From NCBI RefSeq assembly GCF_029223255.1, contig NZ_JARHUC010000004.1:372001-436000 (forward strand): 64,000 nucleotides of DNA, given 5' to 3'. Source of the stretch: Albimonas marina (GTDB lineage: Bacteria; Pseudomonadota; Alphaproteobacteria; Rhodobacterales; Rhodobacteraceae). This document shows positions 1 through 64,000 of this stretch, in pieces (within the stretch, counting starts at the first letter, position 1; each line of letters opens with the position of its first letter). The translations under genes and the position numbers were made by a program. The notes under the pieces were generated by a model. That model was not told the DNA's origin and made no database searches. It saw only the letters and a program-made list of their open reading frames with translations.

Positions 1-373
1 CGCCGGCCATGCCCGCCAGCGCCCGGGCGAAGACCAGCAGCCACAGGCTCTGCGCCGCCGCGGCGATCAGGTAGTCGAGCGCCAGCATCCCCAGCGCCGC
101 CAGCAGCACCGGCCGGCGGCCGAAGCGGTCCGACAGGTCCCCCAGCAGGGGTCCGCACAGGAACATCGCCGCCGCGTAGGCGAAGGTCATCCAGCCGCCC
201 CAGGGCGCCGCCTCCGCCGCCGAGAGCCCGGCGATCCCCGCCAGCAGCTCCGGGATCGCGGGCATCACCAGGCCGATGCCCATCGCGTCCACCGCCACCA
301 CGCCCACCGCGAAGGCGATGCCGCGGCGGGGCGCCCCGGCGGGGGCGAGGGAGGGGGAGGGGGCGGAGCTCAT
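1..373 (-). CDS. MFS drug-type exporter, N-terminal part (runs off window)
   Basis: Only the first ~124 residues are inside the window; the gene continues past position 1. The protein starts at an ATG at 373 and shows a hydrophobic first helix (about residues 19-43) with the sequence DAMGIGLVMPAIPELL, then helix 2 followed by GDLSDRFGRRP (about 78-88), which is MFS motif A in the loop between helices 2 and 3. This pattern is typical of the DHA1 branch (TetA and Bcr/CflA-like exporters), proton-driven inner-membrane efflux pumps. The substrate cannot be told from this fragment. The first 15 residues are a Pro/Ala-rich cytoplasmic tail, and no strong ribosome-binding site is seen upstream. Confidence 0.85.
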   Translation of the reverse strand, partial: MSSAPSPSLAPAGAPRRGIAFAVGVVAVDAMGIGLVMPAIPELLAGIAGLSAAEAAPWGGWMTFAYAAAMFLCGPLLGDLSDRFGRRPVLLAALGMLALDYLIAAAAQSLWLLVFARALAGMAG

Positions 374-706
374 GACGGACGTCCGGAGGCAGACGGAAAA
401 GGGCCGGGCGCGCCGGCCGACGGCCTCGGCGCCCTTGGAAACGCGGATGCGCGCGCCGGGGGATTCGGCGGAGCGCGCAGCCTAGCCGCCCCCCGCGTCC
501 CGGCAATCGCGCCCGCCCGCCCGCGGCGCCGCGGCCCGCCGGGGTGGGAAATGCGCAACGCCCGCCTTCCGTCCCCGCGCGCAGGCGCCGCGCCACGCGC
601 GCGCCCGCGGCGGACCGCTCGCCCGCGGCGCATCCCGGCGGCCGCGCCCGTGGCGGGCGGGCCGCGCCGTCGCAGGGCGATCGCCGCCGGAGGCGCGCCG
701 CGCATG
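374..706. other. Intergenic stretch without a supported gene
   Basis: About 330 bases of extremely GC-rich sequence between the MFS start and the terminator of the RTX gene. Open frames exist on both strands, but their translations are Arg/Pro/Ala-rich low-complexity sequence with no domain, which is expected by chance at this GC content. It should hold the promoter of the MFS gene, though no convincing -35/-10 pair was found. Confidence 0.6.
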
Positions 707-740
707 AAAAGACCCCGCCCGGAAACCCGGGCGGGGCCCT
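707..740 (-). terminator. Rho-independent terminator of the RTX gene
   Basis: Perfect 10-bp stem (713-722 with 727-736) and a 4-base loop. On the minus strand it is followed by TTTTC. It lies about 85 bases beyond the stop of the RTX gene. Confidence 0.8.
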
Positions 741-822
741 CGTCGCCCATCCGCCGGAGGGGGGCTTCGGCGGCCGCGCGACGATCGCGGCCGGACGGCC
801 CGCAGGCCGTCCGGCGAAGGCG

Positions 823-1557
823 TCACAGCATGAAGTCGTCCGTGTGCAGGTCGCTCTTCTGCGTGTCGAGCAGCGTCAGCGTGTCGTCGCCGAAGGTCAG
901 CACCAGGTCGTCGCCGACGTTCTGGGCGTGCTCCTTCACCTCGCGCAGGCTGCCGAGATCGAACTTGGTCAGGTCGACCACGTCGCCCTCGAGCCCGTCG
1001 AAGTCCTTGGCGACGTCGTTGCCGGACTTGAACTCGAACAGGTCCGAGCCATTGCCGCCCTTCATCACGTCGTCGCCGCCGCCGCTGCGCAGCCAGTCGT
1101 CGCCCGCGCCGCCGACCAGCTTGTCGTCGCCCTTCTGGCCGACCAGCTTGTCGTCGTCGGCGCCGCCCTTGATCTTGTCTTTCCCGAGGCCGCCGCGCAT
1201 CAGGTCCTCGCCGGCCTGGCCGCGCATGAAGTCGCGGCCCTTGCCGGCGTTCATGATGTCGCCGCCGCCGCCGCCGTAGAGCTCGTCGGCGTGGTAGCCG
1301 CCGAACAGCCGGTCGTCCTCGCCGCCGCCGTAGAGGATGTCGGCCCCGCGCGAGCCGACGATGAAGTCCTCGCCGCCGCCGCCGTAGACCAGGTCGGAGC
1401 CCATCTGGCCCTTGATCAGGTCGTCGCCGTCGGCGCCGTAGATCTCGTCGGCGCCCTTGCGGGCGGTGATGAAGTCGTCGCCCTCCAGGCCGAAGATGTC
1501 GTCGTCGCCGCTCGTGCCCTTGATCCGGTCGTCGCCGTCGTCGCCGCGAATGGCCAT
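823..1557 (-). CDS. RTX (hemolysin-type) calcium-binding protein
   Basis: 244 residues. From residue 5 to about 175 the chain is 19 consecutive nonapeptides of the GGxGxDxUx type (for example GGAGDDWLR, GQKGDDKLV, GADGDDLIK), which fold into a Ca2+-stabilised parallel beta-roll outside the cell. There is no Sec signal peptide and no enzymatic domain. The last ~70 residues are acidic and end in DDFML, which fits the uncleaved C-terminal signal of type I secretion substrates (negatively charged residues followed by a hydrophobic end). A type I ABC exporter and adaptor lie 14 kb away on the same strand (15430-19240) and are the obvious candidate exporter, although this link is inferred. A purine-rich AGGAGAG-like sequence precedes the ATG at 1557, and a strong terminator follows the gene. 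Possible roles are adhesion, matrix or surface-layer coating; the sequence does not decide between them. Confidence 0.88.
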   Translation of the reverse strand: MAIRGDDGDDRIKGTSGDDDIFGLEGDDFITARKGADEIYGADGDDLIKGQMGSDLVYGGGGEDFIVGSRGADILYGGGEDDRLFGGYHADELYGGGGGDIMNAGKGRDFMRGQAGEDLMRGGLGKDKIKGGADDDKLVGQKGDDKLVGGAGDDWLRSGGGDDVMKGGNGSDLFEFKSGNDVAKDFDGLEGDVVDLTKFDLGSLREVKEHAQNVGDDLVLTFGDDTLTLLDTQKSDLHTDDFML

Positions 1558-2224
1558 GTCGCTCTCCTTCCGTCGTTGGTCTCGGCGTCCGGGTCTCAGG
1601 CCTCCGGTGGAGGCGGGATCGGCGCCGCGTCGAGCCAGAGCTAGGCGGGGAGGAGGGCGGGCGCCAGAGGGCGGCTGCGGGTGATTTTCATTTCAGAACA
1701 GTAACATGGCGGCCACGATCGCGCCGCGTTTGGGGCGAAAGCGGGGCAGGGTCGTCGCCACCTGCACCGTCCCGCGGCCGTCCGGGGCGGCCGTCGCCGT
1801 CGGTCTCGCGGGCGCGCGACGCCGCGGGCGAAGGCGGTTCGGGGCACGCCTGCGCGCGCCGCCCCCCCCGCGCAGGGCGCCGCCTCAATCCGCCGCGATC
1901 GGCCGCGATTGGGGCGGCTCCGCGGCCGGGCCCTCACGCCGGGCCCCGGCGCGGCCCGCCGGCGCGCGCGGCTCTTTCCCCTGCATGGAAAACGGCGCCA
2001 CGTCCGGGCGGCCGCGGAGGGCGCGAGCCCGCCGCGCCGCGCGGCCCGGCGCCCCCGATCCCGGCCTTCCGCGCCGCCTCGCGGCGATCTCCCCGTCCGG
2101 CTTGCCGCCGCCTGCGATTCGGGGTAGATGCACGCGCTCACCGAACGGGCGCGTCGACGGGAGACCGGGCCGCCCCAGGACCCGGATTCATTCAGCCCCG
2201 GCGCGACCGGGGGAAAGACGCGCC
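1558..2224. other. Long intergenic region, divergent promoters expected
   Basis: About 665 bases between the divergently transcribed RTX gene and rpmE. Translations of the open frames are low-complexity. A short AT-richer patch at about 1681-1712 (TTTTCATTTCAG...) is the only compositional break and may belong to the RTX promoter. Nothing else is supported. Confidence 0.5.
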
Positions 2225-2446
2225 ATGAAGAACGACATCCATCCCGAATACCACACCATCGAGGTCAAGCTCGTGGACGGCTCCACGGTGCAGATGCGCT
2301 CGACCTGGGGCGCCGAGGGCGACACCCTGACCCTCGACGTCGACCCCTCGGTCCACCCCGCCTGGACCGGCGGCGGCGCGCGCCTGATGGACACCGGCGG
2401 CCGCGTCACGCGCTTCAAGAAGAAGTTCGCCGGCCTCGACTTCTGA
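2225..2446 (+). CDS. rpmE: 50S ribosomal protein L31
   Basis: 73 residues beginning [10 protein letters not shown] and containing the family signature HPAWTGG followed by [13 protein letters not shown]. It is a component of the central protuberance of the large ribosomal subunit and an intersubunit bridge. It lacks the CxxC zinc-binding cysteines of the E. coli type, so it is the cysteine-free form usual in alphaproteobacteria. The frame is open much further upstream, but the ATG at 2225 is preceded by GGGGGAAAG at the right spacing and gives exactly the family length. The gene stands alone, followed by a large palindromic element and then mipZ. Confidence 0.95.
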
Positions 2447-2594
2447 TCCCGCAGCGGGCGCCTCGCCCGCTCCGCGGTCGATCCGACCCTGCCCACGGCG
2501 CGCTCCCACCCCGGAGCGCGCCGTTCGCGTTTCCGCCCGTCTCCCCTCCTCTCCCTGCCGGGCGCCCCGGCGCACCGCCCGCACGGGTCGCGAA

Positions 2595-2777
2595 GCGCCT
2601 GTTCTCCGGAGCCGTCTCTCGCGGATGCCGGAAAGAGCGACTCGGCCCCCGGGGTCAAGGATCGCGCAGCGACCCTCCGAAGGAGGGCTTGTCCTTGACC
2701 CCGGGGGCCGAGTCGCTCAGGCATCCATCAGCGAGAGACGGCTCCGGAGGACAGGCGCGGCCCTGTTCTTTGGTGAG
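2595..2777 (+). repeat. Large T-shaped palindromic intergenic element, copy 1
   Basis: A 164-bp near-perfect inverted repeat (2595-2758) plus a conserved flank, CCTGTTCTTTGGTGAG, ending at 2777. The outer arms are 28 bp (2595-2622 with 2731-2758, one mismatch). GGATGCC/GGCATCC then pair, followed by a perfect 26-bp inner stem (2636-2661 with 2692-2717). The apex holds two small hairpins side by side: TCGC-gca-GCGA (2662-2672) and CCCTCC-gaa-GGAGGG (2673-2687), giving a T or Y shape. A second copy in the opposite orientation lies at 54939-55122. The rest of the interval up to mipZ (2778-3081) is GC-rich with no supported gene. It could be a MITE, a REP/BIME-like element or a structured RNA. 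No flanking transposase is present. Confidence 0.85.
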
Positions 2778-3081
2778 TCAGGAGCCCGCCGGAGGCTCCG
2801 CGTTCCCGCCCATTGCCTCCACCCGCCTGCCTCGCCCGCCCGCCCCGGGCCCCGCCCCGAGCCGAGCGCCGCGGGCCCGACGCCGGCCCCGGGGCGCCTC
2901 CCGTCGCGCGGCGCCTCCTCCCGACCGCCGCGACCATCGCGAAACCTCCCCTCCCGCTGCGTTTTCTCGCCCGCCGCGCGTTGCCACCGTCCGCGTCCCG
3001 CGCGATCATGCGCCCGCGAAGCGGCCCGCCAAGCGGCCGCCGCGGCCGTGGGGGCCGGCAACAGGCAGGAGCGCGGGCGCC

Positions 3082-3888
3082 GTGGCCCATGTGATCGTGA
3101 CCGGAAACGAGAAGGGCGGATCGGGCAAGTCCACGACCGCCATGCATCTCTTCGCCGCCATCGCCCGCCAGGGCTTCCGCGTCGGCGCCATGGACCTCGA
3201 CCTGCGCCAGACCACCTTCTTCCGCTATCTCGAGAACCGCGAGGCCTTCGCCCGCCGCACCGGCCAGGACCTGTCCCTGCCCGAGCGCTTCCGCCTCCAG
3301 CCCTCCACCCTGCGCGACCGCGTCGAGGCGGAGGCGGAGGAGGAGCGCTGGTTCACCGAGGCCATCGCGGCCCTCGACGCCTCCTGCGACTTCATCCTGA
3401 TCGACTGCCCCGGCGCCGACAGCTTCTACAGCCAGATGGCCCATGCCTCCGCCGACACGCTGATCACGCCGATCAACGACAGCCTGGTGGACTTCGACCT
3501 CCTCGCCCGCATGGACCCCGAGACCGGCAAGGTGCTGGGCCCCTCGATCTATTCCGAGATGGTCTGGCAGGCGCGCCGCCTGCGCGCCGGCGCCGGCCTC
3601 AAGCCCGTCGACTGGGTGGTGCTGCGCAACCGCATGTCCCACATCGACGCCCGCAACAAGCGCAAGGTCGGCGACGCGCTGGAGCATCTGGCCAAGCGCA
3701 TCGGCTACCGCCTGGTTCCCGGCTTCTCCGAGCGGGTGATCTTCCGCGAGATGTTCCTCAACGGCCTGACGCTGCTCGACCTGCGCGACCAGGGCTTCGC
3801 CTTCTCGATGTCCCATGTCGCCGCCCGGCAGGAGATCCGCGACCTCCTGCGCGCCCTGAACTTGCCGGGCATGGCCGAGGCGGCCTAG
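3082..3888 (+). CDS. mipZ: Division-plane positioning ATPase MipZ
   Basis: 268 residues from a GTG at 3082 (VAHVIVTGNEKGGSGKST). It is a ParA/MinD-family P-loop ATPase with the deviant Walker A KGGSGKST at residues 11-18, switch I DLDLRQTTFFRYLENR, Walker B FILIDCPGADS, and the MipZ-typical stretches NDSLVDFDLLARMDP and DWVVLRNR. In Caulobacter, MipZ binds ParB at the origin, forms a bipolar gradient and inhibits FtsZ polymerisation, placing the division site at mid-cell. The frame is open to far upstream, but that part overlaps rpmE and the palindromic element. The GTG has a GGCAGGAG-like ribosome site about 10 bases ahead and starts exactly where MipZ homologues begin. It is monocistronic, ahead of ugd. 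Confidence 0.93.
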   Translation: MAHVIVTGNEKGGSGKSTTAMHLFAAIARQGFRVGAMDLDLRQTTFFRYLENREAFARRTGQDLSLPERFRLQPSTLRDRVEAEAEEERWFTEAIAALDASCDFILIDCPGADSFYSQMAHASADTLITPINDSLVDFDLLARMDPETGKVLGPSIYSEMVWQARRLRAGAGLKPVDWVVLRNRMSHIDARNKRKVGDALEHLAKRIGYRLVPGFSERVIFREMFLNGLTLLDLRDQGFAFSMSHVAARQEIRDLLRALNLPGMAEAA

Positions 3889-3950
3889 AACCCCCCCCAC
3901 CCATTCCGCACCGGGGCCGAGGGGGCTCCACCGCCAGGGAGAAGCGCCTC

Positions 3951-5285
3951 ATGCGCGTGACCATGATCGGGACCGGCTACGTGGGCCTCGTCTCCGGCGT
4001 CTGCTTCTCGGACTTCGGCCATGAGGTCGTGTGCGTCGACAAGCTCGAGAGCAAGGTCGAGACGCTGCGCGCCGGCGGCGTGCCGATCTACGAGCCGGGC
4101 CTGGACGAGCTGCTGGCCCGCAACGTGGCCGCCGGCCGCCTGAGCTTCACCACCGACCTCGCAGAGGCGGTGAAGGGCGCGGGCGCGGTGTTCATCGCGG
4201 TCGGCACCCCCACCCGGCGCGGAGACGGCCACGCGGACCTGAGCTACGTCTACGCCGCCGCGCGCGAGCTCGCCGACGTGATCGAGGACGGCACGGTCGT
4301 CGTCACCAAGTCCACCGTCCCCGTCGGCGCCAACCGCGAGGTCGGCCGCGTGATCTCCGAGCGCCTCGCCGAGACCGGCCGCGAGATCCGCTTCGAGATC
4401 GCCTCCAACCCCGAGTTCCTGCGCGAGGGCGCCGCCATCGAGGACTTCATGCGCCCCGACCGCGTGGTCGTGGGCGCCGAGACCGAGGCCGCCGAGCGGG
4501 TGATGCGCGAGATCTACCGCCCCCTCTCGCTGCGCGAGGCGCCGGTGATGGTCACCTCGCTGGAATCCGCCGAGATCATCAAGTACGCCGCCAACGCCTT
4601 CCTCGCCGCCAAGATCACCTTCATCAACGAGATCGCGGACTTGTGCGAGAAGGTCGGCGGCGACGTGAAGGCGGTGGCCAAGGGCATCGGCATGGACGGG
4701 CGCATCGGCTCGAAGTTCCTGCATGCCGGGCCCGGCTACGGCGGCTCCTGCTTTCCCAAGGACACCATGGCGCTGGCGCGCACCGGCCAGGACCACTCGG
4801 TCCCGCTGCGCATCGTCGAGACGGTCATCGACGTCAACGAGCGTCGCAAGCGGGCGATGGTGGACAAGGTGCTCGACGTCTGCGGGGGCACGGCGAACCG
4901 CAAGCGCATCGCGGTGCTGGGGGTGACCTTCAAGCCCAACACCGACGACATGCGCGACAGCCCCTCGCTGGTGGTTGTGCCCTCGCTGGTGGGCGGCGGC
5001 GCCGAGGTGCGCGTCTGCGACCCCCAGGGCCGCAAGGAGGGCGACGCGCTGCTCCCCGGCGTGACCTGGTGCGAGGATCCCTACGAGGCCGCCGCCGGGG
5101 CCGACGCCGTGGTGCTGCTGACCGAGTGGAACGAGTTCCGCGCCCTCGACCTCGCCCGCCTGCGCCAGGGGATGCGGGGCCGCGGCTTCGCCGACCTGCG
5201 CAACGTCTACGACCCCGCCGACGCCGCCGAGGCCGGCTTCCACTACGTCTCCATCGGCCGTCCCCCGGCCGGCGAGACCGGCTGA
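3951..5285 (+). CDS. ugd: UDP-glucose 6-dehydrogenase
   Basis: 444 residues. It oxidises UDP-glucose to UDP-glucuronate with two NAD+, feeding exopolysaccharide and glycolipid synthesis in the cytoplasm. The NAD-binding Rossmann motif is GTGYVGL (7-13), the central helical domain contains ESAEIIKYAANAFLA, the catalytic cysteine is C267 in GGSCFPKD, and the C-terminal UDP-binding domain contains GVTFKPNTDDMRDSPS. The ATG at 3951 is preceded by AGGGAGAAG. It follows mipZ by 62 bases and could be co-transcribed with it. No polysaccharide cluster surrounds it, so it probably serves several pathways. Confidence 0.96.
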   Translation: MRVTMIGTGYVGLVSGVCFSDFGHEVVCVDKLESKVETLRAGGVPIYEPGLDELLARNVAAGRLSFTTDLAEAVKGAGAVFIAVGTPTRRGDGHADLSYVYAAARELADVIEDGTVVVTKSTVPVGANREVGRVISERLAETGREIRFEIASNPEFLREGAAIEDFMRPDRVVVGAETEAAERVMREIYRPLSLREAPVMVTSLESAEIIKYAANAFLAAKITFINEIADLCEKVGGDVKAVAKGIGMDGRIGSKFLHAGPGYGGSCFPKDTMALARTGQDHSVPLRIVETVIDVNERRKRAMVDKVLDVCGGTANRKRIAVLGVTFKPNTDDMRDSPSLVVVPSLVGGGAEVRVCDPQGRKEGDALLPGVTWCEDPYEAAAGADAVVLLTEWNEFRALDLARLRQGMRGRGFADLRNVYDPADAAEAGFHYVSIGRPPAGETG

Positions 5286-5820
5286 CCGCGCGCCCGGGGC
5301 AGGGGGGCGGCGTCGGGGGGCGTCGACCCCCCGCTCCGCCGCCCGCGGCTTGCGCCGCAAAGGCGCCCGGACGATGGTCCGGGTCTCCGGGTCTCCGGGT
5401 CTCCGGGTCTCCGGGTCTCCGGGTCTCCGGGTCTCCGGTCTGGATTCTGGGTCGCCGGTCTGCACCCCCCCGAATCTCGGGAAGGCCGGCGTTGGGGTCT
5501 CCAGTCCGTCCGCCGCCAGGTTCCCGCGTCGCGGACGTCAGCTCTGGTGTGCAACTCCAGGCCTCGTCCTCGCTGATCTGTCCCGACCAAGCGCCCACCG
5601 ACGCCGCGACGCGAGGGCTCGCCGAGCATCCGGCGAGTCCGGCGCCCTCCGCGCCCCCAAGCCGCCTCCGCCCCCGCCGTCCGCTTTCGCGTGCGCTCCC
5701 CGCCGTCGCCGGTCGGGGACGGACGCAGGCCTCGCCCTGCGCCGCGGGCGGGGCGGTCCGGCTCGACGCCCGGGCGACGCGGCGCCTCATCCGGCCCGTC
5801 CCAAGCGCCCGGCGGACGAA
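5286..5820. other. Intergenic region containing a microsatellite
   Basis: About 530 bases between the convergent ugd and dac genes. Apart from the tandem repeat at 5381-5436 and the terminator starting at 5821 it contains no frame with recognisable protein character. Confidence 0.55.
5381..5436. repeat. Perfect 8-bp tandem repeat, 7 units
   Basis: Seven perfect copies of GGGTCTCC in direct tandem array, with a partial unit on each side. The unit length is not a multiple of three and the array lies outside any gene, about 95 bases after ugd. It is a slippage-prone simple repeat. Confidence 0.95.
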
Positions 5821-5854
5821 AAAAAGGGCCCGGACGTTTCCGTCCGGGCCCTTT
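5821..5854 (-). terminator. Bidirectional terminator between ugd and dac
   Basis: A 14-bp perfect stem (5823-5836 with 5841-5854) with loop TTTC. A run of seven A on the plus strand (a T run on the minus strand) makes it a strong terminator for dac; the TTT of the right arm also allows use by the convergent ugd transcript. Confidence 0.85.
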
Positions 5855-5886
5855 CTCGTCGCGCGACGCCCCGTCCTGGGGAAGGC

Positions 5887-6969
5887 TCAGGGGCGTCGCG
5901 GCGGCAGGTTGATCGCCAGGCCGAACTCGGTCGCCGGCCGCATCGAGGGCAGGGCCGCCCGGCGCGGCGCATAGCGCGTGCCGTTGTCCCGCTCCCCCGC
6001 ATGGGCGGCCGCGGGCGCGATCGCCTGGCCCACGCGGGCCAGCAGGGAGGCCGGCGCGTCGGGCCGCTCCTCGGGAATCGGCGCCGCGGCGACCACCGTG
6101 CCGGCGGTGGCCGAGGCCGGCGGAATCGCCTTGGCGTAGCGCGGGGTCTTCTGGAAGCCCATGTCCATCAGCCGGGAGATCTTCGCCGTGCGGTCGGCCG
6201 AGCTGCGCGCCCCGAACACCGCCGCGATCACCCGCTGGTCGCCGCGATGCGCCGAGGACACCAGGTTGAAGCCCGCCGCCCGGGTGTAGCCGGTCTTGAT
6301 CCCGTCCGCGCCCGGATACTCCGACAGCAGCCGGCGGTTGGTCGCGTAGACCGTCTTGCCCATCGCCGTCGTCTTCTTGCGCGAGAACAGGTTGTAGTAC
6401 TCGGGGTGATCGAAGAACAGCCGCCGGCCCAGCGTGGCCATGTCCCGCGCCGTGGACAGGTGCCCGGCCTGGGTCAGCCCGTGGGGGTTCTTGAAGGTGG
6501 TGTTCGGCATCCCGAGGATCCGGGCCTTGGCCGTGGCCATCTTCGCCCAGGCGTCGACCGAACCCGCGGTCGCCTCGGCCAGCGCGGTGGCCGCGTCGTT
6601 GGCCGACTTCACCGCCGCCGCCCGCATCAGGTTGCGGATCGACACCCGCTCCCCTGCGCGCAGCCCGATCCGCGACGGCGGCTGCCGTGCGGCCAGGGCC
6701 GAGACCTTCACGGTCTGGTCCAGCTTCAGCCGACCCTCCTTCACCGCCTCGATGGCGAGATAAAGGGTCATCATCTTGGTCAGGGATGCGGGGTGCAGGC
6801 GCGTGTCCGCGTTCTCGGCGTACACGACCTCCCCGGTCCGCGCGTCCATCACCAGCGCCGCATAGGGCGCCGCCTGCGCCGGGGCCGGAGCCCAGCTCAG
6901 CAACGCCAGCAAAGCGAGCCCGATGGCCAACGCCAGGCGCGCCGGCGCCCCTGGTTTCGTCCGTCTCAT
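5887..6969 (-). CDS. dacC: D-alanyl-D-alanine carboxypeptidase (class A LMW PBP)
   Basis: 360 residues. A Sec signal peptide with cleavage predicted after AQA (about 33) leads into a penicillin-binding serine peptidase S11 domain. All three active-site motifs are visible: SLTK (S62/K65), SAN (122-124) and KTG (225-227). The enzyme trims the terminal D-Ala from peptidoglycan pentapeptides in the periplasm. The C-terminal ~90 residues are Ala/Pro-rich without a clear amphipathic membrane anchor. Position next to a phasin gene and clpS/clpA is an arrangement common in Rhodobacterales. The gene is divergent from the phasin gene and ends at a strong terminator. The exact paralogue name (dacC or dacF) is not certain. 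Confidence 0.92.
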   Translation of the reverse strand: MRRTKPGAPARLALAIGLALLALLSWAPAPAQAAPYAALVMDARTGEVVYAENADTRLHPASLTKMMTLYLAIEAVKEGRLKLDQTVKVSALAARQPPSRIGLRAGERVSIRNLMRAAAVKSANDAATALAEATAGSVDAWAKMATAKARILGMPNTTFKNPHGLTQAGHLSTARDMATLGRRLFFDHPEYYNLFSRKKTTAMGKTVYATNRRLLSEYPGADGIKTGYTRAAGFNLVSSAHRGDQRVIAAVFGARSSADRTAKISRLMDMGFQKTPRYAKAIPPASATAGTVVAAAPIPEERPDAPASLLARVGQAIAPAAAHAGERDNGTRYAPRRAALPSMRPATEFGLAINLPPRRP

Positions 6970-7164
6970 AGCCGCCCTCGTTCGTCCGTCGCGCCTGTTC
7001 CGGCGCCTGTCCGTGTCACGTCCTGTCGACGTTTGGATCGTCGCATTCGCGCGATCTCTTCACAAAAGACCGTAACACGCTGCGGCGCAATTTTAAATGC
7101 CCGAGGCGAGATTCGATTCATCTCCATGAGGCGAAGGCCGGAGGGCCTTGTCGCCGCAGGCGTG

Positions 7165-7214
7165 TGCTGCGCCGCGTCAATTCCCTTGACGCGACGCAGC
7201 ATGAGGCGTTATTC
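7165..7214 (+). promoter_or_regulatory. Palindrome overlapping a sigma70-like promoter upstream of the phasin
   Basis: A 16-bp inverted repeat with one mismatch (7165-7180 with 7186-7201, spacer TTCCC). Its right half contains TTGACG (7186-7191), which is 17 bp from TTATTC (7209-7214), a reasonable -35/-10 pair reading towards the phasin gene. A palindrome covering a -35 box suggests a repressor operator. The binding protein is unknown; PhaR is a candidate by context only. Confidence 0.5.
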
Positions 7215-7312
7215 CCATCCCCGCAGCATTATACGGCTGCGCGGAGACCGCCCCCCGACGCCAACGAGTCGGCCCGGACGGACCCTAAACCGAGCCCGCG
7301 AGGAGCCGCCCC

Positions 7313-7747
7313 ATGAACGCGATGTCCGACACCACCGCCCAGTTCGAAACCTTCGCCGCCGAAGCCCAGGCGAAGATGACCGAATCGATGGAGAAGATGG
7401 CGAAGTCCTTCGAGGACATGGCCTCCTTCGGCCAGGCCTCGCTCGACGCCTTCATGAAGTCGGCGAACATCGCCATGAAGTCGGCCGAGGAGATGGGCGC
7501 CGAGTCGATGGCCTTCTCCAAGAAGTCGATGGAAGAGGGCGTCGCCGCGACGAAGGACTTCGCCGCCTCCAAGTCCGTCATGGAGCTGATGGAGAAGCAG
7601 TCCGACTTCGCCAAGACCTTCTTCGACGGCTACATGAAGCAGGCGACCAAGATGAACGAGATGGCCATGGCCGCCTCGAAGGACGCGATGGAGCCGATCG
7701 CCGCCCGCGTCACCGCCGCCGCCGAGCTGGTGAAGACCCCCGCCTGA
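7313..7747 (+). CDS. phaP: Phasin family protein
   Basis: 144 residues, Met/Ala/Lys/Glu-rich and almost entirely alpha-helical with repeated amphipathic segments (FAAEAQAKMTESMEKMAKSF, SFGQASLDAFMKSANIAMKS). This matches the phasin_2 family, small proteins that coat polyhydroxyalkanoate granules and limit their coalescence. The ATG at 7313 has AGGAG seven bases upstream. There are no membrane segments or signal peptide. It has its own promoter region with a palindrome upstream and a strong terminator downstream, so it is monocistronic. No PHA synthase is in this window. Confidence 0.85.
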   Translation: MNAMSDTTAQFETFAAEAQAKMTESMEKMAKSFEDMASFGQASLDAFMKSANIAMKSAEEMGAESMAFSKKSMEEGVAATKDFAASKSVMELMEKQSDFAKTFFDGYMKQATKMNEMAMAASKDAMEPIAARVTAAAELVKTPA

Positions 7748-7870
7748 TCCCGCGGGCGCCCGCCGCCGGCCCGTCGGGCGCGGCGGCGCGGGGCCCGGGA
7801 CGGCGGCCGGAACCGGGGTCCGAAGCGGCCCCGCCGCGCGCCTGAAGGCGCGATCCGGCGGATCGATGCG

Positions 7871-7895
7871 AAAAGGGGGCCTCGGCCCCCTTTTT
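7871..7895 (+). terminator. Terminator of the phasin gene
   Basis: An 11-bp stem (7871-7881 with 7884-7894, so the loop takes in part of the stem base pairs) followed by a run of T. The symmetric A and T runs make it potentially bidirectional. Confidence 0.85.
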
Positions 7896-7912
7896 CATTT
7901 CGGCGCGAGTCA

Positions 7913-7918
7913 TATAAT
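7913..7918 (+). promoter_or_regulatory. Consensus -10 box (TATAAT) of clpS
   Basis: A perfect TATAAT in an otherwise GC-rich region. Transcription would start near 7925, too close to an upstream in-frame ATG at 7927 for a normal leader. This supports the ATG at 7990 as the ClpS start. No good -35 is seen because that position falls in the preceding terminator. Confidence 0.6.
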
Positions 7919-7989
7919 ATCAGGCCATGCGCACAGCGACGATGATGGGCCTGGCCGTGGATCAACACCGCGAAGCGATCCGGGACGAG

Positions 7990-8412
7990 ATGACCGACGG
8001 CGACGGAGCGACCCTCGCCTCGGGCCGACCGCCCCTGCGCGCCGTGCCGGCGCGCGCCCTGCCGCCCGTGCGCGCGGGACGCACCCGCGCCGCGGGCCCC
8101 TCGCGCCCGACCGGCGACCCCGACGGCGCGCTGGCGGTCAAGCCCTCGACCCGCCCGCAGCGGCCCTCGATGTACAAGGTCCTGCTGCTGAACGACGACT
8201 ACACCCCCATGGAGTTCGTGGTTCACGTGCTCGAGCGCTTCTTCGGCCTGCGGCACGAGAGCGCGGTGGAAATCATGCTGACCGTTCACCGCCGCGGCCT
8301 CGCCGTGGTGGGCGTGTTCTCCTTCGAGGTGGCCGAGACCAAGGTCACCCAGGTGATGGACTACGCCCAGCAGCACCAGCATCCCCTGCAGTGCACGATG
8401 GAGAAGGAGTGA
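7990..8412 (+). CDS. clpS: ATP-dependent Clp protease adaptor ClpS
   Basis: 140 residues. ClpS binds proteins with destabilising N-terminal residues and hands them to ClpA (N-end rule). The conserved core is [24 protein letters not shown], followed by [20 protein letters not shown] and a C-terminal [10 protein letters not shown]. The acidic NDD and the downstream hydrophobic pocket are intact. About 58 residues precede the core, longer than E. coli ClpS, and are Pro/Arg/Ala-rich. The ATG at 7990 is preferred because GGGACGAG lies just ahead and the -10 box at 7913 leaves a 65-base leader; ATG codons at 7927 and 7945 are in the same frame and would add up to 21 residues. clpA follows after 394 bases. 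Confidence 0.93.
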
Positions 8413-8806
8413 CGGCGCCCCGCGCCCGGAACCCCTTGATCCGCCTTCCAGCCTGAGCCTGCGCGCCCCTCTTGCGCCCGCGCCCCCGGCCCCCCACATG
8501 CGCGCTTCCCTCCCGGCCGTCCCTCGGATCGGTTCCGGGGCCGGATGTTCCCGACGCGGAACCGCTCCCGCCCCGTCATGCTGCAACGCGGCGCCTTCGA
8601 CTTGGGCGTGACATGCCTGCCGCATGGGCGCCTTACGTTGCGTCGAACGCAAAAAAATGATCGCGCGCTAACCCGCCCTTGATCCGATGCTGACAAAGCC
8701 GAAGTTTAATGGTGCACTCAGGCTCTAGCCCGGGATCGAACCCTCGGGCGGGCCGGATCGCAGCCGCGCCCATGCGGGCGCGGGTCCAGGCGGAAAGGTG
8801 ACGCGC
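8413..8806. other. clpS-clpA spacer
   Basis: 394 bases without a supported gene. The 8630-8715 part is AT-richer and includes a small hairpin, TTGCGT-cga-ACGCAA (8636-8650), followed by A residues. The hexamers TTGATC (8679) and TTTAAT (8705) look promoter-like but are 20 bp apart. A separate clpA promoter is likely here but cannot be fixed. Confidence 0.4.
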
Positions 8807-11137
8807 ATGCCCTCGTTCTCGAAGACCCTTGAGGAAGCCATCCACTTCGCGCTGAGCCTCGCGAACGAGCGCAAGCACGAGCTGGCCACCCTCGAACACC
8901 TGCTGCTCGCCCTCATCGACGAACCCGACGCGGCCCGCGTGATGAAGGCCTGCGGCGTGAACCTCGACACCCTGCGCGAATCCCTGACCCGCTTCGTGGA
9001 CAACGAGCTCGAGGCGCTCGTCTCCGACGTCGACGGGTCCGAGGCCGCCCCCACCACCGGCTTCCAGCGCGTCATCCAGCGCGCCGCCATCCACGTGCAG
9101 TCCTCGGGGCGCACCGAGGTGACCGGCGCCAACGTGCTCGTCGCCATCTTCGCCGAGCGCGAGAGCCACGCCGCCTTCTTCCTGCAGGAGCAGGACATGA
9201 CCCGTTACGACGCGGTCAACTACATCTCCCACGGCGTCGCCAAGAACCCCGCCTACGGCGAGGCGCGCCCCGTGCGCGGCGCCGAGGACGAGAGCGAGCA
9301 GCCCTCCGCCTCCCGCAACGAGCCGGAGAAGGAGAAGGAGGAGACGGCGCTCGGCAAGTACTGCGTCAACCTCAACGTCAAGGCCCGCAAGGGCGACGTC
9401 GACCCGCTGATCGGGCGCGAGCACGAGGTCGAGCGCGCCATCCAGGTCCTCTGCCGCCGGCGCAAGAACAACCCGCTGCTGGTGGGCGACCCCGGCGTGG
9501 GCAAGACCGCCATCGCCGAGGGCCTCGCCAAGAAGATCGTCGACGGCCAGACCCCCGACGTGCTCGGCGGCTCCACCATCTTCTCGCTCGACATGGGCGC
9601 GCTGCTCGCCGGCACCCGCTATCGCGGCGACTTCGAGGAGCGTCTGAAAGCCGTCGTGAAGGAGCTCGAGGAGCATCCCGACGCGATCCTGTTCATCGAC
9701 GAGATCCACACCGTCATCGGCGCCGGCGCGACGTCGGGCGGCGCGATGGACGCCTCCAACCTGCTGAAGCCCGCGCTTCAGTCGGGCTCGCTGCGCTGCA
9801 TGGGATCCACCACCTACAAGGAGTTCCGCCAGCACTTCGAGAAGGACCGCGCCCTGTCCCGTCGCTTCCAGAAGATCGACGTGTACGAGCCGACGGTCGA
9901 GGACACGATCAAGATCCTCAAGGGCCTCAAGCCCTATTTCGAGGAGCATCACGACATCCGCTACACGCAGGAGGCGATCAAGACGGCCGTGGAGCTTTCC
10001 GCGCGCTACATCAACGACCGCAAGCTGCCGGACAAGGCCATCGACGTCATCGACGAGGCCGGCGCCTACCAGCACCTGCTGCCCGACTCCAAGCGCCGCA
10101 AGACGATCACCCCCAAGGAGATCGAGGACGTCGTCGCCAAGATCGCCCGCATCCCCCCGAAGTCCGTCTCCAAGGACGACGCCGAGACGCTGCGCGACCT
10201 GGAGGCGAGCCTCAAGCGCGTGGTCTTCGGCCAGGACGCGGCGATCGAGTCCCTCGCCTCGGCCATCAAGCTGAGCCGCGCGGGCCTGCGCGAGCCGGAG
10301 AAGCCCATCGGCAACTACCTGTTCGCGGGCCCGACCGGCGTCGGCAAGACCGAGGTCGCCAAGCAGCTCTCCGAGCAGCTTGGGGTGGAGCTGCTGCGCT
10401 TCGATATGTCCGAGTACATGGAGAAGCACTCGGTCTCCCGCCTGATCGGCGCGCCTCCGGGCTACGTCGGCTTCGACCAGGGCGGCCTGCTGACCGACGG
10501 CGTCGACCAGCACCCCCACTGCGTCCTGCTGCTGGACGAGATCGAGAAGGCGCATCCCGACGTCTTCAACATCCTCCTGCAGGTGATGGACCACGGGCGT
10601 CTGACCGACCACAACGGCAAGACGGTGGATTTCCGCAACGTGGTCCTGATCATGACCTCGAACGCGGGCGCCTCCGAGCTCGCCAAGGCCGCCATCGGCT
10701 TCGGCCGCGACCGGCGCGAGGGCGAGGACACGGCAGCGATCGAGCGGACCTTCACGCCGGAGTTCCGCAACCGTCTCGACGCGATCATCTCCTTCGGCGC
10801 GCTGCCCAAGGAGGTCATCCTCCAGGTGGTCGAGAAGTTCGTCCTCCAGCTCGAGGCCCAGCTCATGGACCGCGGCGTCTCGATCGAGCTCACCAAGCCG
10901 GCGGCCGAGTGGCTGGCCGAGAAGGGCTACGACGACCGCATGGGCGCGCGTCCCCTGGGCCGCGTGATCCAGGAGCACATCAAGAAGCCGCTGGCCGAGG
11001 AGCTGCTGTTCGGCAAGCTCACCAAGGGCGGCCTGGTGAAGGTGGCGATCAAGGACGGTCAGCTCGACCTCCAGATCTCCCAGCCCACCAAGGCTCTCTC
11101 CGGCGACAAGAAGCCCCCGCTCCTGACCGCCGAGTAA
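8807..11137 (+). CDS. clpA: ATP-dependent Clp protease ATP-binding subunit ClpA
   Basis: 776 residues. This is a ring ATPase that unfolds substrates for ClpP. The N domain (about 1-145) begins [16 protein letters not shown] and is the ClpS docking site. An acidic, charged linker (155-180) leads to the D1 AAA+ domain with Walker A GDPGVGKT (227-234) and Walker B ILFIDEIH. The D2 domain has GPTGVGKT and [16 protein letters not shown]. The C-terminal part retains the D2 small domain with IGFG, the ClpP-docking loop expected in ClpA. The start is the ATG at 8807, with GGAAAGG eight bases upstream; a GTG at 8798 is less likely. clpP is not in the window. It ends at a bidirectional terminator. Confidence 0.97.
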
Positions 11138-11160
11138 GGCGCAGGCGCGAGCGAAACGAA

Positions 11161-11195
11161 AAAACGCCCGGCGGGTCCCCCGCCGGGCGCTTTGC
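11161..11195 (+). terminator. Bidirectional terminator between clpA and the AHSA1 gene
   Basis: An 11-bp perfect stem (11165-11175 with 11179-11189), loop TCC. The plus side is followed by CTTTG. The minus side is followed by a run of six T, so it serves the convergent minus-strand pair even better. Confidence 0.8.
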
Positions 11196-11241
11196 GTTCC
11201 CCGTAGGGGGCATTTCAATGCGCCCCCCGCTCCAGGCGCCC

Positions 11242-11715
11242 TCAATGCTTCTGCGCCAGATACGCCGCATACTGGTCCACGATCATCGCCGTGCCCCGCC
11301 GCCGGTCGGCCATGTCGGCCTCGGGGCTCACCATCTGGATCTGCTCCACGTAGGTGACCTCGCAGCCCTCCGGCACGTCCCGGAACGAGACGCCGGTCAG
11401 CGAGATCGAGTAGGGCGCCCCCTTCACCACCATTTCGAAGGCGTAGACCAGGCGCATCTCCGGCTCGATCAGGTGAAAGCGCGCCTCGTAGCGGGAGTTT
11501 CCGCCGCCCGGGAAGGCGCCGTGCAGGATCTCGGTTCCGCCGACGCGGAAGTCGACGCTGCGCTCCAGTTCCTCCATGCCCGGGCCGCCGAACCAGTTGC
11601 GGCGATGCTCCGCCTGCGTCCAGGCGGCCCAGCAGGTCGCCCGCCGGGCCTTGATGATGCGGGTCTCGACCATCGTCGCGTGCTCGATGGCGGCGGTCGT
11701 CTCGGTCAGGGTCAT
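11242..11715 (-). CDS. SRPBCC/AHSA1-domain protein
   Basis: 157 residues with the AHSA1 (activator of Hsp90 ATPase 1-like) START-type fold: VETRIIKARRATCWAAWTQ at the N-terminus, WFGGPGMEEL, and a C-terminal helix ending YAAYLAQKH. Such single-domain proteins form a hydrophobic ligand pocket and in bacteria are very often paired with an ArsR regulator, as here. Its ATG overlaps the stop of the ArsR gene (ATGA, 11712-11715), indicating translational coupling. The ligand is not known. It is not an Hsp90 co-chaperone by length or context. Confidence 0.88.
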   Translation of the reverse strand: MTLTETTAAIEHATMVETRIIKARRATCWAAWTQAEHRRNWFGGPGMEELERSVDFRVGGTEILHGAFPGGGNSRYEARFHLIEPEMRLVYAFEMVVKGAPYSISLTGVSFRDVPEGCEVTYVEQIQMVSPEADMADRRRGTAMIVDQYAAYLAQKH

Positions 11716-12062
11716 TCCGGGTCTCCTCGCTTGGCGTCCAGCGCCTCGGCATAGGCCGCGAAGCGGTCCAGCTGCGCCTTTACCTGCCGCCTGCGGGCGG
11801 CGAGCCAGTCCTCGACCTCCCCCAGCGCCTCCGCCTGCAGCCGGCAGCTGCGCACGCGGCCCACCTTCTCGGTGGCGACCAGCCCGCTCTCCTCGAGCAC
11901 CCGGAGGTGCTTGAGGAAGGCGGGCAGGCCCATCTCGAAGGGCGCGGCCAGCTCCGTCACGCTGGCCTCCCGCCGGTCGCACAGCCGCGCCACCACTGCC
12001 CGACGCGTGGGGTCGGACAGGGCGTGGAACGCCTGGTCGAGGGAAAGCGAATAGTGTTCCAT
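11712..12062 (-). CDS. ArsR-family winged-helix repressor
   Basis: 116 residues from ATG 12062 (MEHYSLSLDQAFHALSDPTRRAVV). The HTH region DPTRRAVVARL...EASVTELAAPFEMGLPAFLKHLRVLEESGLV is characteristic of the SdpR/AHSA1-partner subgroup of ArsR. There is no cysteine metal site, so regulation is probably not metal-dependent. An inverted repeat abutting the start codon (12063-12091) is the likely autoregulatory operator. An ATG at 12074 is in frame but would lie inside that operator. The downstream AHSA1 gene overlaps by four bases, forming a two-gene operon. Confidence 0.9.
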   Translation of the reverse strand: MEHYSLSLDQAFHALSDPTRRAVVARLCDRREASVTELAAPFEMGLPAFLKHLRVLEESGLVATEKVGRVRSCRLQAEALGEVEDWLAARRRQVKAQLDRFAAYAEALDAKRGDPE

Positions 12063-12091
12063 GTGGTGAACCATATTCGATAGTTCACCAC
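12063..12091 (-). promoter_or_regulatory. Candidate operator of the ArsR-AHSA1 operon
   Basis: Perfect 9-bp inverted repeat GTGGTGAAC-N11-GTTCACCAC immediately ahead of the ArsR start codon. The centre is AT-rich (ATATTCGATA), unlike the surroundings. Size, symmetry and position fit an ArsR-family binding site that also covers the promoter. Confidence 0.7.
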
Positions 12092-12137
12092 TTGGCAAGC
12101 TTTTCGACGCCCCGATCAGGCGCCCGCTCGCCCACAA

Positions 12138-12178
12138 CGCCGCGGATTAAATCAACCGAAGTGATTTAATCCGCGGCG
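12138..12178. promoter_or_regulatory. Perfect 17-bp palindrome between phhB and arsR
   Basis: Arms 12138-12154 and 12162-12178 match perfectly, with a 7-base spacer. The inner part (GATTAAATCA / TGATTTAATC) is AT-rich. On the minus strand the loop contains CTTCGG, so an RNA would form a very stable UUCG-capped hairpin 3' of phhB. No T run follows, so it may be an operator rather than an intrinsic terminator. Confidence 0.6.
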
Positions 12179-12253
12179 CGCACAAGCGGCGCATGTTCCA
12201 ATCTGGTGCAAACTTTGCGCTCCGACGCATCGGCGCCGGGCCGAGGAGGGGCG

Positions 12254-12550
12254 TCACCCCTCCATCTCATCCAGCGCCTGGGCCATCTTCACGTCGCGCT
12301 CGCTCAGGCCGCCGACGTCGTGGCTGGTCAGGGTGACCTCGACTTTGTTGTAGACGTTCGACCACTCGGGGTGATGGTCCATCTTCTCGGCGAGAAGCGC
12401 CACGCGGGTCATCCAGCCGAAGGCCTCGGAGAAATCCTGGAACTTGAAGGTCTTGGTCAGGGCGTCGCGGCCCTCGACCACGGCCCAGCCGCCGTCCTGG
12501 AGGGTGGCGAGGGTGGTTTCGCGGGTGTCCGGATCCAGCTTCTCGGGCAT
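12254..12550 (-). CDS. phhB: 4a-hydroxytetrahydrobiopterin dehydratase
   Basis: 98 residues. It dehydrates pterin-4a-carbinolamine, recycling the cofactor of phenylalanine hydroxylase; bacterial members also act in other pterin pathways. The signature [27 protein letters not shown] contains the catalytic histidines, and length is standard. Its start overlaps the stop of the upstream GNAT-fold gene (TGATG at 12548-12552), so the two are translationally coupled. No phenylalanine hydroxylase is nearby. Confidence 0.95.
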
Positions 12551-13755
12551 CAGTCGTGCTCCTCGATCTCTCGGGTCAGGTCGGACTTGCGGAACGGCGA
12601 GCGCTCGGACAGCCAGGCGATCTCGTCGCCCACCGCCTCGCGCTCGGCGTCCAGGTACTCGGCCACGGCGCGGCGGAAGTTCGGGTCCGCGATCCAGTGC
12701 AGCGAGTGCGTCTTCACCGGCAGGTAGCCGCGGGCGAGCTTGTGCTCACCCTGGGCGCCCGCCTCAACGGTTTCAAGGCCTTGCGCGATGGCGAAGTCGA
12801 TGGCCTGATAGTAACAGAGCTCGAAATGCAGGCAGGGGTGATGCTCGGTGCAGCCCCAGTAGCGCCCGAAGAGCGACCGCCTGCCGATGAAGTTCAGCGC
12901 CCCCGCCACCGGGCGCCCGTCGCGCTCGGCCAGCACCAGCAGGGTCTCGTCGCGCAGGCTCTCCTGCACCCGGTTGAAGAAGTCGCGCGTGAGGTAGGGC
13001 GAGCCCCATTTGCGGCTGCCGGTGTCCTGGTAGAAGCGCCAGAAGGCGTCCCAATGCTCCGGGCGCAGGTCGTCGCCGGTCAGGGCGCGGATGGTCAGGC
13101 CGGAGGCGGTGGCCTCCCGCCGCTCGCGCCGGATGTTCTTGCGCTTGCGGGAGCTGAGGTCCGCGAGGAATGCCTCGAAGTCGGCGTAGCCGCGGTTGCG
13201 CCAGTGGAACTGCTCGCCGGTGCGTTGCAGGAGGCCGATCTCCGCGCCCATCTCCCACTCCGCCTCGGTGCAGAAGGTGACGTGCAGGGAGGAGAGGCCG
13301 TTCGAGGCGGTCAGCTGCACCGCCCCCTGCACCAGCGCCGAGACGACGGCGGCCGGGGTCTCCCCCGGCGCCACCAGGAAGCGGCGCCCGGTGGCCGGCG
13401 TGAAGGGCACCGCGCCCTGGAGCTTGGGGTAGTAGTCGCCGCCCGCCCGCTCGTAGGCATGGGCCCAGGAATGGTCGAAGACGTATTCCCCCTGGCTGTG
13501 CCCCTTGGCGTAGAGGGGCATGACCCCGATCACCCGCTCCCCCAGGCGCGCCACGAGGTGCCGCGGCGCCCAGCCCGAGCCTCGCCCGACCGAGCGGCTG
13601 TCCTCCAGCGCCTTGAGGAAGCGATGGGTCAGGAACGGGTTCTCGGGCGGCTGGCCGGGGGCGCCCTCGGGGTCGGCGCAGCGGTCCCAGTCCTGGGCGT
13701 CGATCTCGTCGATCGAGGTCAGGGCCGTGATCTCGACGACCTCGGATCCGTCCAT
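12550..13755 (-). CDS. GNAT-fold protein of the COG3146 (DUF482) family
   Basis: 401 residues. The sequence matches the family annotated as peptidoglycan-biosynthesis-like or GNAT N-acetyltransferase: [19 protein letters not shown] near the N-terminus, then [26 protein letters not shown], and the C-terminal half with [19 protein letters not shown] and [34 protein letters not shown]. The tandem GNAT arrangement recalls FemAB/MprF aminoacyltransferase domains. Substrate and reaction are not established for the family. It is a cytoplasmic protein with no signal peptide. It is the first gene of a pair with phhB. Confidence 0.85.
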
Positions 13756-13900
13756 GGGGAAGCCTCCCGCGGTTGCGTGCGTAACAGGATGGGGAGCGGC
13801 GCGGGCCGGTCAATGCCCGGCGCGGCGCGATGCAGGGTCGCGGGGACGCGGTCCGGCGCCGGCGGCCATCCGGGGGAGGAGCGCGTCCGGGCGCGCCCGC

Positions 13901-14668
13901 TCAGGGCCGGTAGCCCTCGAAGGTGACGTTGTCGACATGGCGGCGGGCGGCGGCGTCGTCTTCCGGGCTGCGGGTGGTCCAGCACAGGACCGGCAGGCCC
14001 GCGGCGCGCAGGGCCGTCGTTCGCGCGGTCGGCAGGTCCTTCCAGTGGTAGGAGCAGAAGCCGCAGCCCGACGCCTCGAAGGTCGAGAGGGCGGAGAGGT
14101 CGGCGCGCGCCTGCGCCGACAGGCCCCGCCCGTCCGCGTCCCGGTCCCAGTCCATCGAGACGAGGCCGCGCGGGATCGCGGGGGCGTGCACATGAAACCA
14201 GGCGACGGCGCGGGGATCGAAGCTCATCACCGCAACGGGGCCGCCGCCGGCGGCGAGGTGGGCCGCGATCAGCTCGGCGGCGCGGGCCTCCAGCGGGCCG
14301 ACGCCGACGCTCTCGTGCTGGCGCTTGATCTCCACCAGCAGGGGGGCGTCGTGGGCGGCCTCCAGCGCCTGCGCGAAGGTGGGGATGCGCGCCTCGGGCG
14401 CGGCGCCGACCAAGGGCAGGGCGCCGAGCTCCGCCGCCTCGCGCTCGCGCACGGGGCCCGAGGCGGCGGTCAGCCGGTCGAGGTCGTCGTCGTGGAAGCA
14501 CATCGCCTCGCCGTCGGCGGAGATCTGCAGGTCGATCTCGCAGCCGTAGCCCGCGGCAGCCGCGGCGCGGATCGCGGGCAGGGAGTTCTCGATCACCCCC
14601 GCGGCGCGATCGTGCAGGCCGCGGTGGGCGATGGGACGGTCGAGGAAGCCGGGGGGCAGGGCGGGCAT
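13901..14668 (-). CDS. Glycerophosphodiester phosphodiesterase family protein
   Basis: 255 residues from ATG 14668 (MPALPPGFLDRPIAHRG). It is a GDPD TIM barrel hydrolysing glycerophosphodiesters to glycerol-3-phosphate and alcohol. The active-site residues are in place: AHRG, ENSLPAIRAA, the metal-binding CEIDLQ and FHDDDLDRLTAASG. No signal peptide is present, so it is a cytoplasmic UgpQ-like form. The frame stays open for 80 codons further upstream, but that part is low-complexity. It lies downstream of ridA on the same strand, separated by about 250 bases containing a long GC palindrome. Confidence 0.9.
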   Translation of the reverse strand: MPALPPGFLDRPIAHRGLHDRAAGVIENSLPAIRAAAAAGYGCEIDLQISADGEAMCFHDDDLDRLTAASGPVREREAAELGALPLVGAAPEARIPTFAQALEAAHDAPLLVEIKRQHESVGVGPLEARAAELIAAHLAAGGGPVAVMSFDPRAVAWFHVHAPAIPRGLVSMDWDRDADGRGLSAQARADLSALSTFEASGCGFCSYHWKDLPTARTTALRAAGLPVLCWTTRSPEDDAAARRHVDNVTFEGYRP

Positions 14669-14883
14669 CCGGAAGCTCCGTCGGGATCGGAAGGGAGAGC
14701 GGAAGAGACGGCGGCGGGCGCCGGCCCTCGAACCGGCGCCGGGCTCTGGCGCGGGCCCGGGCGCAGGGCCTGCAGCCCGCGCCCGCCGCCCCCCGGGACC
14801 GCCGGGGCGGGCGGGCGGGAGGCGGGCCCGGGGGGCGGCGCGACGCCCGTCTTCGGGCGTCGCCCGGCGGAGACGCGCAGAGT

Positions 14884-14909
14884 CCCCGGCCGGGCGCGCC
14901 CGGCCGGGG
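14884..14909. repeat. Perfect 26-bp GC palindrome
   Basis: A fully self-complementary 26-bp sequence of only G and C just after the ridA stop codon on the minus strand. It may act as an intrinsic stop without a T run, or simply reflect base composition. Confidence 0.45.
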
Positions 14910-14920
14910 CCCCGCACGCG

Positions 14921-15385
14921 TCAGGCGATCTCGAAGATCGCCTCGATCTCGCAGGCCACGCCGAAGGGCAGGTTGGCCACGCCGAAGGCCGAGCGCGCGT
15001 GCACGCCGGCCTCGCCGAACACCTCGCCCAGCAGCTCCGAGCAGCCGTTGATCACCTTGGGGTGGTCGGGGAAGTCGGGGGTGGAGTTCACCAGGCCCAT
15101 CAGCTTCACCACCCGCACCACGCGGTCCAGGTCGCCGTCGCAGGCGGCCTTGGCCTGGGCGATCAGCGACAGGGCGCAGGTCTTGGCGGCCTCGTAGCCC
15201 GCGGCCACGTCCATGTCCTGGCCCAGCTTGCCCTTCACCAGCCCGTCGGGGCCCTGGCTGACCTGGCCCGAGACGAACACCAGGTTCCCGGTCTTCACGA
15301 AGGGCGTGTAGGCCGCGGCGGGCACGGGCGGGTTGGGCAGGGTGATGCCGAGCTCGGCGAGGCGGGCGTCGATCTTGCCGGTCAT
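14921..15385 (-). CDS. RidA/YjgF-family protein
   Basis: 154 residues, with ATG 15385 preceded by GGAAAGGACC. The YjgF/YER057c/UK114 fold is shown by VKTGNLVFVSGQVSQGPDGL, CALSLIAQAKAACDGDLDRVVRVVKLMGLVNSTPDFPDHPKVINGCSELL and VANLPFGVACEIEAIFEI. True RidA removes reactive enamine/imine intermediates and needs an arginine near the C-terminal part of the site. Here the equivalent stretch reads ARSAFGVANLPFGV, with R preceding SAFGV, close to the RidA-4/5-type longer subfamily, so deaminase activity is uncertain. It follows the type I secretion adaptor gene by 44 bases on the same strand and may be co-transcribed. Confidence 0.88.
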   Translation of the reverse strand: MTGKIDARLAELGITLPNPPVPAAAYTPFVKTGNLVFVSGQVSQGPDGLVKGKLGQDMDVAAGYEAAKTCALSLIAQAKAACDGDLDRVVRVVKLMGLVNSTPDFPDHPKVINGCSELLGEVFGEAGVHARSAFGVANLPFGVACEIEAIFEIA

Positions 15386-15429
15386 GGAGGTCCTTTCCGG
15401 GGTTCGGCCCGGGGAGGACCCCCGGGCGG

Positions 15430-17511
15430 TCATTCCTCGCGCATCGAGTGGGCGAAGTAGTCCATGAAGGGCTTGACCAGGTAGTTCAGCGGCGAGCGGT
15501 CGTAGGTGCGGATGAACGCCTCGACCGGCATGCCGGGGACCAGGGTCTTGCCCTCGAGCTTCTTCTCCTCGCCCTCGTTCAACGCGAGCTCGATCGGGAA
15601 GTAATGGATGCCGGTCCGCTCGTCCACGATCGCGTCGGCCGAGACCTTCACCACGTGCCCGTCGATCTCGGGCGTGGTGCGCGCGGCGAAGGCGGGGAAG
15701 CGCACCGTCGCCTCCTGGCCGGGGAACACCTCGTCCACGTGCTGGGGGTCGATGCGGGCGTTGAACACGAACTTGGCGTCGGTGGGCACCAGGTACATGA
15801 TCGGTTCGGCCGGGGTGAGCACCGCCTGCTGGGCGAAGACCTTGGAGTTGAAGACCGTGCCCGAGATCGGGGCGCGCACCTCCATCCGCGACAGACGCTC
15901 CTTCAGGGAGGCCAGCTGCTCGCGCACCTGGTTCTCCTGGTACTGGATGTCGCGCATCTGGGTGATCGCCTCTTCCTGGCGCTGGGTCTTGGCCTGGATG
16001 ATCTGGATCTCGATCTCGGTGGCGCGGCCCTGGTATTCGGCGACGGCGGCGGTCAGCTCGCCGATCTGGCCTTCCAGGCGGGCCTGCTCGCGCTGCAGGG
16101 CGAGGACGCGGTTCAGCTGGGCCAGGCCCTGGTCGAACAGCTTCTGCTGGCCTGCGAGCTCCTGCTGGATCAGCTCGTCCTGGCGGCGCAGGGCGGAGAT
16201 CTGGGCCTCGGCGCCCTCGACCTGGCGTTCGATCTGGCCCTGGCGCTCGCCCAGCTGCTTGACCTGCTCGTTCAGGGTGCGCAGGCGCGCGTCGAACAGC
16301 GAGGTCTGGCCCTCGACCATGCGCTGCACGTCGTCGTCGGTCTTGGCCTTCTCCAGAAGCCGCTCGTCGAACCGGATGGCGTCCCAGTCGTACTGCTCGG
16401 CCTCCAGCCGGTTGCGGCGGGCGACGAGCTCCCAGTACTGGTCCTCGAGGATCACGGCCTCGGAGCGGGCCAGCGTGTCGTCGAAGCGCAGCAGCACGTC
16501 GCCGGCCTGCACGCGGTCGCCGTCGCGGACCATGATCTCGCCGACCACGCCGCCGTCGGGATGCTGGACGACCTGCTCGCGCGTCTCCACGTCGACCTCG
16601 CCCGAGGCGATGATCGCGCCGGAGATGTTGGCGAAGGCCGCCCAGGCGCCGAAGCCGCCGACCAGCAGAAGCAGGCCCACGAAGCCGATGATCAGCGCCT
16701 TGCGGGCCGAGAAGCGGTCGGCCGCCTCGGCCGGGCCCAGGGGCGCGGAGGGGCCGCCGGTGCGCGGCTTCGCGGGCACGCCGCCGCCCGCGCCGCCGCC
16801 GCCGGGGGCGGGCGTGGGGGCGGGGGTCTTCGGCGTCGCGGGCAGGTCGGCCGCGTCCTCGGACTTCGCCTCGGGCGAGGCGACGGGGGGGCGGGAGGGC
16901 AGGGACATCGAGGGCAGGGTCCCTTTGCGTCGGGTCAGCACCGCCTGGCCCGCCGCGGCGGCCGCGGCGGAGGCCGCGTCGGGCGCCGCTTCGGCCTGGG
17001 GCTGGGGCCGGGATTGGGGCCGAGGCTCGGGACCGGGCCGCGCGGTCGGGGGCGTCTCCGTCTTCGGGGCGGACGCGGTCGTCGGAGCGGCGGGCGCGGC
17101 GGAAGTCGGCGCGGAGGTCGTCGCGCCGGGGCGCTGCTCGGCCCCGGCGCGCGCGGCGCGGGCGGCGTCCAGCCGGGCGCGGGCGGCGGCGAGCGCCGCG
17201 GGGTCCGGCGGCGGCGCGGCGCGGGAGCCGGCGGGCGCCGGCTGGGACGAGCTGGACGGCGACGGGGCCGGCTGCCCGGGCGTCGCGGCCGCGGCCTGCG
17301 GCGGCTCGGCGGGCGCGCCTTCCGCGGCGGGCGGGGCGGCGGGGTCGTCCACCGTCTCGGCGTCCACGGCGTCGTCGTGGCGATGCAGCGGCGGGTGCGA
17401 CGCGGCGGGCGGGTCGATCGTCTCGGCGAACACGTTGAACGGCGCGGGCTCCTGCGCCCGCTTCGGGTCGCCGGTCTCTCGCCGGCGGTCGTCGCCCTGC
17501 ATCTCGGTCAT
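15430..17511 (-). CDS. Type I secretion membrane-fusion protein (HlyD/PrsE-like) with long disordered N-terminus
   Basis: 693 residues. Residues 1-265 are Pro/Ala/Ser/Thr-rich and presumably disordered in the cytoplasm. A single transmembrane helix follows (about 271-293, [19 protein letters not shown]). The periplasmic part has the lipoyl/barrel-sandwich [20 protein letters not shown], a long coiled coil (Glu/Gln-rich, about 370-540) and the C-terminal beta-barrel with [14 protein letters not shown]. The adaptor bridges the ABC exporter to a TolC-like outer-membrane channel. Usual family length is about 430-480, so the extension is exceptional. It starts 8 bases after the ABC gene's stop, so both form one operon. 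No TolC gene is in the window. Confidence 0.92.
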
Positions 17512-17518
17512 GCTCGCG

Positions 17519-19240
17519 TCACTCTCCGGCCGGGGTCACGACCTGGGGGTAGTTGCGCACGTGCTGGCGCAGCACCTCGTCCTTCGGCCCGAAGGCCTTC
17601 CGCACCCCGTCCTCCATCATCAGGATCAGGTCGCAGTGCTGGATGGCGGCGGGGCGGTGGGCCATGATGATGACGGACCGGCCGCGCGCCTTGATGTCCA
17701 CGATCGCGCGGTTCAGCGCGTCGGAGCCGGCGGCGTCGAGGTTCGAGTTCGGCTCGTCCAGCACCACCACGGCCGGGTCGCCGTAGAGCGCGCGGGCGAG
17801 CCCGATGCGCTGGCGCTGCCCGCCCGAGAGCTTGCCGCCCCCCGCCGCCACCTGGAAGTCGTAGCCGCCGGGCAGGCCGAGGATCATCTCGTGCGCGCCG
17901 GCGCGCTTGGCGGCCAGCACCACGGCCTCGGCGTCGGGCTCCCCGGTCAGGCGGGCGATGTTCTCGGCCACGGTGCCGTCGAAGAGCGCGATCTCCTGCG
18001 GAAGATAGCCCACGTGGCGGCCCAGGTCCTCGTCGCCGTACTGCTCAAGCGCGGCGCCGTCGAGGCGGACGTTGCCCGCAGCCGGCTTCCAGATCCCCAC
18101 GATCGCCTTGGCCAGCGTCGACTTGCCCGAGGCCGACGGGCCGATCACGCCCATCGCCTGCCCCGGCTCCATGCGGAAGGAGACCATGCGGATCGCCGCG
18201 GTCTGCTCGCCCGGCGCCACCACCGTGACCTGCTGCGCCTCGAGGATCGAGCGCGGCTCGGGCAGCTTGGTGCGCACCTCGGGGGCGGGGGTCTTCTCGA
18301 GCAGCTCCGAGAGGGACTTCCACCCCTGCACGGCGCGCTGCACCAGCGCCCACTGGCCGATGGCCTGCTCGATGGGCGCGAGCGCGCGGCCCATCAGGAT
18401 CGAGCCCGCGATCATCGAGCCGGGCGACAGCTCCCCCTGGATCGCCAGCCACGCGCCCGCGCCCAGCATCAGCGACTGCAGGAAGAAGCGCAGGGTCTTG
18501 GAGGCGGTCGAGAAGCCGCCGGTGCGGTCGGAGGCCTGGATCGTCGTCTCCAGGCTGCGCCCGCGCAGCTTCTGCCAGCGCTCGAGCACCGAGCGGCGCA
18601 TCCCCAGGCCCTGCACCGTCTCCCCCTGGGAGCGGACGGCCTCGGTGAAGCCCTCGGACTGGGCGGAGGCGACGTTGGCGTCGATCTGCAGCTTCTTGGA
18701 GAAGATCTGGTTCAACCAGGTCAGGCAGACCAGGATCAGGCCGCCGCCGATGGCGATGCAGCCCAGGATCCAGTGGAAGGTGAAGATCGCGGCCAGGAAC
18801 ACCGGCGTCCACGGCATGTCGAAGACCGCGAAGGGCGCGGGGCCCGACAGCAGACGCTGGATGGACTCGAGGTCGCGCAGCCCCGTGGCGGGGCGCGCCC
18901 GCTCCACCGGGCTGACCGAGCGGCGCAGGATCGCCTCGAACACCCGGTTGTCGAGCCGGGCCTGGAAGCGCGCGCCGGCCCGCGCCAGCACCCGGCCGCG
19001 GGCGTAGTCGAGCACGCCCATCATCAGGAACAAGAAGCCCATGATGACGATCAGCGCCAGCAGCGTCGCCTCGGAGCGCGAGCTGAGCACCCGGTCGTAG
19101 ACCTGGAGCATGAAGATCGGCCCGGTCAGCATCAGCAGGTTCACGAAGAAGCTGAAGATCGCCACCGAGAGGAACAGCATCCGTCCCTCGCGCAGGACCG
19201 AGCGCAACTCGTCCCGACCGCTCTCCGTCTTTCCTCGCAC
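17519..19240 (-). CDS. Type I secretion ABC exporter (PrtD/PrsD-like)
   Basis: 573 residues. The N-terminal membrane domain (about 20-310) has the helices expected for PrtD-type half-transporters, and there is no C39 peptidase or C39-like domain. The ATPase domain shows Walker A GPSASGKS (367-374), the signature LSGGQ (471-475), Walker B VVVLDEP (491-497) and the switch histidine in [10 protein letters not shown]. It energises one-step export of unfolded RTX-type substrates from the cytoplasm. It is the first gene of the pair with the HlyD-like adaptor. The RTX protein at 823-1557 is a plausible client, since no substrate gene is adjacent. Confidence 0.94.
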
Positions 19241-19594
19241 CCTGGCCCCCGGACATCAGGATACCGCAGGCGTCCCCCGCGCTGCGGATGATACGTCTCA
19301 AGTCTCGTCCCCCGCGGGGAGGCCCGCGGAGGGTTGGCCGCGGGCCTCCCCCGCAGCCGGCGCCCCGCGGGTTTAACCGCAGGCCGTTCCCTGCGGGTTC
19401 ATCCACGCAGGACCCGTGTCTTACGCCCCGCGATCCGGCCGCGCCAGCGGACAGATGGACCGTCTGCCGGGGATTTGAACCGATTCCCGGCCCGGCGATA
19501 CCCCTTGTCGCGCACAGGACACAATGAAAGGCGCCCTGACGATGGGCCCCGGCGAATCTTCCGCTGCGATTGCGAAGCGCTTCCGGCTGCTCTA
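19241..19594. other. Divergent regulatory region with a GC hairpin
   Basis: About 350 bases between the divergent ABC exporter and mlaA genes. A long hairpin lies at 19314-19354 (16-bp arms, one bulged C), followed by several GCGGGTT/AACCGC half-sites (19365-19405). No T run, so these are more likely regulatory than terminators. No gene is supported. Confidence 0.45.
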
Positions 19595-20425
19595 ATGCCG
19601 GACTCGCCCGCATTGCGCCGCACCCTGTCAGAATCGAGATCCGTCTTGACCGAAACCTCCGCCAGGGCCTTCGAGTCCGCCCCCGTCCGTTCCCGCGGCC
19701 GCCGGCGCGCGCTGCTCGCGATCGCCGCCGCCGTTCTCGTCGCCGGCTGCGCGTCGAGCGAACCGGTCGAGCCGGGCGGCATCGCCGACCCCTACGAGTC
19801 GACGAACCGCCAGATCCACGAATTCAACAAGGGCTGGGACACGGTGCTGCTGCGACCGGCCAGCCGCGTCTACGACCTGGCCATGCCGGGCCTGGGCGAC
19901 CTGCTGCTGACCAACGCGGTCAATTTCCTGCGCATGCCGATGAACTTCATCAACCACACCGCGCAGGGCGATTTCGAGCAGGCCGGCGCCGACGTGCTGC
20001 GCACCGGCATCAACCTGGTGATGGGCCTGGGCGTGCTGGACCCCGCGACCGAGTTCGGCCTGCCGCAGGAGGAGACCGACATCGGCGAGACGCTCGCCGT
20101 CTGGGGCGTCGCCGAGGGGCCCTATGTCGAGCTTCCGCTGCTGGGCCCGGCGACCGCGCGCGACGGCTTCGGCCGCGTGGCCGAGATCGTGCTGGACCCG
20201 TTCGGCTTCTTCACCGGCTACGACGCCCTGGTGACCGCGCGGCGCGGCCTGGCCGTGGGCAACATCGCCCGCATCCGCGCCGAAAACACGCAGGTGATCG
20301 ACCAGGCCTTGTACGAGAGCGAAGACAGCTACGTCACCACTCGGGCGGGCTACGTCCAGTATCGCCGCCGGAAAGTGGCGGGCGGGGCGACGGAAGAAGC
20401 CCTGACGGACGTGTTCGCCGAGTGA
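19595..20425 (+). CDS. mlaA: Outer-membrane lipoprotein MlaA (VacJ)
   Basis: 276 residues from ATG 19595. A lipoprotein signal ends in LVAGC (C52); then DPYESTNRQIHEFNKGWD opens the VacJ domain, with NFLRMPMNFINHTAQGDFEQAG, FGLPQEETDIGETLAVWGV and GPYVELPLLGPATARDGFGR. MlaA removes mislocalised phospholipids from the outer leaflet of the outer membrane and passes them to MlaC. The start is uncertain: the leader before the lipobox is long for ATG 19595, and a TTG near 19648 would give a more typical signal peptide. mlaC follows after 70 bases; mlaFED is not in the window. Confidence 0.93.
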   Translation: MPDSPALRRTLSESRSVLTETSARAFESAPVRSRGRRRALLAIAAAVLVAGCASSEPVEPGGIADPYESTNRQIHEFNKGWDTVLLRPASRVYDLAMPGLGDLLLTNAVNFLRMPMNFINHTAQGDFEQAGADVLRTGINLVMGLGVLDPATEFGLPQEETDIGETLAVWGVAEGPYVELPLLGPATARDGFGRVAEIVLDPFGFFTGYDALVTARRGLAVGNIARIRAENTQVIDQALYESEDSYVTTRAGYVQYRRRKVAGGATEEALTDVFAE

Positions 20426-20495
20426 GATCTCTCCGCGCGCCCAACGCTCCTTGGGGGAGGGGCAGGGCGCGCGCAACCGCAAACGGGGTGATGCG

Positions 20496-21125
20496 ATGAC
20501 ACCGAACCGACGCGACTTTCTGAAGACGACCCTGGCCGGCGGCGTGGCCGCGCTGGCGGTCTCGACCCTGCTGCCCGGCGCCGCGCGCGCGCTCGAGGTC
20601 GACCAGGCCCGCAGCTTCATCGAGAAGGTGGTGGCCGAGATCACCACCCTGATCCAGTCCGGCAAGAGCGCCGACGCCCAGCGCGCCGAGTTCTCGGAGA
20701 TCTTCCGCCGCAACGCCGCGGTGCCCCAGATCACCCGCTTCGTGATGGGCCAGACCTGGCGCGACATGAGCGACGCCCAGAAGGCCAAGGCCGAGGACGC
20801 GCTGGTCAGCTACGTCGGCCGCGTCTACGCGGGCCTGCTGTCGGACTACCAGGGCCAGACGCTCGAGGTGGTGGCGGCCAAGGACTTCGGCGGCAAGGGC
20901 GTGCTGGTGACCAGCAGGGCCAAGGGCGCGAAGGTCGACGACTCGACGGTCGAGTGGCAGGTCTCCGACCGCGGCGGCAAGGTGCAGGTGGTCGACGTGG
21001 TCGCCGAGGGCGTGTCGCTGCTGCAGACCCAGCGGCAGGAGTTCGCGGCGATGATCGACAAGCGCAACGGCGACGTCGACCGCTTCCTCGACGACCTCGC
21101 CGCCGGCCGCGTCGCCGAGGGCTGA
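20496..21125 (+). CDS. mlaC: Phospholipid-binding protein MlaC (Ttg2D family)
   Basis: 209 residues. The N-terminus, MTPNRRDFLKTTLAGGVAAL, has a twin-arginine motif (RRDFLK) followed by a hydrophobic stretch and AARA cleavage site, so export may be by Tat. The MlaC domain includes FSEIFRRNAAVPQITRFVMGQTWRDMS and VSDRGGKVQVVDVVAEGVSLLQTQRQEF. It shuttles phospholipids across the periplasm between MlaA and the inner-membrane MlaFEDB transporter. ATG 20496 follows a GGGGTGAT-like site. It forms an operon with mlaA and ends at a strong terminator. Confidence 0.94.
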   Translation: MTPNRRDFLKTTLAGGVAALAVSTLLPGAARALEVDQARSFIEKVVAEITTLIQSGKSADAQRAEFSEIFRRNAAVPQITRFVMGQTWRDMSDAQKAKAEDALVSYVGRVYAGLLSDYQGQTLEVVAAKDFGGKGVLVTSRAKGAKVDDSTVEWQVSDRGGKVQVVDVVAEGVSLLQTQRQEFAAMIDKRNGDVDRFLDDLAAGRVAEG

Positions 21126-21157
21126 GACCCCGGGGACCATCCGCCCCCCTCCAGATG

Positions 21158-21190
21158 AAACGGCGCGCCGGTCCCCCCGGCGCGCCGTTT
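21158..21190 (+). terminator. Bidirectional terminator between mlaC and the esterase
   Basis: A 14-bp perfect stem (21158-21171 with 21177-21190) ending in TTTTCC on the plus strand and in TTTCATCT on the minus strand. It is shared by convergent genes. Its GGCGCGCC core recurs in the terminator at 24584. Confidence 0.88.
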
Positions 21191-21254
21191 TCCATTTGAA
21201 CGCTCCAGACGCCGCCCGAGCGCTACCCGGGGCCTCCCGGGCCGGGCGCCGCCC

Positions 21255-22259
21255 TCAGCCCGGCTCGCGCAGGTCCGGCCGCTCGCCCTTCCCGAGCGCC
21301 CGCAGGCTCTCGACGATGCGGTCGAAGGCGAGGCCGGCCTGCGCCGAGGCGTGGCGGGCGCGCAGGAAGCCGTGGGTCAGGCCCGGCTCCTCCACCGACA
21401 TCGCCCGCCCCCCGACCGCGAGGATGCGGTCGCGGTAGTCCTTGCCGTCGTCGGCCAGCGGATCGCATTGCGCGTTGATGCACACCGTCATCGGCAGGTC
21501 CGAGAAGTCGGGGTCGCGCAGCGGGTAGGCGCGGGGATCGTCGTCGGGCACCAGGCTCATGTCCCGCTGGGTCGCGTAGAACGCCCGGTCCGCCTTCGAC
21601 AGCAGCGGCGCGTCCGCGTGCAGGGCGAAGCTGCCCCGCGTGGGGTCCCCGCCCAGCGAGGGATAGATCAGCACCTGGCCGACCGGCGTGCCCGGCCGCC
21701 CGCGGGAGGCATGGACCACCGCCGCCGCCAGCGTGCCCCCGGCGCTGTCGCCCGAGATCACGATGGGCCGTCCGCCCGCGCCCTCGCCCGCCGCCCATTC
21801 CCAGGCGGCGAAGGCGTCCTCGAAGAAGGCCGGGTGCTGGAACTCCGGCGCCATGCGGTAGTCGACCGAGACCAGCTCGTAGCCCGTCCGGTCCGCCATC
21901 TCGGCGCAGATGTCGTCGTGGCTGTCGAGCCCGCCCACCACGAAGCCCCCGCCGTGGAGGTAGAGGATGAAGGCCGCGCCGGGCCCCGAGGCGGGCGTGT
22001 AGCGCCGCATCGGGATCGGGCCGCGGGGGCCGTCGACCGAGAAGTCCTCGACCGCGATCCCCTCGGGCCGGCCGTTGTGCCAGTAGCGGCAGTTGGCGTC
22101 GTAGGCGGCGCGGCGGCTGGCGGCCGTCTGCTCGCCCGTCACCGCCGAGTTGCGCCGGCTGGTCTCGACGAAGGCGCGGGTGTCTGCCTCCAGGATCCAG
22201 TCGTAGTCGGGGCCCGTTCCGGTCCCCGTCGCGCGCGTGCGGCCGGCGTCTCCGTCCAT
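21255..22259 (-). CDS. Alpha/beta hydrolase, HSL (hormone-sensitive lipase) type esterase
   Basis: 334 residues, with ATG 22259 preceded by GGGAGGATTT. The oxyanion-hole motif is HGGG (102-105), the nucleophile S172 is in GDSAGG, the acid D266 is in CDPLADD, and the histidine H296 is in THGF, so the full catalytic triad is present. It hydrolyses short-chain esters or amides of small carboxylic acids in the cytoplasm; the natural substrate is unknown. It is divergent from the HDAC-like amidohydrolase and convergent with mlaC. Confidence 0.92.
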   Translation of the reverse strand: MDGDAGRTRATGTGTGPDYDWILEADTRAFVETSRRNSAVTGEQTAASRRAAYDANCRYWHNGRPEGIAVEDFSVDGPRGPIPMRRYTPASGPGAAFILYLHGGGFVVGGLDSHDDICAEMADRTGYELVSVDYRMAPEFQHPAFFEDAFAAWEWAAGEGAGGRPIVISGDSAGGTLAAAVVHASRGRPGTPVGQVLIYPSLGGDPTRGSFALHADAPLLSKADRAFYATQRDMSLVPDDDPRAYPLRDPDFSDLPMTVCINAQCDPLADDGKDYRDRILAVGGRAMSVEEPGLTHGFLRARHASAQAGLAFDRIVESLRALGKGERPDLREPG

Positions 22260-22438
22260 GGCGAAATCCTCCCGTCGCCGGCCTCTTGGGTCGCGGGCCG
22301 GTCCTGCGCGATCCTTGCGCCGACCGGCCGGCAAGACAACATGTTTGCAGGGTGGGGCGCGCTCCCGCCCCCGCGCCGGCCCCGACGCGCCGGGCGGCGG
22401 ACGCGAGGTTCCGCTTTCCGTTGCGCCCTCCGCGGGTC

Positions 22439-22444
22439 TAGGGT
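22439..22444 (+). promoter_or_regulatory. Candidate -10 box (TAGGGT) of the HDAC-like gene
   Basis: TAGGGTCGC followed by GCGCCAGAAC closely resembles the sequence ahead of the aldehyde dehydrogenase at 24753. It sits about 30 bases before the start codon, the expected place for a -10 and transcription start. Confidence 0.4.
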
Positions 22445-22476
22445 CGCCGCGCCAGAACAAGGAGGACCGAGTCCCC

Positions 22477-23526
22477 ATGGAGTGCGTGTTCGACGCCCGC
22501 CAGATCGCCCACGATCCGCAGACCTTCCTCGTCGCAGGCCGCCTGCGCCCCAGCCCCGAGCAGCCCCGCCGGGCCGAGGTGCTTCTGAACGGCGCGACCG
22601 CCGCGGGGCTCGAGGTGATCGCGCCCGCCGACTACGGCCGCGGCCCGATCGCGGCGGTGCATACGGCGGAATACCTGGAGTTCCTCGAGACCATCCACGC
22701 CCGCTGGTCGGCGCTGCCCGACGCCAACGCCGAGGTGGTGCCCAACGTGCATCCCGACCGGCGCGCGGCCTCCTACCCGTCCTCGCCCGTGGGGCTCGCG
22801 GGCTGGCACCTGCAGGACACCGCCTGCCCCGTCGGCGCCGCGACCTGGGAGTCGGCCTACTGGTCGGCCCAGACCGCGCTGACCGCGACCGAGCTGGTGA
22901 TGGAGGGCGAGCGGTCGGTCTACGCGCTGTGCCGCCCGCCGGGGCACCATGCGCTGGCCGACGCGGCGGGCGGGTTCTGCTTCCTCGCCAACTCCGCCAT
23001 CGCGGCGCAGCGGCTGCGGGACGCGGGGCGGCGGGTGACGATCCTCGACGTCGACGTGCACCACGGCAACGGCACCCAGTCGATCTTCTACGACCGCGGC
23101 GACGTGCTGACCGTCTCGATCCACTGCGACCCCTCGGTGTTCTACCCGTTCTTCTGGGGCCACGCCTCCGAGCGCGGGATCGGCCAGGGCGAGGGCTGCA
23201 ACCTGAACCTGCCGCTGGCGCGCGGCACGAGCGACGACGGCTTCCTCGAGGCGCTGGAGGCCGCCTTCCGGCGCATCCGCGCCTTCGGGACCGACGCGCT
23301 GGTGGTGGCGCTGGGCCTCGACGCCTACGAGGGCGACCCGCTGGCGGGCCTGGGCGTGACCACGCCGGGCTTCGCGCGCATCGGCGAGGCCATCGGCAAG
23401 CTCGGCCTGCCGACCGTCCTGGTGCAGGAGGGCGGCTACCTGTCGGAGGAGCTCGGCCAGAACCTGACCAGCTTCCTCGGCGGCTTCGGGACCGGCGCCG
23501 CGGCGACCGGCCGGGTGGAGGTTTGA
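22477..23526 (+). CDS. Histone-deacetylase-family amidohydrolase (acetylpolyamine aminohydrolase-like)
   Basis: 349 residues. The zinc hydrolase fold of the arginase/HDAC superfamily is shown by RPPGHHA (tandem H157/H158), DVDVHHGNGTQ with Zn ligands D193 and H195, the third ligand D282 in GLDAYEGD, and EGGYL with the transition-state tyrosine. The N-terminal DARQIAHDPQTFLVAGRLRP resembles acetylpolyamine amidohydrolases more than protein deacetylases. It probably removes acetyl groups from acetylated polyamines or related amines in the cytoplasm. AAGGAGG precedes the ATG at 22477. The nearby aldehyde dehydrogenase could act in the same amine catabolism, but that is inference. Confidence 0.92.
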   Translation: MECVFDARQIAHDPQTFLVAGRLRPSPEQPRRAEVLLNGATAAGLEVIAPADYGRGPIAAVHTAEYLEFLETIHARWSALPDANAEVVPNVHPDRRAASYPSSPVGLAGWHLQDTACPVGAATWESAYWSAQTALTATELVMEGERSVYALCRPPGHHALADAAGGFCFLANSAIAAQRLRDAGRRVTILDVDVHHGNGTQSIFYDRGDVLTVSIHCDPSVFYPFFWGHASERGIGQGEGCNLNLPLARGTSDDGFLEALEAAFRRIRAFGTDALVVALGLDAYEGDPLAGLGVTTPGFARIGEAIGKLGLPTVLVQEGGYLSEELGQNLTSFLGGFGTGAAATGRVEV

Positions 23527-23570
23527 CGGCGCGGGGGCGGTCCGCTGCGGGGCGCCCCTGTCTGCGACGA

Positions 23571-23612
23571 CCCATTTCACGAAGGCCCGTTTCGCGACGC
23601 CCCCTTTCGCGA
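23571..23612. repeat. Imperfect ~15-bp tandem repeat
   Basis: Two and a half copies of a unit ending CCCNTTTCGCGA (23571-23582, 23583-23597, 23598-23612) in the gap after the HDAC-like gene. Low copy and imperfect. Confidence 0.5.
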
Positions 23613-23700
23613 CCCGACGTCCGCTTGATCCAGCGCAAGGCGCGGGTCGGGCGCACGGATTAACAATTCCCTGAAACAACGATCCGGGGAGAAGGATCAC

Positions 23701-24543
23701 ATGTCCATCAAGACCATCACCGTTTTCGTCGACGGCGGCCCGGCCTCCGACGCGCGGCTCTCCGCGGCCTGCGACATGGCCGGCAAGTACGGCGCCCACC
23801 TCGTCGCCGTCGCCTTCGCGCGCCAGTTCGACATGGGCGTCTACGCGATGCCCGGCGCCGAAATGGCCATGGACCTGAGCGCCATCGACACCGCCCGCGC
23901 CGAGGCCAAGGAGCTGGCCAAGAAGGCCGAGGCGAAGATGCAGGCGGCCGGCGTCTCGGCCGACGCGCGCTGGGCCTCGTCCATCGCCGCGGGCCTCGAG
24001 GAGACGGCCGCGCGCGCCGCGCGCCACTCCGACATCTCGATCGTCGGCCCCGCCGGCGGCGAGGGCCCGGCCGGCGAAGCCGCCGAGGCCGCCTTCGAGG
24101 GCGCGCTGTTCGGCTCGGGCCGCCCGGTGCTGATGCTGCCCGAGGGCTGGTCGAAGCCGGTGGGCACGAACGTCATGCTGGCCTGGGACGGCAGCCATGT
24201 CGCCGCCCGCGCCTTGCAGGACGCGATGCCCCTCATCAAGGCCGCAGGCAGCGTGACCATCGCCATCGTCGACCCGGAGCCCGGCGTCGACGGCACCGGC
24301 GAGGAGCCGGGCGCCGACATCGCCACCGTCATCGCCCGCCATGGCGTGAAGGTGGAGGTGAAGACCATCGCGCGCGCCGGCGCCTCGACCGCCGAGCGCC
24401 TGATGGCCACGGCCGGCGAGCTGGGCGCGGACCTGATGGTGATGGGCGGCTACGGCCACTCGCGCCTGCGGGAGGCGATCTTCTCCGGCGTCAGCCGCTC
24501 GGTGCTCGAGGCGCCGAACGTGCCGGTGCTGGTCTCGCACTGA
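23701..24543 (+). CDS. Tandem-domain universal stress protein
   Basis: 280 residues with two UspA-like domains. The first (about 1-150) starts KTITVFVDGG. The second (about 158-280) starts TNVMLAWDGSHVAARAL and ends with the nucleotide-binding type loop MVMGGYGHSRLREAIFSGVSRSVLEAPNVPVLVSH. The second domain keeps the G-x2-G spacing expected for ATP binding, while the first has only remnants. These cytoplasmic proteins are induced under starvation and stress; the specific role is unknown. GGGGAGAAGG lies just upstream of the ATG. It is monocistronic with a strong terminator. Confidence 0.92.
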   Translation: MSIKTITVFVDGGPASDARLSAACDMAGKYGAHLVAVAFARQFDMGVYAMPGAEMAMDLSAIDTARAEAKELAKKAEAKMQAAGVSADARWASSIAAGLEETAARAARHSDISIVGPAGGEGPAGEAAEAAFEGALFGSGRPVLMLPEGWSKPVGTNVMLAWDGSHVAARALQDAMPLIKAAGSVTIAIVDPEPGVDGTGEEPGADIATVIARHGVKVEVKTIARAGASTAERLMATAGELGADLMVMGGYGHSRLREAIFSGVSRSVLEAPNVPVLVSH

Positions 24544-24583
24544 GGCCGGCGGGGCCGGGGACGGCCCTTCGGGAGGAAACGGG

Positions 24584-24614
24584 AAACGGCGCGCCCTCGC
24601 GGGGCGCGCCGTTT
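24584..24614 (+). terminator. Terminator of the universal stress protein gene
   Basis: A 12-bp perfect stem (24584-24595 with 24603-24614) followed by TTTTCGTTT. The stem core is the same GGCGCGCC as in the mlaC terminator. Confidence 0.88.
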
Positions 24615-24752
24615 TCGTTTCGGCCGGGGGCGCGGGCGTCGCGCCGCCGCCGCGCGCCCCCGCCCGGACGGGGGCTCCCCGCCCGCCCGCCCTCGCCCCC
24701 GACCGGGCGGGAGCGCGCGGCGGCCCCTCTGGAGCCGGCGCGGGAGGGGGAG

Positions 24753-24758
24753 TAGGGT
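24753..24758 (+). promoter_or_regulatory. Candidate -10 box (TAGGGT) of the aldehyde dehydrogenase
   Basis: TAGGGTCGCGCCAGAAC is almost the same as the sequence 38 bases ahead of the HDAC-like start. It is 33 bases ahead of the start codon. Confidence 0.4.
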
Positions 24759-24790
24759 CGCGCCAGAACGCGACCACGGGAGGGTCCCCC

Positions 24791-26266
24791 ATGAACGTCC
24801 AGTCCCCGCTTTCCGCCGTCCGGCCCGCTTCGGACGGGGTGTTCCTCGACAACGCCTGGGTGCCCTCGCGGGCCGGCGAGACGCTGGAGACCTTCGCCCC
24901 CGGCGACGGCCGCGTGCTGGGCCGGATCGCGGCCGGCGGGGCCGAGGACGTGGACCGGGCGGTGCGCTCGGCCCGCAAGGCCTTCGACGAGGGCCCCTGG
25001 GGGCGGATGACCGCCTATGACCGCGGCCGGATCCTGATGCGCTTCTCGCGCATGGTCGAGGACCAGCACGAGGCGCTGGCCCTGCTGGAGAGCCAGGACA
25101 CCGGCAAGCCGATCCGCCAGGCCCGCGCCGACATCGCCGCCTGCGCGCGCTATTTCGAGTTCTACGCCGGCGCCGCCGACAAGCTGCACGGCGAGGCGAT
25201 CCCCACCATCCAGGGCGTGCTGGCGGTGGCCGAGCGGGTGCCCTTCGGCGTCACCGGCCACATCATCCCGTGGAACTATCCCGCGCAGATGTTCGGCCGC
25301 TCGGTCGGCGGGTCGCTGGCGGCGGGCAACGCCTGCGTGCTGAAGCCCGCCGAGGACGCCTGCCTGTCGCTGCTGCGCATGGCCGAGATGCTGGCCGAGG
25401 CCGGCCTGCCCGAGGGCGTGCTGAACGTGGTTCCGGGGCTGGGCCGCGTCGCGGGGGCGGCGCTGGCCGGCCATCCGGGCGTCGACTTCGTCTCCTTCAC
25501 CGGCTCCCCCGAGACCGGCGCGCAGGTGCAGATCGCCGCCGCCGCCCACCACGCCGGCTGCACGCTGGAGCTGGGCGGCAAGTCCCCCCAGATCGTGTTC
25601 GAGGACGCCGACCTCGACGCCGTGACCCCGGTGATCCTGAACGCGATCATCCAGAACTGCGGCCAGACCTGCTCGGCGGGCTCCCGCGCGCTGGTGCACG
25701 AGAGCCTGGCCGACGAGATGGCCGAGCGCCTCGCCGCCGGCTTCCGCGCCCTGCGCGCCGGCCCGCCCGAGGCGGACATGGACCTGGGCCCGGTCATCAA
25801 CCTGCGCCAGCGCGCCCGCGTCGAGGGCTTCTGCGAGCGCGCCGAGGCCGACGGCGTGACCCTGGCGGCGGCGGGCGAGATCGCGCCCGAGGCGCCCGAG
25901 GGCGGCTTCTACGTGCGCCCGCGCCTGTTCGCCCCCACGCCGAAGGACCACACCCTGGCGCGCGAGGAGGTCTTCGGCCCGGTGCTGGCGATGCTGACCT
26001 TCCGCGACGAGGCCGAGGCGGTGGCGATGGCCAACGGCACCGACTACGGGCTGGTGGCGGGGGTGTGGTCGACCGACGGCTCCCGCGCGCTGCGCGTCGC
26101 CCGCCGGATCCGCGCCGGCCAGGTCTTCGTCAACGCCTACGGCGCCGGCGGCGGCATCGAGCTGCCCTTCGGCGGCATGGGCAAGTCCGGCCACGGCCGC
26201 GAGAAGGGCTTCGAGGGCCTGCGCGAGTTCACCACCCTGCGCACCCTGGTGGTCAAGCACGGCTGA
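24791..26266 (+). CDS. NAD(P)+-dependent aldehyde dehydrogenase
   Basis: 491 residues, full length for the ALDH superfamily. It has the cofactor-binding IIPWNYP (158-164) and FTGSPETG, the general base E260 in LELGGKSP, and the nucleophile C294 in NCGQTCSAGSR. It also has the C-terminal EEVFGPVLAMLTF and PFGGMGKSGHGREKG. It is closest in character to betaine/gamma-aminobutyraldehyde type enzymes, but the exact substrate cannot be assigned. GGGAGGG precedes the ATG. The stand-alone gene is possibly expressed in parallel with the HDAC-like gene because of the similar upstream sequence. Confidence 0.94.
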   Translation: MNVQSPLSAVRPASDGVFLDNAWVPSRAGETLETFAPGDGRVLGRIAAGGAEDVDRAVRSARKAFDEGPWGRMTAYDRGRILMRFSRMVEDQHEALALLESQDTGKPIRQARADIAACARYFEFYAGAADKLHGEAIPTIQGVLAVAERVPFGVTGHIIPWNYPAQMFGRSVGGSLAAGNACVLKPAEDACLSLLRMAEMLAEAGLPEGVLNVVPGLGRVAGAALAGHPGVDFVSFTGSPETGAQVQIAAAAHHAGCTLELGGKSPQIVFEDADLDAVTPVILNAIIQNCGQTCSAGSRALVHESLADEMAERLAAGFRALRAGPPEADMDLGPVINLRQRARVEGFCERAEADGVTLAAAGEIAPEAPEGGFYVRPRLFAPTPKDHTLAREEVFGPVLAMLTFRDEAEAVAMANGTDYGLVAGVWSTDGSRALRVARRIRAGQVFVNAYGAGGGIELPFGGMGKSGHGREKGFEGLREFTTLRTLVVKHG

Positions 26267-26561
26267 GGCCCGAGCCCTGAGCCCTCTGCCGGGCGCCGTC
26301 CCCGCGGCGCCCGGTCCGAAGTCGGGGGCCGCGCGCCCTCGCCCCGCCGCCGTCGCGTCCCGGCGGACGGCGCAAGGTTTCTTTAAGATTTTCCGAGAAG
26401 ACTGGGCGAAACCGACTTGGCGGTCGAGGGCGCGTCCCGTGACGCGCCGGCCCGCGCCGGGATCGGTCCACGCGACGCGGCCTTCGCGCGCCGGAAGGGG
26501 CGCGCCGCTCGCGGGATCGTGCGCCGGGGGGATGAAAAACACCTGCGACCAACCGTTCCGG
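26267..26561. other. Intergenic region upstream of hemN
   Basis: No gene supported. A T-rich patch (26375-26395, TTTCTTTAAGATTTTCC) stands out in the GC-rich sequence and may be part of a promoter. Confidence 0.4.
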
Positions 26562-26575
26562 TTGATCCAGGTCAT
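26562..26575 (+). promoter_or_regulatory. Fnr/FnrL-like box upstream of hemN
   Basis: TTGATCCAGGTCAT matches the left half of the Fnr consensus TTGAT-N4-ATCAA fully and the right half in part (GTCA). It lies 61 bases before the start codon of an anaerobic heme gene, a classic Fnr target. It overlaps a CAACCG-ttc-CGGTTG palindrome (26550-26564). Confidence 0.55.
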
Positions 26576-26635
26576 CCCCTCGAAACGGTTGCGGCGCTAA
26601 TCGACCCTCCGAGCCCCAGCCCCGAGGAGATCTCG

Positions 26636-27988
26636 ATGGACCCGGTCATCGCCCGCTACGCCCGCCGCGCCGCGCCGCGTTACACCTCCTACCCGACCGC
26701 GCCGCACTTCCGGCCGGACTTCGAGGAGGCGGAGCTGCGTCGATGGCTGGGGGGGCTCGCGGTCGACGATCCGGTCTCGCTCTACCTCCACGTCCCGTTC
26801 TGCCGGAAGATGTGCTGGTACTGCGGCTGCAACATGAAGCTCGCCCGGCGGTACGAGCCGGTGGCGGACTATGTCGAGAGCCTGCTCGCGCATCTCGCGC
26901 TGACCGCCGACGCGCTGCCGGGGCGCATGGCGGTGTCGCATCTCGCCTGGGGCGGCGGCACGCCCACCTCGCTGACGCCCGGGGACCTGACGCGGGTGAT
27001 GGAGGCGGTGCGGGAGCGCTTCGACATCCGCGAGGGCTCGGAGCTCGCCATCGAGGTCGATCCCCGCACCCTGAGCCCCGAGATGGCGACGCGGCTGGGC
27101 GCGCTGGGCTTCACCCGCGCCTCCTTCGGGGTGCAGGAGTTCGATCCCCAGGTTCAGCAGGTCATCAACCGCGTGCAGCCGCCCGAGATGGTGGAGGCCG
27201 CGACCCAGGCGATGCGCAAGGCGGGCGTGGGGGAGATCAGCTACGACCTGATCTACGGCCTGCCCTTTCAGACGGTCGAGAGCCTGCGCCGCACGGTGAT
27301 CCAGGCGACCGGGATGGGACCGCAGCGCATCGCGCTGTTCGGCTACGCCCACGTGCCGTGGATGGCCAAGAACCAGCGCATGATGCCCGAGGAGGCGCTG
27401 CCCGGACCGGGCGAGCGCGCCGCCCAGGCCGAGGCCGCCGCCGAGACGCTGGAGGCGCTGGGCTACGAGCGCGTCGGCCTCGACCATTTCGCGCTGCCCG
27501 ACGATCCGATGGCGGTCGCGGCGCGGGCGGGCACGCTGCGCCGGAACTTCCAGGGCTACACCACCGACACGGCCGAGACCCTGCTGGGCCTGGGCGCGAC
27601 CGCGATCACGAAGACGCCGGACGGCTTCGCGCAGAACCTGACCGAGACGGGCGCCTGGGCGCGCACCGTCGCGCAGGGCCGCCTGCCGGTGGCGCGGGGC
27701 CTGGGCGTCGACGCCGACGACCGCCTGCGCGCCTGGGTGATCGAGCGGCTGATGTGCGACTTCGAGGTGGACCTCGCCGCGGTCCCCGCCCGCTTCCCCG
27801 AGGCGCCGGCCGACTGGGCGGAGGAGGCGCTGGAGCGGCTGGTGGAGTTGCGCGCCGACGGCATGGTCGAGATCGCGGGATCGCGCGTGCGCATGACCCC
27901 GCGCGGCCGCCCCCTCGTCCGCGTCGCCGCCTCCGCCTTCGACGCCCGCCTGGCGCGGTCGGAAGCCCGCCACTCCCTGGCCGTCTGA
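26636..27988 (+). CDS. hemN: Oxygen-independent coproporphyrinogen III dehydrogenase
   Basis: 450 residues. This radical-SAM enzyme decarboxylates two propionates of coproporphyrinogen III in heme and bacteriochlorophyll synthesis without oxygen. The radical-SAM cluster motif CRKMCWYCGC has the CxxxCxxC cysteines plus the adjacent fourth Cys typical of HemN. AWGGGTPT, SFGVQEFDPQVQQVINRVQP, SYDLIYGLPFQT and RNFQGYTT are all HemN signatures. Length equals E. coli HemN rather than shorter HemW. GAGGAGA stands six bases before ATG 26636. The upstream Fnr-like box suggests induction at low oxygen. Confidence 0.96.
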   Translation: MDPVIARYARRAAPRYTSYPTAPHFRPDFEEAELRRWLGGLAVDDPVSLYLHVPFCRKMCWYCGCNMKLARRYEPVADYVESLLAHLALTADALPGRMAVSHLAWGGGTPTSLTPGDLTRVMEAVRERFDIREGSELAIEVDPRTLSPEMATRLGALGFTRASFGVQEFDPQVQQVINRVQPPEMVEAATQAMRKAGVGEISYDLIYGLPFQTVESLRRTVIQATGMGPQRIALFGYAHVPWMAKNQRMMPEEALPGPGERAAQAEAAAETLEALGYERVGLDHFALPDDPMAVAARAGTLRRNFQGYTTDTAETLLGLGATAITKTPDGFAQNLTETGAWARTVAQGRLPVARGLGVDADDRLRAWVIERLMCDFEVDLAAVPARFPEAPADWAEEALERLVELRADGMVEIAGSRVRMTPRGRPLVRVAASAFDARLARSEARHSLAV

Positions 27989-28322
27989 GGCCTTCGGCGG
28001 GCCGCCGGGCCGCCCTGAGGGCGGCCTCGCCCCTTCGGGGCGGGGAGACGTCGCGCCCCGTCGCCCCGTCGCCCGTTCGCGCGTCCAGTCGCCGGTCGCG
28101 CGCCCCTACGCCCGTTCGCGTGCCCCGGGCTTGACCCGGGCCTCGCGCGCCGGCCGGGATGCGCGCCGGTCCGGTCGTGGGGCGGCGTCTCCGCCTCTCC
28201 GCATGGGGCCGGCTCCTCTCCTTGACCCCGCCCCCGCGGATCGTCGCAAGCGCGGCTCCCCTCTTGCGCGCCGGACCCTTGCGCCGCCCAATGCCGGCTC
28301 AGGCAACAGGGCGGAGGCGGAC
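27989..28322. other. Intergenic region after hemN
   Basis: A GC hairpin, GGCCGCCC-tga-GGGCGGCC (28008-28026), is followed by a second small one, GCCCC-tt-CGGGGC, probably ending hemN transcription without a T run. The rest contains loosely repeated CGTTCGCG/GTCGCC words and no supported gene. Confidence 0.45.
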
Positions 28323-29276
28323 ATGGCGGAGCATCATCTCAAGGCGAGCGCCGGGACGGCCCACTGGGGCTGGTTCGAGGCGGGCATGGCCCCCGCCCTG
28401 ACCATCGACAGCGGCGACATCGTCACCATCGACAGCGTCTCGGGCGTGAAGGGCTCGCTGCCGGGGGAGGGGTTCCACATCCCGCCCGAGCTGCACGAGA
28501 TCCATGAGCGCGCGCCTCGCAACGCCATCGGCCCCCACATCCTGACCGGCCCCGTCGCCGTGCGCGGCGCGATGCCGGGCGACGTGCTCGAGATCCGCAT
28601 CCGCCGCGTCTCGCTGCGCCAGGACTGGGGCTACACGCTGGTGCGCCCGCTGGCGGGGGCGCTGGCCGGGGAGATCGAGGCGGGCTTCGTGTTCTCGCGC
28701 CTCGACGCCGAGGCGGGGACCGCCACGCCCCCCTGGGGGACCGAGCTGCCGCTGGACCCGTTCTTCGGGGTGATGGGCGTGGCCCCGCCGCCGGGCTGGG
28801 GGCCGATCTCGACCATCCAGCCCCGCGCCCATGGCGGCAACATCGACTGCAAGGAGCTGCGCGCGGGCGCCACCCTGTTCCTGCCGGTGCTGGCGGAGGG
28901 GGGGCTGTTCTCGGTCGGCGACGGCCATGCGCGCCAGGGCGACGGCGAGGTCTGCGTGACCGCGATCGAGACCGCGCTGCAGGGCGAGTTCGAGATCATC
29001 CTGCGCCGCGACCTGCCCTTCGACTTCCCCCATGCCGAGACCGACGCGGCGCTGATCTCCTTCGGCACGCACTACGCGCTGGACGAGGCCGCGCGCGCCG
29101 CGCTCCGCCGGATGCTGGACTGGATCGAGCGGCTGACCACCCTGACCCGGACCGAGGCCTACATGCTGTGCAGCCTCGCCGCCGACGTGCGCGTCACCCA
29201 GATGGTCAACCAGGAGCAGGGCTGCCACGTGGTGCTGCCGCGCTCGGCGCTGGCGGGGGTGATGAAGGCGGGCTGA
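28323..29276 (+). CDS. Acetamidase/formamidase family protein
   Basis: 317 residues. The FmdA_AmdA family hydrolyses formamide or short aliphatic amides to ammonia and the acid. Visible family motifs include GDIVTIDSVSG, GPHILTGPVAVRGAMPGDVLEI, PLDPFFGVMGVAPP, the metal-site region QPRAHGGNIDCKEL and LPVLAEGGLFSVGDGHARQGDGEVC. CGGAGG precedes ATG 28323. The convergent neighbour is an AbrB-family membrane protein of a group first named for ammonia monooxygenase genes, but a functional link is not shown. Confidence 0.92.
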   Translation: MAEHHLKASAGTAHWGWFEAGMAPALTIDSGDIVTIDSVSGVKGSLPGEGFHIPPELHEIHERAPRNAIGPHILTGPVAVRGAMPGDVLEIRIRRVSLRQDWGYTLVRPLAGALAGEIEAGFVFSRLDAEAGTATPPWGTELPLDPFFGVMGVAPPPGWGPISTIQPRAHGGNIDCKELRAGATLFLPVLAEGGLFSVGDGHARQGDGEVCVTAIETALQGEFEIILRRDLPFDFPHAETDAALISFGTHYALDEAARAALRRMLDWIERLTTLTRTEAYMLCSLAADVRVTQMVNQEQGCHVVLPRSALAGVMKAG

Positions 29277-29297
29277 GGGGGGCGCCCCCGGTCCCGC

Positions 29298-30404
29298 TCA
29301 GGCCGGGGCCACCAGCGCCGCGATGCGGCGCGCGAGCCAGGGGCCGAGGAACAGGACCGCGAGGAACCGCGCGGTCTGCATGGCCATCACGAAGGGCATG
29401 TCCACGTCCGACGAGGCGGCGACGATGGCGACCGAGTCCATGCCGCCGGGGCTGGTCGCCAGCACCGCGGTCAGCAGATCCTCGCCCGTCGCCCAGGCCA
29501 GCGCGGCGCCCAGGCCGAAGCACAGCGCGATCAGCGCCACGATCCCCAGCAGCAGCCGCGGCAGGGCCCGCGCGGCATGGGCGAGGATCGGCCGGGTGAA
29601 GCGCAGCCCGATCCCCCAGCCCGCCACCGCGTAGGCCGCCGCCAGCAGCCAGGGCGGCAGGGCGGGCGTGGGCAGGTCGGCCCCGTGCAGGGCGATGGCG
29701 ATGGCCATGGGCGCGAGGAACAGCGCCGAGGGCATCCGCACGATGCGCCCGATCAGCAGGCTCGCCCCCACCACCGCCGCGGTGACCGCAAGGCCGCCGG
29801 GGTCGAGCGGCGGAACCCAGTCGACGGCGGGCGCCTCCGCCCCCTCGGGCACGCCGACCCAGAAGCGGGCGATCAGCGCGGCCGAGGCGGCGACCAGCCC
29901 CACCCGCAGGTACTGCATCACCGCCACCAGCCGCATGTCGGCGCCATGCGCATCCGACAGGATCACCATGGCCGAGGCCGCGCCCGGCCAGGCGCCCCAG
30001 ACCGCCGTGGTCCCCGGCAGCACCTGCGCGCGCGCCAGCAGCCAGCCGAGCCCCCCCGCCAGCGCCACCACCGAGCCGACGCCCGCCAGGAACACCGGCC
30101 AGTGGGCGAGGATGTCGCCCAACACCGTCGGCGGCGTCGCCGCGCCCACCATGCAGCCCACCACGCCGAGCGCCGAGAAATGCGCCGCCCGCGGCAGCGG
30201 GACCCCGCGTCCCGAGACCGCCATCGCCCCCGCCGCGATCATCGGCCCCAGCAGCAGCGCCGCCGGCAGGCCCGCCGCCTCCATCCCCCCGCCCAGCAAG
30301 GCGGACAGCGCGAGGATCGCCAGCCAGCGCCCGGCGAGCACGGCGGCCGAGGGCGCGGGGGCGACGGCGCCCTCCTGGACGGGATCGGGTTTGAAGACGG
30401 GCAT
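29298..30404 (-). CDS. AbrB-family (PF05145) integral membrane protein
   Basis: 368 residues with about ten hydrophobic helices. There are two internally related halves, each with a conserved proline/glycine loop: GGGMEAAGLPAALLLGPMIAAG in the first, and LIGRIVRMPSALFLAPMAIA in the second. ATSPGGMDSVAIVAASS, near the end, is the family hallmark. The family includes E. coli AbrB, linked to aidB regulation and often mis-named ammonia monooxygenase; transport activity is presumed but unproven. It ends 21 bases from the stop of the convergent formamidase gene. Confidence 0.87.
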   Translation of the reverse strand: MPVFKPDPVQEGAVAPAPSAAVLAGRWLAILALSALLGGGMEAAGLPAALLLGPMIAAGAMAVSGRGVPLPRAAHFSALGVVGCMVGAATPPTVLGDILAHWPVFLAGVGSVVALAGGLGWLLARAQVLPGTTAVWGAWPGAASAMVILSDAHGADMRLVAVMQYLRVGLVAASAALIARFWVGVPEGAEAPAVDWVPPLDPGGLAVTAAVVGASLLIGRIVRMPSALFLAPMAIAIALHGADLPTPALPPWLLAAAYAVAGWGIGLRFTRPILAHAARALPRLLLGIVALIALCFGLGAALAWATGEDLLTAVLATSPGGMDSVAIVAASSDVDMPFVMAMQTARFLAVLFLGPWLARRIAALVAPA

Positions 30405-30593
30405 GGACGCCTTGGGCAGGACGGCGGGAACGGGGGACGGCGGAAATCGACGGTCGCGGCCCGCGGCGGGCCGGCGAAGGGGGAAGGCGGCGCGAGGGGC
30501 GCGCGCCGACGGGGCGCGGAGTTACGCTGCAGTGCAGCAGATGTCCAGACCTTTACGCCCTCGCGTCGCTCCCGTCCAGCGGCAGGCGCCCGG

Positions 30594-31256
30594 TCAGGCC
30601 GGGGGGCGGCGCAGCAGCAGGCGGGTCATCCAGGCCACGCCCTGGTGCAGGCGGCCCTCGTCGAGGCGCACGCGGCCCTCGATCGCCTCGTGCAGTTCCA
30701 GCCCCTCGTTCGCCAGCCAGCCGAGGCTTTCGGCGACGCTCCAGCGCAGCTCGGGGGCGGAGGGGCCGGGGCCCTCGACGGGGGCGCCCGGGGGCGGGGC
30801 GCCGAAGCCCTCCAGCACCAGCCAGCCGCCGGGGGCGAGGGCGCGGGCGGCGACCGAGAGGCCGCGGCGGCGCAGCGGGGGCGGGCCCTGCAGGCAGATC
30901 AGCGCGACCAGGTCCCAGCGCCGGGCGCCGGGATCCCAGTCGAAGAGGTCGGCGGCGATGCGCTCGGCCGTCACGCCGGCGGCGGCGTCGCGGGCGAGGG
31001 CGCGGCGCGTGGCCTCGGCCGAGAGGTCGACGCCGGTCGTCTCCAGCCCCTGCCGCGCCAGCCAGGTCCCGTTGCGCCCGTCCCCCTCGGCGAGGCTGAG
31101 CGCGTGGCGCGGCGCGAGCTCCGGGCGGGCGAGGCACATCACCAGCCAGGCGTTGGGCGCCTCGCCGAACAGGCCGCCCTGCGCGGCGGCGTAGCGCGCG
31201 TCCCAGTCGGGACCGCGGCGGCGCGCAAGGGGCGTCCCCTCGCCTGGCCCGCTCAC
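30594..31256 (-). CDS. Class I SAM-dependent methyltransferase
   Basis: 220 residues from GTG 31256 (VSGPGEGTPLARRRGPDWDARYAAAQG). The glycine-rich SAM motif is ALSLAEGDGRNGTWLARQG, followed by TTGVDLSAEATRRA, DLFDWDPGARRWDLVAL and ARALAPGGWLVLEGF, typical of the methyltransf_11/25 fold and of small tellurite-resistance (TehB)-like enzymes. The substrate is unknown. GGAAAGG precedes the GTG, and the longer open frame upstream would run into the promoter of the divergent pfpI. Confidence 0.85.
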   Translation of the reverse strand: MSGPGEGTPLARRRGPDWDARYAAAQGGLFGEAPNAWLVMCLARPELAPRHALSLAEGDGRNGTWLARQGLETTGVDLSAEATRRALARDAAAGVTAERIAADLFDWDPGARRWDLVALICLQGPPPLRRRGLSVAARALAPGGWLVLEGFGAPPPGAPVEGPGPSAPELRWSVAESLGWLANEGLELHEAIEGRVRLDEGRLHQGVAWMTRLLLRRPPA

Positions 31257-31390
31257 CGGGCGCCCTTTCCGCTGGGCGAAGTCATCGCGGCGCTTTCCGG
31301 GCGATCCGGCGCCATCGCTTGAAGCGCGGGCGAAACCACGCAGATCGAGGCGGGAACGCAACGCAGCGACCCATTTGAAAGGAGGCTTCC

Positions 31391-31951
31391 ATGGCCGACC
31401 TGAACGGCAAACGCATCGCCATCCTCTCCACCCACGGCTTCGAGCAGTCCGAGCTGATGGTCCCGCGCGACAAGCTGCGCGAGATGGGCGCCGAGGTTCA
31501 CGTGATCTCTCCCGAAGAGGGTCCGATCCGCGGCTGGAAGGGCGCCGACTGGGGCGAGAGCGCCGAGGTCGACCGCCCGCTGACCGGCGCGACCCATGAC
31601 GACTACCACGCGCTGGTGATCCCGGGCGGGCAGATCAACCCCGATCTCCTGCGCGCCAATCCCGACGCGGTGGCGCTGGTGAAGGCGTTCCACGACGCCA
31701 AGAAGCCGATCGCCGCCGTCTGCCACGGGCCCTGGCTGCTGATCGAGGCCGACATCGTGCGGGGCCGCCGCGCCACGTCCTACGGCTCGGTCAAGACCGA
31801 CATGATCAACGCCGGCGCGCGATGGGAGGATTCGAAGGTGGTCTGCGACGAGGGCATCGTCACCTCGCGCAATCCCGACGACCTCGACGCCTTCGTGGCC
31901 AAGATCGCCGAGGAGGTGCTGGAGGGCAAGCATATGAGCCGCGCCGCCTGA
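31391..31951 (+). CDS. pfpI: DJ-1/PfpI family protein (type 1 glutamine amidotransferase-like)
   Basis: 186 residues. The nucleophile elbow is AAVCHGPWLL with C111-H112, and a conserved glutamate lies near E18 (HGFEQSEL). VIPGGQINPDLLRANPDAV and RRATSYGSVKTDMINAGA place it in the PfpI/YhbO/Hsp31-like branch. YhbO-type proteins are associated with stress protection and deglycase or protease activity, which is debated. GAAAGGAGG lies just before the ATG. A strong terminator for this gene lies inside the end of the convergent arfB (32022-32056). Confidence 0.92.
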   Translation: MADLNGKRIAILSTHGFEQSELMVPRDKLREMGAEVHVISPEEGPIRGWKGADWGESAEVDRPLTGATHDDYHALVIPGGQINPDLLRANPDAVALVKAFHDAKKPIAAVCHGPWLLIEADIVRGRRATSYGSVKTDMINAGARWEDSKVVCDEGIVTSRNPDDLDAFVAKIAEEVLEGKHMSRAA

Positions 31952-31979
31952 GCGCGCGGACCGCACCTCGGCCGGGGGG

Positions 31980-32402
31980 CTACTCATCGCTCCCCGGCGA
32001 CTGGCGCAACGCCTTGACCTCGCCTCGCCGCGTCTTCGCGGCGAGGCGTCTTTTTTGCGAGCCCAGCGTGGGCCGGGTGGCGATGCGCTTCTTGGGCCGC
32101 TCCAGCGACTTGGCCACCAGCTCGGCGAGGCGCGCGCGCGCCTCCTCCCGGTTGCGGGCCTGGGAGCGGTGGGTCTCCGCCCGGATGATCAGCGCGCCGT
32201 CCGCCGTCCAGCGCCGCCCTGCCAGCCGGCGCAGGCGGGCCTTGGCGTCGGGCGGCAGGTTGGGGGAGCGGGCGGCCTCGAACCGCAGCTCGACCGCGCT
32301 GGAGACCTTGTTCACGTTCTGCCCGCCGGGCCCGGAGGCGCGGGTGAAGTGCTCGGTCAGCTCCCAGTCGGCGAGGGTTACGGCGTCGGTGATGCGGAGC
32401 AT
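31980..32402 (-). CDS. arfB: Alternative ribosome-rescue factor ArfB (YaeJ)
   Basis: 140 residues, the same length as E. coli ArfB. GPGGQNVNK is the catalytic GGQ loop that hydrolyses peptidyl-tRNA on ribosomes stalled at mRNA ends. The basic C-terminal tail (SLERPKKRIATRPTLGSQKRRLAAKTRRGEVKALR, in parts) inserts into the empty mRNA channel. ATG 32402 is chosen by homologue length; an in-frame ATG at 32495 would add a Pro/Ala-rich 31 residues. The last codons carry a perfect 11-bp hairpin (32022-32047), which is also the terminator of the convergent pfpI. Confidence 0.93.
   Translation of the reverse strand: MLRITDAVTLADWELTEHFTRASGPGGQNVNKVSSAVELRFEAARSPNLPPDAKARLRRLAGRRWTADGALIIRAETHRSQARNREEARARLAELVAKSLERPKKRIATRPTLGSQKRRLAAKTRRGEVKALRQSPGSDE
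32022..32056 (+). terminator. pfpI terminator embedded in the arfB coding sequence
   Basis: A perfect 11-bp stem (32022-32032 with 32037-32047), loop TCTT, followed by GTC and six T on the plus strand. It lies 70 bases past the pfpI stop, but within the last ~25 codons of arfB on the other strand. In the arfB mRNA it forms the same hairpin with loop AAGA and no T run. Confidence 0.9.
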
Positions 32403-32657
32403 GTCGGTCGCTGCTGACTGCGGGAGGTCGGGGGGAGGGAGGACGGGGGGAACGGCTGCATGGGTCAAGGATGCACCGCGGGCCGGGCCTGACAAGGGGC
32501 GCCGCGGGGCGGAGGGTCTGAAAGGGCCGTCCGGAGACGCTCGGGGGCTGGCGGCGCCAGGAACGGGGCCTCGCGGAAGGAGAGCCGGCGGTTCGATCGG
32601 CGGTGGGCGGCAAGGGCGACCGGCGCCCCGAGACCTGCGCGCGGCAGGCGAACCTCG
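32403..32657. other. Intergenic region upstream of arfB
   Basis: GC-rich, no recognisable gene. It should contain the arfB promoter, but no clear elements were found. Confidence 0.4.
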
Positions 32658-32658
32658 C

Positions 32659-32695
32659 CCCGAAAACGGAAGGACCGCGGCTTTCGCCGCGGTCC
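32659..32695 (-). terminator. Terminator of the 18-codon microgene
   Basis: A perfect 10-bp stem (32672-32681 with 32686-32695), with a GAAA tetraloop on the minus strand, followed by TTCCGTTTTC. It lies 75 bases past the micro-ORF stop, with no other minus-strand gene ending nearby. Confidence 0.8.
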
Positions 32696-32769
32696 CGTGA
32701 GCCGTGGAGCCTCAGGCGGGCAGGGACTGAACCCCTCGCGCCCGAAGCGTCGGAAAAGGAGGCTGCCCC

Positions 32770-32826
32770 TTAGGCGATCACCTCGAACGTGAACCCGACC
32801 TTCAGCTCCAACGTATCACTCGACAT
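32770..32826 (-). CDS. Candidate 18-residue micropeptide gene with perfect Shine-Dalgarno
   Basis: The frame encodes MSSDTLELKVGFTFEVIA and ends in TAA. It is preceded by GAAAGGAGGTGATCCA, the complete complement of the 16S rRNA 3' tail, with AGGAGG seven bases from the ATG. A strong terminator follows 75 bases later, so the transcript would be about 150-250 nt. It lies between the queuosine-precursor transporter and arfB, on the same strand as both. The composition (A/T-richer than neighbours) supports a real unit. No family is recognised. It could be a secreted or regulatory peptide, a leader peptide, or a small RNA whose anti-16S sequence itself has a role. Confidence 0.6.
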   Translation of the reverse strand: MSSDTLELKVGFTFEVIA

Positions 32827-32842
32827 TGGATCACCTCCTTTC
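32827..32842 (-). promoter_or_regulatory. Fully extended Shine-Dalgarno sequence
   Basis: GAAAGGAGGTGATCCA on the minus strand pairs with essentially the whole single-stranded 3' end of 16S rRNA. Other genes in this window show only 5-8 paired bases, so this is exceptional. Upstream on the same strand is a T6 run (32896-32901) and no clear -10/-35. Confidence 0.85.
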
Positions 32843-32951
32843 CTTCAGTTGAACCTGACTGAGAGCATGCGCGCGCATCCTCCGACGGTCCAGCAAAAAA
32901 TCCCGAAGATCACGCGGATCGTGAGGCGACGGGGACGTCAGGCGGCGCCCG

Positions 32952-33572
32952 TCAGGCCCGCTGGCCGCGCGGGCCCATCAGCGACAGCGCCGCGCGGAAG
33001 GGCGCCAGCGCCAGCAGGGCGAGCGCCATCTTCACCCCGAAGTCCGCCAGCGCCAGGCTGATCCACAGCGGGACCGGCCGGCCGACGCCCAGCACCGGAA
33101 CCAGCTCGTTCGCCCAGGCGACGTCCTCCCAGGGCGCGAGCGGAGTCAGCCAGGCCGAGAAGGCCAGCGTGAAGAAGATCGCCGTGTCCGTCGCAGAGCC
33201 GATCAGGGAGGAGACCAGCGGCGCGCGCCACCAGGATTCGCCCCGCAGCCGGTCGAAGACGCCCACGTCCAGCATCTGCGCGACCAGGAAGGCGAGGCCC
33301 GAGGCGGCGGCGATGCGCAGCGTGGTGGCGCCGAAGCCCGCCGCGACCAGGCTGCACGCGACCCCCGCCGCGAAGCCCGCCAGCACCACCTTGCGCGCCG
33401 CCTGCGGACCCATCGCGCGGTTGGTCAGGTCTGTCACCAGGAAGGCGATGGGATAGGTCAGCGCCCCCCAGGTCAGCCAGTCGCCCAGCAGGTGCTGCAC
33501 GAGGATGTTGGAGGCGACGACGGTCGCCGTCATGGCGATGGCGCCGATGATCAGGCCGCGGGAGCGGGTCAT
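32952..33572 (-). CDS. yhhQ: Queuosine precursor transporter (YhhQ/VUT family)
   Basis: 206 residues with about six membrane helices. The family signature is ILVQHLLGDWLTWGALTYPIAFLVTDLTNRAMGP near the N-terminus, then AFLVAQMLDVGVFDRLR and SSLIGSATDTAIFFTLAF. YhhQ imports preQ0/preQ1 for queuosine tRNA modification. Proteins of this family are often mis-annotated as integral membrane or ACR domain proteins. No preQ1 riboswitch consensus was found upstream. It sits downstream of gapR, separated by a terminator. Confidence 0.92.
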   Translation of the reverse strand: MTRSRGLIIGAIAMTATVVASNILVQHLLGDWLTWGALTYPIAFLVTDLTNRAMGPQAARKVVLAGFAAGVACSLVAAGFGATTLRIAAASGLAFLVAQMLDVGVFDRLRGESWWRAPLVSSLIGSATDTAIFFTLAFSAWLTPLAPWEDVAWANELVPVLGVGRPVPLWISLALADFGVKMALALLALAPFRAALSLMGPRGQRA

Positions 33573-33626
33573 GGGAGATGTCCTCAGATTTCGCGGGAGG
33601 CTGCGCGGGAAGGGAGCATGGGGCGG

Positions 33627-33657
33627 GAAAGAGAAAGGGCGCGCATGCCGCGCGCCC
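33627..33657 (-). terminator. Terminator of gapR
   Basis: An 8-bp perfect stem (33637-33644 with 33650-33657), followed on the minus strand by TTTCTCTTTCC. Located 50 bases after the gapR stop. Confidence 0.75.
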
Positions 33658-33706
33658 GCTCAGGGGAGGCGCCCGGGGGCGCCGGTCGCGAGGTCTGGTC
33701 CGGGCC

Positions 33707-33979
33707 TCAGCCCGGCAGCATCCCCAGCGCGTTCATGTAGAGCTCGAGCATCGCCTCCTCCTCGGAGCGCTCCTCGGGCTTCTTCTTGCGCAGGGCCACT
33801 ATTTTCCGGAGCGTCTTGGCGTCGAAGCCGTTGCCCTTGGCCTCGGCGTAGACCTCCTTGATCTGCTCGGAGACCTCCTTCTTCTCCTCCTCCAGCCGCT
33901 CGATCCGCTCCACGATGGCGCGGAGCTGGCCGGCGGAGACCGTGGTGGTGGAGAAGTCGTTATCGTCGTCGTCGAGCAT
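33707..33979 (-). CDS. gapR: GapR-family (DUF2312) DNA-binding protein
   Basis: 90 residues. The family core is [52 protein letters not shown] (seen in order), followed by [13 protein letters not shown]. GapR in Caulobacter tetramerises around overtwisted, AT-rich DNA ahead of the replication fork and stimulates topoisomerases; it is essential or near-essential there. The acidic N-terminal DDDDND is short. GGGAGTACGAG-like sequence precedes the ATG. The gene is monocistronic with its own terminator. Its GC-rich host makes target choice (AT-rich islands) interesting. Confidence 0.93.
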
Positions 33980-34072
33980 CTCGTACTCCCGAGTCGGGCC
34001 GCGCAGGGAGCGCGGAAGCTATCCGCGCCCGGGCGGCGGGGCAAGGCGCCCCGCGCCGGCGTGGCGGGGGCC

Positions 34073-34876
34073 TCAGCGGTTGAAGCCGGAGCGGTGGGCC
34101 CAGCCGGTCATGCGCTTCTCGAGCCAGGCCATGACCGCGTACATCACGATGCCCTCGATGGCCAGCGCGATGAGGCAGGCGAAGACCAGCGGCACCTCGA
34201 AATTCGCCTGCGCGGTCAGCATCATGTGGCCCACGCCGGCGTTGGCCGCCACCGTCTCGGACATCACCGAGCCGATGAAGGCCAGCGTGATCGCCACCTT
34301 CAGCGAGCCGAAGAAATAGGGCAGCGAGCGCGGGATCCCGACCTTGGTCATGATGTCGAGCTTCTTGGCGCCCAGCGCGCGCAGCACGTCCTCCATCTCC
34401 GGCTCGATGGTGGCGAGGCCGGTGGCGACGTTCACCACGATGGGGAAGAACGAGATCAGGAAGGCCGTCAGCACGGCGGGCAGCCAGCCGGTGCCGAACC
34501 ACAGCACCAGGATCGGGACGACGGCGACCTTGGGGATCGAGTTGAAGCCGATCATCAGCGGATAGAGGCCCGCGTAGATCCGCCGGTCCCAGCCGATGAA
34601 CAGCCCCAGCGCCAGGCCGAAGACAATGGCGAGCAGGAACCCCGCCACGGTGGTCCACAGCGTCTGCAGCGAGTTCTCGGCCAGCCCGCCCGCGAATTCG
34701 TAAGCCGCGTAGGCGACCGAGCTGGGGGCGGGGAGGATGTAGTAGGGCACGCCCAGCACCCGGACCGCGATCTCCCAGACCACGAACAGGCCGATGGTGC
34801 AGACCCAGGGGGCGAGGCGCACCCAGGGGTCGGACTTGTAGGCGGCGACGACCGCCTCTTCGCTCGCCTCGCTCAC
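34073..34876 (-). CDS. ABC importer permease (SsuC/TauC/ThiX type)
   Basis: 267 residues with about six helices. The EAA loop contains GAKKLDIMTKVGIPRSLPYFFGSLKV, the coupling region for the ATPase, and the family start GLFVVWEIAVRVLGVPYYILPAPSSVAYA is typical of nitrate/sulfonate/thiamine-precursor permeases. It partners the ATPase (34873-35661, overlapping by ATGA) and the NMT1-type binding protein. It is the last gene of the three-gene operon. Confidence 0.93.
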   Translation of the reverse strand: MSEASEEAVVAAYKSDPWVRLAPWVCTIGLFVVWEIAVRVLGVPYYILPAPSSVAYAAYEFAGGLAENSLQTLWTTVAGFLLAIVFGLALGLFIGWDRRIYAGLYPLMIGFNSIPKVAVVPILVLWFGTGWLPAVLTAFLISFFPIVVNVATGLATIEPEMEDVLRALGAKKLDIMTKVGIPRSLPYFFGSLKVAITLAFIGSVMSETVAANAGVGHMMLTAQANFEVPLVFACLIALAIEGIVMYAVMAWLEKRMTGWAHRSGFNR

Positions 34877-35661
34877 TGGCGCGCCTCCGCGATCAGGCCG
34901 CGCAGCTCGTGCACGATGTCGGTGAACTCCCGCTCATAGGTCACGTCCAGCGGGCGGGGGCGGGGCAGGGGCACGTCACGGACCTTGATGACCCGGCCCG
35001 GGCGGGCGGAGAGCACGAAGATCCGGTCGGCGAGGAACACCGCCTCGCGCAGGTCGTGGGTCACCAGGATGGTGGTGAAGTTCTTCTGGGCGTGGAGGTC
35101 GCGCATCACGCACCACAGCTCCTCGCGGGTGAAGGCGTCGAGCGCGCCGAAGGGCTCGTCCAGCATCACCAGCTCGGGCTCGTGAATGAGCGCCCGGCAG
35201 AGGCTGGCGCGCTGCTGCATGCCGCCCGAGAGCTGCCAGGGGTACTTGTCGCCGGCGCCCTCGAGGCCGACGGAGGCGAGCAGCGCGTCGGCCTTGGCCT
35301 GGTACTCGGCCTTTTTCGCGCGCATCTGGCGGCGGTGCGGCTGCACCACCTCAAGCGGCAGCAGGACGTTGTCGCGGGTCAGCCGCCAGGGCAGCATCAC
35401 CGGGTTCTGGAAGGCCATGCCGGCGATGGAGACGGGCCCGTTCACCGGCTTCCCCGCCACCGAGACGGTTCCCCGCGTGGGGAAATTCAGCCCGGTGGCG
35501 AGCTTCATCAGGGTGGACTTGCCGCAGCCCGAGGGCCCGACGACGGCGACGAACTCCCCCTTCTCGACCGAGAGGGAGAGGCCGTCCACGGCGAGCGTCC
35601 CCTCCGCCCCGCCCTGGGGGGCGTAGCGAAGGGCGACGTCGGCGATCTCGACGAAGCTCAT
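34873..35661 (-). CDS. ABC importer ATPase (SsuB/TauB/ThiZ type)
   Basis: 262 residues. Walker A GPSGCGKST, Q-loop AFQNPVMLPWRLTRDNV, signature LSGGMQQR, Walker B VMLDEPFGALD and switch histidine TILVTHDLREAVF are all intact. The sequence belongs to the nitrate/sulfonate/bicarbonate class (COG1116). It overlaps the permease by four bases and lies 22 bases after the binding-protein gene. Confidence 0.95.
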   Translation of the reverse strand: MSFVEIADVALRYAPQGGAEGTLAVDGLSLSVEKGEFVAVVGPSGCGKSTLMKLATGLNFPTRGTVSVAGKPVNGPVSIAGMAFQNPVMLPWRLTRDNVLLPLEVVQPHRRQMRAKKAEYQAKADALLASVGLEGAGDKYPWQLSGGMQQRASLCRALIHEPELVMLDEPFGALDAFTREELWCVMRDLHAQKNFTTILVTHDLREAVFLADRIFVLSARPGRVIKVRDVPLPRPRPLDVTYEREFTDIVHELRGLIAEARQ

Positions 35662-35683
35662 CGTCGGAGCCCTGCGCGCCGGG

Positions 35684-36694
35684 TCAGTCCAGCATCCGCT
35701 CCTCGGCGGGGGGCAGGAAGGACGGGTCGAAGATGTCCTCGGCCGCGGGGCGCTTCTGGAAGTCGTAGGTGTCGGCGATCTGGTCCATCGACTTGGTCAG
35801 ACGCTCCATGTCCACGGCGCCGAAGCCATTGGCGCGCACCTCGTCGGTGACGATGTTGTCCTTCAGCGCCATCTCCAGCCGCTCGAGCTCGACCTCCTCG
35901 CGGGCCACGTCGTTGTGGGCGGTGACGAACTTCACGGCCGCGGCGGGGTCGGCGACGGTCTCCTTGAAGCCCTTCACGAGCGCCGCGAGGAAGGCCTTCA
36001 CCGCCTCGGGGTTCTCCTCGGCGAAGGCGGGGTTCACGAGGACCACGTTGCCGTAGAGGTCGAGGCCGTTCTCGGTCATCAGCAGGACGGTGATGTCGTC
36101 GGCCGGCACCCCGTTGGCCTTGAGGTTGATGTAGGACGAGAAGCTGAAGCCGGTGATCGCGTCGACCTTGCCCTGGGCCAGCATCGGCTCGCGCACCGGG
36201 AAGCCCACGTTCTCGATGGTGACCTTCGAGGCGTCGATGTCGTTGGCCTTGGTGAAGGCCTTCCACTGGGCGTAGGCGCCGTCGGGGGCGGGCGCGCCGA
36301 GGATCTTGCCCTCGAGGTCCTTGGGCGTCTCGATCCCCAGGCTCTTGCGGCCGACCACCGCGAAGGGCGGCTGGTTGTAGATCATGAAGATCGCCTTCAC
36401 GGCCAGGTCGGGGTTCTGGTCGCGGAACTTGATCAGCGTGTTGATGTCGGCGGCGCCCATCTGGTAGGTGCCCGCCGCCACGCGCGGGATCGCGTCGAGC
36501 GAGCCCTTGCCGGTGTCCATGGTGACGTCGAGGCCGGCCTCCTCGAAATAGCCCTTGTCCAGCGCCAGCAGGAACGGGGCGGCGGGGCCTTCCCATTTCC
36601 AGTCGTTGGCGAAGGCGATCTTGGTCTGGGCCTGCGCCGCGCCGGCGGCCACGAGGGCGGCGGCGGCGAAGGCGAGCGTGCGGAATCGGATCAT
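35684..36694 (-). CDS. NMT1/THI5-family periplasmic binding protein of an ABC importer
   Basis: 336 residues, with a Sec signal peptide (MIRFRTLAFAAAALVAAGAAQAQ, cleavage after AQA). The mature chain starts TKIAFANDWKWEGPAAPFLLALDKGYFEEAGLDV, the NMT1 fold opening, followed by MGAADINTLIKFRDQNP and the hinge region AQGKVDAITGFSFSSYINLKANG. Family members bind pyrimidine thiamine precursors, riboflavin, taurine or nitrate-like solutes. The ligand cannot be decided here; no TPP riboswitch or thiamine genes are adjacent. GAAAGGGG precedes ATG 36694. It is the first gene of the operon, so the binding protein is made in excess, as usual. Confidence 0.9.
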   Translation of the reverse strand: MIRFRTLAFAAAALVAAGAAQAQTKIAFANDWKWEGPAAPFLLALDKGYFEEAGLDVTMDTGKGSLDAIPRVAAGTYQMGAADINTLIKFRDQNPDLAVKAIFMIYNQPPFAVVGRKSLGIETPKDLEGKILGAPAPDGAYAQWKAFTKANDIDASKVTIENVGFPVREPMLAQGKVDAITGFSFSSYINLKANGVPADDITVLLMTENGLDLYGNVVLVNPAFAEENPEAVKAFLAALVKGFKETVADPAAAVKFVTAHNDVAREEVELERLEMALKDNIVTDEVRANGFGAVDMERLTKSMDQIADTYDFQKRPAAEDIFDPSFLPPAEERMLD

Positions 36695-36992
36695 CGGGGG
36701 CCCCTTTCGCGGTGGTTCTGCCGACAGCGCAGGCATTAGGCACGCAGCCCGGCGCAGCCGCAAGCAGATGAACGGAGGGCGCCCCGTTTTGCAGCGCTCC
36801 ATTCTGTCGCGGTGCGGGAGGAGAACGCGGCAGGCGGGACGCGGCGCGTGCCCGCCGGGGCTGGGACAGGGCGCGGATTCGCCTGCGGTTCGTCTTGCGA
36901 CGGAGGCGCGCATCGGCCGGGATCGGGCCGCAGCCGCGGATCCGGAGGGGAACCGGCGGGGGGCGGCGCCCCCGCCGGGTCCGGTCGGGCGA

Positions 36993-37424
36993 TCAGCCGC
37001 CGAAGCGGTCGCGCAGGCCGCGCAGGCCGGATTCGAAGACGCCGGCGATGATCTCGTCGGCCTTGGGATTGTCGCTGTCGAAGCTCGCCGACCAGTAGAC
37101 CCGGCAACCGGTCGCGCCCGGCTCCTCGCGGTCGAAGCAGGTCAGGGTGGCGAGGTAGTTCTCCACCGGCAGGGGGCTTTCGGCGATCGAGTAGCGCTGC
37201 AGGCGGTCGCCCTGCTCCTCCAGCTTCTCGAGGAAGGCGGCGCCGCCCTTGGCGCGCACGTGGCGGTAGGCCTCGCCTTCGAGCTCGACCTTCTCCGAGC
37301 TCTCGACGCCGGGGTGCCAGAGGTCGAGGCGGAAGAAGTCGCCGATCACCGCCCAGACCTCGGCGGCGGGGACGGGAAGGTCGAGCCAGCGCTCCACCCG
37401 GTCGGTCTTGTGGTGATGCTCCAT
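36993..37424 (-). CDS. SRPBCC (polyketide-cyclase/START-like) family protein
   Basis: 143 residues. The fold is suggested by RVERWLDLPVPAAEVWAVIGDFFRLDLWHPGVESSE at the N-terminus, the central LQRYSIAESPLPVENYLATLTCF and the C-terminal helix ADEIIAGVFESGLRGLRDRF. It belongs to the small-molecule-binding SRPBCC/PYR-like group, where a helix packs over a curved sheet to make a ligand cavity. Function is unknown. It is a single gene with an AT-poor, 300-base gap before the ABC operon. Confidence 0.85.
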   Translation of the reverse strand: MEHHHKTDRVERWLDLPVPAAEVWAVIGDFFRLDLWHPGVESSEKVELEGEAYRHVRAKGGAAFLEKLEEQGDRLQRYSIAESPLPVENYLATLTCFDREEPGATGCRVYWSASFDSDNPKADEIIAGVFESGLRGLRDRFGG

Positions 37425-37684
37425 GGCGCGGCCTCCCCTGGGGTTGTTGGACCTTCGAGGTATGCCGCGGGCGGGCCGGGGGCAAGCCGCGGTCGATCGG
37501 TTTCGCGGGAGACTGGATTCCGCTCCGCGCCCGGACCATGATCGCGGCGCAAGCCCCCCGGCCGCCGCCCCCGGCGCGCGGTCCCCATCTCGCCCCCCGA
37601 GCGCCCGTCGCCCGGGCGCGCCCGCCGGTCGCGGCGGCGCGCCGGGGCCGCGGGCGGTCCGCGGGCCGGCCCAGGAGAACTCCC

Positions 37685-38635
37685 ATGGAGAAACGCAGGC
37701 TCGGCGCCACCGGCCTTTCCATCGCCCCCATCGTGTTCGGCGGCAACGTCTTCGGCTGGACCATCGACGAGGCCGAGAGCTTCCGGGTGCTGGACGCCTT
37801 CGTCGACCACGGCTTCGATGCGATCGACACCGCCGACGTCTACTCGCGCTGGTTCCCCGGCAACGAGGGCGGCGAGTCGGAGACGGTGATCGGCCGCTGG
37901 CTGGCCGCCCGCCCGGGGATGCGGGAGAAGGTGACGATCTTCACCAAGGTCGGCTCGGACATGGGGCAGGGCAAGCGGGACCTGTCGGAGGCCTACATCC
38001 TCAAGGCGGTCGAGGATTCGCTGCGCCGGCTGGGGATCGAGCGGATCGACCTCTATTTCTCGCACTGGCCCGACCCGACCGTGAGCCACGAGGAGACGCT
38101 GGGCGCCTACGCCAAGCTGCTCGAGGCGGGCAAGATCGCCTCCATCGGGGCCTCGAACTACGACGCCGAATTGCTGGGGGCGGCGCTGGCGGCCGCGAAG
38201 GCGCAGGGGCTGCCGGCCTATGCGGCCCTGCAGAACGAGTACAACCTCTACGACCGCGGGGCGTTCGACGCGGAGCTGAAGGCGCTGTGCGCCGAGGCGG
38301 ACGTGGGGCTGGTCACCTATTTCTCGCTGGCCTCGGGGTTCCTGTCGGGCAAGTACCGCTCGGCCGAGGACGCCAAGGGCCGGCCGCGCGGGGCGCGGCT
38401 GGAGAAGTATTTCGACGCGAAGGGCATGAAGGTGCTGGCGGCGCTGGACGAGGTCGCGGGCGCGCAGGGCGCCAAGCCCGCCGAGGTGGCGCTGGCCTGG
38501 CTGATCGCGGCCGAGGGCGTGTGCGCGCCCATCGCCTCGGCCACCTCCGTCGCCCAGGTGGAGAGCTTCGCGCGGGCCGCTTCGATGCGGCTGAGCGACG
38601 AGCAGATGGCGCTGCTGACCGACGCGGGCGCCTGA
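37685..38635 (+). CDS. Aldo/keto reductase
   Basis: 316 residues, with AGGAGA ahead of ATG 37685. The catalytic tetrad is visible: D48 (AIDTADVYSRW), Y53, K88 (FTKVGSD) and H127 (YFSHWPD). GASNYDAELLGAAL and LQNEYNLYDRGAFDAEL match the AKR11/12-like subgroup (YghZ/IolS type). It reduces carbonyl compounds with NADPH; the physiological substrate is unknown. Divergent to the SRPBCC gene and followed by a DUF3574 gene. Confidence 0.93.
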   Translation: MEKRRLGATGLSIAPIVFGGNVFGWTIDEAESFRVLDAFVDHGFDAIDTADVYSRWFPGNEGGESETVIGRWLAARPGMREKVTIFTKVGSDMGQGKRDLSEAYILKAVEDSLRRLGIERIDLYFSHWPDPTVSHEETLGAYAKLLEAGKIASIGASNYDAELLGAALAAAKAQGLPAYAALQNEYNLYDRGAFDAELKALCAEADVGLVTYFSLASGFLSGKYRSAEDAKGRPRGARLEKYFDAKGMKVLAALDEVAGAQGAKPAEVALAWLIAAEGVCAPIASATSVAQVESFARAASMRLSDEQMALLTDAGA

Positions 38636-38789
38636 TGGGCGGTCCGCGAGGCGAAGAGGGGGGAGCCGTGGGCGCCTGACGGCGCCGCCCCCCGGCCGCG
38701 CCTCCCGCCCGCCCTCCCCGGCGCGCCCGGGGGGCGGGCGCGGACCGGCGACGGGGAGCGGCGCGGCCGCTGGAGAGAGGGAGAGGTCG

Positions 38790-39227
38790 ATGATCTTGAT
38801 GCATCGCCTGGCGCTCGCCGCCGGGATCGCCGTGGTTCTGGGAAGCGTCGGGGTGGGGAGCGGGGCCTGGGCGGCTTCGCCCCCGCGCCCCTGCCCGGAG
38901 GGGACGGATCCGATGATGCGGCGCGAGCTGTTCTTCGGAACCGCCCGCCCGGACGCGCCCCCGGTCGACGAGGCGCAGTGGCAGGCCTTCGTGGACGCCG
39001 AGGTCACCCCCCGCTTCCCCGACGGGCTGACGCATTTCCCCGCCGCCGGCCAGTGGCGGGGCGCGGACGGCGCGGTGGTGCGCGAGCGGGCGCATGTGCT
39101 GCTGATCTTCCACGCCCCCTCGCCCGCCGCCGAGGCCGCGCTGGCCGAGATCCGGGCCCTGTGGAAGGACCGCTACGACCAGGAGAGCGTGATGCAGGTC
39201 GACGGAACCGCCTGCGTCGGGTTCTGA
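38790..39227 (+). CDS. Secreted DUF3574 protein
   Basis: 145 residues with an N-terminal signal peptide (cleavage after WAA/A, about 28). The DUF3574 core is visible: RRELFFGTARPD, VDEAQWQAFVDAEVTPRFPDGLTHFPAAGQWRGADG and ERAHVLLIFHAPS. There are two cysteines, one at each end (CPEG and the C-terminal CVGF), which may form a disulfide in the periplasm. Function is unknown for the family. GAGAGGGAGAGG stands before the ATG. Confidence 0.85.
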   Translation: MILMHRLALAAGIAVVLGSVGVGSGAWAASPPRPCPEGTDPMMRRELFFGTARPDAPPVDEAQWQAFVDAEVTPRFPDGLTHFPAAGQWRGADGAVVRERAHVLLIFHAPSPAAEAALAEIRALWKDRYDQESVMQVDGTACVGF

Positions 39228-39411
39228 GGGCTGCGCGCCTGGGGCCGTCGGTCCTCGACCAGGAGCCCTCCGGGCGGCGCCCTCCGCCCCGCGCCCTATG
39301 CGCCGCGTCCCATGCGTTCCGCCCCGTCTTCGCCATGAAGGCGGCGCCGCGCCTCCCCACCCGTCGCGGACAAGGAGCGGGGGCGGGACCCCGGCGATTG
39401 GGAGAGGCGGC

Positions 39412-40053
39412 ATGGTCGATTGGATGCAGGCGGTGATCGAGGCGGCGGGCGCCGCGGGGGTCGCGGCGCTGATGTTTCTCGAGAACCTGTTCCCGCCGAT
39501 CCCGTCCGAGCTGGTGATGCCGCTGTCGGGCTACGTCGCGCATCTCCACGAGGGGGGCGTCGTCTCGCTGCTGTGGATGATCCTCGGGGGGGTGCTCGGC
39601 TCCACCGCCGGGGCGCTGCTGTGGTACTGGATCGGCCTGCGGATCGGCACCGAGAGCCTGCAGCGCTTCGCGCGCCGGCACGGGCGCTGGCTGACGCTGA
39701 CCCCGGGCGACGTGCGCAAGGCCGACGCCTGGTTCGACCGCTGGGGCGGCTGGGCGGTGCTGCTGGGGCGGATGGTTCCCACGGTGCGCACCTTCGTCTC
39801 GGTGCCCGCCGGCGTGTCGGGGATGCGGCTGCGACCGTTCCTGGCGCTGACCGTGGCGGGGACGACGGTCTGGGTCTCGGCGCTGGCCGGGGCGGGCTGG
39901 GCGCTGGGCGCGGAATACGACGCGGTCTCGGCCTGGCTGGACCCGGTGGCGACGGCGGTGCTGGTCGCGATCGCGGCGATCTACCTCTACCGGGTGGCGA
40001 CCTTCCGCCGGACCGTGCGCCGCCAGGACGCGGCCCGCGGCGCCGACGGCTGA
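39412..40053 (+). CDS. DedA-family membrane protein
   Basis: 213 residues with the family's SNARE-associated/VTT domain. The motifs are MFLENLFPPIPSELVMPLSGYVA (E and PxPSE), GSTAGALLWYWIGLRIG and the arginine-bearing GRMVPTVRTFVSVPAGVSGM. Members are inner-membrane proteins thought to flip lipids such as undecaprenyl phosphate or phosphatidylethanolamine. GGGAGAGG lies before ATG 39412. It is the last plus-strand gene before the convergent ftsH. Confidence 0.93.
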   Translation: MVDWMQAVIEAAGAAGVAALMFLENLFPPIPSELVMPLSGYVAHLHEGGVVSLLWMILGGVLGSTAGALLWYWIGLRIGTESLQRFARRHGRWLTLTPGDVRKADAWFDRWGGWAVLLGRMVPTVRTFVSVPAGVSGMRLRPFLALTVAGTTVWVSALAGAGWALGAEYDAVSAWLDPVATAVLVAIAAIYLYRVATFRRTVRRQDAARGADG

Positions 40054-40375
40054 GGCCGCCTTCCCCGCCCGCTGGCGCCGAGCGCGCTTCGTCCCGGTCG
40101 GCGGTCGGCCCGGGCGCCCACGCCCGCCCTGCGCCGCGGGCGGACGGCCGGGCCCGGCGCGCGGGTCGCCGCGGCGCCTCCGACCGGGAGGGCGGGAGCC
40201 GTCTCCGGGTCGTCCGGGTCCGGGCAAGGAGAGGGGCGACGGCGGGTCGCCGAGGCGGAGCCGCCCCGAACGGCGCCCCCGGGCCGAGCCGTCCCGCAAT
40301 TCGTCGCCGCGAAAACCTCCCCCCTGCGAAGCGCAGACCCCATCAGCTGCGTAGACTGCATCCCCCGAAACGCAG

Positions 40376-40400
40376 AACGGCGGCCCCTAGGGCCGCCGTT
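40376..40400 (-). terminator. Terminator between dedA and ftsH
   Basis: A perfect 11-bp stem (40376-40386 with 40390-40400), loop CTA. T residues on both sides are few, so it works in either direction with modest strength. The remaining 40054-40423 has no supported gene; small repeats of CTGCG/CGCAG occur at 40326-40375. Confidence 0.6.
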
Positions 40401-40423
40401 CGCTCGTCTCGGGAGGGTCTCGC

Positions 40424-42343
<1,920 letters not shown>

Positions 42344-42381
42344 GGTTGATCTCCGATTCGGTGCGCGGGGACTGACCCCTC

Positions 42382-42409
42382 ACATAGGTATCACACGGCG
42401 ACGGTCAAC
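42382..42409 (-). promoter_or_regulatory. Sigma32 (RpoH)-like promoter of ftsH
   Basis: On the minus strand GTTGACC, 14 bases, CCTATGT, close to the heat-shock consensus CTTGAAA-N13-15-CCCATNT. ftsH is a known RpoH-regulated gene. It can also be read as a sigma70 TTGACC-N16-TATGTG. Confidence 0.6.
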
Positions 42410-42479
42410 GCGCGGCGGCCCGCGCGGTCGGCGTCCACTGGGACGGGGCGGCTCGACCGGGTCGCATGAACCTCGGCGT

Positions 42480-44111
42480 TTACCGCAGAATCCTTTCAGA
42501 AAGAAGGTCACGCAGGGTCGCGCGTGCAAGGGGCGCGACGCCTTGACCGGGGCCCTGGCCGGGATCGACGCCCCAGCCCGCCAGCGGCGCCGCCGCCAGC
42601 CGGCCGCCGACGCGCAGCGCGGGGGCCGCGGCGCGGGCGTGACGCGGGGCGCGGGCCCAGGCGGGGGAGGGGGTCCAGGCGCCCGAGCGCTCCTCCGCCG
42701 CGAGCAGGGCGAGGCCGGTGGCCCCCAGCGGTCCCAGCACCGCGCGTTCGGCGGCGCGGGCGACGTCGGGGTCGCTCCCTTCCAGCCGCCAGCGCCCGTC
42801 CCAGGCCTCGCCGAGCGGCGCCGTGGGCGCGGGCAGGGCGGCAGGTTCGCGGTGGAGCACGATCTCCGCCCCCTCGCCCGGCGCATCGGCGAGGATCACG
42901 CAGCCGCCCAGGGTGCGGGGGGCGAGCGGGTCGGGGGAGAGGAGGGCGCCCTCGATCTCGGCCAGCGCCCGGGCGCGGGGGGCGTGGGCGGCGCCGGCCA
43001 GCGCGCGGAACAGCTCGGCCAGCACCCGGCGGCGCAGGGCGCGGGGGGCCTCGGCCAGGGCGGCGCGGGGCAGGCGGAGTTCGCCGGCGCCGCCGATCTC
43101 CAGCCGGCCGCGCAGGAAATCGGCGGCGAGATCGCGCAACGCGTCGCTGTCCTCGGCCAGGCGCCCGGCGGTGGCGGCGATGCCCTCGGCGGTCACCCCC
43201 ACGGGGCGCAGGGCGGCGAGCGCGCGGCGGGCCTTCACCCGGTCGCGGGCGGGGTCCTCGTTGGAGGGGTCCTCGATCCAGCCCTGGCCGGCATGGCGCA
43301 GCAGGGCGCGGAGGTCCTCCCGGCGCAGGTCGAGCGCGGGGCGCAGCCAGCGGGCGCCGGCGCGGTGCGAGACCTCGCGCATCGCGCTGAGCCCGTCGAG
43401 GCCGGAGCCGCGGGCGAGGCGCATCAGCAGCGTCTCCGCCTGGTCGTCGAGCGTGTGGGCGAGCGCCACCGCCTCCAGCCCCCGCTCCGCCGCCCAGCCG
43501 GCGATCAGCCCGGCGCGGGCGTCGCGGGCGGCCTCGGCGAGGTTGCCGCTCTCGGGCCTGTCGGTCCAGCGCAGGGTGGCGTGGGGCACGCCCAGGCGGG
43601 CGCAGAGATGGGCGGTCCAGGCGGCCTCGACGCCGGCTTCGGCGCGCAGGCCATGGTCGACGGTGACCGCCTCGATCCGCAGAGGGCGGCGGGCGGAGAG
43701 CTCCACCGCCGCGAGCAGCAACGCCAGGCTGTCGCCGCCGCCGGAGACGGCGAGGCCCAGCGTCGGCGGGGCGAGCGCGTCGAGGCGCGAGATCAGGGCC
43801 GCGCGGACCTGCGCGGCGATCTCGGCGTCGCCGGGCTCCGGCGGGGGGGAGACGAGGTCGATGGGCAGGCGCGGCGGCGGGGCCGCGGCGGCGGGCTCGG
43901 CGAGGGTGGAGAGCGCCTCGGGCGACGGTTGGGAACCGCCGGGCCGAGAAGCGGTCGCCTCGGCGCCGACGGTCAGTCCCGACGCGGCGAGCGCCGTCGC
44001 ATCGGCGTCTGCCCGCAGGCCGGGGGACCCGGCGGGGGCGGCCGTCTCGTCGGATGAGAGGGGGGCGGGCCCGGGGTCCGGGCCCGCGCCGGGGTCGGCG
44101 CGTCCGCTCAC
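42480..44111 (-). CDS. tilS: tRNA(Ile)-lysidine synthetase
   Basis: 543 residues. TilS adds lysine to C34 of the AUA-reading tRNA(Ile) using ATP, and is essential. The PP-loop SGGGDS is at 123-128, followed by VDHGLRAEAG, ESGNLAEAARDARAGLI, ALAHTLDDQAETLLMRL and RLARGSGLDGL, all family hallmarks. The first ~95 residues are an Ala/Pro-rich, low-complexity extension absent from most TilS proteins. No other ATG precedes the catalytic domain, and the start lies only 4 bases after cpoB's stop, so the extension appears real. Confidence 0.95.
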   Translation of the reverse strand: MSGRADPGAGPDPGPAPLSSDETAAPAGSPGLRADADATALAASGLTVGAEATASRPGGSQPSPEALSTLAEPAAAAPPPRLPIDLVSPPPEPGDAEIAAQVRAALISRLDALAPPTLGLAVSGGGDSLALLLAAVELSARRPLRIEAVTVDHGLRAEAGVEAAWTAHLCARLGVPHATLRWTDRPESGNLAEAARDARAGLIAGWAAERGLEAVALAHTLDDQAETLLMRLARGSGLDGLSAMREVSHRAGARWLRPALDLRREDLRALLRHAGQGWIEDPSNEDPARDRVKARRALAALRPVGVTAEGIAATAGRLAEDSDALRDLAADFLRGRLEIGGAGELRLPRAALAEAPRALRRRVLAELFRALAGAAHAPRARALAEIEGALLSPDPLAPRTLGGCVILADAPGEGAEIVLHREPAALPAPTAPLGEAWDGRWRLEGSDPDVARAAERAVLGPLGATGLALLAAEERSGAWTPSPAWARAPRHARAAAPALRVGGRLAAAPLAGWGVDPGQGPGQGVAPLARATLRDLLSERILR

Positions 44112-44115
44112 CGGC

Positions 44116-44919
44116 TCACTTGCAGCCGAGGCGGCCGCGCTCGGCCTCGGCCGTCGAGACGGCGCCCGAGCCGGGATAGCGCGCGCCGACCTCGGCCAGC
44201 GTCATGCAGGCCTCGTTGACCTGGTTCAGCCGGCCCAGCGCGACGCCCAGGTAGGCGAGGCTGTCGGGCGCCGAGCGGGCCTGCGGATAGGCGGTGACGT
44301 TGGTCAGGAAGGTCTGCGCGGCCTCCCGCGTCTGGCCGAGCTCGAGCTGGGCGCGGCCCAGCTTGTGCTCCGCCTCCGGGGTCAGCGGCCCGTCGGGATA
44401 CTGCGCCAGGAACTGCAGCAGCCGCGCCCGGGCGCCCGCGTAGTCGCCCGAGGCGAGCGCCTGCTCGGCGTCGTCGAGGGCCACCTGCTCGGACACCGCC
44501 ACCGCGCCGCCGCCCGAGGAGGAGGGACGCGGACCGGCCTGGCCCAGCGGCGTGGGATCGCCGACCAGCGAGGGGTCGCCCCCCTCGATCGTGGTCACCC
44601 GCCAGTCGAGGTCGTTGATCCGCTGTCCGCCGTCGGCGGCGAGCTGGTTGAGCTTGTGCTCCAGCTCCTGGATGCGGCCGTTGAGGCGGCGCACCTCGTC
44701 CTCCAGCGCCTGCACCTGGGCGGCGACGGCGCCGCCCTGCTGGGCCTGGACGGAGACGGGAAGCAGAGCGGCGGGGGCGGCGAGAACCGCCCCCGCGAGG
44801 ATCGGCCCGGCCAGAGCCGGGCGCAGCAGGCGCGCGAGGGCCGTGGCCCCGCGCGTCCCGCCCGTGAGGGCGCGCCGCCGGCGCGCCCCCCGGGCGCCGT
44901 CGCGACCGCGCCCCGTCAT
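44116..44919 (-). CDS. cpoB: Tol-Pal system coordinator CpoB (YbgF)
   Basis: 267 residues from ATG 44919, which overlaps the pal stop (TGATG). A long Arg-rich N-region leads to a hydrophobic signal segment ending VSVQAQQ, then a trimerising coiled coil (AQVQALEDEVRRLNGRIQELEHKLNQL) and a TPR region (DAEQALASGDYAGARARLLQFLAQYPDGPLTPEAEHKLG, with further repeats). The periplasmic protein couples outer-membrane constriction by Tol-Pal to septal peptidoglycan synthesis. It is the standard last gene of the tol-pal operon. Confidence 0.93.
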   Translation of the reverse strand: MTGRGRDGARGARRRRALTGGTRGATALARLLRPALAGPILAGAVLAAPAALLPVSVQAQQGGAVAAQVQALEDEVRRLNGRIQELEHKLNQLAADGGQRINDLDWRVTTIEGGDPSLVGDPTPLGQAGPRPSSSGGGAVAVSEQVALDDAEQALASGDYAGARARLLQFLAQYPDGPLTPEAEHKLGRAQLELGQTREAAQTFLTNVTAYPQARSAPDSLAYLGVALGRLNQVNEACMTLAEVGARYPGSGAVSTAEAERGRLGCK

Positions 44920-45422
44920 CAGCTGATCGGCCCGCCGGCGACGACGGTCACGGAGCGGCGGTTCTGCGACCAGCAGCTCTCGTTCGAGCACAGGGCGTCG
45001 GGACGCTCCTTGCCGTAGGTGACCATGCGCAGGCGCGAGCTGTCGATGCCCTCGCCGATCAGGAACGACCGCGCGGCGGCGGCGCGGCGGGCGCCCAGCG
45101 CGAGGTTGTACTCGCGGGTCCCGCGCTCGTCCGCATGGCCCTCGATGGTGGCGGTGCGGGCCGGGTTCTGGCGCAGCCAGTCGGCCTGGGCGCGCAGGGT
45201 CGCCTGGGCGGCCGCGTCCAGCAGCGAGCTGTCGGTGGCGAAGAACACGCGGTCGCCGATCGACTGGTTGAAGTACTCGACCGAGGTCGGGTCGAGCGTG
45301 CCGGCGCCGTAGCCCGGCGTGGAGCCGCCGACGTCGGCGCCGGCGGTTTCGTCGACGTCCGTCGAACAGGCCGCGAGGCCTGCGACGAGCATCAGGGCGG
45401 CGAGGGGTTTGAGCAGGGTCAT
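44919..45422 (-). CDS. pal: Peptidoglycan-associated lipoprotein Pal
   Basis: 167 residues. A lipoprotein signal ends LAAC (C19). The OmpA-like peptidoglycan-binding domain contains RVFFATDSSLLDAAAQATL, IEGHADERGTREYNLALGARRA and TYGKERPDA, with the diaminopimelate-binding D and R residues. It is anchored to the outer membrane and binds TolB and peptidoglycan. The C-terminal CSNESCWSQNRRSVTVV is complete. It follows tolB by about 100 bases. Confidence 0.97.
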   Translation of the reverse strand: MTLLKPLAALMLVAGLAACSTDVDETAGADVGGSTPGYGAGTLDPTSVEYFNQSIGDRVFFATDSSLLDAAAQATLRAQADWLRQNPARTATIEGHADERGTREYNLALGARRAAAARSFLIGEGIDSSRLRMVTYGKERPDALCSNESCWSQNRRSVTVVAGGPIS

Positions 45423-45521
45423 CTCAGGTCCTTGGCTCAGGCCTGGCGGACGGTCCGCCAGACGATGGGGGGTGGTGTCCGGCGGTTCGCCCGCCGTCTT
45501 GTTGCCGACCGGCGCCGCGGC

Positions 45522-46871
45522 TCAGGGGAGCAGCGGCGACCAGGACGGATCGGAGGCCGCGCCCGGCGTGGGGGCCCGGCGCAGGTTGCGCCCGTTGGCG
45601 TCGACGCGCCAGATCTGCGGCGCGCCCTGGGCGCCCGGGCTTTCGCGGAAGAACATCAGCACCCGGCCGTTGGGCGACCAGGTGGGACCCTCGTCGAGGA
45701 AAGAGGCGGTCAGAAGGCGCTCGTTGGACCCGTCGGTGCGCATGACGCCGACGTGGAAGCGCCCGCCCAGCTGCTTGGTGAAGGCGATCAGGTCGCCGCG
45801 CGGCGACCACACCGGCGTGCCGTAGCGCCCCTCCCCGAAGGAGATGCGGCGCGGCGCGCCGCCGTTCGCGGGCATCACGTAGAGCTGCTGGGTGCCGCCG
45901 GCGTCGGATTCGAACACGATCTCCGAGCCGTCGGGCGAATAGTCGGGCGAGGTCTCGATGCCCGGGCCGGAGGTCAGCTTGCTGAGCTGCCGCGAGGCCA
46001 GCGACATCGAGTAGATGTCGGTGTTCGCCCCGTCGGTCAGCGACATCAGCACCCGGCTCCCGTCCGGGGAGAACTTCGGCGAGAAGGACATCGAGGGGAA
46101 CGAGCCCAGCACCTCGGAGCCGCCGCCGCGCAGGTCCTGGTAGACCACCTTCGGCGCGCCCGTGCCCCAGGAGATGTAGACCAGGCTGTCGCCCGAGGGC
46201 GAGAACTGCGGCGACAGCGCCAGCGAGGAGCCGTCGGTGATGTAGCGCACGTTGGCGCCGTCCTGGTCCATGATCGCCACGCGCTTCTGGCGGGCGTTCT
46301 TGGGGCCGGTCTCGGAGATGAAGGCCACGCGGCTGTCGAAGTAGCCGGGCTCCCCGGTCAGGGCGAGGTGGATGGCGTCGGCGATCTTGTGGCCGATGCG
46401 GCGGGCGTCGCCGGGCGCTGCGCGCAGGCCCAGCCCGTCGCCCAGCGGCTTGCCGCCGAACACGTCCCAGAGCTGGAAGCGCACCTGCAGGCGGCCGTCC
46501 TCGGCCAGCGAGGATTCGGCCACGCCCAGCGCCTCGGCGTTGATCACGCGCCAGTTCTCGAAATCCGGGCGCGCGTCGACCGGGCCGCCGGGGACCAGGT
46601 AGGCGGAGGGATCGACGATGCGGAACAGGCCCGAACCCGCGAGGTCGTCGCTGACCACCTGGCGGATCTCCTGCGCGTAGGAGGCCGAGCCGCCGTCCGC
46701 CGCGAAGGCGGGAAGGGCGATGGGCATCGGCTCGATCACGCCTTCGGTGATCTCGATGCGCAGGGGCTCCTGCGCGGCGGCGGGCGCGGCGGCCAGGCCC
46801 GCGCCGGCGGCCGCCAGCGCGAGGAGGGAGACGGCCAGCAGGGACCGGAACGGGCGGCGTCGGGCGGTCAT
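45522..46871 (-). CDS. tolB: Tol-Pal system protein TolB
   Basis: 449 residues from ATG 46871, with a signal peptide cut after AAAQ ([20 protein letters not shown] start). The N-terminal domain [20 protein letters not shown] is followed by a six-bladed WD40-like propeller with repeats such as [46 protein letters not shown] and [15 protein letters not shown]. In the periplasm TolB binds Pal. An upstream in-frame ATG/GTG at 46937-46940 would overlap the tolA stop; the shorter start with AAGGGG ahead gives a more typical signal peptide. Confidence 0.96.
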
Positions 46872-46936
46872 CGGAGCGATACCCCTTCTGCGGATCTTGT
46901 CGTCGGTGCGGCGGGAGGGATGGGGCGCGGTCCGCA

Positions 46937-48289
46937 TCACATCTCGACCCCCCTGCCGGGGTTGAACTTGAACTCGATCACCTGCCAGCGCCCGTAGGAT
47001 TCGCGGGGCAGGTCGAAGCCGGCCGAGGCCGCGCGGGTGGCCGCGATCTCGGCCACCTGGATCGCCACCCGCCAGCGCGCATCGGGCACGCCGTTGGGCT
47101 GCACGATCTTGGGCTTGCCGACCATCTTGCCGGACTGGTCGAGGCGCACCTGCACCACCACCACCAGCTCCTCGTAGTTGGGCAGGTTGGTGACGCGGTC
47201 CATGCGCCAGTACTTCTGCACGCCCAGCTTCACGCCGTTGACCTGGCCCGAGGTCAGCCGCGGCCCCTGCGGCGCGTTGGTCGTGGCGCCCGAGGAGCCG
47301 GAGTTGGCCGAGGCCGTCTGCGAGGGCTTCTCGGCCGGCTTCGGATCCGGCTTCTGCGCGGGTTTCTCCGCAGGCTTGGGGTCGGGCTTCGCCTCCGCCG
47401 GCTTGGGATCGGGCTTCGGCGTCTCGGCCGGAGCGGGATCGGCGGCGGCGGTCTGGGTCTCGGGCTCCGGCGCGCGGGGACGCTCGGGCGCCTCGGGCCG
47501 GCCGCGGGGCGGGGCCGAGGCGACGGGGGCGAGCGTGTCCTGCTCCGAGGTCTCGTCGGCCTCGGTCACGATCTGGGTGGTCGCCTCCTGCGGGGCCGCG
47601 GCGGGCTGCTGCGGGGGCGGGGGCGTCTGCGTCGCCTGCTCCGTGGGCTGGGTGGCCGGCGTGGGCTTGTCCGCCTCGGCGATGGTCTGCTTGGGCGGCG
47701 CCGGCGTGGGCGCCACGCGGTCGAGGTCGCGCGGGGGCGCCGCGTCCGGGGAGACCGGCGCGTCGCGCTGGGGCGCGTCGAGGTTCTGCGGACCCGCGGG
47801 CAGCGGCGGCGACGAGGCGGTCACGCCCTTGGGCGGCGCCACCGGCGCGTCGGCGGCCTTGGGCGCCTCCGGCCGGGCGGCGGGGCGCGCCGTCTCCTGC
47901 GGGGCGACGGTCTCCTGCCGCTTGGGGGGCTGCGTGGGCGCGGGCGCCGCGTCGGTCGAGGCCGTCTCCGAGCGCTGGGGCGGCGCGTCGGACTTCGGCG
48001 CCTCGGGCGCGGGCTTATCCTCGCCGGGCTTCGGCGGCACCAGCGAGGCGACCTCGCCCCGCGGGCCTTCCGGGGCCTGCGAGACCATGGCGTCGAATTC
48101 CGAGGACGAGATCAGGTCGACGTCCGCGATGCGCACGGCCTGCGCCTCGTCCCCCTTGAACAGGGGGCCGCCGAAGATGGCCACCAGCACCACGGCGACA
48201 TGCGCCGCGGCCGAGACCATCAGGCCGCGCTTCTCCTCCGGCTCCGTATCCGGCACGGCCGGGGGGCGGCGAAGGGGACGGCCGCTCAT
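46937..48289 (-). CDS. tolA: Tol-Pal protein TolA
   Basis: 450 residues. A short cytoplasmic head leads to a membrane helix (about 24-42, [18 protein letters not shown]). A long Pro/Ala/Glu/Thr-rich periplasmic spacer follows, including tandem KPAEKP and [12 protein letters not shown] words. The C-terminal TonB/TolA-like domain contains [43 protein letters not shown]. It transmits the proton-motive force from TolQR to TolB/Pal at the division site. Its start overlaps the tolR stop (ATGA), and its stop overlaps possible upstream starts of tolB. Confidence 0.93.
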
Positions 48290-48759
48290 TCCTTCGGCGC
48301 CTCCCCCGCGGGCTGGGCGCGGGGCGCGGAATCCGTCACCAGCGCGATCGAGGAGAAGCCGCCGCGGTTCAGCGCGCCCATCACCGACATGATCGCGCCG
48401 TAGCTCAGCGACTGGTCGGCGCGAAGGTAGACCTGGTCGTCCTTGCGCTCGCGCGCGATGGCGGTCAGGCGGGTCAGAAGCTCGTCGGCGGGGACCTCGG
48501 CGTTCATCAGGTAGACCTTGCCGTCAGGCGCGAGCTGCACGGTCAGCGGCTCCTCCTGCTGGTGGGGCAGGGGGTCGGCGGCGGTCTGGGGCAGCTCCAG
48601 CGGAACCCCGGTGGTCAGCAGGGGGGCTGCGACCATGAAGATGATCAGCAGCACCAGCATCACGTCGACCATCGGCGTGACGTTGATGTCGCCCATCGGG
48701 CGGTGGCGGCCCCTGCGGGTCCCGCGCGCGCCGCTGCGGCGCTGGACGGTGGCGACCAT
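48286..48759 (-). CDS. tolR: Tol-Pal protein TolR
   Basis: 157 residues of the ExbD/TolR family. The single membrane helix carries the proton-relay aspartate D32 in TPMVDVMLVLLIIFMV. The periplasmic domain contains LTVQLAPDGKVYLMNAEVP and YGAIMSVMGALNRGGFSSIALVTD. It forms the ion-conducting motor with TolQ. tolQ ends three bases upstream of its start. Confidence 0.97.
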   Translation of the reverse strand: MVATVQRRSGARGTRRGRHRPMGDINVTPMVDVMLVLLIIFMVAAPLLTTGVPLELPQTAADPLPHQQEEPLTVQLAPDGKVYLMNAEVPADELLTRLTAIARERKDDQVYLRADQSLSYGAIMSVMGALNRGGFSSIALVTDSAPRAQPAGEAPKE

Positions 48760-48762
48760 GGC

Positions 48763-49479
48763 TCAGCTCTCCCGCTTCTGCATCTGCCGGTCGAGAATGG
48801 CGCCGAACTCGTCCGAGAAGGCCTCCATGCGGCCCACCAGACGGTCGGCGTCTCCCGACAGCTTGTTGTAGAAGATCACCGCGGGAATCGCGGTCACGAG
48901 GCCGAGCGCGGTCGCGACCAGCGCCTCGGCGATGCCGGGGGCGACGACGGCCAGGTTGGTGTTCTGGCTCATCGCGATCGCCTCGAAGCTGTTCTTGATG
49001 CCCCAGACGGTGCCGAACAGACCCACGAAGGGCGTCACCGAGCCGACGGTCGCGAGGCTGGAGAGCCGCGACTCGAGGCTCTCGGCCTCGCGGGAGATGG
49101 CGACGTTCATGACGCGGTTGATGCGCGCCTCGGCGCCCGCGATCAGCTTGCCGCCGGTGGCGTGCGACTTGCGCCATTCGTTCATGCCGGCGGTGAAGAT
49201 CCGCTCCAGCGCCGAGCGGGGACGGTCGCCCAGCCGCTCATGCAGCTCGTCCAGCGGCTGGCCGGACCAGAACGCGTTCTCGAACAGCGTCGCCTCGCGA
49301 CGCGCGCGCTGGAAGCGCAGGTACTTCGAGATCGCGACCGCCCAGGACCAGATCGAGGCCATGACCAGCATCACCATGACGATCTGAACGGTCAGCGTGG
49401 CGCGCAGGAACAGCGCCGCCAGGGAAAAATCAAGCTCGTGCGCCGCGGCGATCGCGTCGGCCGCCTGCTCGGGATTCAT
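48763..49479 (-). CDS. tolQ: Tol-Pal proton channel protein TolQ
   Basis: 238 residues, ExbB/TolQ/MotA family. There are three membrane helices: about 20-50 (ALFLRATLTVQIVMVMLVMAS), about 145-165 (LATVGSVTPFVGLFGTVWGI), and about 185-205 (IAEALVATALGLVTAIPAVIFY). It forms the pentameric channel around TolR. It is the first gene of tolQRAB-pal-cpoB in this genome, because ybgC, its usual upstream partner, is separated by an oppositely oriented gene. Confidence 0.97.
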   Translation of the reverse strand: MNPEQAADAIAAAHELDFSLAALFLRATLTVQIVMVMLVMASIWSWAVAISKYLRFQRARREATLFENAFWSGQPLDELHERLGDRPRSALERIFTAGMNEWRKSHATGGKLIAGAEARINRVMNVAISREAESLESRLSSLATVGSVTPFVGLFGTVWGIKNSFEAIAMSQNTNLAVVAPGIAEALVATALGLVTAIPAVIFYNKLSGDADRLVGRMEAFSDEFGAILDRQMQKRES

Positions 49480-49580
49480 GCCTCGTCTCCGCCTCTGCCC
49501 ATCGCGGCCGACCCGTCTGTCGGGGCCTTGGTCCGCGCGCGCCCGCCTCGCCGCCCACCCCGGGCGGTCGTCACGGGCGC

Positions 49581-49586
49581 ACTATA
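49581..49586 (-). promoter_or_regulatory. Candidate -10 box of tolQ
   Basis: TATAGT on the minus strand, about 100 bases upstream of the tolQ ATG. The -35 region (TGTTTC at 17 bp) is weak. The inverted neighbouring gene means tolQ needs its own promoter here. Confidence 0.45.
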
Positions 49587-49850
49587 AAGCAAGCGCGAGC
49601 GGTGAAACAGCAGCGCGGCGGGATTAAGGCGGATCGGCGCCCTGCGGCGGCGGAGCGCGGGCGATTTCGGGGGGGCTCGCGCGGTCGTGACGGCGCGAAC
49701 GCCGCGCCCGGCGCGCCAGGGCCGCCCGCGTCCGCCGGCGGCGGTGCGCGAACGCCACGTCAATTCGCTGTCGGAAGCTCCGGGGCGGGTGTAGTCTGCT
49801 CATCGATTCGGCACATGCGCCGCCTATTGGACCGGCGGAGGAAACGTATC
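49587..49850. other. Divergent promoter region of tolQ and the VPLPA-CTERM gene
   Basis: No gene. A TAGTCTGC word at about 49793 resembles one just ahead of the uvrD-like start (56101) and may be a -10 for the plus-strand gene. Confidence 0.35.
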
Positions 49851-50528
49851 ATGCTAATTAGATCGATGATTTCGTCTCTGGCGATGGCCGGCGCGGCCGC
49901 GGTCGCCTCTCCGGCGGCGGCCGCCTTCGTCGACTGGGAGCTGCACGACGCCGTCGGCACCAACCTGGGCGGCTTCCGGCTGGAGTTCTCGGGGCCCACG
50001 GTCACCAACCTCTACATCCATGGCGAGGTCGAGCGCTACTCGATCGTCTCGACCTTCATCTTCCTCGACACCTCGGACCATATCGCCGGCGAGACGGTGC
50101 ACGATTTCCTGCTGTTCTTCTCCCCGGTCAGCGGCTCGCTCTTCCACGAGGACTACGGCGGGGGCGAGTACTACGAGCAGCGGGTGAACGAGGCGGCGGT
50201 CCGCATCGGCACCCTGTCGGCGCCGCTGAGCCCGCTGGGCGGGACGTTCGACGTGGTGATCGACGAGACCTTCAACTACGACGAGAGCTACGTCTACTGC
50301 AGCTACTACGAAGAGATCTACGACCCCGACAGCGGCGACTACATCGGCCAGGGGCCCTGCCAGGCCTATTACGCCGAGAATTATTACAACATCGAAGCCG
50401 GCTATCACCACTACGGCACGCTGGTCGGCACGGTGGTGGCGACGCCGCTGCCGGCGGCGGCCGGGCTGCTGGCCGTGGGCGTGGGGCTGCTGGCGGCGGG
50501 GGGCGCGGCGCGGCGGCGGGCGGCCTAG
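49851..50528 (+). CDS. VPLPA-CTERM sorting-domain protein
   Basis: 225 residues, with GGAGGAAAC ahead of ATG 49851. It has a Sec signal peptide (MLIRSMISSLAMAG..., cleavage near ASPAAAA). The central domain is beta-rich with no recognised family, and residues about 140-190 are very Tyr/Asp/Glu-rich (ETFNYDESYVYCSYYEEIYD, QAYYAENYYN). The C-terminus is TPLPAAAGLLAVGVGLLAAG followed by ARRRAA: a PLPA motif, a membrane helix and a basic tail. This is the tripartite signal recognised by exosortase/rhombosortase-like systems in Rhodobacterales. It is a surface or matrix protein. Its gene is inserted in opposite orientation between ybgC and tolQ. The processing enzyme is not in the window. Confidence 0.88.
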   Translation: MLIRSMISSLAMAGAAAVASPAAAAFVDWELHDAVGTNLGGFRLEFSGPTVTNLYIHGEVERYSIVSTFIFLDTSDHIAGETVHDFLLFFSPVSGSLFHEDYGGGEYYEQRVNEAAVRIGTLSAPLSPLGGTFDVVIDETFNYDESYVYCSYYEEIYDPDSGDYIGQGPCQAYYAENYYNIEAGYHHYGTLVGTVVATPLPAAAGLLAVGVGLLAAGGAARRRAA

Positions 50529-50541
50529 GGCGCCCGGCGGG

Positions 50542-50961
50542 TCAGGAGGCGGCGTCGGCGGGCGGCTGCAGCGCCAGCATCGCCGCGCGCGCCTCGGCCG
50601 GCAGGCGCACGGGGCGGCCTTCCAGCGTCATGCAGGCCACGAAGACGCGGGCGCGGTTCAGCACCTGCCCGTCGCGCCGGATCTCCTGCACCATCTCGGC
50701 CGAGGCGCCCTTCAGCGTCTCGACCCTCGTCGCGACCTCCAGCAGGTCCTCGAAACGGGCGGGGGCGACGTAGTCCACCTCGATCCGGCGCACCACGAAG
50801 ACCACGCCCGCGGCCTTCAGCGCCGTCTGGTCGACCCCGAGATCCCGCAGCGCGTCCGAGCGCCCGCGTTCGTAGTAGCGCAGGTAGTTGGCGTAGAAGA
50901 CCACGCCGGCGAGGTCGGTGTCCTCGTAGTAGACGCGGACGGTCAGGCGGTGTTCGGTCAT
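50542..50961 (-). CDS. ybgC: Tol-Pal-associated acyl-CoA thioesterase YbgC
   Basis: 139 residues of the hotdog fold. [32 protein letters not shown] contains the catalytic aspartate (DTD) and the 4-hydroxybenzoyl-CoA thioesterase signature. It hydrolyses short-chain acyl-CoA or acyl-ACP in phospholipid metabolism. Its ATG overlaps the ruvB stop (ATGA at 50958-50961). The expected next gene, tolQ, is displaced by the inverted VPLPA-CTERM gene, whose stop is only 13 bases away. Confidence 0.95.
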
Positions 50962-52013
50962 GGCTCGTCGAAGAGGTCCGGGGCGGGGCGCGGCGCCTCG
51001 GGCGGGCGCGGCGCCTCCATGCCCAGGTGACGCCAGGCCTTCGCGGCCAGCATCCGGCCGCGCGGGGTGCGCTGGATCAGGCCGGATTGCAGGAGGAACG
51101 GCTCGATCACCTCTTCCAGCGCGTCGCGGGCCTCGGAGAGGGCGGCGGAGATGGTCTCGATCCCCACGGGGCCGCCGCCGTAGTGGTCGGCGAGCAGGCG
51201 CAGGTAGCGGCGGTCGCCGCCGTCGAGACCGAGGTCGTCGACGCCCAGCCGCGTGAGGGCCCGGTCGGCGATGGCCTGGGTGACGGTGCCGTCGCCCTCG
51301 ACCACCGCGAAGTCCACCACCCGGCGCAGCAGGCGCCCGGCGATGCGGGGCGTGCCGCGGGCGCGCCGCGCGATCTCGGTCGCGCCGTCGGGGGTGGCGG
51401 GGGCGTTGAGCAGGCGGGCGGCGCGCTCGACGATCTTCACCAGGTCCTCGACGGAGTAGAACTCCAGCCGCACGGGGATGCCGAAGCGGTCGCGCAGCGG
51501 CGTGGTCAGCAGGCCCAGGCGGGTGGTGGCGCCCACCAGGGTGAAGGGGGGGAGGTCGATGCGCACGGTGCGCGCGGCCGGGCCCTCGCCGATGACGAGG
51601 TCGAGGGCGTAGTCCTCCATCGCGGGGTAGAGGATCTCCTCCACCACCGGGGACATTCGGTGGATCTCGTCGATGAAGAGGACGTCGCGGGCGTCGAGGT
51701 TGGTCAGGATCGCGGCCAGGTCGCCGGCCTTGGCCAGCACCGGGCCGGAGGTCATGCGGAAGTTCACGCCCAGCTCGCGGGCGACGATCTGGGCGAGGGT
51801 GGTTTTGCCGAGGCCGGGAGGGCCGTGGAACAGCGTGTGGTCCATCGCCTCGCCCCGGCGGCGGGCGGATTCGACGAAGACGCGCAGGTTGGCGCGGGCC
51901 TCGGGCTGGCCGACGAAATCGTCGAGCGCCTGCGGGCGCAGGGCGCGGTCGGCCTCGTCGCCGGGCAGGGGCTCGCGGTCGGTGAGGCGGCCGGTATGGG
52001 CGGCGTCGGCCAT
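50958..52013 (-). CDS. ruvB: Holliday junction branch migration helicase RuvB
   Basis: 351 residues. The AAA+ domain has Walker [10 protein letters not shown] (about 64), Walker [11 protein letters not shown], sensor 1 [19 protein letters not shown], sensor 2 [18 protein letters not shown] and the C-terminal winged helix [19 protein letters not shown]. It drives branch migration with RuvA. It lies 8 bases after ruvA and overlaps ybgC by four bases, so the block is one operon. Confidence 0.98.
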
Positions 52014-52021
52014 TCAGGGGC

Positions 52022-52720
52022 TCACTTCGGGGCCAGGGCGCGCAGGGCGGCGCGGATCAGGTCGGCGGAGGCGGGCGGCGTCTCGGCGGCCGCCGCGGCC
52101 TCGGCCACGGCGACCGCGGCCTGGGACTCGGGGTAGCCCAGGTTGACCAGCGCCGAAAGGGCGTCGGCCTGGGCGGCGGCCGCCGCGGCCGCGCCGTCGT
52201 CGGCCTTCGGCTTCGCCGCGGGGCGCCTGCGCGCGGGGGCGGGGGCCTCGTCGTCGACGACCGCCGGGGTCAGCGTCGGGGCGGCGGCGCGGGCGCCGCG
52301 GCCGCCGAGCGCCATGACCGTGGGGGCCTTGTCGCGCAGCTCCAGCACGATGCGCTGGGCGAGCTTGGGGCCGACGCCCGGCGCCTTGCGCACGGCGGCG
52401 GTGTCGCCGGTGACGATGGCGCGCCCGGTACCCTCGGGGCCGAGAAGCCCCACGATGGCGAGCGCGCTGCGCGGCCCCACCCCCTGCACCGAGGTCAGCA
52501 GGCGGTGCCACTCCTTCTCGGCCAGCGTGGGGAAGCCGAAGAGCTGCAGCAGGTCCTCGCGCACCACCAGCTCGGTGTAGAGGGCGCAGGGCTCTCCCGG
52601 CTGGGGGAGGGAGGCGAGCGTGCGGGGGGAGGCGTAGATGACGTAGCCCACGCCCGCGGCCTCGATCAGCGCGTGATCCTCGGCGATGTAGTCGAGACGG
52701 CCGGAGACCTTTCCGATCAT
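52022..52720 (-). CDS. ruvA: Holliday junction DNA-binding protein RuvA
   Basis: 232 residues. Domain I is the OB fold ([29 protein letters not shown]). Domain II has helix-hairpin-helix motifs ([17 protein letters not shown] and [17 protein letters not shown]). Domain III ([19 protein letters not shown]) binds RuvB. The II-III linker is long and Ala/Lys/Pro-rich. The tetramer holds the junction in square-planar form. It follows ruvC by 22 bases. Confidence 0.97.
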
Positions 52721-52742
52721 CGCGGGCCCTCCTGCGCGCCGA

Positions 52743-53261
52743 TCATCTGCGGCCCCCCGCGGCGGCGGCGGCCAGCGCGGCCTCGAGCTTGCCGCCCGCG
52801 CGGGAATGGAAGGCGTGGCAGAGCGCGATGGCCAGCGCGTCGGTCGCGTCCGGCCCCGCCAGCTTCGCGCCGGGGAGCTGCAGGCGCACCATGTGCTCGA
52901 CCTGCGCCTTGGCGGCGTGGCCGACGCCCACCACCGCCTTCTTCACCGCGTTGGGCGCGTATTCGGCGACCTCCAGCCCGGCGCGCGCGGGCACCAGCAG
53001 GGCGATCGCGCGGGCCTGGCCCAGCTTCAGCGTGCCGGCGGCGTCCTTGTTGACGAAGGTGTGCTCGACCGCGGCCATCTCGGGGGCCTGGAGGGCGACG
53101 ACCTCGGTCAGCTGCTCGAACAGCGACAGCAGGCGGGAGGCGAGGTCCGTCCCCCGCGATTCGCAGACCCCGTTCGCCACGTGCCGGATCCGGCTTCCGG
53201 AGGTCTCGATGACCCCCCAGCCGGTCCGTCTCAGGCCGGGATCGACCCCGATCACCCGCAT
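52743..53261 (-). CDS. ruvC: Holliday junction resolvase RuvC
   Basis: 172 residues from ATG 53261. The catalytic acidic residues are in [17 protein letters not shown] (first Asp), [23 protein letters not shown] (Glu) and [15 protein letters not shown] (last Asps). It cuts Holliday junctions symmetrically with RuvAB. GAAGAAGGCGGG lies upstream. It is the first gene of the ruvCAB-ybgC operon. Confidence 0.97.
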
Positions 53262-53575
53262 GCGTCCCGCCTTCTTCCGCTCGATTTTCGCGAGGCTAGC
53301 ACGAAGCGCGAACATCCGGCCAGAGGGCGAGCGCGGTTCCGCCCGGATTCCGCCACGTTTGCGATCTGCAACCGACATTGGATGGTCTGAATCCGACGTG
53401 GCGTCGGGTAATGGCAAGGGACTGAAAACCTAGAGGTTTTTGCTATGCGTGCCGCGCAAGGCGCCCATGCGTTTTGCAAGGTTGCACAAGAAATCGGCGC
53501 CCTCTAGATGCGCCGTCATCCGGGACGTCGCCGCGTCCCGTCACCCGGAACATCGCCGGCCCGAAGGAGACCGCC
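53262..53575. other. Divergent promoter region of ruvC and the DUF1127 gene
   Basis: AT-richer than average. A small hairpin, AAAACC-taga-GGTTTT (53425-53440), is followed by TTGCTATGCG. It resembles an operator or attenuator ahead of the DUF1127 gene. No gene is supported. Confidence 0.4.
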
Positions 53576-53794
53576 ATGACCCAGATCAACGTCAACGCCC
53601 CCGTGCTGCCCCGCGGCGCGCTCGCCATCCATGCCGTCGTCAGCGCCGTCGAGGCCCTGATCGCCGAGTTCGCCCTGTGGAACGCCCGCCGCAACACCGC
53701 GCGCGCGCTGTCCCGCCTGTCCGACCGCCAGCTGCAGGACATCGGCCTGCTGGGCGCCGACCTCGAAGAAGTCGCGGCGCGCCTGCGCCGCTGA
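53576..53794 (+). CDS. DUF1127 (YjiS-like) small protein, CcaF1-type
   Basis: 72 residues. The family C-terminal motif RALSRLSDRQLQDIGLLGADLEEVA is complete, preceded by an Ala-rich amphipathic stretch with WNARRNTARAL. The RNA-binding protein CcaF1 of Rhodobacter sphaeroides has the same motif and acts in RNA maturation and stress, with small CcsR RNAs downstream. Here a single GAAA-capped terminator follows directly and no CcsR-like repeats are present. A very good ribosome site, GAAGGAGA, is present. Confidence 0.9.
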   Translation: MTQINVNAPVLPRGALAIHAVVSAVEALIAEFALWNARRNTARALSRLSDRQLQDIGLLGADLEEVAARLRR

Positions 53795-53822
53795 TCCCGA
53801 ACCACCTTCGGGACCGGCGAAG

Positions 53823-53854
53823 CGCCGTCCTCGCGAAAGCGGGGACGGCGTTTT
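53823..53854 (+). terminator. Terminator of the DUF1127 gene
   Basis: A 12-bp stem with one G-T pair (53823-53834 with 53839-53850), GAAA loop, followed by TTTTCC. Confidence 0.85.
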
Positions 53855-53908
53855 CCATTTCAGGGGGCGATTTCGCGCGGCGGCAGCGCCGACGGCGAGT
53901 CCGGCCCC

Positions 53909-54778
53909 TCAGCGCCGCCGCAGCACCAGCGTCGTCCAGCCCTCGAGCTTGATCACCCGGTGGCGCACGAAACCGTTGGCGAGGAAGGTCTGCTCGACCC
54001 CCGGCGCCTGGCGGTGCAGCAGGCCCGAGAGCACCGCGAAGCCCCCCGGCGCGGCGGCGCGCGCGATCGAGGGGGCGAGGCGCTTCAGCGGCCGGGCGAG
54101 GATGTTGGCGAAGACCAGCCCGTAGGGCCCGGCCTCGCGGATCAGGGGGGCCTGCAGCCCGTCGGCCTGGCCGATGCGCATCCAGGGGCTCAGCCCGTTG
54201 GCCCGTGCGTTGGCCTGGGCGGTGCGCACCGCGACCGGGTCGATGTCGGTGGCGACCGCCAGCTTGCGGAACATCGCGGCGGCGGCCATCGCCAGCACGC
54301 CGGTGCCGCAGCCCACGTCGAGGGTGCGATCGAAGCTCCAGCCCTCGCGCACCAGCCCCTCCAGCGCCAGCAGGCAGCCGCGGGTGGTGCCGTGGTGGCC
54401 GGTGCCGAAGGCCATGGCGGCCTCGATCTCGAGCCCCACGCGGTTGAGCGGGATCTTCTCGGCGTCATGGGAGCCGAAGACGATGAAGCGGCCGGCGTGC
54501 ACGGGCGTCAGCTCCCGCCGCACCTGGGCGACCCAGTCGCGATCCTCGAGCTTGGAGACCGCGAAGGGCCGGGCGCCATGGGCGGCGGCCAGCAGGTCGA
54601 GCGCGACCGGGTCGGGCTTCTCGTCGTAATAGGCGCCGACCTCCCACAGGCCCGAGCCGTCCTCGACCTCCAGCACCGCGAGCGCGAGGGGGGAGAGGGG
54701 CAGGCTCTCGACCGCGGCGCCGAGCGTGTAGGCCTCGGCTTCGCCGGGCAGGGTGGTCAGCGCGGTCCAGGTGGTCAT
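53909..54778 (-). CDS. prmA: Ribosomal protein L11 methyltransferase
   Basis: 289 residues. PrmA trimethylates several amines of ribosomal protein L11. The N-terminal substrate-recognition domain (about 1-65) precedes the SAM domain, with GLEIEAAMAFGTGHHGTTRGCLLALE, motif I TLDVGCGTGVLAMAAA, VATDIDPVAVRTAQANARANG and FANILARPLKRLAPSIA (the NI[LV] loop). The gene is convergent with DUF1127 and has an upstream gap containing the second palindromic element. Confidence 0.95.
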   Translation of the reverse strand: MTTWTALTTLPGEAEAYTLGAAVESLPLSPLALAVLEVEDGSGLWEVGAYYDEKPDPVALDLLAAAHGARPFAVSKLEDRDWVAQVRRELTPVHAGRFIVFGSHDAEKIPLNRVGLEIEAAMAFGTGHHGTTRGCLLALEGLVREGWSFDRTLDVGCGTGVLAMAAAAMFRKLAVATDIDPVAVRTAQANARANGLSPWMRIGQADGLQAPLIREAGPYGLVFANILARPLKRLAPSIARAAAPGGFAVLSGLLHRQAPGVEQTFLANGFVRHRVIKLEGWTTLVLRRR

Positions 54779-54938
54779 GGCGGGGCTCCGGATGCCTTGG
54801 GCGCAAGGGGGATGCGGGCGCTTTGGCCGGTGGGGGGCGCGAGGTCAAGAGGGGGGAGCGGGGGCGCCCTGCGGGCGGGCTTGGCGTGCGCGCTGTCGCG
54901 CGCGCGGCCCGGGGGGCCGCGGAAGGCCGCTTCGGGAG

Positions 54939-55122
54939 CTCACCAAAGAACAGGCCCGCGCTTGTCCTTCGCAGCCGTCCGTCGCTGAAGATGCCTGAGC
55001 GACTCGCCCGCCGGGGTCAAGGACAAGCCCCGCCAAGGGCGGGGTCGCTTCGCGATCCCTGACCCCGGCGGGCGAGTCGCTCTTTACGGCATCAGCGACG
55101 GACGGCTCCGAAGAACAGGCGC
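54939..55122 (-). repeat. Large T-shaped palindromic intergenic element, copy 2
   Basis: An inverted-orientation copy of the element at 2595-2777. Outer arms 54958-54988 and 55092-55122 match at 28 of 31 positions. The inner stem 54998-55019 with 55060-55081 is perfect, and two apical hairpins are again present. Relative to copy 1 the arms differ by paired changes that keep base pairing: CGCCCGCC here against CGGCCCCC, and GTCCGTCGC against GTCTCTCGC. The flank CACCAAAGAACAGG (54941-54954) is also shared. The element lies between prmA and msrA, in a 390-base gap without genes. Confidence 0.88.
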
Positions 55123-55168
55123 TCCCGGCGGGCCCGGGGGCTGGGCCGGGGGCGCCTGGGGGCGGGCG

Positions 55169-55816
<648 letters not shown>

Positions 55817-56113
55817 CGGGCGGTCTCCTCCTGTGTCGCGTCCTAAAATAGGCGCCCGGCGGCCCCGCGCCTAGTCGCTTCCGGGCCGGGCGGCAGGCAG
55901 GCGGCGCGGGACGAGGCCCTTGTCCCCCCGGGCGGATCCAGAAACGCCCGGTCCTGGTTAACGAAACGTTGATCCGGCCGAGAGCCGGGGGCCCGGCGGC
56001 GCGGCCGCACGCAGGGCGCAGGCCCGCCGGCCCCCGCGACGGGCCGCCACGGGGTGGAACGCAACGCGAACACCCCCTTTCGCCCGAGGCCCCGTCGCGC
56101 TAGTCTGCGCCGC
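55817..56113. other. Divergent promoter region of msrA and the UvrD-type helicase
   Basis: No gene supported. TAGTCT at 56101, only 8-10 bases from the helicase ATG, could be a -10 box of a nearly leaderless transcript. GTTAACGAAACG (55956-55967) is an AT-rich spot. Confidence 0.35.
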
Positions 56114-58567
56114 ATGAGCGGCAGTGGAAATTTCGGCGACTTCGACGGCGACTGGGGGCCCGAGGGCTTCGGCGACGATCTCGGCTCGTTCGAGGCGGCG
56201 GCGACGCAGAGCCTGTCGGCCCGGGCCATGGCGGCGCGCCCGAAACCCTATCTCGACGGTCTGAACCCCCCGCAGCGCGAGGCGGTGGAGACGCTGGACG
56301 GCCCGGTGCTGGTGCTGGCCGGCGCGGGCACCGGCAAGACCCGCGCGCTGACCGCGCGGATCGCGCATATCCTCGCCCAGGGCCGCGCCAAGCCGTGGGA
56401 GATCCTGGCGGTCACCTTCACCAACAAGGCCGCGCGGGAGATGAAGCACCGCGTCGCCGACCTGCTGAACCAGCCCGCCGACGGCATGCCCTGGCTGGGC
56501 ACCTTCCACGCGCTGTGCGCCAAGATGCTGCGCCGGCACGCGGAGCTGGTGGAGCTGAAGTCGAACTTCACGATCCTCGACACCGACGACCAGCTGCGGC
56601 TGCTCAAGCAGATCATCGTGGCCGAGGGCATCGACGAGAAGCGCTGGCCCCCACGCCTGATGGCGAGCCTGATCGACAACTGGAAGAACCGCGGCTGGCG
56701 GCCCGAGCAGCTGCCGGCGGCGGAGCACGCCAGCTTCAACCGGCGCGGCGGCGAGATCTACGACATCTACCAGTCCCGCCTGCGCACCCTGAACGCCTGC
56801 GATTTCGGCGATCTGCTGCTGCACATGATCACGATCTTCCAGGCGCATCCGGACGTGCTGGAAGGCTGGCGGCGCCGGTTCCGCTACATCCTGGTGGACG
56901 AGTACCAGGACACCAACGTCGCCCAGTACCTGTGGCTGCGGCTGCTGGCGGGCGGCGCCAAGAACATCTGCTGCGTGGGCGACGACGACCAGTCGATCTA
57001 CGGCTGGCGCGGCGCCGAGGTCGGCAACATTCTGCGCTTCGAGAAGGACTTTCCCGGCGCCAAGGTGATCCGGCTGGAGCAGAACTACCGCTCGACGCCC
57101 CATATCCTCGCCGCCGCCTCGGGGGTGATCCACACCAACGAGAGCCGGCTGGGCAAGACGCTCTGGACCGAGGCGAACGGCGGAGAGAAGGTGCGCCTGA
57201 TCGGCCACTGGGATGGCGACGAGGAAGCCCGCTGGGTCGGCGAGGAGATCGAGGCCTACCACAGCGGCACCCGCGGCCATGACCGGCTGAGCCTCGACGA
57301 CATCGCGATCCTGGTGCGCGCCTCGTTCCAGATGCGCGCCTTCGAGGACCGCTTCCTGACCATCGGCATGCCCTACCGCGTGATCGGCGGCCCCCGCTTC
57401 TACGAGCGCCGCGAGATCCGGGACGCGATGGCCTACATGCGCCTCGCCGTCTCCCCCGACGACGGGCTGGCGTTCGAGCGGATCGTGAACGTCCCCAAGC
57501 GGGGCTTGGGCGACAAGGCGCAGCAGGCGATCCAGCTGGCCGCGCGCGACGCCGGCGTGACGCTGATCGAGGGAGCGCGGCTGGTGCTGGAATCCGGCGC
57601 CCTCGCCGCCCGCGCCCGCAACGCGCTGCGCGAGCTGGTCGAGAGCATCGGGCGCTGGCATGCGCAGGTGCTGGCCGGCGCCTCGCACACCGAGCTCGCC
57701 GAGCAGATGCTGGACGAGAGCGGCTACACCGCGATGTGGAAGGCCGACACCTCGCCCGACGCGCCGGGGCGGCTGGAGAACCTCAAGGAGCTGGTCAAGG
57801 CCGTGGGCGAGTTCGAGAACCTGCAGGGGTTCCTCGAGCATGTCTCGCTGGTCATGGACAACGAGAGCGAGGACGGCGGCGAGAAGGTCTCGATCATGAC
57901 GCTCCACGCCGCCAAGGGGCTGGAGTTCCCGGCGGTGTTCCTGCCGGGGTGGGAGGACGGTCTGTTCCCCTCCCAGCGGAGCATGGACGAGAGCGGGCTG
58001 AAGGGCCTGGAGGAGGAGCGGCGCCTGGCCTACGTCGGCCTGACCCGGGCGCGCGAGCACCTGACGATCTCCTTCGCCGCCAACCGCCAGACCTACGGGC
58101 GGTGGCAGAACGCGCTGCCCTCGCGTTTCATCGACGAGCTGCCGGAGGCGCATGTCGAGGTGCTGACCCCGCCGGGCCTCTACGGTCACGGCGGCGGGCG
58201 GGCCGGCGCGCCGACGGACATCCCGGGCGTGATGAAGGGCTCGCAGCTGGAAGAGCGGGCGGTCCGGGCGGACGCCTACAACTCGCCGGGCTGGCGGCGG
58301 ATGCAGGCGCGCAACGCCTCGCGCCCGATGAGCCAGCCGCGGGAGGCCGCCAACCTGGTGATCGACGCCGAGGCGGTTCCGGCCTTCGACGTGGGCACCC
58401 GCGTCTTCCACCAGAAGTTCGGCTACGGCGCGGTGACCGAGATCGAGGGCGACAAGCTGGGCATCGAATTCGAGAAGGCCGGCTTCAAGCGCGTGGTCGC
58501 CAAGTTCGTGACCGAGGCGCCGGCCGCGGCCGACCCGGGCCCTGCCGCGGACGACGTGCCGTTCTGA
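56114..58567 (+). CDS. uvrD: UvrD/PcrA-type superfamily 1 DNA helicase
   Basis: 817 residues from ATG 56114. Conserved SF1A motifs: Q-motif LNPPQREAVET, motif I AGAGTGKTRALTARI, Ia AVTFTNKAAREMKHR, II LVDEYQDTN, III GDDDQSIYGWRGAE, IV LEQNYRST, V MTLHAAKGLEFP, and VI RLAYVGLTRAREHL. A C-terminal Tudor-like stretch, GTRVFHQKFGYGAVTEIEGDKLGIEFE, probably binds RNA polymerase as in PcrA/UvrD. It acts in nucleotide excision and mismatch repair and displaces proteins from DNA. About 45 acidic/low-complexity residues precede motif Q. No good ribosome site is present ahead of the ATG. Confidence 0.96.
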   Translation: MSGSGNFGDFDGDWGPEGFGDDLGSFEAAATQSLSARAMAARPKPYLDGLNPPQREAVETLDGPVLVLAGAGTGKTRALTARIAHILAQGRAKPWEILAVTFTNKAAREMKHRVADLLNQPADGMPWLGTFHALCAKMLRRHAELVELKSNFTILDTDDQLRLLKQIIVAEGIDEKRWPPRLMASLIDNWKNRGWRPEQLPAAEHASFNRRGGEIYDIYQSRLRTLNACDFGDLLLHMITIFQAHPDVLEGWRRRFRYILVDEYQDTNVAQYLWLRLLAGGAKNICCVGDDDQSIYGWRGAEVGNILRFEKDFPGAKVIRLEQNYRSTPHILAAASGVIHTNESRLGKTLWTEANGGEKVRLIGHWDGDEEARWVGEEIEAYHSGTRGHDRLSLDDIAILVRASFQMRAFEDRFLTIGMPYRVIGGPRFYERREIRDAMAYMRLAVSPDDGLAFERIVNVPKRGLGDKAQQAIQLAARDAGVTLIEGARLVLESGALAARARNALRELVESIGRWHAQVLAGASHTELAEQMLDESGYTAMWKADTSPDAPGRLENLKELVKAVGEFENLQGFLEHVSLVMDNESEDGGEKVSIMTLHAAKGLEFPAVFLPGWEDGLFPSQRSMDESGLKGLEEERRLAYVGLTRAREHLTISFAANRQTYGRWQNALPSRFIDELPEAHVEVLTPPGLYGHGGGRAGAPTDIPGVMKGSQLEERAVRADAYNSPGWRRMQARNASRPMSQPREAANLVIDAEAVPAFDVGTRVFHQKFGYGAVTEIEGDKLGIEFEKAGFKRVVAKFVTEAPAAADPGPAADDVPF

Positions 58568-58574
58568 GGCGACG

Positions 58575-58598
58575 TCCGGGGCGCCTGGACGCCCCGGA
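58575..58598. terminator. Hairpin between the convergent uvrD and SDR genes
   Basis: A perfect 9-bp stem (58575-58583 with 58590-58598) in a 54-base gap. No T run, so termination is likely but not strong. Confidence 0.45.
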
Positions 58599-58621
58599 GC
58601 GCCGTGGTCCGCGCCGACGCC

Positions 58622-59398
58622 TCAGGGCCGCGCCACAGACACTCCTCCATCCGCCATCAGCGCCGATCCGGTGACGAAGGATCCCGCCTCCGAGACCAGG
58701 AACAGGGCGGCGCGGGCGATCTCCTCGGGCTCGGCGAGGCGCTTGAGGGCGTGCATGGCGGCCACCGTCGCGTGCCACGCGGGATCGTCGCCGGCCATGG
58801 CGGTGCGCGTGCCGCCGGGCATCAGGGCGTTGACGCGGATGCGCTCGGGGCCGAGCTCGACCGCCAGCGCCCGCGCCAGCCCCACCAGTCCCGCCTTCGC
58901 CGCCGCGTAGGCGCCCATGCCGGCGAGGCCGGAGGCATGGCCGACGAAGGACGAGGTGAACACGATCGAGCCGCCGCCCCGCGCCCGCATCGCGGGGATC
59001 TGCGCCTGCGCCAGCAGGAAGGCCGAGGTCAGGTTGGCGGCGACGACGTCCTGCCAGGCGGCGAGGGGCATCGCCTCGATCGAGCCCAACTCTCCCAGCG
59101 TGCCGGCGTTGTTCAGGGCGACGTCGAGGCCGCCGAAGCGGTCGACGGCCAGCGCGGTCAGGTCGCGGGCGTGGGCGGGATCGGCGACGTCGCCGGGCAG
59201 GGCTTCGGCCCGGCCGCCCTCGGCGCGGATCGCCTCGGCGACGGCGTGCAGGCGCTCGGGCCCGCGGGCGGAGAGGACGACGGCGGCGCCCTGCGCGGCG
59301 AACAGGCGGGCGGCGGCGGCGCCGATGCCGGCGGAGGCGCCGGTCACGACCGCGACGCGGCCTTCGAGCGAGAACGGGGGGAGAGAGACGAGGGGCAT
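58622..59398 (-). CDS. Short-chain dehydrogenase/reductase (SDR)
   Basis: 258 residues from ATG 59398, with GCAGGAG ahead. NAD(P)-binding TGASAGIG, NNAG at the central strand, catalytic serine in TSSFVG, and YAAAKAG with the active-site Tyr and Lys. The C-terminus VTGSALMADGGVSV is typical of the classical FabG/KduD-like group. The cofactor-binding ARGPERL suggests NADP preference (Arg after the second strand). The specific substrate is unknown. Confidence 0.93.
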   Translation of the reverse strand: MPLVSLPPFSLEGRVAVVTGASAGIGAAAARLFAAQGAAVVLSARGPERLHAVAEAIRAEGGRAEALPGDVADPAHARDLTALAVDRFGGLDVALNNAGTLGELGSIEAMPLAAWQDVVAANLTSAFLLAQAQIPAMRARGGGSIVFTSSFVGHASGLAGMGAYAAAKAGLVGLARALAVELGPERIRVNALMPGGTRTAMAGDDPAWHATVAAMHALKRLAEPEEIARAALFLVSEAGSFVTGSALMADGGVSVARP

Positions 59399-59503
59399 GT
59401 CGCGGGCTCCTGCGCGAGGGGGATGCCCGGACCGTGCCGGCGGAGGCGCCCCCACTCGACCCGGTTCCTGCGCCCGGATCCTGTGCAGGGGGCGCAAACG
59501 CGA

Positions 59504-59527
59504 ACGCCCCGGCCGGGGCCGGGGCGT
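59504..59527 (-). terminator. Probable terminator of the carbonic anhydrase gene
   Basis: A GC stem of about 9-10 bp (59504-59513 with 59518-59527), followed on the minus strand by TTCGCGTTTGC. It lies 29 bases past the carbonic anhydrase stop. Confidence 0.55.
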
Positions 59528-59555
59528 CGCGAGGATCCGTAGAGGGCGGCGCCGG

Positions 59556-60164
59556 TCAGCGCTTCTTGGCGTCCTCGGGGGTGATCGTGCAGCGCATGTC
59601 GCGCAGCAGGCCGTCCTTCAGCCCGTAGCACAGGCCGTGGAGGTTGATGTTCAGCCCGCGCTTCCAGGCCTCGCGCAGGATCGGCGTGTCGGCGAGCTTG
59701 CGCACCCCCTCCAGCACGTTCAGCTCGCACAGGCGGTCGATCTTGGCCTCGTGGCTCTCGATCCGGCCCAGCTCGTCGACGTTGATCTGGGCGAGGCGGC
59801 GCACCGGCTCCAGCCAGTGGTCGACCAGCGCGCCCGTCGGCTCCTCGAGCGAGGCGCGCACGCCGCCGCAGCCGTAGTGGCCGGTTATCATGATCTCCTT
59901 CACGCCGAGGCCGAAGATCGCGAACTCCAGCACCGAGAGCATGTTCATGTCGGCGGAGTGGATCACGTTGGCCACGTTGCGGTGAACGAAGACCTCCCCC
60001 GGATCGAGACCCGCGACCTGGTTCGCCGGCACCCGGCTGTCCGAGCAGCCGATCCAGAAATACTCCGGCGTCTGCTGGGCCGCGAGGCGCGGGAAGTAGT
60101 CGGGGGAGGCCGTGCGGATCCGGTCGGACCAGGCTTTGTTGCGCTTGAAGATTTCGTCGATCAT
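59556..60164 (-). CDS. Beta-class carbonic anhydrase
   Basis: 202 residues. Zinc ligands C40 (GCSDSR), H96 and C99 (HYGCGG) and the D42/R44 dyad are present, and GEVFVHRNVANVI matches plant/bacterial beta-CAs (Can type). It interconverts CO2 and bicarbonate, supplying bicarbonate to carboxylases. Cytoplasmic, no signal peptide. The gene is followed by a probable terminator and precedes the SDR gene on the same strand. Confidence 0.96.
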   Translation of the reverse strand: MIDEIFKRNKAWSDRIRTASPDYFPRLAAQQTPEYFWIGCSDSRVPANQVAGLDPGEVFVHRNVANVIHSADMNMLSVLEFAIFGLGVKEIMITGHYGCGGVRASLEEPTGALVDHWLEPVRRLAQINVDELGRIESHEAKIDRLCELNVLEGVRKLADTPILREAWKRGLNINLHGLCYGLKDGLLRDMRCTITPEDAKKR

Positions 60165-60387
60165 CGGGGTCTCCGCTGGGGGGGCGTGACGGACGGCGGG
60201 TCGACCGCCTCCCCGGCCGCGCCGGCCGGTTCAGTTAGCCCGAGCCGCCCGCGACGGCAACACCGGCCGGACGCCTCGGGGCGATGCGGATCGTCAGGGC
60301 CCCTTGCCTTTCGGGCGCGGCGCAGGCGGAATGCGCGCCGCGGCCGGACGTCGGAAGCCGGCAGGGATACATCGGAGGAACGCCGGC

Positions 60388-61602
60388 ATGCTGAGGCTTC
60401 TGGACGGAAAGCGCGTGGTCGAGATGGGCCACATCCTGCTGGCCCCATACGCGACGCAGATGCTGGGCGACTTCGGCGCGGACGTGGTGAAGGTGGAATC
60501 GCTCGACGGCGACACCTACCGCGGGCTGGGCCAGCCGCGCAGCCCGGGCGGGATGACCGCACAGTGGATGGCCAACAACCGCAACAAGCGCTCGATCGCG
60601 CTGAACCTCAAGGATCCGGAGGCGCGCGACGCGCTGATGAAGCTGGTCGGGTGCGCCGACGCCTTCGTGCACAACATGCGCCCCGCGGCGGTCGAGCGGC
60701 TGGGCTTCGGCTACGAGGCGCTGTCGAAGCTGAACCCGAAGCTGGTCTATGCGCAGGCGGTGGGCTTCGGCTCGTCCGGGCCCTACGCGGGCCGGCCGGC
60801 GGTGGACGACGTGATCCAGGGCTGGTCGGGCTTCGCCGACCTGATGGGCCTGCATGGCGAGGGGCCGGAGATGGCGCCGGTCGCCGTGTGCGACGTGATC
60901 ACCGCGCTGATCCTGGGACAGACGGTGCTGGCGGGGATGCTCAAGGCCGCCGAGACCGGAAAGGGCTGCTTCCTCGAGACCGCGATGTTCGAGGCGATGG
61001 CGACCGTCGGGCTGAACCAGCACCTCAACGGCCACACGTTCCACCCGCCGAACGCGGGGCTGATCTACGCGCGCACCGGCTCTCCCCATCGCCGGCCGGT
61101 GGCGACCAAGGACGGCTGGGTGATCCATGCGGTCTACAACTTCATGCACTGGACGAAGTTCCTGAAGGCCGTGGGGCGCGAGGATGTGCTGAACGGCCCG
61201 ATGATGGTCGACCGCTACGCCGCCGCGGCCAACGTCGGCGAGCTCTACCGCCTGCTCGCCGAGGAGATCCTGCCCACCCGCACCACCGCCGAGTGGCTGG
61301 CCCTGTTCGGGGAGCTCGACATCCCCGCCGCCCCCTGCACCGAGCTGGAGGCGCTGGAGACCGACCCCCACCTCGCGCAGGTCGGCCTGTTCCGGGACTA
61401 CGAGCACCCCTCCCAGGGCCTGTGCCGCGAGACCCGCGCCCCGGTGGAGAGCCGCGACGTCGAGGAGGCCCCCGACCGCCACCCGCCCGAGCTGGGCGAA
61501 CACACCGAGGAGATCCTGCGCGAGGCCGGCGTCTCGGCCGAGGAGATCGCCTCGATGTTCTCGCGCGGGGTGCTGAAGGGCTTCGCGCCCGAGCCGGCCT
61601 GA
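60388..61602 (+). CDS. Class III (CaiB/BaiF) acyl-CoA:carboxylate CoA-transferase
   Basis: 404 residues, with CGGAGGAA ahead of ATG 60388. The N-terminal Rossmann-like part is GKRVVEMGHILLAPYATQMLGDFGADVVKVE, then MANNRNKRSIALNLKDPEARDALMKL. The active-site region AVDDVIQGWSGFADLMG carries the Asp thought to form the acyl-anhydride intermediate. Members exchange CoA between carboxylic acids such as formate/oxalate, carnitine and bile acids. It is probably the first step of the downstream CoA-dependent pathway, though a gap of 186 bases and a candidate promoter separate it from the MaoC gene. Confidence 0.94.
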   Translation: MLRLLDGKRVVEMGHILLAPYATQMLGDFGADVVKVESLDGDTYRGLGQPRSPGGMTAQWMANNRNKRSIALNLKDPEARDALMKLVGCADAFVHNMRPAAVERLGFGYEALSKLNPKLVYAQAVGFGSSGPYAGRPAVDDVIQGWSGFADLMGLHGEGPEMAPVAVCDVITALILGQTVLAGMLKAAETGKGCFLETAMFEAMATVGLNQHLNGHTFHPPNAGLIYARTGSPHRRPVATKDGWVIHAVYNFMHWTKFLKAVGREDVLNGPMMVDRYAAAANVGELYRLLAEEILPTRTTAEWLALFGELDIPAAPCTELEALETDPHLAQVGLFRDYEHPSQGLCRETRAPVESRDVEEAPDRHPPELGEHTEEILREAGVSAEEIASMFSRGVLKGFAPEPA

Positions 61603-61708
61603 TCGGGCCGCCCCGCGCGCCCGGAGCGGCCCCGAGAGGGGTCTTTCCCGGCCAGTCAACTTCCCGGCCGACCGGTTGAAAGCCCGAGACGGGCCCGCTC
61701 CGCCGCCC

Positions 61709-61714
61709 TATAGT
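61709..61714 (+). promoter_or_regulatory. Candidate -10 box of the MaoC-DUF35-thiolase operon
   Basis: TATAGT in GC-rich sequence, 75 bases before the MaoC start. It is identical to the candidate tolQ -10. No good -35 at 17 bp. Confidence 0.35.
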
Positions 61715-61788
61715 GCGCCCGCCCACCGCCGGCGCCGCGACCCGCGCCGCGCCGGCCCGCGTCGCCCATCAGGAGGACCCCCGCCGCC

Positions 61789-62646
61789 ATGGCCATCGAC
61801 TACGACAAGCTGATGCAGCTCGACATTCCCGCGGTCGAGCAGACCTATACCGAGCGCGACTCGATGCTCTACGCGCTGGGGCTCGGCCTGGGGTCGGACC
61901 CGATGGACCTCGAGGAGCTGGGCTTCGTCTACGAGGACGGGCTGGCGGCGCTGCCGACGATGGCGAACGTGCTGGGCTCGAAAGGGTCCTGGGTGCGGGA
62001 CGAGGATACGGGCGTCGACTACCTCAAGGTCGTGCACGGGGAGCAGTCGCTGAGCCTGCATGCGCCGCTGCCGGTCGCCGCGACCGTGGTGGGCAAGACG
62101 CGCGTGGCCGAGATCGTCGACAAGGGCGAGGGCCGCGGCGCCCTGCTGGTGGGCGAGCGCGAGATCACCGACAAGGCCACCGGCACGCTGCTGGCCACCG
62201 TGCGCCAGACCATCTTCGCGCGCGCCGACGGCGGCTTCGGCGGGCCGAGCGAGGCCTCGCGCAAGCCCGCGAAGATGCCCGAGCGGGCGCCGGACCTGAC
62301 CATCGTGCGCGACACCCGCCCCGAGCAGGCGCTGATCTACCGCCTGTCGGGCGACTACAACCCGCTGCACGCCGACCCGCGGGTGGCCGAGAAGGCGGGC
62401 TTCCCGCGGCCGATCCTGCACGGGCTGTGCACCTTCGGGATCGGCGGCTACGCGGTGCTGAAGGGCGCCTGCGGGCTCGACCCGGCGAAGCTGAAGCGGC
62501 TGGACGCGCGCTTCACCTCGCCCGTTTTCCCGGGCGAGACGCTGGAGACCGACATCTGGCTGGAGGGCGCCGAGGCGTTCTTCCGCGTGCGCGTGCCGGC
62601 GCGGGAGAAGGTGGCGCTCGACAACGGCTACGCCGTGATCGGCTGA
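61789..62646 (+). CDS. MaoC-family enoyl-CoA hydratase (hydratase 2 type)
   Basis: 285 residues forming a double hotdog. The N-terminal half (about 1-145) has lost the catalytic residues. The C-terminal half has the hydratase-2 motif YRLSGDYNPLHADPRVAEKAGF with catalytic Asp and His, followed by PILHGLCTFGIGGYAVL. It is an eukaryotic-MFE2-like R-specific 2-enoyl-CoA hydratase, hydrating trans-2-enoyl-CoA to the 3R-hydroxyacyl-CoA. AGGAGGA precedes the ATG. First gene of a tight cluster with DUF35 and thiolase-fold proteins. Confidence 0.93.
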   Translation: MAIDYDKLMQLDIPAVEQTYTERDSMLYALGLGLGSDPMDLEELGFVYEDGLAALPTMANVLGSKGSWVRDEDTGVDYLKVVHGEQSLSLHAPLPVAATVVGKTRVAEIVDKGEGRGALLVGEREITDKATGTLLATVRQTIFARADGGFGGPSEASRKPAKMPERAPDLTIVRDTRPEQALIYRLSGDYNPLHADPRVAEKAGFPRPILHGLCTFGIGGYAVLKGACGLDPAKLKRLDARFTSPVFPGETLETDIWLEGAEAFFRVRVPAREKVALDNGYAVIG

Positions 62647-62717
62647 GCGGGTCCGCGCGCGGGGGCGAGGTCCCCTGCGCGCGGCCCGAAAAACCAAGAA
62701 CGACAAGGAGGGAACGC

Positions 62718-63086
62718 ATGTCCCAGGAGATCCGGCCCGAGGCCGACTTCCAGGCGCACCTCGCCGAGGGGCGCTTCATGATCCTGCGCGCGAAGGGCTC
62801 CGGCCGCTGCTTCTGGCCGCCCCGGGTGGCCGAGCCGCGCACCGGCGACACCGATCTGGAGTGGGTCGAGGCGAGCGGCGACGGCGTGGTCTACTCGACC
62901 ACCGTGATGCGCCCGCGCCCGCCGGCGGCGGCCTACAACGTGGCGCTGATCGACCTCGCCGAAGGCGCGCGGATGATGTCGCGGGTCGAGGGGCCGGCGC
63001 CCGAGGACGTCGCCATCGGCATGAAGGTGAAGGCGCGGATCGCGCAAGGCGAGGACGGCCCGCTGGTCGTCTTCGATCCCGCGTGA
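62718..63086 (+). CDS. DUF35 OB-fold acyl-CoA-associated protein
   Basis: 122 residues, with AAGGAGGG ahead of ATG 62718. The N-terminal FQAHLAEGRFMILRAKGSGRCFWPPRVAEP corresponds to the rubredoxin-like zinc-ribbon, but only one cysteine is left, so zinc is probably not bound. The OB-fold part GDGVVYSTTVMRPRPPAAAYNVALIDLAEGARMMSRVEGPAPEDVAIGMKVKARI (in parts) is well conserved. DUF35 proteins partner thiolase-fold enzymes and help hold acyl-CoA, as in the ChsH2/Ltp2 and archaeal HMG-CoA synthase complexes. 11 bases separate it from the thiolase-fold gene. Confidence 0.93.
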   Translation: MSQEIRPEADFQAHLAEGRFMILRAKGSGRCFWPPRVAEPRTGDTDLEWVEASGDGVVYSTTVMRPRPPAAAYNVALIDLAEGARMMSRVEGPAPEDVAIGMKVKARIAQGEDGPLVVFDPA

Positions 63087-63097
63087 AGGAGGGCGAC

Positions 63098-64000
63098 ATG
63101 ACCGGATTTCCCCGCGGACGCACCGCCATCGTCTCGGCCGTCACCCATGGCATGGGCGAATGCCCGGGCTTCCACGAGACCGACCTCGCCGCCGCGGCGG
63201 CGGTGAAGGCGCTGAAGAAGGTCGGGCTGACGCCGGCCGAGGTCGACGGGCTGTGGATCGCCCAGCCGACCGACATGCTGGCGGGGCTGAGCTTCGCGCA
63301 ATACCTTGGAATCCATCCGAAAATCACGGGAAACAACCGGGTCGGCGGGTCCTCGTTCCTCACCCACATGCACGAGGCGGCGCTGGCGCTGGACGCGGGG
63401 CTGATCGACGTGGCGCTGATCGCCTACGGGTCGAACCAGCGCAGCTCGACCGGCAAGCTGGTCTCGACCGCGCGGCCCGATCCCTGGGACGGGCCCTACA
63501 AGCCGGTGCTGCCGGTCGCGGCCTACGCCTTCGCCGCCGCCCGGCACATGCACCAGTACGGCACCACGCCCGAGCAGCTGGCCGAGGTCGCGGTAGCGGC
63601 GCGGGGGTGGGCGAAGCTGAACCCGGATGCGTTCATGCGGGGCGACCTGACGGTGGACGACGTGCTGTCGGCGCGGCGGGTGGCCGATCCGCTGGGTGTG
63701 CGCGACTGCTGCCTGGTGACCGACGGGGCGGCGGCGATCGTGATGACCCGCGCCGACCGGGCGAAGGACCTGACCAAGACCCCGGCCCACGTGCTGGGGA
63801 TCGCGGCGGCGACCACGCACATGCAGGTGAGCTCGATGGCGGACCTGACGGTCTCGGCCGCCGCCGAGTCCGGGCCGCGGGCGATGGCGCAGGCCGGCGT
63901 GAAGCCCGCCGACTTCGACGTGGTGGAGCTCTACGACGCCTTCTCGATCAACACCTTGCTGTTCCTCGAGGATCTCGGCTTCTGCAAGAAGGGCGAGGGC
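63098..64000 (+). CDS. Thiolase-fold protein lacking the nucleophilic cysteine (partial, runs off window)
   Basis: 301 residues are inside the window; the gene continues past 64000. AGGAGGG precedes ATG 63098. The fold resembles SCP2/acetyl-CoA acetyltransferases: AAAVKALKKVGLTPAEVDGLWIAQP, then KITGNNRVGGSSFLTHMHEAALAL, where the position of the catalytic Cys is filled by S85/S86, and FDVVELYDAFSINTLLFLEDLGFCKKGEG. In normal thiolases this last motif begins HDAF; here it is YDAF. Such Cys-less thiolase-fold proteins, when paired with DUF35 and MaoC proteins, include the steroid aldolase Ltp2, so a retro-aldol rather than thiolysis step is possible. Confidence 0.9.
   Translation, partial: MTGFPRGRTAIVSAVTHGMGECPGFHETDLAAAAAVKALKKVGLTPAEVDGLWIAQPTDMLAGLSFAQYLGIHPKITGNNRVGGSSFLTHMHEAALALDAGLIDVALIAYGSNQRSSTGKLVSTARPDPWDGPYKPVLPVAAYAFAAARHMHQYGTTPEQLAEVAVAARGWAKLNPDAFMRGDLTVDDVLSARRVADPLGVRDCCLVTDGAAAIVMTRADRAKDLTKTPAHVLGIAAATTHMQVSSMADLTVSAAAESGPRAMAQAGVKPADFDVVELYDAFSINTLLFLEDLGFCKKGEG

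Follow-up and report, generated by a model that had tools for sequence, protein, structure and literature searches.

An 18-codon micro-ORF behind a complement of the whole 16S rRNA tail in Albimonas marina, on an apparent distant relative of the CC2171 RNA family

The window analysed here, a 64,000-nucleotide stretch of the Albimonas marina genome, carries on its minus strand a micro-ORF of 18 codons between yhhQ and arfB. The extended Shine-Dalgarno (SD) sequence GAAAGGAGGTGATCCA and the ATG occupy 32842-32824, and the TAA stop codon lies at 32772-32770. The first-pass annotation of this DNA had described a tiny frame with a stop codon and its own strong terminator, and the coordinates and the terminator, with its 11-pair stem, check out. 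The locus contains:

32952..33572, minus strand: yhhQ, the upstream neighbour (Pfam Vut_1), anchor for the synteny scan
32827..32842, minus strand: extended SD GAAAGGAGGTGATCCA, complement of the entire single-stranded 16S tail UGGAUCACCUCCUUUC, predicted duplex -29.6 kcal/mol
32770..32826, minus strand: micro-ORF of 18 codons, peptide MSSDTLELKVGFTFEVIA, ATG at 32826, TAA stop, from the frame as read and the codon-19 and synonymous tests
32671..32696, minus strand: intrinsic terminator hairpin, 11-pair stem (9 G-C), T-containing tail to ~32663
31980..32402, minus strand: arfB, the downstream neighbour, RF-1 domain, named from homology

The peptide is identical in a relative of the same genus (G001). 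In a third Albimonas (locus L003 of G002), gapR directly precedes the RNA and arfB follows it; no yhhQ match was found there in the sequence stretch examined around the RNA. No consensus promoter was found in the 64-kb window; among relatives, up to 53 of 76 loci carry TTG[AC] at a distance of ~63-66 nt before the start.

The 16 bases of GAAAGGAGGTGATCCA are the exact complement of the 16S tail beyond helix 45, as read in a relative. They form the longest run complementary to the 16S reference in the window, the next best having 10 bases, and the 15-base word GGATCACCTCCTTTC, searched on both strands, occurs a single time in the whole genome, at the micro-ORF. The 3' end of the Albimonas 16S itself was looked for in the assembly and not found. 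The tail was instead read at locus L176 of a genome of the same family, G004 (GCGGCTGGATCACCTCCTTTCTAAGG), and it is to this related 16S that the 16 matched bases refer. Against that tail the match is perfect, as the first-pass annotation had claimed, and it is indeed far longer than elsewhere in the window (16 versus 10). Of 15 genomes searched for the 16S 3'-end word, single-contig ones among them, just one had it; rRNA was thus apparently left out of, or is absent from, these assemblies. Several Rhodobacterales without the GATCC part of the match keep GAAAGGAGGTG and the 18-codon ORF, so the full 16-base match is not essential there. Full-tail pairing is common but dispensable, and a view of it as an indispensable feature had to be given up, since the lineages lacking GATCC still have the 18 codons.

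Of 149 family genomes, 109 contain the exact signature AAAGGAGGTGRTCNNRTG a single time each; the 289 class genomes yielded 63 occurrences in 62 of them, and the reversed control gave none in either set. One class genome (G036) contains it twice and the remaining 61 positive ones once each. In a draw from the phylum, it was present in 16 of 31 alphaproteobacteria and 1 of 89 others (counted by eye). A sequence-only model of the SD and ORF, R1, matched 136 of the 149 family genomes. In a draw of 61 genomes from the order, all of the same family, it matched 59; the model was built from 37 sequences, some of them out of the family genomes later searched. A scan anchored on yhhQ yielded 66 loci, 45 of them with the SD and ORF downstream of yhhQ, and three further ones (L015, L018 and L055) were recovered by the model. 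The expectation that the micro-ORF would adjoin yhhQ and arfB in other Rhodobacterales was thereby borne out, with arfB near the RNA in 32 of 47 loci.

The 76 Rhodobacterales loci and the 47 loci used for arfB context were chosen by GGAGGTG[AG]TC, a fixed start spacing and a frame of <=45 codons; the invariance of those bases is therefore built in, which does not hold for the GAAA beside them or for the precise length of the ORF. The SD did not mutate freely across the Rhodobacterales loci compared, nor was the frame lost (18 codons in 93 of 99 loci, with the codon-19 and synonymous tests below), two of the outcomes that the first-pass annotation had named as fatal to its proposal. For loci without the exact signature, starts 8-15 nt after GGAGG were picked by pairing energy, with extra credit for TTGGA, and frames had to span 12-40 codons; 20 of the R1-positive, signature-less genomes were examined, not all, and two of these (L213 and L222), as well as L224, depart from the signature only upstream of GGAGG. 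Two class genomes (L240 and L241) carry a 14-codon version, MS[YF]xKRCHLAGIAR, behind the same SD block, the shortest ORF beside the signature.

ORF length is strikingly uniform in Rhodobacterales: 18 codons in 70 of 76 loci, 20 in four and 24 in two. All 20 signature-less genomes and L015, L018 and L055 have 18 codons, even where the length of the SD-start spacer is altered, which gives the combined figure of 93 of 99 (L226 has 18 codons counted from GTG and 25 from an upstream TTG). Codon 19, taken over 70 distinct sequences from the 76 loci whatever their ORF length, reads TGA in 28, TAG in 23, TAA in 14 and another codon in 5; a stop is thus found in 65 of 70, and the maximum under shuffled columns was 61. 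TGG was never observed at this position, against 10.8 expected if the third column were independent (0 of 10,000 permutations), nor in the wider set of 92 distinct sequences from 99 loci, where 13.5 were expected. No distinct sequence has a stop within codons 2-18, while the shifted frames are often stopped within the same stretch. Across codons 2-12 the synonymous fraction was 0.486, compared with 0.245 under column shuffling (0/200); codons 13-18 gave no protein-level signal, 130 of 200 shuffles being as high. The most frequent residues are L6 (58/65), E7 (63/65), V10 (56/65), G11 (61/65) and T12 (56/65).

Among the best 30 loci matching the Rfam family RF01867 in other orders (see below), the first stop in frame 0 falls at codon 18-30 in 30 of 30, and the other two frames stop in that range in only 2 and 7 of 30. 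The peptides of these 30 loci, 18-30 aa long, share little past MS. Our swap, permutation and column statistics treat loci as independent of phylogeny, and RNA structure constrains codons too. The element is a conserved micro-ORF and more than chance; by these comparisons its reading frame and stop codon are under selection, and we infer that the 18 codons are read by ribosomes.

An Rfam search at default settings returned no match. A sensitive search of 361 bases aligned the element over model positions 1-159 of 159 of RF01867 (caulobacter sRNA CC2171) with an E value of 3.3e-6; its 35.9 bits did not reach the gathering threshold of 75 bits, and the layout of the family, an SD block and a terminator, is present. 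On the class genomes the same model matched 69 of 289 at E <= 0.01, 9 of them above its own cut-off, and 53 of the 63 exact class signatures coincide with these matches (by eye). The best 30 RF01867 loci all have an SD and an ORF of 18-30 codons. The element is a distant relative of CC2171 rather than the isolated microgene that had been proposed. Both have the GAAAGGAGGUGAUCCA block and end in a terminator. CC2171 carries the Rfam type 'Gene; sRNA', whereas the frame tests here indicate coding, and Rhodobacterales differ further by an extra 3' anti-SD and by an ORF held at 18 codons in most loci. The Moco riboswitch model was also hit and was rejected, at 25.3 bits against a cut-off of 36 and over model positions 59-112 of 135 only, mainly the terminator hairpin.

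In the parts of the sources at hand, CC2171 figures among the families with improved structure in Rfam 15 (PMC11701678) and with one locus in a Mesorhizobium survey (PMC5596092). No literature treating CC2171 together with Caulobacter was found, mentions of RF01867 being family listings in the portions available. A description of a coding CC2171 or of a 16S-tail mimic was likewise not found; the original Landt 2008 lay outside the search and may contain more. Schrader 2014, as far as excerpted, states that Caulobacter ncRNA regions, as a group, are not translated (PMC4117421), which would count against translation if valid for the CC2171 locus. The accessible part of a Sinorhizobium Ribo-seq study places 33% of its 54 newly found translated sORFs on annotated sRNAs (PMC10117765).

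Terminator calls were obtained at 75 of the 76 Rhodobacterales loci and at 40 of the 42 others; at least two of them (L005 and L126) are visibly miscalled, and in loci of regular layout the distance from SD to RNA end is ~145-200 nt. The consensus fold that RNAalifold predicted from 45 sequences has three elements: a helix of SD with anti-SD, a hairpin at the start codon (UCCAGUGU with AUAUUGGA) and the terminator. A short helix between codons 10-11 and CYGR joins them. The conserved 3' segment of most Rhodobacterales typically reads CTAACYGRCC and then C[AG][CT]CTCC, 35-73 nt after the stop; the strict C[AG][CT]CTCC motif precedes the terminator in 60 of 76 loci and can pair with GGAGGTG by Watson-Crick or G-U pairs.

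When own partners were compared with swapped ones, the start hairpin gave z -5.5 (0/5000, 63 distinct pairs; for example, CCTG/CAGG in L015). The whole SD spacer covaries modestly with the anti-SD flank (z -2.9, 57 distinct pairs, 6/5000), and so does SD position 8 with the base opposite it. Five near-identical loci of 99 were removed for these two tests, and among the 80 motif loci of the spacer test at least two (L214 and L221) took the terminator segment and not the visible GCACCTCC. The loci compared show no variation in GGAGGTG itself, which leaves the core helix of SD and anti-SD unable to covary. The SD x pre-terminator pairing of Rhodobacterales gave z -4.9 (n=70), with a mean of -17.3 versus -9.5 in other orders. 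The pairing of the ORF 3' half with the region after the stop in Rhodobacterales gave z -10.2 and -12.0 (n=69), codons 10-15 with the 3' region standing at z -12.0 (n=69); the ORF 3' half segments gave z -0.1 (codons 13-stop x +1..40) and -2.2 in other orders. There, codons 2-7 pair with 20 bases at the terminator, at -10.95 kcal/mol with own and -7.26 kcal/mol with swapped partners (z -7.3, n=28; control segment z -0.7, n=28); the corresponding pairing with the pre-terminator (P1) in Rhodobacterales was not significant alone (z -0.9, n=70). In several other-order loci (e.g. L071, L072, L073, L077, L083 and L095), an ORF-internal CTGGATCnTCGCCTC-like stretch pairs with the SD at -17.7 to -20.7. 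The MFE fold of one relative, L024, pairs both the SD and the start codon (z -4.6).

The swap tests of codons 2-7 and of the SD with the pre-terminator used 70 of the 76 Rhodobacterales loci, leaving out near-duplicates (L004, L007, L153 and L175), the miscalled L005 and L042, for which no terminator was called; the ORF 3'-half pairing and shuffle tests also omitted L010 (n=69). Of the 42 non-Rhodobacterales loci, 28 entered the swap test of codons 2-7: nine were set aside by judgement for an odd or unclear layout (L097, L098, L116, L124, L126, L136, L140, L141 and L143), four as near-duplicates (L080, L082, L088 and L131), and L070 was without a terminator call.

In the window itself, the following segments are predicted to pair:

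32823..32830, minus strand: 5' strand of the start-codon hairpin, UCCAAUGU (SD end and AUG), predicted -9.6 kcal/mol, from the consensus fold and partner swap
32807..32814, minus strand: 3' strand of the start-codon hairpin, ACGUUGGA (codons 5-7), its bases also used by the alternative helix P1
32807..32819, minus strand: 5' strand of the long-range helix P1, codons 3-7, from the window MFE; the corresponding helix covaries in other orders
32697..32708, minus strand: 3' strand of P1, TCCACGGCTCAC, adjoining the terminator, from the window MFE fold and other-order covariation
32752..32766, minus strand: post-stop GCAGCCTCCTTTTCC, SD-complementary, predicted -19.0 kcal/mol with the SD; its MFE partner is codons 15-18
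32773..32784, minus strand: SD-like GAGGTGATCGCC in the ORF end, MFE partner of the post-stop segment

As regards the helices that bear on internal closure, the MFE fold of the window RNA (z -5.1) leaves the SD largely open and P1 closed, through the same UUGGA that serves the start hairpin. The post-stop CCTCCTTTTCC is a possible Albimonas counterpart of the anti-SD of its relatives. A second SD-like stretch, GAGGTGATC (32784-32773, minus strand), is paired in the MFE fold with the post-stop CCTCC and is an alternative to the real SD as its partner; in the modelled folds, the choice of CCTCC between the two is a possible two-state switch.

Predicted energies place the SD:16S duplex above the pairing of the SD with its own RNA in 75 of 75 loci (means -29.7 versus -18.2), a bare GGAGG contact being predicted at -12.2. 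Compared with dinucleotide shuffles, the affinity of the SD for its own RNA was moderately elevated in Rhodobacterales (mean z -1.97, 31 of 69 below -2); in other orders the mean z was -1.18, with 9 of 28 below -2.

The match to the full 16S end suggests a ribosome-responsive RNA, not a plain non-coding one. The reading towards which we lean, tentatively and short of conviction, is an independent small mRNA, or a dual-function RNA, with an SD and start codon that would be shut internally and opened by 30S pairing. A small RNA gene of ~180-200 nt would act as a tiny mRNA; it has a terminator of its own, and in relatives a promoter-like -35 stands at a constant distance. In this RNA, UUGGA in codons 6-7 would pair with UCCA at the SD end and with the start codon. 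The segment C-A/G-C/U-CUCC before the terminator of most Rhodobacterales would pair with GGAGGUG; in Albimonas the post-stop CCUCC segment could pair with the SD GGAGGUG, and in part of the other orders the ORF-internal CTGGATCnTCGCCTC could take the anti-SD role. Between them, the UUGGA and CACCUCC segments mimic both halves of the 16S tail UGGAUCACCUCC. Such an internal mimic (~-18 kcal/mol) should beat a bare SD contact (~-12) and lose to the full 16S tail (~-30), an order of affinities from which the RNA would be expected to open upon pairing with a free 30S subunit of intact tail. The fold would then be unwound by translation, and the functional event would be this ribosome-dependent opening, with the peptide sequence secondary. 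We infer switching, translation and the direction of the effect. The fixed ORF length, the freely changing C-terminus and the near lack of peptide sequence shared between orders suggest that being translated counts for more than the product made; what speaks most strongly against this view is the N-terminal constraint in Rhodobacterales.

That constraint is also what gives some weight to a functional micropeptide, in which the 18-aa product (MSRxILERGVGT... in many Rhodobacterales) would act and the fold only tune its synthesis. The excess of synonymous change in codons 2-12, the frequent L6, E7, V10, G11 and T12 and the 18 codons in 93 of 99 loci speak for it, but codons 13-18 lack the protein-level signal, peptides outside Rhodobacterales share little past MS among the best 30 RF01867 loci, and the conserved N-terminal codons double as helix strands, codons 5-7 for the start hairpin and codons 2-7 for the P1 helix of other orders. 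We regard it as a serious contender, though a doubtful one. The stronger proposal of a highly translated micropeptide is not borne out, given that the consensus fold of the relatives pairs the SD and start internally and that the C-terminal third of the peptide shows no constraint at the protein level. 30S sensing or sequestering is a possibility that the internal 16S-tail mimic favours. As a ribosome-sensing RNA widespread in alphaproteobacteria, the element would set its SD against a two-part tail mimic (UUGGA and CACCUCC), read out those free 30S subunits whose 3' end is intact and relay that state; opening would proceed through translation of the fixed-length micro-ORF, and the relay could consist of the freed anti-SD segment, decay of the RNA itself or, in Rhodobacterales, read-through into arfB. 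We think this specific version unlikely, if worth keeping in view. A base-pairing sRNA, with CACCUCC as an anti-SD repressing mRNAs and the SD and ORF as internal cap, ribosome handle or decoy, would account for the strict motif in 60 of 76 loci and has parallels in relatives, where the available text describes anti-SD loop sRNAs (CCUCCUCCC in SmelA075, aSD motifs in R. sphaeroides RS0680a; PMC3927594). It sits badly with a frame and stop codon under selection and with the weak SD x pre-terminator pairing in other orders, and we judge it improbable.

The neighbourhood of arfB invites yet another reading, a cis leader whose terminator is an attenuator and whose micro-ORF translation sets read-through into this ribosome-rescue gene. 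arfB was found at 34 of 47 loci; it lies on the same strand, ~350 nt or less after the terminator, in 32 of 47 and within 90 nt in 25 (starts extrapolated from tblastn), which leaves scant room for a separate promoter. Against this, the RNA is kept at 13 of 47 loci, 11 of them Paracoccus, where arfB was not found in the stretch examined, and the loci examined in the other orders differ in their neighbours, with no arfB detected within 1.5 kb. No downstream gene conserved in cis, as a leader-peptide attenuator would have, was found, and the sole antiterminator candidate, the post-stop region x the terminator 5' stem, was rejected, as it showed no covariation (z +1.7). With arfB variable and the neighbours differing between orders, the element is better seen as an autonomous gene, in Rhodobacterales often ahead of arfB; a role solely as arfB leader was rejected on the loci where the RNA occurs without arfB in the stretch examined, and we give the leader reading very little probability. 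Short frames are common, and an SD-like stretch could stand ahead of a random one, but conservation and the frame tests contradict such a coincidence, which we consider next to impossible.

Several described systems resemble parts of this RNA. Pos19 (RSs0019) of Rhodobacter sphaeroides is, in the portion of its report at hand, a 219-nt alphaproteobacterial sRNA with a translated sORF; likened here by description, it differs in its 150-nt ORF, its RpoE dependence and a translation that survives SD mutations (PMC5036791). In Staphylococcus aureus, SD-16S pairing extends past the core towards the start codon and, according to the accessible text, may be simply productive; there it amounts to two extra pairs in the structure and is predicted for ~30% of initiation sites (PMC13009471), whereas the micro-ORF RNA has 16 contiguous pairs in essentially one gene per genome. 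rnTrpL/peTrpL of Sinorhizobium likewise has a tiny ORF (14 aa) on an attenuator-derived dual-function sRNA, but it is leaderless and tied to trpE, as far as the source excerpt goes (PMC10117765), and the SD of the micro-ORF RNA is extreme and the gene behind it is not conserved between orders. An RNA present in 136 of 149 genomes of a large alphaproteobacterial family and kin to an Rfam sRNA seems to be a minimal mRNA whose length and frame are strictly selected, in a class whose model species, Caulobacter, starts 75.4% of its genes without an SD (PMC4117421, in the part available). Should the SD and the tail mimic really compete, the element would be a compact sensor, either of free 30S subunits or of the integrity of the 16S 3' end, and would provide a natural example of how extreme SD strength is employed.

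Many of the non-Rhodobacterales peptides (loci L070-L099) start with MSHCH. Since the CATTGTC of these codons pairs with a GACAATG at the terminator, the RNA rather than metal binding may be what drives this motif.
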